Positions 1 to 21,880 of a stretch of DNA of 21,880 nucleotides are shown here, one piece after another. Each line of letters opens with the position of its first letter. Position 1 is the first letter of the stretch. The notes beneath the pieces are model-generated. The model worked only from the letters and a program-made list of their open reading frames with translations. It searched no databases and was not told where the DNA came from. Both the position numbers and the translations under genes were made by a program. The stretch is from a virus. The stretch is taken from IMG/VR virus record IMGVR_UViG_3300020121_000330, positions 1 through 21,880 of that record; one strand, given 5' to 3'.

Positions 1-87
1 ACGGGCGTGACGATATATGTCCAGGATCACACCGACCCGTTTTACGACGACGCCGGCGGCTACCGCTGGCGCGCGCGCGGCGTATGA
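1..87 (+). CDS. 3' end of an unidentified phage gene (partial)
   Basis: The first 28 codons of the window form an open frame ending in TGA at 85-87, with the start outside the window. The visible tail is acidic and aromatic (it includes DHTDPFYDD and GGYRWRARGV). It lies directly upstream of baseplate gene V on the same strand, so it is probably a phage structural or tail-completion protein. The family cannot be told from this fragment. The 59 bases to the next start are very GC-rich and repeat the run GCGCGCGCGGCG seen at its end. Confidence 0.6.
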   Translation, partial: TGVTIYVQDHTDPFYDDAGGYRWRARGV

Positions 88-146
88 GGCCCCCGCACAA
101 CGCCCCCCGCTGGCATCCGCGCGCGCGCGGCGCTTAACCCAGCCTC

Positions 147-683
147 ATGCGCACCCCCGAAGACGCCCCGACCGATCCCGACCGCCTCATCCGCCTCGGT
201 ACCGTCGCGTCGGTCGATCTCGCGGGCGCCACCTGCACGGTCAATCTCGATAGCGGCGTGGTCGCCGGCCCGCTCAAATGGATCGAAAGGCGCGCGGGCG
301 CCACCCGCACCTGGTCGCCGCCCAGCGTCGGCGAACAAGTCATGCTGATCTGCCCCGGCGGCGAGATCGGCGCCGGGCTGGTGCTGCGCGGCATCTTCAG
401 CACCGCGCACCCCGCCCCCGGCAACACCCTCGCCGAACTGACCGAATACGCCGACGGCGCGATCATCTCCTATGACCCCGTCGCCCACGCCCTCACCGTC
501 ACCCTGCCCGACGGCGGCACCGCCGCGATCACCGCGCCAGGCGGCGTCACCATCACCGGCCCGCTCCACGTCACCGGTCCGATCACCAGCGACGCCGATG
601 TCACCGGCGCCGGCACCAGCCTCCACACCCACCACCACACCGGCGTCGCCACCGGCTCGGGCGTGACCGGGGCGCCCGCATGA
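147..683 (+). CDS. V: Baseplate assembly protein V (tail spike, P2 gpV-like)
   Basis: This 178-aa protein matches the P2 gpV family, the trimeric membrane-piercing spike at the tip of a contractile tail. The N-terminal part (about residues 10-90) has the OB-fold pattern of Phage_base_V proteins, with RLGTVASVDLAGATCTVNL and a later GEQVMLICPGGEIGAGLVLRGIF. Residues 125-160 form short beta repeats typical of the spike needle. The end carries H160-T-H162, the HxH motif that binds iron at the spike tip in this family. P2 V has 211 aa, so this is slightly short. No good Shine-Dalgarno precedes the ATG. The stop overlaps the next start by four bases (ATGA), so V and W are translationally coupled. 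Confidence 0.93.
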   Translation: MRTPEDAPTDPDRLIRLGTVASVDLAGATCTVNLDSGVVAGPLKWIERRAGATRTWSPPSVGEQVMLICPGGEIGAGLVLRGIFSTAHPAPGNTLAELTEYADGAIISYDPVAHALTVTLPDGGTAAITAPGGVTITGPLHVTGPITSDADVTGAGTSLHTHHHTGVATGSGVTGAPA

Positions 684-1051
684 CGACCCCCGCCAGCCTG
701 ACCGGCATGAGCCGCACCAGTGGCAAGGTTCTGTCCGGCCACGACCACATCGCCCAGAGCATCGGCGACATCCTCAGCACGCCCTTGGGCACCCGCGTGA
801 TGCGCCGCGACTACGGCAGCCTGATGTTCGAACTGCTCGACGCCCCGCTCAACACCGCGACCCGCCTGCTCTGCATCACCGCCGTCGCGCTGGCGATTGC
901 CCGCTGGGAACCCCGCTTCACCGTCAACCAGGTGCTGCTCAGCGGCCTCTTCGAGACCGGACAGGGCAGCCTGACCCTCATCGGCAGCCTGACCAACGCG
1001 CCGCCCGCCAACGCCCTCGCCACCCTCACCATCCCGCTTCCTCGCAACTAG
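680..1051 (+). CDS. W: Baseplate wedge protein W (GPW/gp25 family)
   Basis: This 123-aa protein belongs to the GPW_gp25 baseplate family, related to T4 gp25, which joins the baseplate to the sheath and tube. The family signature is visible: HIAQSIGDILSTPLGTRVMRRDYGS at residues 23-47, then the LFELLD-like turn and a basic helix ending in ARWEPRF. P2 W is about 115 aa. The start ATG overlaps the stop of V. In P2 the next genes are J, I, H and G, but here the sheath gene FI starts nine bases after the W stop, so part of the usual baseplate and fibre block is missing at this place. Confidence 0.92.
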   Translation: MTTPASLTGMSRTSGKVLSGHDHIAQSIGDILSTPLGTRVMRRDYGSLMFELLDAPLNTATRLLCITAVALAIARWEPRFTVNQVLLSGLFETGQGSLTLIGSLTNAPPANALATLTIPLPRN

Positions 1052-1060
1052 GAACCGACC

Positions 1061-2215
1061 ATGACCACCAGCATCTTCCACGGCATCAAGACCAACCTGC
1101 TCGCCACCGGCACCCGCGCGATCAACCCCGTCGCCACTTCGGTCATCGGCATGGTCTGCACCGCCAGCGACGCCGATGTCGGCGCCTTCCCGCTCGATCG
1201 CCCGGTGCTGATCACCGATGTCCGCGACGCGATCGGCAAGGCCGGGGTGCTTGGCACACTGTCCAAGGCGCTGGCCGCCATCGCCGACCAGTGCAGCCCG
1301 ACCATCATCGTCGTCCGCGTCGCCACCGTCACCGGGGGCGGCCCCCCGACCCAGGACACGATGGTCATCGGCACCAATGTCAGCGGCGTCTATACCGGCA
1401 TGCAGGCCCTGCTCGCCGCCGAAGCGGTCACCGGCGTGCGTCCGCGCATCCTCGGCGCGCCCGGGCTCGCCACCGCCGCCGTCACCGCCGCCTTCGTGCC
1501 GATCGCCCAGGCGCTGCGCGGCATGGTCTACGCCCTCGCCGTCGGCACCACCGTCGCCGAGGTCGATACCTACGCGGCGACCTACGGCCAGCGCGCAGTG
1601 GAACTGCTCTGGCCCGAAACCAGCGTCGGCGGCGGCGATTGCGAAGCCCGCGCGCTCGGGCTGCGCAGCGCGATCGATCAATCGACGGGCTGGCAGAAGA
1701 GCCTGTCCAACGTCGTCGTCAACAACATCACCGGCCTGGCGAAGGATGTCAGCTGGACGCTCAACGGCTCTTCCAGCGACGCCGCCACGCTCAACAACGC
1801 CAATGTTACCACGCTGATCAACCGCAACGGCTTCCGCTTCTGGGGCAACCGCACCTGTTCCAGCCTGCCGCAATACGCCTTCGAGACCGCGACCCGCACC
1901 AGCCAGGCGCTCGCCGACACCATCGAGCAGGGCCTGTTCTGGGCGGGCGATCAGCCGATGACCGCGGGCCTGGTGAAAGACATCCTGGCGACCATCAACG
2001 CCGCCTTCCGCCAGCTGGTCGCCACCGGAAAACTGATCGGCGCCAACGCCTGGTTCGATCCCTCGCTCAACCCCGCCGACCAGCTCGCCAACGGCCAGCT
2101 GCAGATCGACTATGACTTCACCCCCGTCGCCCCGCTCGAAGGCCTGACCGAAAACCAGCGGATCACCGACCGCTACTACGCCGACTTCAGCACCCAGCTG
2201 ACCGTCACCGGCTGA
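1061..2215 (+). CDS. FI: Contractile tail sheath protein FI
   Basis: The 384-aa product has the size and pattern of P2 gpFI (396 aa), the sheath subunit that contracts to drive the tail tube into the cell. Recognisable stretches are the N-terminal MTTSIFHGIKTN, the SVIGMVCTA strand, the central GVRPRILGAPGLAT, the EARALGLRSAIDQ segment, NRNGFRFWGNRTC, and the C-terminal sheath signature VKDILATINAAFRQLVATG with NPADQLANGQLQIDYDFTPVAPLEGL. A good ribosome site (AGGAA) sits eight bases before the ATG. It follows W closely, so it is probably in the same transcript. Confidence 0.95.
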   Translation: MTTSIFHGIKTNLLATGTRAINPVATSVIGMVCTASDADVGAFPLDRPVLITDVRDAIGKAGVLGTLSKALAAIADQCSPTIIVVRVATVTGGGPPTQDTMVIGTNVSGVYTGMQALLAAEAVTGVRPRILGAPGLATAAVTAAFVPIAQALRGMVYALAVGTTVAEVDTYAATYGQRAVELLWPETSVGGGDCEARALGLRSAIDQSTGWQKSLSNVVVNNITGLAKDVSWTLNGSSSDAATLNNANVTTLINRNGFRFWGNRTCSSLPQYAFETATRTSQALADTIEQGLFWAGDQPMTAGLVKDILATINAAFRQLVATGKLIGANAWFDPSLNPADQLANGQLQIDYDFTPVAPLEGLTENQRITDRYYADFSTQLTVTG

Positions 2216-2238
2216 TCGACCGCCTTCTCCTCCGTCCA

Positions 2239-2257
2239 CCCTGAGCTTGTCGAAGGG
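2239..2257. repeat. Sphingomonad-type short palindromic repeat
   Basis: CCCTGAGCTTGTCGAAGGG lies in the 86-base gap between FI and FII. Its ends pair (CCCT with AGGG) and the interior is an imperfect palindrome. I remember this motif as a very common dispersed intergenic repeat in sphingomonad genomes; that is recall, not a search. In this tail operon it could fold in the mRNA between the sheath and tube genes and adjust their ratio. It contributes to the host guess. Confidence 0.6.
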
Positions 2258-2301
2258 CTGTCCTTACTTCCTTGAATCTGCTGCGAAATAGGAGAACCCC
2301 C

Positions 2302-2811
2302 ATGGGCATCCCGTCCAAACTCAAGAACATCAACCTCTTCGGCAACGGCACCAGCTTCATGGGCGTGGTGGCAGAGGTCACCGTGCCCAAATGGGCGCTC
2401 AAGATGGAGGAATGGCGCGGCGGCGGCATGCTCGGCCCGATCATGATCGACCTCGGGCTGGAAAAGCTGGAGATCGATTTCACCCTCGGCGGCCTGACCG
2501 ACACCTGTTTCCGCGATTTCGGCGCGAGTTCCTACGATGCCTCGCTGCTGCGCTTCGCCGGCGCCTACCAGGAAGATGGTCGCGGCACGGTCCAGGCGCT
2601 CGAACTGACCGGCACCGGCCGCTATCACGAAATCGACATGGGCAATGCCAAGCCCGGCTCCGACACCGACCACAAATACAAGCTGGCCTGCAATTATGTG
2701 AAGCTGACCGTCGACGGCACCGTCTGGGCCGAAATCGACATGGTCGCCGGCGTCTACATCATCTTCGGCGTCGATCGCTACGCCGAGATCCGCTCCGCGC
2801 TCGGGCTCTAA
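2302..2811 (+). CDS. FII: Major tail tube protein FII
   Basis: The 169-aa protein matches P2 gpFII (172 aa), the subunit of the inner tail tube that T measures and the FI sheath surrounds. Family stretches are MGIPSKLKNINLFGNGTSFMGVVAEVTVPKW at the start, IMIDLGLEKLEIDFTLGG in the middle, and YKLACNYVKLTVDGTVWAEIDM followed by the C-terminal VDRYAEIRSALGL. The ATG at 2302 is chosen because GGAGAA stands five bases before it; an upstream TTG in frame at 2272 has no support. It is separated from FI by 86 bases containing the short palindromic repeat. Confidence 0.95.
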   Translation: MGIPSKLKNINLFGNGTSFMGVVAEVTVPKWALKMEEWRGGGMLGPIMIDLGLEKLEIDFTLGGLTDTCFRDFGASSYDASLLRFAGAYQEDGRGTVQALELTGTGRYHEIDMGNAKPGSDTDHKYKLACNYVKLTVDGTVWAEIDMVAGVYIIFGVDRYAEIRSALGL

Positions 2812-2832
2812 GTCCAGAAGCGCCCCGACCTT

Positions 2833-2863
2833 CCCCCCGGCGTGATGCGGACACGACGGGGGG
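2833..2863 (+). promoter_or_regulatory. G/C inverted repeat between FII and E
   Basis: CCCCCCG (2833-2839) and CGGGGGG (2857-2863) form a perfect seven-pair stem around a 17-base loop in the 88-base gap between the tube gene and the chaperone gene. There is no U-run after it, so it is not a classic terminator. In the mRNA it could partly stop transcription or shield the tube message, which would lower E expression relative to FII. The function is an inference. Confidence 0.4.
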
Positions 2864-2899
2864 GAGAACTTCCGCTCCGCAGCAGAAAAGGCACGCCGC

Positions 2900-3283
2900 A
2901 TGCGCACTCCCACCCCAAAACCCGTCAGTGATGTCGTCCACGAGGCCGCCGACGCGGCGCGCGCCGCCGCATTGGCCAGCGACAGCGCCATCCTCATCAC
3001 CCTCAGCGAGCCCATCCAACGCACCGGCGGCGCCGCGATCGAGGCCATCACCCTGCGCAAGCCCAAGGCGGGCGAGCTGCGCGGGCTCAAGCTGCAGGAT
3101 CTGATGCAGTCCGACATCAATACCATCATCGCCGTGCTGCCGCGCATCAGCCAGCCCTTCATCACCGATTCCGAAGCCGCCAGCCTGTCCTGCGAAGACA
3201 TCGCCGAAATAGGGGGTGCCATCCTCGGTTTTTTCATGAGCCGCGACATGAGGGCGATGATCGACAAGATGCAGGGGGGCTGA
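2900..3283 (+). CDS. E: Tail assembly chaperone E (gpE family), zero-frame product
   Basis: This 127-aa protein sits between tube and tape measure, the invariant place of tail assembly chaperones, and resembles P2 gpE (PITLRKPKAGELRGL-type motif at residues 50-60, followed by LQDLMQSDINTIIAVLPRISQPFI). Such chaperones bind the tape measure during tail assembly and are made in two forms by a -1 frameshift. The frame holds GGT TTT TTC at codons 110-112, a canonical -1 slippery heptamer, and a second one, GGGGGGC, directly before its TGA. It is longer than P2 gpE (91 aa) because of an Ala-rich N-terminal part, about residues 1-30. Confidence 0.88.
   Translation: MRTPTPKPVSDVVHEAADAARAAALASDSAILITLSEPIQRTGGAAIEAITLRKPKAGELRGLKLQDLMQSDINTIIAVLPRISQPFITDSEAASLSCEDIAEIGGAILGFFMSRDMRAMIDKMQGG
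3229..3235 (+). promoter_or_regulatory. Programmed -1 frameshift site T TTT TTC
   Basis: In the reading frame of E the codons are GGT TTT TTC, so T TTT TTC fits the X XXY YYZ rule exactly. P2 uses a T-run heptamer at the equivalent place. A -1 slip here continues through 64 further codons to TGA at 3427-3429, giving a 176-aa E-E' protein. A second heptamer, G GGG GGC at 3274-3280, stands just before the zero-frame stop and leads into the same frame. Confidence 0.85.
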
Positions 3284-3297
3284 GCGCAGACGAATTG

Positions 3298-3429
3298 ATG
3301 GCCGATATCGCCGCCGTCTTTCATTGGTCGCTCGCCTCGCTCGAGGCGCTGCCGCTCGACCGGCTGCTGCACTGGCGTGAGCTCGCCGTAGATCGCTGGA
3401 ACACGATGCAGGGCAAAGCCGATGGGTGA
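3298..3429 (+). CDS. E': E' extension of the tail chaperone (GpE-type), made by -1 frameshift
   Basis: The -1 frame after the slippery site encodes LSADELMADIAAVFHWSLAS and continues to HWRELAVDRWN. This is the GpE/E' signature of P2-like phages (ADIA-x-VFHW, then ELxxWRExAxxR). The frame is open from the slippery site at 3229 to the TGA at 3427-3429, so the main product is probably the 176-aa E-E' fusion. An ATG at 3298 could also start a separate 43-aa protein, but the ribosome site before it is poor; the start given here is only that possible internal start. The end overlaps the start of T by eight bases, which couples chaperone and tape measure translation. Confidence 0.82.
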   Translation: MADIAAVFHWSLASLEALPLDRLLHWRELAVDRWNTMQGKADG

Positions 3430-5656
3430 CAACCGCCTCAATCTCGTCGTCCAGTTCCTGGGCATCGACAAGCTCAGCCCCGCGCTGAAGAACATGATCG
3501 GCCTGGGCAAGACCGGGCGGCAGGAACTGGCCACGCTCACCGCCGAACAGCGCCGCCTCAACGGTGAAATTGCCACTTACGACCGCCGCATCAGCCAGAC
3601 CACCGGCAGCGTCACCCATTTGTGGGATGCCCAGAAAAAGCTGCTCACCCAGCAGGAGGCGATCGGCGGCCAGATCCAGCGCCATAAAAACCTGATGGCG
3701 ATCGACGGCCGCACCTCGCGCATGCAGGCCAAGGGCAGCAGCATGGTCAGCGGCGGCATCAACACGCTGTTCTGGGGCGCCATGCTCGCCGCGCCGATCG
3801 TCGACATGGCCAAGACCGCCGGCGAAGCCCAGGGCCTCGAAAATCAGCTCCGCGCGCTCGGTCTCGATAACAAAACCGTCGCCACGCTCGAAACCAACGC
3901 CCGCCGCGCCCAGGTCGCCGGCGCCAGCTATATCGACATGATGCGCTACACCCTCGAAGCGCAGGGCGCGTTCCGCGAATCGGGCGAACATACCCAGGCA
4001 CAACAGACCTATGGTGCCCGCCTCATGGCCCCGATCCTCGCCCGGCTCGCCTTCGCCAGCAAGGCCATGGGGGTCGAGATGCCGCATGAGGAAGAGCGCT
4101 ACCTGCTGCGCTTCATCGAACAGGCCGGCGGCATGAACGATCCCAAGCGCGCCGCAGCCATCGCCGACGGCGTGTTCCGCGCGCTCCAATCCTCGGGCGG
4201 CACGGTCAAGGCCTCGGGCTATCAGATGTTCATGTCCGCCGCCGGCACCAGCGGGATGAAGCTGTCGCAACGCAGCCTCTTCGCCGATTTCGAACCGCTC
4301 ATCGGCGAATTGCACGAACGCGCCGGCACCGGCCTGATGTCCAGCTATCTGCGCATCAACGGCGTCGGCCGGATCCTCCAGCAGCCCGCCAATGAAATGC
4401 GCCGCCTCGGCATCTGGAGCGGCAAGACTCCCGGCATGAATGGCGCCAACACCGCCCAATTCGCCAGCGATCCGGTTGAATTCTACCGCAATGTCATGCT
4501 GCCCGCCTATGCCAAGGCCGGGGTCAAGGATGTCCAAAAGGAAAACGCGCTGGTCTTCGGCCGCAGCGGCGGCATGCTGTTCAATCTGATCGACAAGCAA
4601 CTGCCGACGATCCTGCGCAGCCGCAGCGCCAATCAAAAAGCGCAGGGCATCGACCAGGCCTACAACGGCGCGAAGAACAGCTTCTTCGGCCAGACCGGCC
4701 AGATGACCGCGGCGTGGAAAGATTTCCTCGTCGTCGCCGGCAGCAAGGGCGGGCTACTCCAAAACCTCACCAGCGGCCTGCGCGGCGCCACCGGCGCGCT
4801 CAAGGCCTTCACCGCCTTCGGCAATGCCCACCCGACCGCGTTCAAATGGATCCTCGGCACCGTGACCGCGCTGCTCGACTTCAAGCTGGCCATGGCCGCG
4901 CTCAAGATCGTCTTCGGTGGCCTGCTCGGCCCGGCCGGGCAAATCTGGGGGCTGTTCAGCAAATACAAGGAATTCGGCTCACTCGCGGCGATGTTCCCCA
5001 GGGTGGCCAAGGCCTTCGGCATCCTGCGCACGGCCGCGCTCTTTCTCGGCCAGGGCTTCCTGCGCGCCGGGGCGCTGATGCTCGCCAATCCCATGGTGCT
5101 GATCATCGTGAGCGTCGGCGTCGCCATCGGCGTGCTCGCCTATCTGGTCTACAAACACTGGGACACGATCAAGAAAGCCTTCTGGACCGGATGGGCCTGG
5201 GTGAAAAATCTGATGTCCGGCGCCGGCACCTGGCTCGCCGGCATCGGTAAAGCGATGATGAACGGGCTGCTGATCGCGCTCGACCCGATGCTGCTGGCGA
5301 ACAAACTGCTCAGCGTCGCCAAGACCGGGATCACCGCCTTCAAGAACTATTTCGGCATCAAGAGCCCGTCGCGGCTGATGATGGCGATGGGCGGCTTCAT
5401 GACCGAAGGGCTGGGGCAAGGCGTCGATCGCGGCGCCCACCGCCCGCTGCGCAGCATGTCCCGCCTCGCCACCGGCATGGCCGGCGCGCTCGCCGCTGGG
5501 ACCGCCGGCGCCGCCCATGCCCGTACGACCGTTCACCACGGCGACAACCACTACCATATCTATCAGCGGCCCGGCGAGGACAGCCACGCCCTGGCCAAGC
5601 GTATTGCCAAGATCGTCCAGAACGACCGGCTCTCCTCCTATCAGGACGATTTCTGA
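3422..5656 (+). CDS. T: Tail tape measure protein T
   Basis: At 744 aa this is the longest tail gene, placed right after E/E' as tape measures always are; P2 gpT has 815 aa. The protein spans the tail lumen and fixes tail length. The N-terminus has the typical LVVQFLGIDKLSPALKNM start followed by a predicted coiled coil (about 35-85). Ala/Gly-rich hydrophobic stretches follow, with a clear membrane segment near residues 558-577 (MVLIIVSVGVAIGVLAYLVY). The tape-measure motif IKSPSRLMMAMGGFM begins at 646, before a basic tail ending in HYHIYQRPGEDSHALAKRIA. The stop TGA overlaps the ATG at 5656, a start that is repeated at U (see the 11-bp repeat). Confidence 0.93.
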   Translation: MGDNRLNLVVQFLGIDKLSPALKNMIGLGKTGRQELATLTAEQRRLNGEIATYDRRISQTTGSVTHLWDAQKKLLTQQEAIGGQIQRHKNLMAIDGRTSRMQAKGSSMVSGGINTLFWGAMLAAPIVDMAKTAGEAQGLENQLRALGLDNKTVATLETNARRAQVAGASYIDMMRYTLEAQGAFRESGEHTQAQQTYGARLMAPILARLAFASKAMGVEMPHEEERYLLRFIEQAGGMNDPKRAAAIADGVFRALQSSGGTVKASGYQMFMSAAGTSGMKLSQRSLFADFEPLIGELHERAGTGLMSSYLRINGVGRILQQPANEMRRLGIWSGKTPGMNGANTAQFASDPVEFYRNVMLPAYAKAGVKDVQKENALVFGRSGGMLFNLIDKQLPTILRSRSANQKAQGIDQAYNGAKNSFFGQTGQMTAAWKDFLVVAGSKGGLLQNLTSGLRGATGALKAFTAFGNAHPTAFKWILGTVTALLDFKLAMAALKIVFGGLLGPAGQIWGLFSKYKEFGSLAAMFPRVAKAFGILRTAALFLGQGFLRAGALMLANPMVLIIVSVGVAIGVLAYLVYKHWDTIKKAFWTGWAWVKNLMSGAGTWLAGIGKAMMNGLLIALDPMLLANKLLSVAKTGITAFKNYFGIKSPSRLMMAMGGFMTEGLGQGVDRGAHRPLRSMSRLATGMAGALAAGTAGAAHARTTVHHGDNHYHIYQRPGEDSHALAKRIAKIVQNDRLSSYQDDF

Positions 5657-5666
5657 TGCTCGCCGC
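5656..5666 (+). repeat. Left copy of 11-bp direct repeat ATGCTCGCCGC
   Basis: ATGCTCGCCGC occurs here, on the stop of T (TGATG), and again exactly at 6057-6067, where it is the start of U (TAATG). The two copies bracket a 401-base unit holding one gene of different composition. This looks like a duplicated insertion point: before the insertion, T and U would have been joined directly as TGATGCTCGCCGC. Confidence 0.75.
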
Positions 5667-5691
5667 AAAAAATTACAGGAAGCGTGCCGAT

Positions 5692-6057
5692 ATGCGCGAC
5701 CTGGCCATCGCGCTGAAGGAAGTCCCTCCGCACCATGAGGCCGCAACATGTGCGTTCATCACAGACAATGATTTAATGCGCCCGCAATGGTGGGTTCGCG
5801 CATTGCTGTGGATAGCGCGCCTTCGCCGCCAGAATATGTGGCTGATTTGGGTATCGATGGAAACCAAATCGCCGGGCATGTGCCGCGACCTTATCGACGC
5901 AACGGCGCAGTGGATTGTAACCGGCTGTGACCGCGTGACCAAAGATGCCGCCGGCGGCTTCAATCAAGGCGAGGTCGATTTGCTGCAGCGGTTCCTCGCT
6001 TCCGTAGATCCGCAATGGTCAGATAGTCTTCGGCGCTACCGAAAGGATGGCATGTAA
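5692..6057 (+). CDS. Unknown inserted protein between T and U (moron candidate)
   Basis: I do not recognise the family. The 121-aa product (133 aa if read from the coupled ATG at 5656) is rich in Trp and Arg, with RPQWWVRALLWIARLRRQNMWLIWV in its first half, a single Cys pair, and an acidic-to-basic C-terminus. It has no clear signal peptide or membrane segment. I chose ATG 5692 because AGGAAG stands nine bases before it; the start at 5656 borrows the first four residues (MLAA) of gpU. P2-like phages have no gene here, its GC content and codon use are lower than those of its neighbours, and it is bracketed by an 11-bp direct repeat. It was therefore probably acquired. Its TAA overlaps the ATG of U, so tail translation is kept intact. 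Confidence 0.75.
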   Translation: MRDLAIALKEVPPHHEAATCAFITDNDLMRPQWWVRALLWIARLRRQNMWLIWVSMETKSPGMCRDLIDATAQWIVTGCDRVTKDAAGGFNQGEVDLLQRFLASVDPQWSDSLRRYRKDGM

Positions 6058-6067
6058 TGCTCGCCGC
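6057..6067 (+). repeat. Right copy of 11-bp direct repeat ATGCTCGCCGC
   Basis: Identical to 5656-5666. Here it encodes the first residues of gpU (MLAA), so this copy is probably the original and the left one its duplicate. Confidence 0.75.
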
Positions 6068-6431
6068 CATCGGTATGTTCGTCTTCGACATGAGCTCCGT
6101 CCTGTTCGACGATCTCTGCCGCAAACGCGACTGGCGCAACGTCCGCACCGAACGCTTCGGCGCGTTCCCGGCCAGCCAATACGTCGGCCCCGGCGACGAC
6201 AAGATCACCCTCTCTGGCACGCTGGTGCCCGAACTCGCCGGCAGCTATTCGGCGATCACCACGCTCGCCAGCATGGCCGACGCCGGCGAGGCCTATCCGC
6301 TCGCCAACGGCGCCGGCACCATCCTCGGCAATTTCACCATCGACAGCCTCGACGAAAAGCACAGCGCCCTCATCGACGCCGGCCTGCCCCGCGTGATCGG
6401 CTTCACCATCGAACTGTCGCGCGTGTCCTGA
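6057..6431 (+). CDS. U: Tail protein U (P2 gpU-like tail terminator region)
   Basis: The 124-aa protein matches the Phage_P2_GpU family. Features are MLAAIGMFVFDMSSVLFDDL at the start, the RTERFGAFPASQYVGPGDDKITLSG segment, and the C-terminal GNFTIDSLDEKHSALIDAGLPRVIGFTIEL. gpU is needed to finish the tail between T and D. The length is close to P2 U (159 aa) but shorter at the C-terminus. Its ATG overlaps the stop of the inserted upstream gene (TAATG), and its stop overlaps the start of D (TGATG). No gpX (LysM-like) gene lies between U and D, unlike P2. Confidence 0.9.
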   Translation: MLAAIGMFVFDMSSVLFDDLCRKRDWRNVRTERFGAFPASQYVGPGDDKITLSGTLVPELAGSYSAITTLASMADAGEAYPLANGAGTILGNFTIDSLDEKHSALIDAGLPRVIGFTIELSRVS

Positions 6432-7495
6432 TGGCCAGCCAACCGCCTTCTTTTTCGGGAAGCGGGGCCGGCCAAGCCTACGTGCAGCCGCAGCCGGCCT
6501 GGCAGATCACCGCCAACGGCATCGATCTCGCCGACAAGCTCGACCCGCGCACCGTCTCGATCACCGTGACCGAAAAGCTGGGCGAGGCCGCCGACGATCT
6601 CGAGATCGAACTCCACGACGCCGACGGCTTGCTCACCATCCCGCCGTCGGGCGCGACGATCGCCGTCTCTATGGGCTGGGCCAAGGGCGTCGGCGTGCGC
6701 TCAGGCCTGGTCGCCAAGGGCACCTTCACCGCCGACGAACCCACCTGGAGCGGCCCACCCGACAAGCTCACCCTGAAAGGCCGCAGCGCCGACCTGGTCA
6801 CCAGCTACCGCACGCGCAAGAATGCCACCTGGACCAACCAGACGCTCGGCGCGATCACCTCTAAAATCGCCGGCGACAACGGCCTCAAGCCGCGCTGCCA
6901 CCCCGATCTCGCCGCCACCACCGTCACCTCGGCCGAACAAGCCAATCAATCCGACATGGAATTCATCCGCAACCTCGGCCGCCGCTACGACGCCGTCGCC
7001 ACGGTCAAGGGCGGCGCGCTCATCCTCGCCCCGGTCAACGCCGCCACCACGGCCAGCGGCGCCACGATCCCAACCCTGATCATCACCCGCGCCATGTGCA
7101 GCAGCTACAGCTACAGCCGCCCCGCGCGCGACGGCGCCCAGGACGGCGCCGAGGCCCAGCATTACGACCAGGCCAGCGCCACGCGCCACACCGTCCAGGC
7201 TGGCGGCAGCGCTGGTGCAGGAAGCGGCGGGCGCCGGCGCCTCAAACGCATCTACGCCAGCGCCCCCGACGCCACCGCCGCCGCCACCAGCACCAGCAAC
7301 CGCATCGCCCGCGCCAAGGGCACCTTCTCGGTCACCCTGTCACTGGGCGACGCCACGATCGGCGCCGGCTACAAAGCCACCACCACCGGCTTCAAGCCCG
7401 AGATCGACGCCACAACCTGGCGCGTCACCAGCGTCAAAAACACCATGGGCCCCGGCGGTTTTATCACCGAACTGGAATTCGAGGTCGCGGCCTGA
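6431..7495 (+). CDS. D: Late protein D (tail/baseplate hub protein)
   Basis: This 354-aa protein fits P2 gpD (387 aa), the hub-type protein homologous to T4 gp27 that anchors the spike below the tape measure. The start ATG overlaps the stop of U. Visible family parts are QITANGIDLADKLDPRTVSITVTEKLGEAADDLEIELHD near the N-terminus, ATWTNQTLGAITSKIAGDNGL in the middle, SDMEFIRNLGRRYDAVATVKGGALIL after it, and the C-terminal WRVTSVKNTMGPGGFITELEFEV. In P2, D is the last late tail gene, which agrees with the switch to unrelated genes after it. Confidence 0.93.
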   Translation: MASQPPSFSGSGAGQAYVQPQPAWQITANGIDLADKLDPRTVSITVTEKLGEAADDLEIELHDADGLLTIPPSGATIAVSMGWAKGVGVRSGLVAKGTFTADEPTWSGPPDKLTLKGRSADLVTSYRTRKNATWTNQTLGAITSKIAGDNGLKPRCHPDLAATTVTSAEQANQSDMEFIRNLGRRYDAVATVKGGALILAPVNAATTASGATIPTLIITRAMCSSYSYSRPARDGAQDGAEAQHYDQASATRHTVQAGGSAGAGSGGRRRLKRIYASAPDATAAATSTSNRIARAKGTFSVTLSLGDATIGAGYKATTTGFKPEIDATTWRVTSVKNTMGPGGFITELEFEVAA

Positions 7496-8055
7496 TGATC
7501 TGTTGGGTCCACGGCGCCAAAGCCTCGCCGCGCAGTTTCAACTATCTTCTCGGCTTGCTGCCCGATCACGCGTTGATGATGTATGAATACAGCGTCGAGA
7601 CCCCGCTCCGCGACAACATCGCCCGGTTGGAAGAGCTCGCCGCCGCGCAATCCATTACCCGTTTTGTCGGGCATAGCCTCGGCGGCGTGATCGCGGCCGA
7701 GATGGTCAAGCGCCACGGCGGCAAAGGCGTGGCGATCGCCAGCCCGCTCGGGGGTTCCGACCTCGCCAACTTCATGCCCGTGTCGCAAATGCTGTTCGAC
7801 GTGGCCTCTCTCCAACCCATCTTCAGAGGGCTCACCGCCCACACCTTCAACGCCGATTTTCTGTCCATCGTCGCCTCCAACGACGGCGGCTACAGCGACG
7901 GCGTCATCACGGTTAAAAGCCAGAAAGGCGCGCGCGGGTCTCTCCTGGCCCAATTCGACGCGAACCATTTCGAAGTGTTGTTAGACCCGGCCGTCGCGGC
8001 ACTCATCCGTAACCACTTGTTCATCGACGCCCCTCACCGATCCGCCGCGGCCTAG
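7495..8055 (+). CDS. Small serine alpha/beta hydrolase (lipase/esterase-like)
   Basis: The 186-aa protein has an alpha/beta-hydrolase layout. There is an early oxyanion HG (H6-G7), the nucleophile elbow GHSLGG at 59-64 (Ser61), a likely acid at D135 in SDGVITVKSQ (D130 is the other choice), and a C-terminal His158 in ANHFEVL. The SDG-then-NHFE spacing is typical of lipase-like triads. Its ATG overlaps the stop of D, so it is a late gene. There is no signal peptide. It may be a tail-associated or lysis-stage esterase acting on envelope lipids, or a metabolic moron; the substrate cannot be inferred. The length is short for the fold, so it is probably a minimal domain. Confidence 0.8.
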   Translation: MICWVHGAKASPRSFNYLLGLLPDHALMMYEYSVETPLRDNIARLEELAAAQSITRFVGHSLGGVIAAEMVKRHGGKGVAIASPLGGSDLANFMPVSQMLFDVASLQPIFRGLTAHTFNADFLSIVASNDGGYSDGVITVKSQKGARGSLLAQFDANHFEVLLDPAVAALIRNHLFIDAPHRSAAA

Positions 8056-8061
8056 CCGCTC

Positions 8062-8316
8062 CTACGGCGTGCCGAGTTGCGAGGTCTCAGTGTCCCGTAC
8101 CGGCCCGGCGCGATAATCCGCCCACCAGATCAGCAGCCCGACCACGACCAGCAGCACCGTCACCGTCAGGAACGCCTTGCGATGGAGCGCCTGGCGCAAT
8201 TCGATGTCAGCTTCCGAGTACGTGGTATGGCAATGCGGACAGATCGACGCGGCCACCGCCATCGGCTCCTTGCAACGCGTGCACGGAAACTCATTCCATC
8301 GCTGTTTCTTTACCAC
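8062..8316 (-). CDS. Zinc-ribbon protein with one membrane segment
   Basis: This 84-aa protein has an N-terminal zinc ribbon (C12-x2-C15 and C26-x2-C29, the second as CPHC), a charged linker, and one strong membrane helix at about 49-66. A short acidic tail follows. The start is GTG at 8316, overlapping the end of the DUF3761-like gene. It is the last gene of the minus-strand repressor operon and converges with the hydrolase gene six bases away. The family is not recognised beyond zinc-ribbon domain proteins. Being co-transcribed with the repressor, it is probably made in the lysogen, where a membrane role such as exclusion of other phages is possible but unproven. Confidence 0.72.
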   Translation of the reverse strand: MVKKQRWNEFPCTRCKEPMAVAASICPHCHTTYSEADIELRQALHRKAFLTVTVLLVVVGLLIWWADYRAGPVRDTETSQLGTP

Positions 8317-8570
8317 CTGACGCCGCCATGATGCGAACAGGTGCCCGACCGGTGCTGGCTGAAGCTCCAGCTACCATCCCCGCAATGCGCGGTCGCCCCG
8401 CGCGGACGACCGGCCCGAAACATCGGCGCATGCACCACGTTGCCATCGACGTTTTCATAATGCTCGCCCGACCTTGGCCCGTAATGATGCCAGCGCGCCA
8501 ACGCCGGCGAACTTAGGCCAAGCGCCGCTGCCGCGCCCAGAACGATGGCGGCGCGTATCGTTTTCAACAT
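8310..8570 (-). CDS. Secreted DUF3761-like protein
   Basis: The 86-aa protein starts with a clear Sec signal (basic start, Ala/Leu core, PALA cut after A25), leaving about 60 residues for the periplasm or exterior. The mature part has the DUF3761 pattern: ATAHCGDGSWSFSQHRSGTC followed by SHHGGV at the end (residues 59-84, Cys63 and Cys78 probably disulfide-bonded). The function of this domain is not known. AGGGGA stands six bases before the ATG. It follows the repressor by 14 bases and overlaps the zinc-ribbon gene by seven, so all three are likely one lysogenic transcript. Confidence 0.8.
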   Translation of the reverse strand: MLKTIRAAIVLGAAAALGLSSPALARWHHYGPRSGEHYENVDGNVVHAPMFRAGRPRGATAHCGDGSWSFSQHRSGTCSHHGGVRW

Positions 8571-8584
8571 ATGTTTTCCCCTGT

Positions 8585-8959
8585 TTACCGTTCGAAATCC
8601 TGCCGCTGCGACTGCATCATCGGCGCCAGCGCGCTATGCGCGATCGTCCGCGCCAGCTGCAGCACCGCGCCGCGATCCTTCGGCGGCAGCGCATGCAGCA
8701 GCTCCAGCCACTCGCGATCCTCGCTGGTCAGCGCCAATTGATCGGCGTCGATCGAATCATCATCGGTCTCGCCGGTCAGAAATTCAGGGCTGGTCTGCAA
8801 TTCGCGCGCGATCCGATGAATATGAGAAGATCCGCCGACCCCGCGCCTGATCAGATGGTTGATGGCGGGCTGCGACACGCCGACGCGCCGGGCCAGTTCG
8901 GACTGGCTGATGCCGAGCGCGTTCAGCCGCGCAATGATTCGCACCCCGACATCGATCAC
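8585..8959 (-). CDS. XRE-family repressor (cI-like)
   Basis: The 124-aa protein has an N-terminal helix-turn-helix of the XRE/cI type (residues 17-36, ISQSELARRVGVSQPAINHL) followed by ELQTSPEFLTGETDD, a common link in phage repressors. There is no LexA-type peptidase domain (no Ala-Gly cleavage site or Ser-Lys dyad), so induction is probably not by RecA-driven self-cleavage. The start is GTG at 8959. It is divergent from the YdaS/Cro-like gene, and an operator with perfect arms lies at 8967-8988 just before its start, so it probably controls itself and the early operon. Confidence 0.88.
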   Translation of the reverse strand: MIDVGVRIIARLNALGISQSELARRVGVSQPAINHLIRRGVGGSSHIHRIARELQTSPEFLTGETDDDSIDADQLALTSEDREWLELLHALPPKDRGAVLQLARTIAHSALAPMMQSQRQDFER

Positions 8960-8966
8960 GCCCCCA

Positions 8967-8988
8967 ACCTATAATTTTCGTTATAGGT
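8967..8988. promoter_or_regulatory. Operator 1 (perfect inverted repeat)
   Basis: ACCTATAA and TTATAGGT form perfect eight-base arms around the spacer TTTTCG. It lies between the divergent repressor and Cro-like genes, next to the repressor start. The related site at 9015-9036 shares the left arm and most of the spacer, so both are likely bound by the same regulator. Confidence 0.82.
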
Positions 8989-9000
8989 CGGATATTTCAA
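8971..9000 (-). promoter_or_regulatory. Probable promoter of the repressor operon
   Basis: On the minus strand TTGAAA (9000-8995) is followed after 18 bases by AATTAT (8976-8971). The expected start of the RNA is only a few bases before the GTG at 8959, so the leader would be nearly absent. The left operator (8967-8988) covers the -10 box, which fits autorepression. Confidence 0.45.
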
Positions 9001-9008
9001 TTTCGGCA

Positions 9009-9036
9009 TTGACCACCTATAAGTTTCGTCATAGTT
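9009..9036 (+). promoter_or_regulatory. Probable early promoter (towards the Cro-like gene)
   Basis: TTGACC (9009-9014) and ATAGTT (9031-9036) are spaced by 16 bases. Operator 2 occupies exactly the spacer and -10 box, so a bound regulator would block polymerase. The expected RNA start is at or next to the ATG at 9043 and there is no usable Shine-Dalgarno, so the first message may be leaderless. Confidence 0.5.
9015..9036. promoter_or_regulatory. Operator 2 (imperfect copy)
   Basis: The left arm ACCTATAA is identical to operator 1, the spacer is GTTTCG, and the right arm TCATAGTT differs from TTATAGGT at two positions. The centre lies 48 bases from operator 1. The weaker match suggests graded binding by the repressor and the Cro-like protein. 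Confidence 0.75.
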
Positions 9037-9042
9037 GAAGTT

Positions 9043-9438
9043 ATGCAATCGCAACCTACCCCATTTGATGCACTACACGCCGCTGTCGAAAAGCTCGGCG
9101 GCCAGTCCGCCACGGCGCGGCTCTGCGAGGTTACCCAGGGCGCCGTCTGGCGCTGGCTCAACGTCAACCATCAGCTTCCCGCCGAATATGTCCTGCGCGT
9201 CGAAGCCGCCACCGGCATCCCGAAAGAGTGGCTCCGTCCCGACATCTACCCGCTCGACTTGCAGCGGGCCGCTCCCCCGACCTGGAACGCGCTCGACACC
9301 GGCGAAGGCCGCATCAACGACGCTGCCACCCGCGAAACCTACGACAGCCCCGGTTGTAAACCGGCCGATAACAACGCCTCCTCCTTGCCCCCGGCGACCG
9401 GCGATCCCACCCAAACGAACCGGCCGTCTGGCCGATGA
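9043..9438 (+). CDS. YdaS/Cro-like DNA-binding regulator
   Basis: The first 70 residues of this 131-aa protein match the YdaS_antitoxin/Cro-like family: ALHAAVEKLGGQSATARLCEVTQGAVWRWLN, then QLPAEYVLRVEAATGIPKEWLRPDIYPL. In phages and prophages such proteins are divergent from the repressor and act as Cro, opening the lytic programme. The remaining 60 residues are polar, Pro/Thr/Asn-rich and probably disordered. It is the first gene of the rightward operon, with operator 2 in its promoter. The stop region overlaps an in-frame alternative start of the next gene (ATGA at 9435). Confidence 0.83.
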   Translation: MQSQPTPFDALHAAVEKLGGQSATARLCEVTQGAVWRWLNVNHQLPAEYVLRVEAATGIPKEWLRPDIYPLDLQRAAPPTWNALDTGEGRINDAATRETYDSPGCKPADNNASSLPPATGDPTQTNRPSGR

Positions 9439-9461
9439 CTTGCCCGGGGGGGACATTGATC

Positions 9462-9884
9462 ATGGCCGCATCGCTCGCCACCACCAGCGCAGCCGGATCA
9501 CCGACCGCCGTGGAGCCAGCATCGGCCATCGCCAGCGTCGCAGCGCCCTCCGCCGCCATTCCCTTCGTCCCGATCGATGAGTCGCAACCCGGCCGCAAAC
9601 ACGAACTCTGCTGCCCGCACTGCAAATCGCCCGGCAACCGCCGCAGCTCGCGCGAGGTCACCACCACCTTCCGCGAAATCTTCTACATCTGCCGCAACCC
9701 GGTCTGCGGCCACAGCTGGAAGGCCAGCCTGACCTACGAATACGGCCTCTCGCCCTCCGCCATCCCGGATCCCGCGCTCGATCTGCCGATGCGCGTGATG
9801 GACCGCGCCGCCGCCCTGGTCGCGCTCGCCAACGCCCGCGCCGCCGCCCCCGACCCCGATTCGCCGACGTTCTTCGACACCTGA
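9462..9884 (+). CDS. ogr: Ogr/Delta-like zinc-finger late transcription activator
   Basis: The 140-aa protein carries the Ogr/Delta zinc finger. It has C51-x2-C54 (CPHC), then SPGNRRSSREVTTTFREIFYIC, and C77-x4-C82 (CRNPVC) before GHSWKASLTYEYGLSPS. In P2 and P4 these proteins activate the late tail and capsid promoters through RNA polymerase alpha. An Ala/Ser-rich 45-residue N-terminal extension is unusual, as Ogr is about 72 aa and starts at the finger. I chose ATG 9462 because a G-run ribosome site precedes it; ATG 9435 overlapping the previous stop is the alternative. It sits in the early operon rather than after D as in P2, which suits early synthesis of a late activator. Confidence 0.85.
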   Translation: MAASLATTSAAGSPTAVEPASAIASVAAPSAAIPFVPIDESQPGRKHELCCPHCKSPGNRRSSREVTTTFREIFYICRNPVCGHSWKASLTYEYGLSPSAIPDPALDLPMRVMDRAAALVALANARAAAPDPDSPTFFDT

Positions 9885-9898
9885 CCAAAGGAACCGCC

Positions 9899-9994
9899 AT
9901 GTCTGCTGTCTTCGATCTGCACTTCGCCCTCGGCGCGCTCGCCGGCTTCTTCATCCCCGCGATCGCTTCCGCGTTTGTGGCGACCTTCCGCTGA
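9899..9994 (+). CDS. 31-residue hydrophobic peptide
   Basis: AAAGGA stands six bases before an ATG that opens a 31-codon frame ending in TGA at 9992-9994, just after the Ogr-like gene. The product (MSAVFDLHFALGALAGFF at its start, then IPAIASAFVATFR) is almost wholly hydrophobic with a Phe-rich helix and one basic end, like a single-pass membrane peptide. The family is unknown. The strong ribosome site and the tight position in the operon are the main support. About 115 C-rich bases without a visible gene follow before the primase. Confidence 0.55.
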   Translation: MSAVFDLHFALGALAGFFIPAIASAFVATFR

Positions 9995-10109
9995 CCATCT
10001 GATCGGGCGCCCCCGCGCATGATCCCCCCTTTTCCCCTTCCCACAGCCCCGCCGCCAAAAACCCGTTTCCCGGGAACGCCCCTCTTTTGCCTGAAAGCCG
10101 CTCCCCGCA

Positions 10110-12836
10110 ATGCGCGACGATATCCTGACCGAGGTGCTCAAGAACATCCGCGCGGATTACAAGTTCGGCGTGGCCAATGGCGACTGGCTGCAAAAAGGCC
10201 GCTGCCCCAAATGCAATAAAAGCGAACTGTTCACCCGCGCCACCACCCCCTGGGTACTACGCTGCGGCCGCTCCAACCGCTGCGGCGAAGAATTGCACGT
10301 CAAGGATCTCTATCCCGAAATCTTCGACAACTGGTCGACCCGGCACGAAGCGACCCCAGCCAATCCCCACGCCGCCGCCGATGCCTATCTGCTCAACGCC
10401 CGCGGCCTCGATCTGCGCCTCATCCGCGGCAGCTATGCGCAGGAGGTCTACCACGAAAAACAGCGCAACCTGACCAGCGCCACCGTCCGCTTCGACCTTC
10501 CCGGCGGCAGTTGGTGGGAACGGCTGATCGACCAGCCCGGCCGCTTCGAGAAAAAGGCCCGGTTCAAATGGGGCGCCTCCTACAAGGGCCACTGGTGGCA
10601 GCACCCCTCCCACGACATGGCCGCGCTCGCCGCCGCCAACGAGATATGGGCGGCAGAGGGCATCTTCGACTGCTCGGCGCTGGTTCAGGCTTTCGGACAT
10701 GCCGACAATGCCGATGCCAATCTCGCCTCCGTGTCGCTGATGTCGGTCAACAACTACCCCGAAAAGGCGTTGGACGAACTGCGCAAGGCCATCGCCAACG
10801 GCCCCAACCCCACCCATTCGCCGCGCCTGGTCTTCGCCTTCGATGTCGGCAAGGCCGGCGCCGATTACACCCGCAAATTCGTCAAGCGCGCCCGCGACGA
10901 AGGCTGGGAGGCCAGCGCCGCGCAACCCCGCCCCGAAGGCGAGATCGAAAAGCTCGACTGGAACGACCTGCTCCAGCGCGACCGGCTCACCCCCAAATAT
11001 CTCGATGAATACCGCTGGAACGGCAAAGTCCTGATCGCCGGCGACGCCTTCGAAAAGGCCTTCCTGATGTGGCAGAACCGCCAGCGCGCCAGCTTTCCCT
11101 TCACCTTCAACACCGAACAATACTGGGCTGAATTCAGCGCGCGCAAGATGGACGAGATCATCAAGGAGTTGAACGACAACCCCGGCACCAAGACCATGAC
11201 GCACGAGGAAAAGCGCCAGCAGGCCGCCGAACAGGCCGGCGCCATCACCCGCATCTGCAACGCCAGCTTCCGCACCCTCTATTTCCAGCGCAACCCGGCG
11301 ACCGATGAGAGCCTCTATTACATGCGCGTCGACTTCCCGGTCGATCGCGCCGCGTTCAAGGCCGGCCTTACCGGCGGCGCGCTCGCCGCCTCGGCCGAGT
11401 TCAAAAAACGGCTGATGTCGATCGCCCCCGGCGCGATCTGGAAGGGCAGCGGCCCCCAGCTCGACCAGCTGATGGAGGTGCAGACGCGCCGCATCAAGAC
11501 CGTCGAGATGCTCGAATGCACCGGCTACGACCTCAAGCGCGATGTCTATGTGCTCGGCGACATCGCCGTGCGCCGGGGCCGCGTCTTCGACCTCAATGAC
11601 GAGGATTTCTTCGACTTCGGCGATGTCAGCCTCAAACTGGCGACCACCGAACGCCTGCTCGAAATCGATTACGACCCCAACCACGTCCCCATCGACTGGT
11701 TTCCCACCGTCATCGCCGCCTTCGGCATGAACGGCCTGATCACCACCGCCTACTGGATGATGACGCTGTTCGCCGAACAGATCCGGCGCGAAACCAAATC
11801 ATTGGGCTTCCTCGAGGCCTGGGGCATCCCCGGTTCGGGCAAGTCGACCATGCTCGAATTCCTGTGGAAGCTATCGGGGCGCGACGGCTACGAAGGCTTC
11901 GACCCGACCAAATCGACCGTCGCCGCCACCGCGCGCAACCTCGGCAAGGTCTCCAACCTGCCCGTCGTCCTGATCGAGGGCGACCGCGCCGAAAACGTCG
12001 CCCACTCCAAGCGCTTCGAATGGGACGAGCTGAAATCGCTCTACAACGGCCGCGCCACCCGCTCGCGCGGCGTGAAAAACGGCGGCATGGAGACCTTCGA
12101 GCCGCTGTTCCGCGGCAGCATCATCATCGGCCAGAACGACAGCGTCACCGCCAGCCCGGCGGTGATGGAGCGGATCATGTCGCTGCAGTTCGACAAGAGC
12201 CAGTTCTCCAGCGAAACCCGCATCGCCGCCGAAAAGCTCGAACGCTGGCCGGTCGAGGAATTGTCCGGCTTCATCATCCATATCCTGCGCCGCGAAGCCG
12301 AATTCCTCAAAATCTGGCGCGACAGCTACACCCGCTATTACGCCGAGCTCGAGACCGCCACCGGCGTCCACAACATCCGCCTGCTGCGCAACCACGCCCA
12401 GCTCGCCGCCGCGCTCACCGCCATGCGCGTCATCATTCCCCCAAGCGCTATGCCCGATGGCCTGCACCGCCAGGGCCTCGAATTCATCGCCGAGATGACC
12501 AAACAGCGCCAGCTGGTCTCCTCCAGCGAACACCCCGTGGTCGAGAAGTTCTGGGCGATCTTCGATTATCTCTCGACGATCGAGGGCGAGGACATCGCCC
12601 GCCCGCTCAACAACAGCCGCAAGCCCGATGAGCTGATCGCGGTCAGCCTGCCGCAGTTCTTCGAACGCTGCCGCACCAACGGCCAGACACCCCCGCTCGA
12701 AGACGAACTGCGCCGCCATCTCAAGACCTCGAAAGTCCGCAAATTCATCGATCAGCGCCAGGTCAACAGCCCCAGCGGCAAGGGCTTCCACTGCTGGATC
12801 TTCCAGCGCGCTGCCTTCGAAACATCCGTCATCTGA
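10110..12836 (+). CDS. Primase-helicase replication protein
   Basis: The 908-aa protein begins with a primase-type zinc finger (C32-x2-C35 and C52-x5-C58). It is followed by a Toprim-like region with the glutamate in WAAEGIFDC (E183) and VFAFDVGKAG near 241-250. A P-loop GIPGSGKST at 572-580 and a Walker B-like VVLIEGD at 619-625 mark the C-terminal ATPase/helicase half. This layout is that of phage bifunctional primase-helicases that start and drive replication. In the Toprim DxD the second Asp is Gly (D245-V-G247), which may weaken metal binding. It is the largest gene of the operon, and small genes with overlapping starts follow it. Confidence 0.87.
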   Translation: MRDDILTEVLKNIRADYKFGVANGDWLQKGRCPKCNKSELFTRATTPWVLRCGRSNRCGEELHVKDLYPEIFDNWSTRHEATPANPHAAADAYLLNARGLDLRLIRGSYAQEVYHEKQRNLTSATVRFDLPGGSWWERLIDQPGRFEKKARFKWGASYKGHWWQHPSHDMAALAAANEIWAAEGIFDCSALVQAFGHADNADANLASVSLMSVNNYPEKALDELRKAIANGPNPTHSPRLVFAFDVGKAGADYTRKFVKRARDEGWEASAAQPRPEGEIEKLDWNDLLQRDRLTPKYLDEYRWNGKVLIAGDAFEKAFLMWQNRQRASFPFTFNTEQYWAEFSARKMDEIIKELNDNPGTKTMTHEEKRQQAAEQAGAITRICNASFRTLYFQRNPATDESLYYMRVDFPVDRAAFKAGLTGGALAASAEFKKRLMSIAPGAIWKGSGPQLDQLMEVQTRRIKTVEMLECTGYDLKRDVYVLGDIAVRRGRVFDLNDEDFFDFGDVSLKLATTERLLEIDYDPNHVPIDWFPTVIAAFGMNGLITTAYWMMTLFAEQIRRETKSLGFLEAWGIPGSGKSTMLEFLWKLSGRDGYEGFDPTKSTVAATARNLGKVSNLPVVLIEGDRAENVAHSKRFEWDELKSLYNGRATRSRGVKNGGMETFEPLFRGSIIIGQNDSVTASPAVMERIMSLQFDKSQFSSETRIAAEKLERWPVEELSGFIIHILRREAEFLKIWRDSYTRYYAELETATGVHNIRLLRNHAQLAAALTAMRVIIPPSAMPDGLHRQGLEFIAEMTKQRQLVSSSEHPVVEKFWAIFDYLSTIEGEDIARPLNNSRKPDELIAVSLPQFFERCRTNGQTPPLEDELRRHLKTSKVRKFIDQRQVNSPSGKGFHCWIFQRAAFETSVI

Positions 12837-12856
12837 CCCCGCCAAAGGAGGAAATC

Positions 12857-13069
12857 ATGCTGCCCAAAACCCTCATGCCGGACAGGCCCAAGCCCCCCGT
12901 CGTCTTCGAATGCACCGGCTGCCTGATCTCGGTCAACAGCCGCGACCACCACATCCCGGTGGGCTGGAGCCAGCATCGCGAAGCGACCTGGTGCCCCGAC
13001 TGCTCGACCTCGGCCGAGGCCCGCGCCTCGGGTGGCCACGCCGCCCGCAACCGGACCGCGATCAAGTGA
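12857..13069 (+). CDS. Small zinc-finger protein (70 aa)
   Basis: A very good ribosome site (AAAGGAGG at 12845-12852) precedes the ATG. The protein holds two Cys pairs, C19-x2-C22 and C46-x2-C49 with a His-rich loop (RDHH) between them, so it probably folds around one zinc ion. The C-terminal 20 residues are basic. No family is recognised. It begins a chain of small genes with ATGA/GTGA overlaps after the primase, so it may serve replication or host take-over. Confidence 0.75.
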   Translation: MLPKTLMPDRPKPPVVFECTGCLISVNSRDHHIPVGWSQHREATWCPDCSTSAEARASGGHAARNRTAIK

Positions 13070-13248
13070 GCCGCGCCGTCGCCGTCCGTGCTAGCCAGAG
13101 CAAGCATAACGCCCCCCGGCTGTCCCGCGACCAGGTCGCCGCCAACCGCGCCGCGGCGCGCCAGTGGCGCATCGACAACAAGCCCTATTTCGACGCGCTC
13201 TACGGCCCCGAGCCCACCTGCGCCTGCCACCGGGAGGCACGGTCATGA
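13066..13248 (+). CDS. Small basic protein (60 aa)
   Basis: The GTG at 13066 overlaps the previous stop (GTGA), and its own stop overlaps the next start (ATGA at 13245), so it is translationally coupled on both sides. The product is Arg/Ala-rich with an amphipathic middle (LSRDQVAANRAAARQWRIDNKPYF) and a C-terminal C-A-C. No family is recognised. The codon use matches the neighbours, which supports a real gene. Confidence 0.65.
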   Translation: MSRAVAVRASQSKHNAPRLSRDQVAANRAAARQWRIDNKPYFDALYGPEPTCACHREARS

Positions 13249-13400
13249 GCGAGCGTCCCGAAGGCTACCACCCCATGGCGCTCGACGCCGCCGAGGAACC
13301 GCCCTTCTGCGACTATTGCCACGGCGCCCACCCCGAACAATTCGGCTGCCCCCGCGATGCCGATGAAGAGGATGTCGGCACCGAAGGAGCCGCGTCATGA
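13245..13400 (+). CDS. Small zinc-knuckle protein (51 aa)
   Basis: Coupled to both neighbours by overlaps, with GGGAGG before the start. It has C22-x2-C25-x3-H29-x5-C35, a CCHC-like pattern close to a zinc knuckle (retroviral knuckles are C-x2-C-x4-H-x4-C). The tail is acidic (DADEEDVGTE). A role in nucleic-acid binding is possible but not shown; no named family. Confidence 0.68.
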   Translation: MSERPEGYHPMALDAAEEPPFCDYCHGAHPEQFGCPRDADEEDVGTEGAAS

Positions 13401-13999
13401 TCGAGCTCGCCGATCCCTTCACCCCCTATCCGATCTGGCAAAGCCCCGATTACCAGCCCGATCCCAACCCCGCGCCGCTTTACGCACGGGAAGACGAGGC
13501 GCTGCTCGCCCATTGCCGCACCGCGCTCAGCCGCCGCCAGGCCTCCTACCCGGCGATGATCGAGCGCGGCAGCATCGCCCCCGATCTCGCCGCCCGCGAC
13601 ATCGCCGCCTGGGAAGCGCTCGCCGCCGAATGGCTGTGGATCATCAGCGGCCAGGGCGAGCCGCCCCAGCGCCAGACCCTGCCCGATCGCGTCGCCGCGC
13701 TGGATCTCGCCAAGGTCCGCGTCGATCAGGAAATGGCCAAGGGCAACCGCAGCCACGATATCCGCCGCCAAAGCCATGTGATCGCCGCGCTACGCTGGCA
13801 CCTCGCCCGGTCAGGCGCCGACGGCGACCCGATGATTCACAGCTGCGCCCGCTTCAACCACGCCCACCGCGCCGAGATCGGCGCCCGCTTCTGCGGCACC
13901 TGCGAAAAATGGAACTTCAACCCCGAAACCCACGCCTGCAGCGATCCCGCCTGCGGCCTGCCCCGACACTCACCCGAAAAAACGGAGATGGCAGCATGA
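13397..13999 (+). CDS. Hypothetical protein with C-terminal zinc ribbon (200 aa)
   Basis: The start ATG overlaps the stop of the previous gene. The first 80 residues are Pro/Ala-rich with helices. Residues 85-140 look like a helical bundle (VAALDLAKVRVDQEMAKGNRS then RRQSHVIAALRWHL). The end has C166-x2-C169 and C181-x4-C186 in FCGTCEKWNFNPETHACSDPAC, a zinc ribbon. No family is recognised. It is the longest of the small-gene block and a coherent gene by codon use. Confidence 0.75.
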   Translation: MIELADPFTPYPIWQSPDYQPDPNPAPLYAREDEALLAHCRTALSRRQASYPAMIERGSIAPDLAARDIAAWEALAAEWLWIISGQGEPPQRQTLPDRVAALDLAKVRVDQEMAKGNRSHDIRRQSHVIAALRWHLARSGADGDPMIHSCARFNHAHRAEIGARFCGTCEKWNFNPETHACSDPACGLPRHSPEKTEMAA

Positions 14000-14124
14000 T
14001 CCCTTACGATAACAGCCGCGCCGCCCGCCTCGATCGCCTGTGCGAAGAACTTCTGGGCTGGCTCGCCACCGTGCCCATTCTGGCGGTCTTCTATCTCGCC
14101 CTGCGCTTCGGAGCCGCCCAGTGA
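13996..14124 (+). CDS. Small single-pass membrane protein (42 aa)
   Basis: ATG 13996 overlaps the previous stop (ATGA). The product has a charged N-terminus (about 17 residues) and one membrane helix at 19-36 (LLGWLATVPILAVFYLAL). GAGATGG precedes the start. It is followed by a second small membrane protein whose GTG start overlaps its stop. Function unknown. Confidence 0.65.
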   Translation: MIPYDNSRAARLDRLCEELLGWLATVPILAVFYLALRFGAAQ

Positions 14125-14303
14125 GCGCCTCGCAAGACCCGAGCGCCTGGCTCGCCCTGTCGCGGATCGCGCTGGTCATCATCGTCCTGGCGCTGGCCTG
14201 GCTCAACTGCCGGTCCGATCCCGAGCGCCCCTTCCCGCGCTTTCCGCTCGCCCTGTTCATCGCCGGCAGCATCGGCGCCGCCTTCGCGGTGCTCCATGGC
14301 TGA
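14121..14303 (+). CDS. Small two-pass membrane protein (60 aa)
   Basis: The GTG start overlaps the preceding stop (GTGA). Two membrane helices are visible at about 11-28 and 41-58, joined by a charged turn with SDPERP. A two-helix 60-residue protein is compatible with a small holin, but the place in the early operon rather than next to an endolysin argues against it. With the 42-residue neighbour it may form a membrane pair of unknown use. Confidence 0.66.
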   Translation: MSASQDPSAWLALSRIALVIIVLALAWLNCRSDPERPFPRFPLALFIAGSIGAAFAVLHG

Positions 14304-14670
14304 AACCCGCCCCCAGCACCGCGAGGCCTACGCGCGCTGCGTGCGCATGTGCGATGCCTACCGGCGCGGAGTCCCGGTCAAGGAAATAGCGGCCGATTTC
14401 GGGGTGCAGAACCCGGCGGTGTGGAAAGCGCTTCGTCGCGGCGGGGTGTTGCCGCCATACACACCCTCGACGACGGGGACGGGAGGACGCCCAAAAGGGG
14501 GCGGCATCCCAGGCTATACCGACACCCGTCTAGCCAAGAGCGCGGCGCATATCGCCAGGATCGAGGCCTCTCGGCCCGCCATTCCCGATTCCCGTGTCGA
14601 CCGCGACCCCTGCTTCATGTGTGGCGTGCGCGGCGACATTGGCTGCATCCACCGGAGCGCGCACCCATGA
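14296..14670 (+). CDS. HTH protein with C-terminal Cys cluster (124 aa)
   Basis: Residues 15-50 form a likely helix-turn-helix of the kind found in small phage regulators and resolvase C-termini (CDAYRRGVPVKEIAADFGVQNPAVWKALRRGG). A Gly/Pro/Thr-rich linker follows, and the end has C106-x2-C109 with C117 and H119. It overlaps the previous gene by eight bases. Base use is less C-biased than in the neighbours, so it may be a more recent arrival. A DNA-binding regulator is the best reading; the target is unknown. Confidence 0.72.
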   Translation: MAETRPQHREAYARCVRMCDAYRRGVPVKEIAADFGVQNPAVWKALRRGGVLPPYTPSTTGTGGRPKGGGIPGYTDTRLAKSAAHIARIEASRPAIPDSRVDRDPCFMCGVRGDIGCIHRSAHP

Positions 14671-14897
14671 AGCCCCCCGCCTCCCTGGCCGAGCAGCTGC
14701 GCCGCCACGCCGAAGTCTTCCAACTCGCGCTGCAACTCGGCCTCACCCCGCGCCAAGCCGAAGAAGAGCTCGAGCGCCGCGAAGCCCACGCCCGCTGGCA
14801 AGCCGGCCAGCACCGCCTCGCCGCCAAAATGCGCGGCGATCCCCCGCCGCCCAAGCCCCCGCCCACCGCCCCCGTCCAATGGTGGCAAAAAGACTGA
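14667..14897 (+). CDS. Small helical protein with Pro-rich tail (76 aa)
   Basis: The ATG overlaps the stop of the HTH gene. Residues 5-55 are strongly helical and charged (LAEQLRRHAEVFQLALQLGL then EEELERREAHARWQ), and the last 20 are Pro-rich ending in QWWQKD. No family is recognised. Codon use is the strong C bias of the rest of the phage. Confidence 0.65.
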   Translation: MKPPASLAEQLRRHAEVFQLALQLGLTPRQAEEELERREAHARWQAGQHRLAAKMRGDPPPPKPPPTAPVQWWQKD

Positions 14898-14924
14898 AAC
14901 CGACCTCAACAACAGGAATTCCGC

Positions 14925-15158
14925 ATGAAACCTGCCTCCCCGCTCCGCTCCGTCGCCCCCGCGCCCCGGCCCATGCCCACCGATCTGAAAATCCTGCGCT
15001 GCCAGCGCGGCTTCCTCGTCACCCTCAACAAATATGCCGACATCGGCACCATGTCCGACCTCTACGCCTTCGATCACATCACCGACCTCGCCATGTGGCT
15101 GATCGAAGAATTCACCCCCATCGTGGCCGCCGAGCCCGACGAAGGCGGTGCGGCATGA
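14925..15158 (+). CDS. Hypothetical protein (77 aa)
   Basis: ACAGGAAT provides a ribosome site before the ATG. The protein has a short Pro-rich start and a compact middle (LKILRCQRGFLVTLNKYADI, then DLYAFDHITDLAMWLIEEF), which looks like a small alpha/beta domain. No family is recognised. Its stop overlaps the next start (ATGA). Confidence 0.65.
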   Translation: MKPASPLRSVAPAPRPMPTDLKILRCQRGFLVTLNKYADIGTMSDLYAFDHITDLAMWLIEEFTPIVAAEPDEGGAA

Positions 15159-15403
15159 AGCGCGCTCCTTGGAAATGGTATGCCTGCATCGAAGGCGAGA
15201 GCGACGAATGCGGCTACGAATCCGATACACGCGACGAGGCAATAGCCAAGATCGCACAAGACTATGATCCCGGCACCGTGATCGAGGTGAAGGAGGCGCG
15301 CTTCTCGACGGCTCAGCGCTACGAGGGCCATGACTTGGTGCCGTTCATCGCAATTCGTAACGACGAAAAAGTGACGCTTGGCATGCGTGCGGTGCCGGCA
15401 TGA
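15155..15403 (+). CDS. Hypothetical protein (82 aa)
   Basis: The ATG overlaps the previous stop, and the stop overlaps the start of the ASCH gene. The sequence reads WKWYACIEGESDECGYESDT followed by RDEAIAKIAQDYDPGTVIEVKEAR and a short beta-like end, which suggests a small alpha/beta domain. Third-position base use is much more even than in the flanking genes, a sign of separate origin. No family is recognised. Confidence 0.7.
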   Translation: MKRAPWKWYACIEGESDECGYESDTRDEAIAKIAQDYDPGTVIEVKEARFSTAQRYEGHDLVPFIAIRNDEKVTLGMRAVPA

Positions 15404-15888
15404 AGGCGCTCACCATCTGGCAGCCATGGGCCAGCCTCATCATGCACGGCGCCAAACCCTACGAATTCCGCAGCTGGCGCCCGCCCGCCGCCCTGATCGG
15501 CCAGCGCATCGTCATCCACGCCGCCGCCAAACGCCCAGATTGGCACGAGTGCCGGGGATTATTCCAAGCACTTCAACAAGGCGGCGAGCGCGCGGCTGAA
15601 ACCTGCCTGCATGCCCAACTCGCGACATCGCTGCTTGGCGGGTGCCCGGATGAACTCCCCAGGGCCTGCGGCCTCGGTACCGCGATCGTCGGCGAACCCC
15701 GCCTCGGCACCGCTATTGCCGAAGAATTCGGAGTCCCCCGCGCCAACGACAGCGACCGCGATCAACACGCCAACTGGGGCTGGCCGCTCACCGACATCGA
15801 CGTCTGGCCAGAGCCGATTCCCATGCGCGGCATGCAGGGACTGTGGAACTGGCCAACCCCCGCCGACGTGATCGGCGGTGCGGCATGA
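15400..15888 (+). CDS. ASCH-domain protein (162 aa)
   Basis: The N-terminus has the ASCH pattern used by many phage proteins: KALTIWQPWASLIMHGAKPYEFRSWRPP, then GQRIVIHAAAKRP. The far end has GWPLTDIDVWPEPIPMRGMQGLWNW, again typical. ASCH domains resemble PUA folds and are thought to bind RNA or modified nucleotides; some cleave RNA or N4-acetylcytidine. Between the two motifs is an insert of about 50 residues in which LGTAI occurs twice. Its start overlaps the preceding stop. It lies in the same operon as the three DNA methyltransferases, so a link to modified nucleotides is plausible. Confidence 0.82.
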   Translation: MKALTIWQPWASLIMHGAKPYEFRSWRPPAALIGQRIVIHAAAKRPDWHECRGLFQALQQGGERAAETCLHAQLATSLLGGCPDELPRACGLGTAIVGEPRLGTAIAEEFGVPRANDSDRDQHANWGWPLTDIDVWPEPIPMRGMQGLWNWPTPADVIGGAA

Positions 15889-16235
15889 CCCAGATCGACC
15901 AATACACCCGCTGGCTTTGCGCCAAATGCGGCAATCCCGGTATCGATAGCTGGAACAAGGCTATGCACGACGGCGTGAACTATGGCGGCGAATATCCCAA
16001 CCCAGCCATCTTCGGAGACACCTGCCAATCCTGCGGCCAGCCCATCGTTGTTGCCTACTCGACGCCTGATACCGCCCCGATCGCGCTCTACGGCGCGCCA
16101 AAATGGGCAAGCGAAGCCGCCGACATGGACCGCATCGAAGCCGATCCTGCCTGCGGGGAAACCCTGCAAGCCAGCGATAAACGCGACGCCGACTGGAGCC
16201 ACGGTTGCTGCGCGCCAAAGGGGCCATTGCATTGA
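15885..16235 (+). CDS. Zinc-ribbon protein (116 aa)
   Basis: ATG 15885 overlaps the stop of the ASCH gene. Residues C12-x2-C15 and C47-x2-C50 form a zinc ribbon with a long loop (residues 16-46) containing GVNYGGEYPNP. The C-terminal half has no recognisable motif but includes three more Cys and ends in HGCCAPKGPLH. Base use is more even than in the oldest tail genes. Function unknown. Confidence 0.7.
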   Translation: MTQIDQYTRWLCAKCGNPGIDSWNKAMHDGVNYGGEYPNPAIFGDTCQSCGQPIVVAYSTPDTAPIALYGAPKWASEAADMDRIEADPACGETLQASDKRDADWSHGCCAPKGPLH

Positions 16236-16921
16236 CCGTCGCCCACATCGGCCCCGCCACCCTCTACCTCGGCGACGCCTACGCCATCCGCCCCACGCTC
16301 GGCTTCTTCGACGCCGACGTCATGGACCCGCCCTATGAGTTCAAGGCATCGGGCGGTGGCCAGTTCCGTGCAAGCCGCGTCACCCTCGATCAGATCGTCG
16401 AGGAAGGCCTCGACCAGGGCTTCGACCAATCCATCATCAACCCGCTGATGTGCGGCGCGGTGGTTGCGTTTTGCCACAACGACCAGCTGACCAAGCTCAT
16501 CCCCTATCTCGACGGCAGCTTTCACCGCTTCGCGCTTTGCGCCTGGCGCAAGCTCACCCCCATGCCCGTGGCAAACAAGCATTACAGGCCGGAGCTCGAG
16601 ATTTATCTCCATGCCTGGAACCGCGACTATCACCCGCGCGGCGAGCTCGCCGATCTGATGCGCATCGTCGAGTCCAGATCCAGAAAAGCCGCCGACTTCG
16701 GCCACCCCACCGTCAAGCCCGACATTGTCATGGACAAGATCCTGCGCAACGTCGCCGGCGAGACGATCTGCGACCCCTTCATGGGCACCGGCAGCACCGG
16801 CGTCGCCGCGATCCGCGCCGGCAAGCGCTTCACGGGCATCGAACACAACCCCACTCACTTCCAAACCGCCGTGTCGCGCATCAGCGCCGCCTGGGCGGAA
16901 ATGCAGGAAAAAGCAGCATGA
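16232..16921 (+). CDS. DNA N4/N6 methyltransferase (beta-type)
   Basis: The 229-aa enzyme has the amino-methyltransferase motif DPPY (residues 32-35) near the N-terminus and the AdoMet-binding motif DPFMGTGST at 181-189 near the C-terminus, preceded by HPTVKP. This order (catalytic first, AdoMet last) is the beta class of N4-cytosine/N6-adenine methyltransferases (N6_N4_Mtase). It would methylate phage DNA at an unknown site. The likely start is TTG 16232, which overlaps the previous stop and has a GGGG ribosome site nine bases ahead; TTG 16205 would add nine residues. The stop overlaps the start of the C5 methyltransferase. Confidence 0.85.
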   Translation: MTVAHIGPATLYLGDAYAIRPTLGFFDADVMDPPYEFKASGGGQFRASRVTLDQIVEEGLDQGFDQSIINPLMCGAVVAFCHNDQLTKLIPYLDGSFHRFALCAWRKLTPMPVANKHYRPELEIYLHAWNRDYHPRGELADLMRIVESRSRKAADFGHPTVKPDIVMDKILRNVAGETICDPFMGTGSTGVAAIRAGKRFTGIEHNPTHFQTAVSRISAAWAEMQEKAA

Positions 16922-18717
16922 ACGGTCTTTTCATCGACGGGTTCGCCGGCGGCGGCGGGGCATCCACGGGCATTGCCCAGGCGATCGGGCGCGAGGTCGA
17001 TATCGCCATCAACCATAGCCCGAGCGCGATCGCCATCCACAAAGCCAACCATCCCAGCGCGCAGCACTTCTGCCAGGATATCCGGGCGTTGTGGCCGTCT
17101 GCCGCTACGAAGCTGCGCCCGGTCGCTGGTGCGTGGTTTTCACCGGACTGCAAGGAATACAGCAAGGCGAAAGGTGCTCCGGTAAAGGATCGCCATATCC
17201 GCGCGCTCGCCAATGAGGTCACGGTCTGGCTGAAGGAGACGCGCCCGACGGTCGCCTACCTCGAGAACGTCGAGGAATTTGAGACCGCGGCGCCACTCGA
17301 CGTGGAGGGCATCCCGATCAAGGGGCTTGAGGGCAAGGCGTTCAAATCACTTGTGCGGCAATGGCGCGGGCTCGGTTTCCGGGTCCAATGGCGGGTTCTG
17401 CGTGCCTGCGATTATGGCGCACCGACGTCCCGCAAGCGGCTGTATGTCGTCATGCGCTGCGACGGCCTGCCGATCATCTGGCCGAAGCCGACGCACGCCC
17501 CGGCGAACGACAACCGCGTCATAGCCGGCAAGCTGCTGCCTTACCGAACCGCTGCCGAGTGCATTGACTGGTCTATCCCATGCCCGTCGATATTCGGTCG
17601 GAAAAAGGACTTGGCCGAGGCAACCAACCGGCGGATTGCCCACGGCGTCATGCGCTACGTGGTCAACGCCAAACGCGCTTTTGTCGTCAGCAATGATGGC
17701 GTCCTGGCGTCGCATATCACCAAGTTCCACAGCGGCAGCGTCGGATCGTCGATGGATCGCGAGATGCCGACGGTCACGTCGAATGGCAATCCGAGCCGCC
17801 CGGCCGGCGCCACGCCGCTCGGTCGCGTGGATGCGGTGCTCGCTCCATTTGTTACTTACGGCCAGCACGGCGGCGCGAGCCGCGCGGTCGATGACCCGCA
17901 CCACACAATTGCGGCGTCGAAGAAAGACACGAATGGAATTGCCGCAGCGACGCTGGTCGAGGCGCCATTCATCGATCGCCAGTTCGGGAACTCAATGCCG
18001 TCCTCGATCGGTGAGCCGATCGGATCGACGACAGCGGGCGGTGGCGGGAAGAGCGCGAAGGTCAGTGCGTTCCTTACGACGTTCAATGGCAGCAATACCA
18101 CCGGCGGAGGAGGAGACGCTCAGCAGCCGCTCAAGACGGCTCGCGCCGGCGGTCAGCACCATGGCATCGTCTGCGCTCATATCGAGCAAGCCAACGGAGG
18201 CCCGCGAAACGTCAACGCGGCCGGGCAGGATGTGCGGCGCCCGTTGTCAACGGTCACCAGGACCGGATCGCAACAGCGCCTGGTGGAGACAACGCTGCTC
18301 GAAGAAGGCGAGCTGTCAACCGAAATGATGGAGCGCGCCACCTTGGTCGCGGCGTTCCTGGTCAAATACTATGGCGAGGGTGGCCAGACCCAGGCAGTCG
18401 ATGCGCCGATAGACGTCATCACCACGAAGGCGCGCTATGCCGTCGTAACCGTCACGATCGACGCGGTGACCTATATCATCGTCGATATCGGCCTACGCAT
18501 GCTCAAGCCGCGCGAGCTGGCCCGCGCGCAGGGCTTTCCCGACAATTACATCCTCGATCCAGTCGTGCGGAAGATGCTGCGCGGCAAGTGGGTCGATAGC
18601 CCGCTCACCATCGCCGAGCAGATATCCGCAATTGGCAACAGCGTCTGCCCACCGGTCGCCCGCGCCCTGGTCGCGGCAAATCAGCCTCGTGAAATTGATC
18701 TGAGGATCGCCGCATGA
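16918..18717 (+). CDS. dcm: DNA cytosine-5 methyltransferase with tandem-repeat region
   Basis: This 599-aa enzyme has C5 methyltransferase motif I (FIDGFAGGGGAS, 5-16), the catalytic loop SPDC (Cys78; here PDC rather than the usual PCQ, as in many phage enzymes), ENV (116-118), the CDYGAPTSRKRLYVV segment, and motif X (AIGNSVCPPVARAL) near the end. About residues 255-530 form a long target-recognition region. It holds at least six degenerate copies of a roughly 40-residue unit whose core reads like PLSTVTRTGSQQRLV. Such tandem units may contact DNA several times. Base use is clearly less C-biased than in the tail genes, so the gene was probably acquired separately. The start overlaps the previous stop and the next gene overlaps its end. 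Confidence 0.9.
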   Translation: MNGLFIDGFAGGGGASTGIAQAIGREVDIAINHSPSAIAIHKANHPSAQHFCQDIRALWPSAATKLRPVAGAWFSPDCKEYSKAKGAPVKDRHIRALANEVTVWLKETRPTVAYLENVEEFETAAPLDVEGIPIKGLEGKAFKSLVRQWRGLGFRVQWRVLRACDYGAPTSRKRLYVVMRCDGLPIIWPKPTHAPANDNRVIAGKLLPYRTAAECIDWSIPCPSIFGRKKDLAEATNRRIAHGVMRYVVNAKRAFVVSNDGVLASHITKFHSGSVGSSMDREMPTVTSNGNPSRPAGATPLGRVDAVLAPFVTYGQHGGASRAVDDPHHTIAASKKDTNGIAAATLVEAPFIDRQFGNSMPSSIGEPIGSTTAGGGGKSAKVSAFLTTFNGSNTTGGGGDAQQPLKTARAGGQHHGIVCAHIEQANGGPRNVNAAGQDVRRPLSTVTRTGSQQRLVETTLLEEGELSTEMMERATLVAAFLVKYYGEGGQTQAVDAPIDVITTKARYAVVTVTIDAVTYIIVDIGLRMLKPRELARAQGFPDNYILDPVVRKMLRGKWVDSPLTIAEQISAIGNSVCPPVARALVAANQPREIDLRIAA

Positions 18718-19286
18718 CAGAGCCTGTCGATCTTTTCGGCAAACCCATCATCGAGCGGCGCGCCGAATTCGACGGCGCCAACCGTCTCAAACTGATTCGC
18801 CGATGGGGACCAGGGCCGATCGCATGCGTAATCGGCCATAACCCATCCGATGCCGATGGCACGAAGGAAGATCCTACTTCACGCTGGTGGAACGCTTGGT
18901 TTCAGCTTTTCGGATTCGGCGGGTATGTCGCGGTCAATCTCTACCCATGGTGCAGCGCAGATCCGCATAAGGTCTACCATATCGTCGCGGAAATCGAGGG
19001 CGGCGTGAATTGGGGCGCTCGCGATGAACTCTATTACACCAATCTTGATCAGGCACTGGTGGCCGAGGCGAAGCGCGCTTCGCAGGTTTTCGTCTGTTGG
19101 GGCGGCATCGCGCGCGATTCGGACTGGATCGAGCACGTTATCGAGGAAATCCATTCCGGCGTTGCTCCCTACCCTGATCTTTGGTGCTGGGGAAAGACCG
19201 CGCACGGCGCACCAAAACACCCCATGGCGCGCGGCGCCCATCGCATCGCGCGCGATCAGGCGCCGATCCTTTGGCGCGCAGCGTGA
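18714..19286 (+). CDS. DUF1643 domain protein (190 aa)
   Basis: The protein matches DUF1643 in all main positions: RLKLIRRWGPGPIACVIGHN followed by PSDAD, DPTSRWWNAW, GGYVAVNLYPW, then VFVCWGG and the C-terminal LWCWGKTAHGAPKHPMARG. The function of DUF1643 is unknown. It is often found in phages, and here it is placed between two DNA methyltransferases with overlapping starts and stops on both sides, so a link to DNA modification is a reasonable inference. Its base use is like that of dcm, suggesting a shared history. Confidence 0.85.
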   Translation: MTEPVDLFGKPIIERRAEFDGANRLKLIRRWGPGPIACVIGHNPSDADGTKEDPTSRWWNAWFQLFGFGGYVAVNLYPWCSADPHKVYHIVAEIEGGVNWGARDELYYTNLDQALVAEAKRASQVFVCWGGIARDSDWIEHVIEEIHSGVAPYPDLWCWGKTAHGAPKHPMARGAHRIARDQAPILWRAA

Positions 19287-20140
19287 CTGCGCCCAACCGC
19301 CCAATCCTGCGCTGGCACGGCGGCAAATGGCTGCTCGCGCCGTGGATCCTCGGCCATTTCCCCGCGCACCGGGTCTATGTCGAGCCGTTCGGGGGCGCCT
19401 GGTCCGTCGGTTTTCAAAAGCCGCGCAGCTACGCCGAAATCTGGAACGATCTCGACGACGAACTGTGGAACCTGTTCCGCGTGCTGAAGGATCCCGCACG
19501 ATCGACCCGCCTGCTCGAGCTCATCACTTTGACGCCGTTTTCGCGCACCGAATTCGAGGAAGCCTATCGCCCATCCCGCAACCAGGTCGAGCGCGCGCGC
19601 CGCTTGCTGGTGCGATCATTCATGGGCTTCGGCAGCGACGGCGCCAGCGGCATCTATCGCACCGGTTTCCGCGCAAACTCTAATCGCGCGGGGACGACGC
19701 CGGCGCACAATTGGGCCAACCTACCCGCAGCGATCGCGGCCGTGATCAATCGCTTGGCCGGTGTCGTGATCGAGCGCCGGCCGGCGCTGCAAGTGATGGC
19801 CACCCACGACAATCCCGATACCCTGCATTTCGTCGATCCACCCTATCTCCACTCGACACGATCGCGGGCGCACCGCCGCTCCGACAACGGCGGCGTCTAC
19901 CGGCACGAACTGACCGAAGAGATGCATGTAGAGATGCTGGCGGCGCTGCAGGAACTATCCGGCATGGTGGTGCTCTGCGGCTACCCGTCAGAGCTTTACG
20001 ATGACACGCTCGGCAGCTGGCACCGCATCGAGCGCAAGGCCTTCGCCGATGGCGCGCTGGAACGCACCGAATGCCTCTGGATCAACCCGGCCGCCCTCGA
20101 TCGCCTCGGCGCCGGTCCACTGTTCGGAGCTGCTGCATGA
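19283..20140 (+). CDS. dam: D12-class DNA adenine methyltransferase (Dam-like)
   Basis: The 285-aa enzyme shows the alpha-class D12 motif order: LRWHGGKW with the AdoMet-binding G-G-K at 13-15, YVEPFGGAWSVGF (32-44), NDLDDELWNLFRVLKD, then the catalytic DPPY (185-188) in HFVDPPYLHSTR. It would methylate adenine, perhaps in GATC, to shield phage DNA or time replication. The GTG start overlaps the DUF1643 stop. The length is normal for Dam-like enzymes (about 270 aa). Confidence 0.9.
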   Translation: MTAPNRPILRWHGGKWLLAPWILGHFPAHRVYVEPFGGAWSVGFQKPRSYAEIWNDLDDELWNLFRVLKDPARSTRLLELITLTPFSRTEFEEAYRPSRNQVERARRLLVRSFMGFGSDGASGIYRTGFRANSNRAGTTPAHNWANLPAAIAAVINRLAGVVIERRPALQVMATHDNPDTLHFVDPPYLHSTRSRAHRRSDNGGVYRHELTEEMHVEMLAALQELSGMVVLCGYPSELYDDTLGSWHRIERKAFADGALERTECLWINPAALDRLGAGPLFGAAA

Positions 20141-20421
20141 CAGCGCCCCTCCTCCTGACCGAACCCGAAGCCGCAGCCCTGCTGCAGGTGTGCGAACGCA
20201 CCCTGCGCAAGGCGCGGCAGGCCGGCCAGCTGCATTACGTATTGTTCGGAAGAGCAGTGCGCTACACGATGGACGATCTCGAATCATACATCGCCACCCT
20301 CCGCCAGGTGCAGCCGCCATGCCTTCCGCAAATCACTCCGAAACCGGCCGGAACCCCGCGCAAGCGCCGCTTGGCCAGCGCCGAAATCATCCCCTTCCGC
20401 GAACGCCAGCGCCGCGGCTAA
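20137..20421 (+). CDS. xis: Excisionase-like HTH protein (94 aa)
   Basis: Residues 6-55 (LLTEPEAAALLQVCERTLRK through FGRAVRYTMDDLESYI) form an HTH_17/MerR-type winged helix seen in phage excisionases. A basic, Pro-rich tail of about 35 residues follows. It stands just before the integrase in the same direction, and its ATG overlaps the stop of dam. The likely job is to bind the attachment arms and direct excision. Confidence 0.78.
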   Translation: MTAPLLLTEPEAAALLQVCERTLRKARQAGQLHYVLFGRAVRYTMDDLESYIATLRQVQPPCLPQITPKPAGTPRKRRLASAEIIPFRERQRRG

Positions 20422-20425
20422 GCCA

Positions 20426-21484
20426 TTGACCGTCTATCAGTCGAAGGCATCCCCCTACTGGCAATTCGATTTCCAGTTTCGCGGCCGGCGCTACCATGGC
20501 AGCACCGGCTGCACCTCGAAGCGCGCCGCCGAACAGTTCGAGCGCCGCGAACGCCACGCGGCGACCTTGCCGGTGGTCAGCCGGCCCACGCTCACCCTCG
20601 ACGAAGCCGCCGGTCTCTATCAGGACCACGCCGAGTCTCTGCCCAGCTGGTCGACCATCAAATACATGATCGCCGCCCTGGTCGACGGCCTCGGCCCGCG
20701 CCGGCTGCTGTCGGAAATCACCCAGCGCGATCTGCAGGTCTATTTCGCCAAGCGCCGCGACAAGCGATCGAACGCCAGCGTCAACCGCGAGATCGAAAAC
20801 GCCCGCGCCATCTGGCGCAGCGCCAGGACCGCGCGCTTCGACATCGGCGAAATGCCCGAATGGAAAGCGCTCCGACTCAAGGTCGGCAAAAAGCCACCGC
20901 GCGAACTGGCCTTGACCGAGGAAGACAAGCTATTCCTCGCGCTGCGCGCCGACGTGCGCGGCGCCGTCGAATTTCTGCTCAAATCAGGCTGGCGGCGCAG
21001 CGAAGTGCTGGGCTTGCGTTGGACGGACGTGAACCTGCCGGCGCGCCAGGCCACCACCAGGATCAAGGGAGGCGATATCGTCACCCGCCCGCTCACCACC
21101 GCGCTGGTCGAGATCATTGCCAGCCAGGTGCAGGCCGGCCCCTTCGTCTTCACCTATATCTGCCAGCAGAGCCGCGCCAAGCGCCGCAAGGGCCAACGCT
21201 ACCCGCTCACCCCGACCGCCCTGCGCAAGCCCTGGGCCCAGGCGCTCGCGGCCGCCGGCGTCGACGCCTTCCGTCTCCACGATCTGCGCCACACCCGGGG
21301 AACCCGCATCGTCCGCGCCACCGGCAGCCTCGCCGCCGCCAAGGAGGCGCTGAAGCATAAGAGCATCAACACCACCCTGCGCTACGCCCACGTCCTCGAC
21401 GAAGATGTCAGAAACGCCCTGGAAGCCAGCGAGTCCCGGAATAGTCCCGGAGAGGCAAAGTCCAAAAAGCGGAAAAGCGTTTAA
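20426..21484 (+). CDS. int: Tyrosine-family site-specific integrase
   Basis: The 352-aa protein has an AP2-like arm-binding N-terminus (YWQFDFQFRGRRYHGSTGCTSK, 11-32), a core-binding helical domain (about 55-150), and a catalytic domain. Visible catalytic residues are R190 in SGWRRSEVLGLRW, H285-x2-R288 in LHDLRHTRGT, H311 and the nucleophile Y320 in TTLRYAH. It starts at TTG 20426, four bases after xis. The last 17 residues (336 onward) are encoded by the left 24-bp repeat of the att region, so the gene end and a probable arm site overlap. It acts on the adjacent tRNA-Val fragment. Confidence 0.93.
   Translation: MTVYQSKASPYWQFDFQFRGRRYHGSTGCTSKRAAEQFERRERHAATLPVVSRPTLTLDEAAGLYQDHAESLPSWSTIKYMIAALVDGLGPRRLLSEITQRDLQVYFAKRRDKRSNASVNREIENARAIWRSARTARFDIGEMPEWKALRLKVGKKPPRELALTEEDKLFLALRADVRGAVEFLLKSGWRRSEVLGLRWTDVNLPARQATTRIKGGDIVTRPLTTALVEIIASQVQAGPFVFTYICQQSRAKRRKGQRYPLTPTALRKPWAQALAAAGVDAFRLHDLRHTRGTRIVRATGSLAAAKEALKHKSINTTLRYAHVLDEDVRNALEASESRNSPGEAKSKKRKSV
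21430..21453. repeat. Left 24-bp direct repeat (probable integrase arm site)
   Basis: Exact match to 21650-21673, spaced 220 bases. Each copy contains two tandem AGTCCCGGA units 11 bases apart, a typical arm-type repeat. This copy lies inside the integrase C-terminal codons 336-343. Confidence 0.8.
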
Positions 21485-21516
21485 CCACCGCCATTTAGGC
21501 AGGCCACCACATCGCA

Positions 21517-21554
21517 GTGTAAACGAGATGCTCTACCAACTGAGCTAACCGCCC
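21517..21554 (-). other. attP/attR: Attachment core: 5' half of tRNA-Val(UAC)
   Basis: Read on the minus strand from 21554, the bases match a tRNA. Acceptor strand GGGCGGT, TA, D-arm GCTC-AGTTGGTA-GAGC, A, anticodon strand TCTCG and loop TTTACAC follow in order (anticodon TAC at 21521-21519, Val). After the loop the match stops: TGCGA replaces the expected CGAGA, and no T-arm (GGTTCGAATCC) exists between here and the integrase. This is a half tRNA ending at the anticodon loop, the kind of identity block in which tyrosine integrases cross over. It is not a working tRNA here. Confidence 0.8.
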
Positions 21555-21572
21555 GGTGCCCCGGAACCAGCG

Positions 21573-21600
21573 CATTTAGGCGCTTTTCAGCGTCCGTCAA
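21573..21600 (-). promoter_or_regulatory. tRNA-type promoter for the tRNA-Val half
   Basis: On the minus strand TTGACG (21600-21595) and TAAATG (21578-21573) are 16 bases apart, and the RNA start would lie about 12 bases before the tRNA 5' end. The -10 word and following bases (CATTTAGGC on the plus strand) recur at 21492-21500 on the other side of the core. Confidence 0.6.
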
Positions 21601-21603
21601 CCG

Positions 21604-21625
21604 GCCGTTCGCGGCACAGAACGGC
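21604..21625. repeat. Inverted repeat beside the tRNA promoter
   Basis: GCCGTTC (21604-21610) and GAACGGC (21619-21625) pair perfectly around eight bases, and a further CGAACGG follows at 21628-21634. It could be a binding site for Xis or a host factor, or part of a terminator of something to the right. No gene is near enough to decide. Confidence 0.45.
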
Positions 21626-21649
21626 AACGAACGGAACAGATCGGCACCC

Positions 21650-21673
21650 CGAGTCCCGGAATAGTCCCGGAGA
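21650..21673. repeat. Right 24-bp direct repeat (probable integrase arm site)
   Basis: Exact copy of 21430-21453, on the far side of the tRNA half and its promoter. A repeat shared by the phage integrase gene and this flank argues that the flank is phage DNA or that both att arms are present here. Confidence 0.8.
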
Positions 21674-21880
21674 CATTCGCGCCTCTCCACCACAACTTGA
21701 ACAACGATCGCTTTGCAGGCGCGCGTATCGCGTGGCGCGCCCGCGTCTCAAATTCCTGGGTGGGTAGGCGGGGATTGCCAAACATTTCAAACAACGCAGC
21801 AAAACCGGGGGTTTCCAGCCAAACATTTTACCAAACATCGACCAAACCAGATTTGAGCTCCCTATCCCTATATTTGAGAT
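21674..21880. other. Gene-free flank with CCAAACAT repeats
   Basis: I see no credible gene in this stretch; short open frames on the minus strand lack ribosome sites and family features. It is AT-richer than the rest. CCAAACATTT occurs at 21778-21787 and 21819-21828, CCAAACATCG at 21831-21840 and CCAAACC at 21842-21848, so the last three are 11 to 12 bases apart. ATTTGAG occurs at 21851 and 21872 and inverted at 21747-21753. These spaced repeats look like protein-binding sites (further arm sites or a regulatory region). Confidence 0.5.

Follow-up and report, generated by a model that had tools for sequence, protein, structure and literature searches.

A putative accessory gene at the T-U joint of a P2-like phage tail operon, a likely tolerated cargo slot

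Accessory genes in phage operons and the T-U joint

Phage morons have been defined as single coding regions that lie between two genes adjacent in relatives and that deviate from them in composition, and canonical morons carry their own promoter and terminator (PMC4378225). How accessory genes enter tightly packed phage operons has been called mysterious (PMC4378225). Position inside a late operon can also set the timing of an accessory gene, as is the case for anti-Tab of Pseudomonas phage JBD26 (PMC10884400). In E. coli P2-like phages, the A-Q region near cos is a published accessory hotspot (PMC9122126). The tail genes T, U and D have the same order in Burkholderia phages KS5, KS14 and KL3 (PMC3091744) as in the phage described here.

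The window, by which we mean the whole stretch of DNA analysed, is a virus record of 21.9 kb. It comes from a P2-like temperate phage with an extra open reading frame (ORF) between T and U. Like a phage moron (PMC4378225), this insert consists of one coding region, which separates two genes that adjoin each other in relatives, its composition deviates from that of its neighbors in GC content at third codon positions (GC3), and it is absent from close relatives. Unlike a moron, it lacks its own promoter and terminator; a consensus scan of positions 5500-6200 for sites of the sigma-70 type detected no promoter-like site on the + strand, and the same interval contained no terminator. The insert is therefore moron-like rather than a canonical moron, and its product is expected to be synthesized alongside the tail proteins during lytic growth. 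It also differs from morons in that its start and stop overlap the neighboring tail genes and in that 11 bp copied from the start of the downstream gene flank it. Unlike that of a moron, its expression would follow the late operon instead of occurring in a silent prophage. Reliance on a position inside the late operon for timing would be shared with anti-Tab, but the latter lies between the terminase genes and encodes a protein of known function (PMC10884400). Like the gpA-gpQ hotspot, the T-U joint is a location where the genes lying between two conserved P2-like phage genes vary; that hotspot is found outside structural operons and spans 1-5 kb (PMC9122126), whereas the T-U slot is inside the tail operon and takes one ORF of 0.2-0.4 kb. 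We found no earlier description of the T-U joint as a cargo site in a non-exhaustive search of the literature.

Gene order and translation signals at the occupied joint

The tail operon of the window is P2-like (Peduoviridae-type), with T, U and D in order on the + strand and U belonging to the GpU family. Gene T (3422-5656) encodes a tail tape measure protein of 744 aa (PHROG 28 tape measure, E 1.7e-25), gene U (6057-6431) a tail terminator-type protein (Phage_P2_GpU, Pfam PF06995, E 1.1e-33; PHROG 76), and gene D (6431-7495) a baseplate hub (Pfam Phage_GPD, E 1.7e-6, just under the curated cut-off). The start of D overlaps U through TGATG, and D has no Shine-Dalgarno sequence. Directly behind D, an ORF at 7492-8055 weakly resembles alpha/beta hydrolases, its best match being to Abhydrolase_6 at an E of 1e-4, which does not reach the cut-off; a hydrolase-like product is unusual at the end of a tail operon.

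The inserted ORF (P0001) occupies 5656-6057 on the + strand. The 3' end of T reads ...GATTTCTGATGCTCGCCGCAAAA and contains an AGGA ribosome-binding site at 5643-5646, and the T stop codon (5654-5656) overlaps the ATG at 5656 as TGATG. The 3' end of the insert reads ...AAAGGATGGCATGTAATGCTCGCCGCCATC, and U starts at 6057 to give the joint TAATG. A preliminary description of this DNA had reported an 11-bp repeat at the T stop and the U start with an ORF between the two copies, and exact copies of ATGCTCGCCGC are indeed found on the + strand at 5656-5666 and 6057-6067, spaced by 401 nt. The left copy is identical in letters to the U start of relatives with an empty joint and appears to be the ancestral U start, and the right copy rebuilds it. 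Taken alone, the repeat is weak evidence for an insertion and proves little, because a third exact copy was found inside T at 3782 in a search of the window and because 11-mer pairs are plentiful in this GC-rich DNA, with 121 of them less than 1 kb apart. Agreement of two ATGs over the next 8 bases occurs at ~1.5e-4 per ATG pair in the window, and the repeat could be such a coincidence without changing the insertion itself. The repeat can be extended to 24 nt at 75% identity, AGGA included, but the ribosome-binding site and the stop codons account for the additional letters, and we therefore count the duplication as 11 bp only. The decisive support for insertion is instead the comparison with relatives presented below.

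The inserted protein may begin at either of two starts with Shine-Dalgarno sequences of equal quality. The original start at 5656, which would graft the residues MLAA onto the product, has its site in the T tail with an anti-Shine-Dalgarno (anti-SD) energy of -4.0 kcal/mol. The alternative is an internal ATG at 5692-5694, preceded on the + strand by AGGAAG (5677-5682; -4.3 kcal/mol), a possible ribosome-binding site of the insert's own. The resulting products have 133 and 121 aa, respectively, in agreement with the size range first given. The new start of U uses an AAAGGA that the insert carries at its 3' end (6042-6047, + strand), with an anti-SD energy of -7.1 kcal/mol that is stronger than that of the former site (-4.0 kcal/mol); U in relatives with an empty joint has values of -3.2 to -6.4 kcal/mol. 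Translational coupling had been described as intact at both joints. The overlaps TGATG and TAATG are both present, but the coupling of U appears to have been re-made and not simply left intact, since the 3' end of the insert supplies its Shine-Dalgarno sequence.

The insert was also said to be of lower GC, and its 57.4% GC (0.60, 0.46 and 0.66 by codon position) bears this out, given that GC3 is 0.66 compared to 0.82-0.94 in V, W, the sheath gene, E, T, U, D and the hydrolase ORF behind D. Elsewhere in the window, a phrog_3230-type ORF at 18714-19286 has a GC3 of 0.66 like the insert and may be another recent arrival.

The joint is empty in most relatives and holds other genes in two of them

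Relatives were gathered using gpU, the T C-terminus and a gpU alignment as queries. Excision of 401 bases had been predicted to restore a direct T-U overlap, and the corresponding empty site, the 13-mer TGATGCTCGCCGC, is present letter for letter at the T-U joints of L119/L162 (GAATTCTGATGCTCGCCGCAC), L170 (GACGCCTGATGCTCGCCGCCC) and L187 (GACGACTGATGCTCGCCGCCC), from which the gene is cleanly absent. T also directly overlaps U, with at least one letter changed, in L117, L118, L120, L123 and several more, and direct overlap is what the lineages closest to the window in the T-U region have. Elsewhere T and U are separated by short gaps, which measure 12-13 nt in L003 and L004 and 3 nt in L005 and L006. 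When measured automatically, the T-U distance is -10 to 30 nt in 98 of 107 loci, and in 70 of the 79 loci of an overlapping second set, though these counts are approximate because the wrong upstream frame was chosen in a few loci, such as L038, L089 and L109. The gene is neither carried by all relatives nor a conserved tail component. Its clean absence, the exact empty site, the foreign composition and the lack of a tail-family match agree in placing the insertion exactly at the U start, as the preliminary description had it.

Several larger T-U gaps were inspected as possible inserts and rejected. Those in L007, L009, L010, L196 and L197 were judged to reflect N-terminally extended U genes; the extension was seen directly in L007, L009 and L010, L196 is the same contig as L010, and L197 was assigned by analogy. 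The gaps in L052, L107 and L215 were judged to be broken or masked T frames, and L065 and L108 were left out of this inspection. Some gpU proteins thus have an N-terminal extension of ~60 residues that is absent from others (L007 2815-3372, L009 2695-3267 and L010/L196). A distant alphaproteobacterial prophage (L150, 1000-1501) has ~500 bp between T and U with no obvious gene.

Only three occupied T-U joints were found among the relatives examined. The closest relative, IMGVR_UViG_3300020120_000071 (L002; L251 as a whole record), is 84-93% identical to the window over the ~11.5 kb that they share. Its T C-terminus is 91% identical up to window position 5658, and the match resumes at 6057 with 92.5% identity. 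The L002 joint holds an unrelated 77-aa ORF (233 bp) with CTGATG at both ends, and the inserts of L002 and the window have neither protein nor DNA similarity. With small indels (≤23 bp) within blocks and short unaligned stretches (~60 bp near window 2813) set aside, the T-U insert is the only gene-level difference between these phages in the shared stretch, besides a mosaic segment of T. This diverged segment is in the middle of T (window 4214-4649 versus 5773-6259 on the reverse complement of L251), and the two phages are ~84-92% identical elsewhere.

The third extra gene is a 140-aa ORF at the T-U joint of L012, and its homologues sit in accessory loci of P2-like phages, outside the tail operon. 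The homologue in Klebsiella phage ST147-VIM1phi7.1 is beside a portal gene, a reverse transcriptase gene and an XRE regulator, and that in Salmonella phage FSL SP-004 is beside a gene annotated COG2184. The position next to the portal and reverse transcriptase genes corresponds to a gpA-gpQ-like locus. Within this family (L012 2573-2995; L234 3802-4426; L235 313-934; L236 4772-5432), the three members from outside L012 each form a divergent pair with a small ORF, their starts touching, near reverse transcriptase, COG2184 or replication genes. The family and the small divergent ORF may constitute a two-gene accessory system. No matching duplication flanks the L012 insert. At the two joints of the L002 insert, the letters in common are limited to CTGATG, for which the overlap motif is a sufficient explanation. 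The duplication is therefore particular to the window's event and not a general signature of the T-U slot. The presence of other genes in L002 and L012 nevertheless suggests that the T-U joint is a repeatedly used slot.

The inserted protein and its probable homologue

The inserted protein has no significant match in Pfam, PHROGs, NCBIfam or PADLOC, with 0 families among the PADLOC anti-phage defence profiles. The lack of any tail-family match in Pfam and PHROGs fits the earlier statement that the product has no known tail role. An endolysin match in PHROG at E 0.15 was ignored. A tblastn search matched a single sequence, gp17 of Azospirillum phage Cd, together with copies on Azospirillum replicons. 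The two proteins are 27% identical over 111 aa with an E of 4e-3 in the phage collection, which is marginal at the database level. Both are 133 residues long, the alignment is colinear, and GGFxQxExD is common to both. Smith-Waterman alignment with 5000 shuffles gave z 15, so that a pairwise p of 1.5e-9 stands against the database E of 4e-3 in a family for which no third member was found. Based on this comparison, gp17 is probably a homologue of the inserted protein. The neighbors of the gp17 gene (pRhico081-like), located upstream of terminase, are a DUF1376 gene on one side and a dCMP deaminase gene on the other. This is the early region of phage Cd, whose head module is of the HK97 type, whereas the insert is in a tail operon.

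Searches of viral contigs with protein patterns, the two-sequence alignment and a degenerate DNA pattern for GGFxQxExD returned only exact gp17 copies. A profile search of 385 alphaproteobacterial genomes gave two weak matches, which were rejected as unrelated genes with internal stops. The motif GGF[ND]Q[GS]EID is also present in other, unrelated phage proteins (L257 3324, L259 12456 and L261 6730); having come from a pattern search, this recurrence may be due to chance.

The AF2 model of the insert, built from the two-sequence alignment, is all helical with seven predicted helices and a mean pLDDT of 70, and it gave no fold match in PDB or BFVD (best E >1). Hydropathy analysis identified no convincing membrane segment in the insert, whose best 19-residue mean is 0.53, compared to 1.53 for gp17. 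The inserted protein probably does not form part of the tail. A late-expressed accessory factor is, with low certainty, the likeliest alternative, and its target may be, for example, a competing phage, a defence or assembly.

Origin of the insert and significance of the joint

We consider it likely that an accessory gene entered the late tail operon at the T-U joint and that this joint acts as a tolerated cargo slot, and the insert is best read as a promoterless moron-like gene that took U's original start site. We weighed this against the possibility that the gene is ancestral at the joint and was lost elsewhere. Slipped deletion between the 11-bp direct repeats would yield the same TGATGCTCGCCGC, but the gpU family as a rule has empty joints, also in lineages whose spacers differ (L003-L006), the nearest relative has a different gene at the joint, and the composition of the insert is foreign, all of which make ancestry improbable. 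An exact empty site and a flanking direct repeat would also be expected of a transposon or integron-type cassette with an 11-bp target-site duplication made by a transposase. This origin is extremely unlikely, given that the insert has no transposase, its ends have no terminal inverted repeats, and the L002 and L012 cases have no duplication of the same length.

Two further alternatives concern the ORF itself. Its location between T and U, with apparent coupling to both, would suit a real tail or assembly component acquired in this lineage, for instance a U or T chaperone. Nearly all relatives with a complete T-U-D order do without it, however, no tail family matches it, its probable homologue is in the early region of an unrelated phage, and the sister phage has an unrelated ORF instead, so that such a role seems quite improbable. 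That the 401 bp are non-coding or have decayed, and hence hold no working gene, is very unlikely; the lack of a curated family match and the mean pLDDT of 70 obtained from only two aligned sequences could be taken this way, but GC by codon position follows a coding pattern, stops break the other five frames, and a probable homologue of the same length exists.

The sequences themselves show a clean insertion, the 11 duplicated bases and a newly made start of U. Under the insertion model, a small accessory gene would have entered exactly where the T stop and U start overlap, as TGATG in sister lineages. The point of entry would have been inside the first 11 bases of U or beside them, these bases being duplicated in the process, and the original T-coupled start and its ribosome-binding site would now drive the inserted gene. 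The second 11-base copy and AAAGGA provide the new U start, which overlaps the stop of the insert as TAATG, and the inserted gene would be translated in the late phase, coupled to T and U. We infer that the event occurred by illegitimate recombination, since neither a transposase nor terminal inverted repeats are present. Because the same joint appears to have taken other genes in other phages, it would serve as a tolerated cargo slot.

More tentatively, the T-U joint could be a hitherto undescribed cargo slot in a structural operon that genes enter by start-site capture, with a short duplication and the newcomer's 3' ribosome-binding site re-creating the displaced start; we hold this with less than even confidence. 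If true, such cargo would be tied to lytic tail production, and the event would leave a readable trace of moron-like gene gain. Together, a filled site, its exact empty counterpart and an alternative occupant in a near relative make the outcome of gene gain legible to the base, including the start codon that was taken, the new start of the displaced gene and the promoterless cargo inside a tail operon. The T-U joint also offers a site at which small phage proteins expressed late could be sought.
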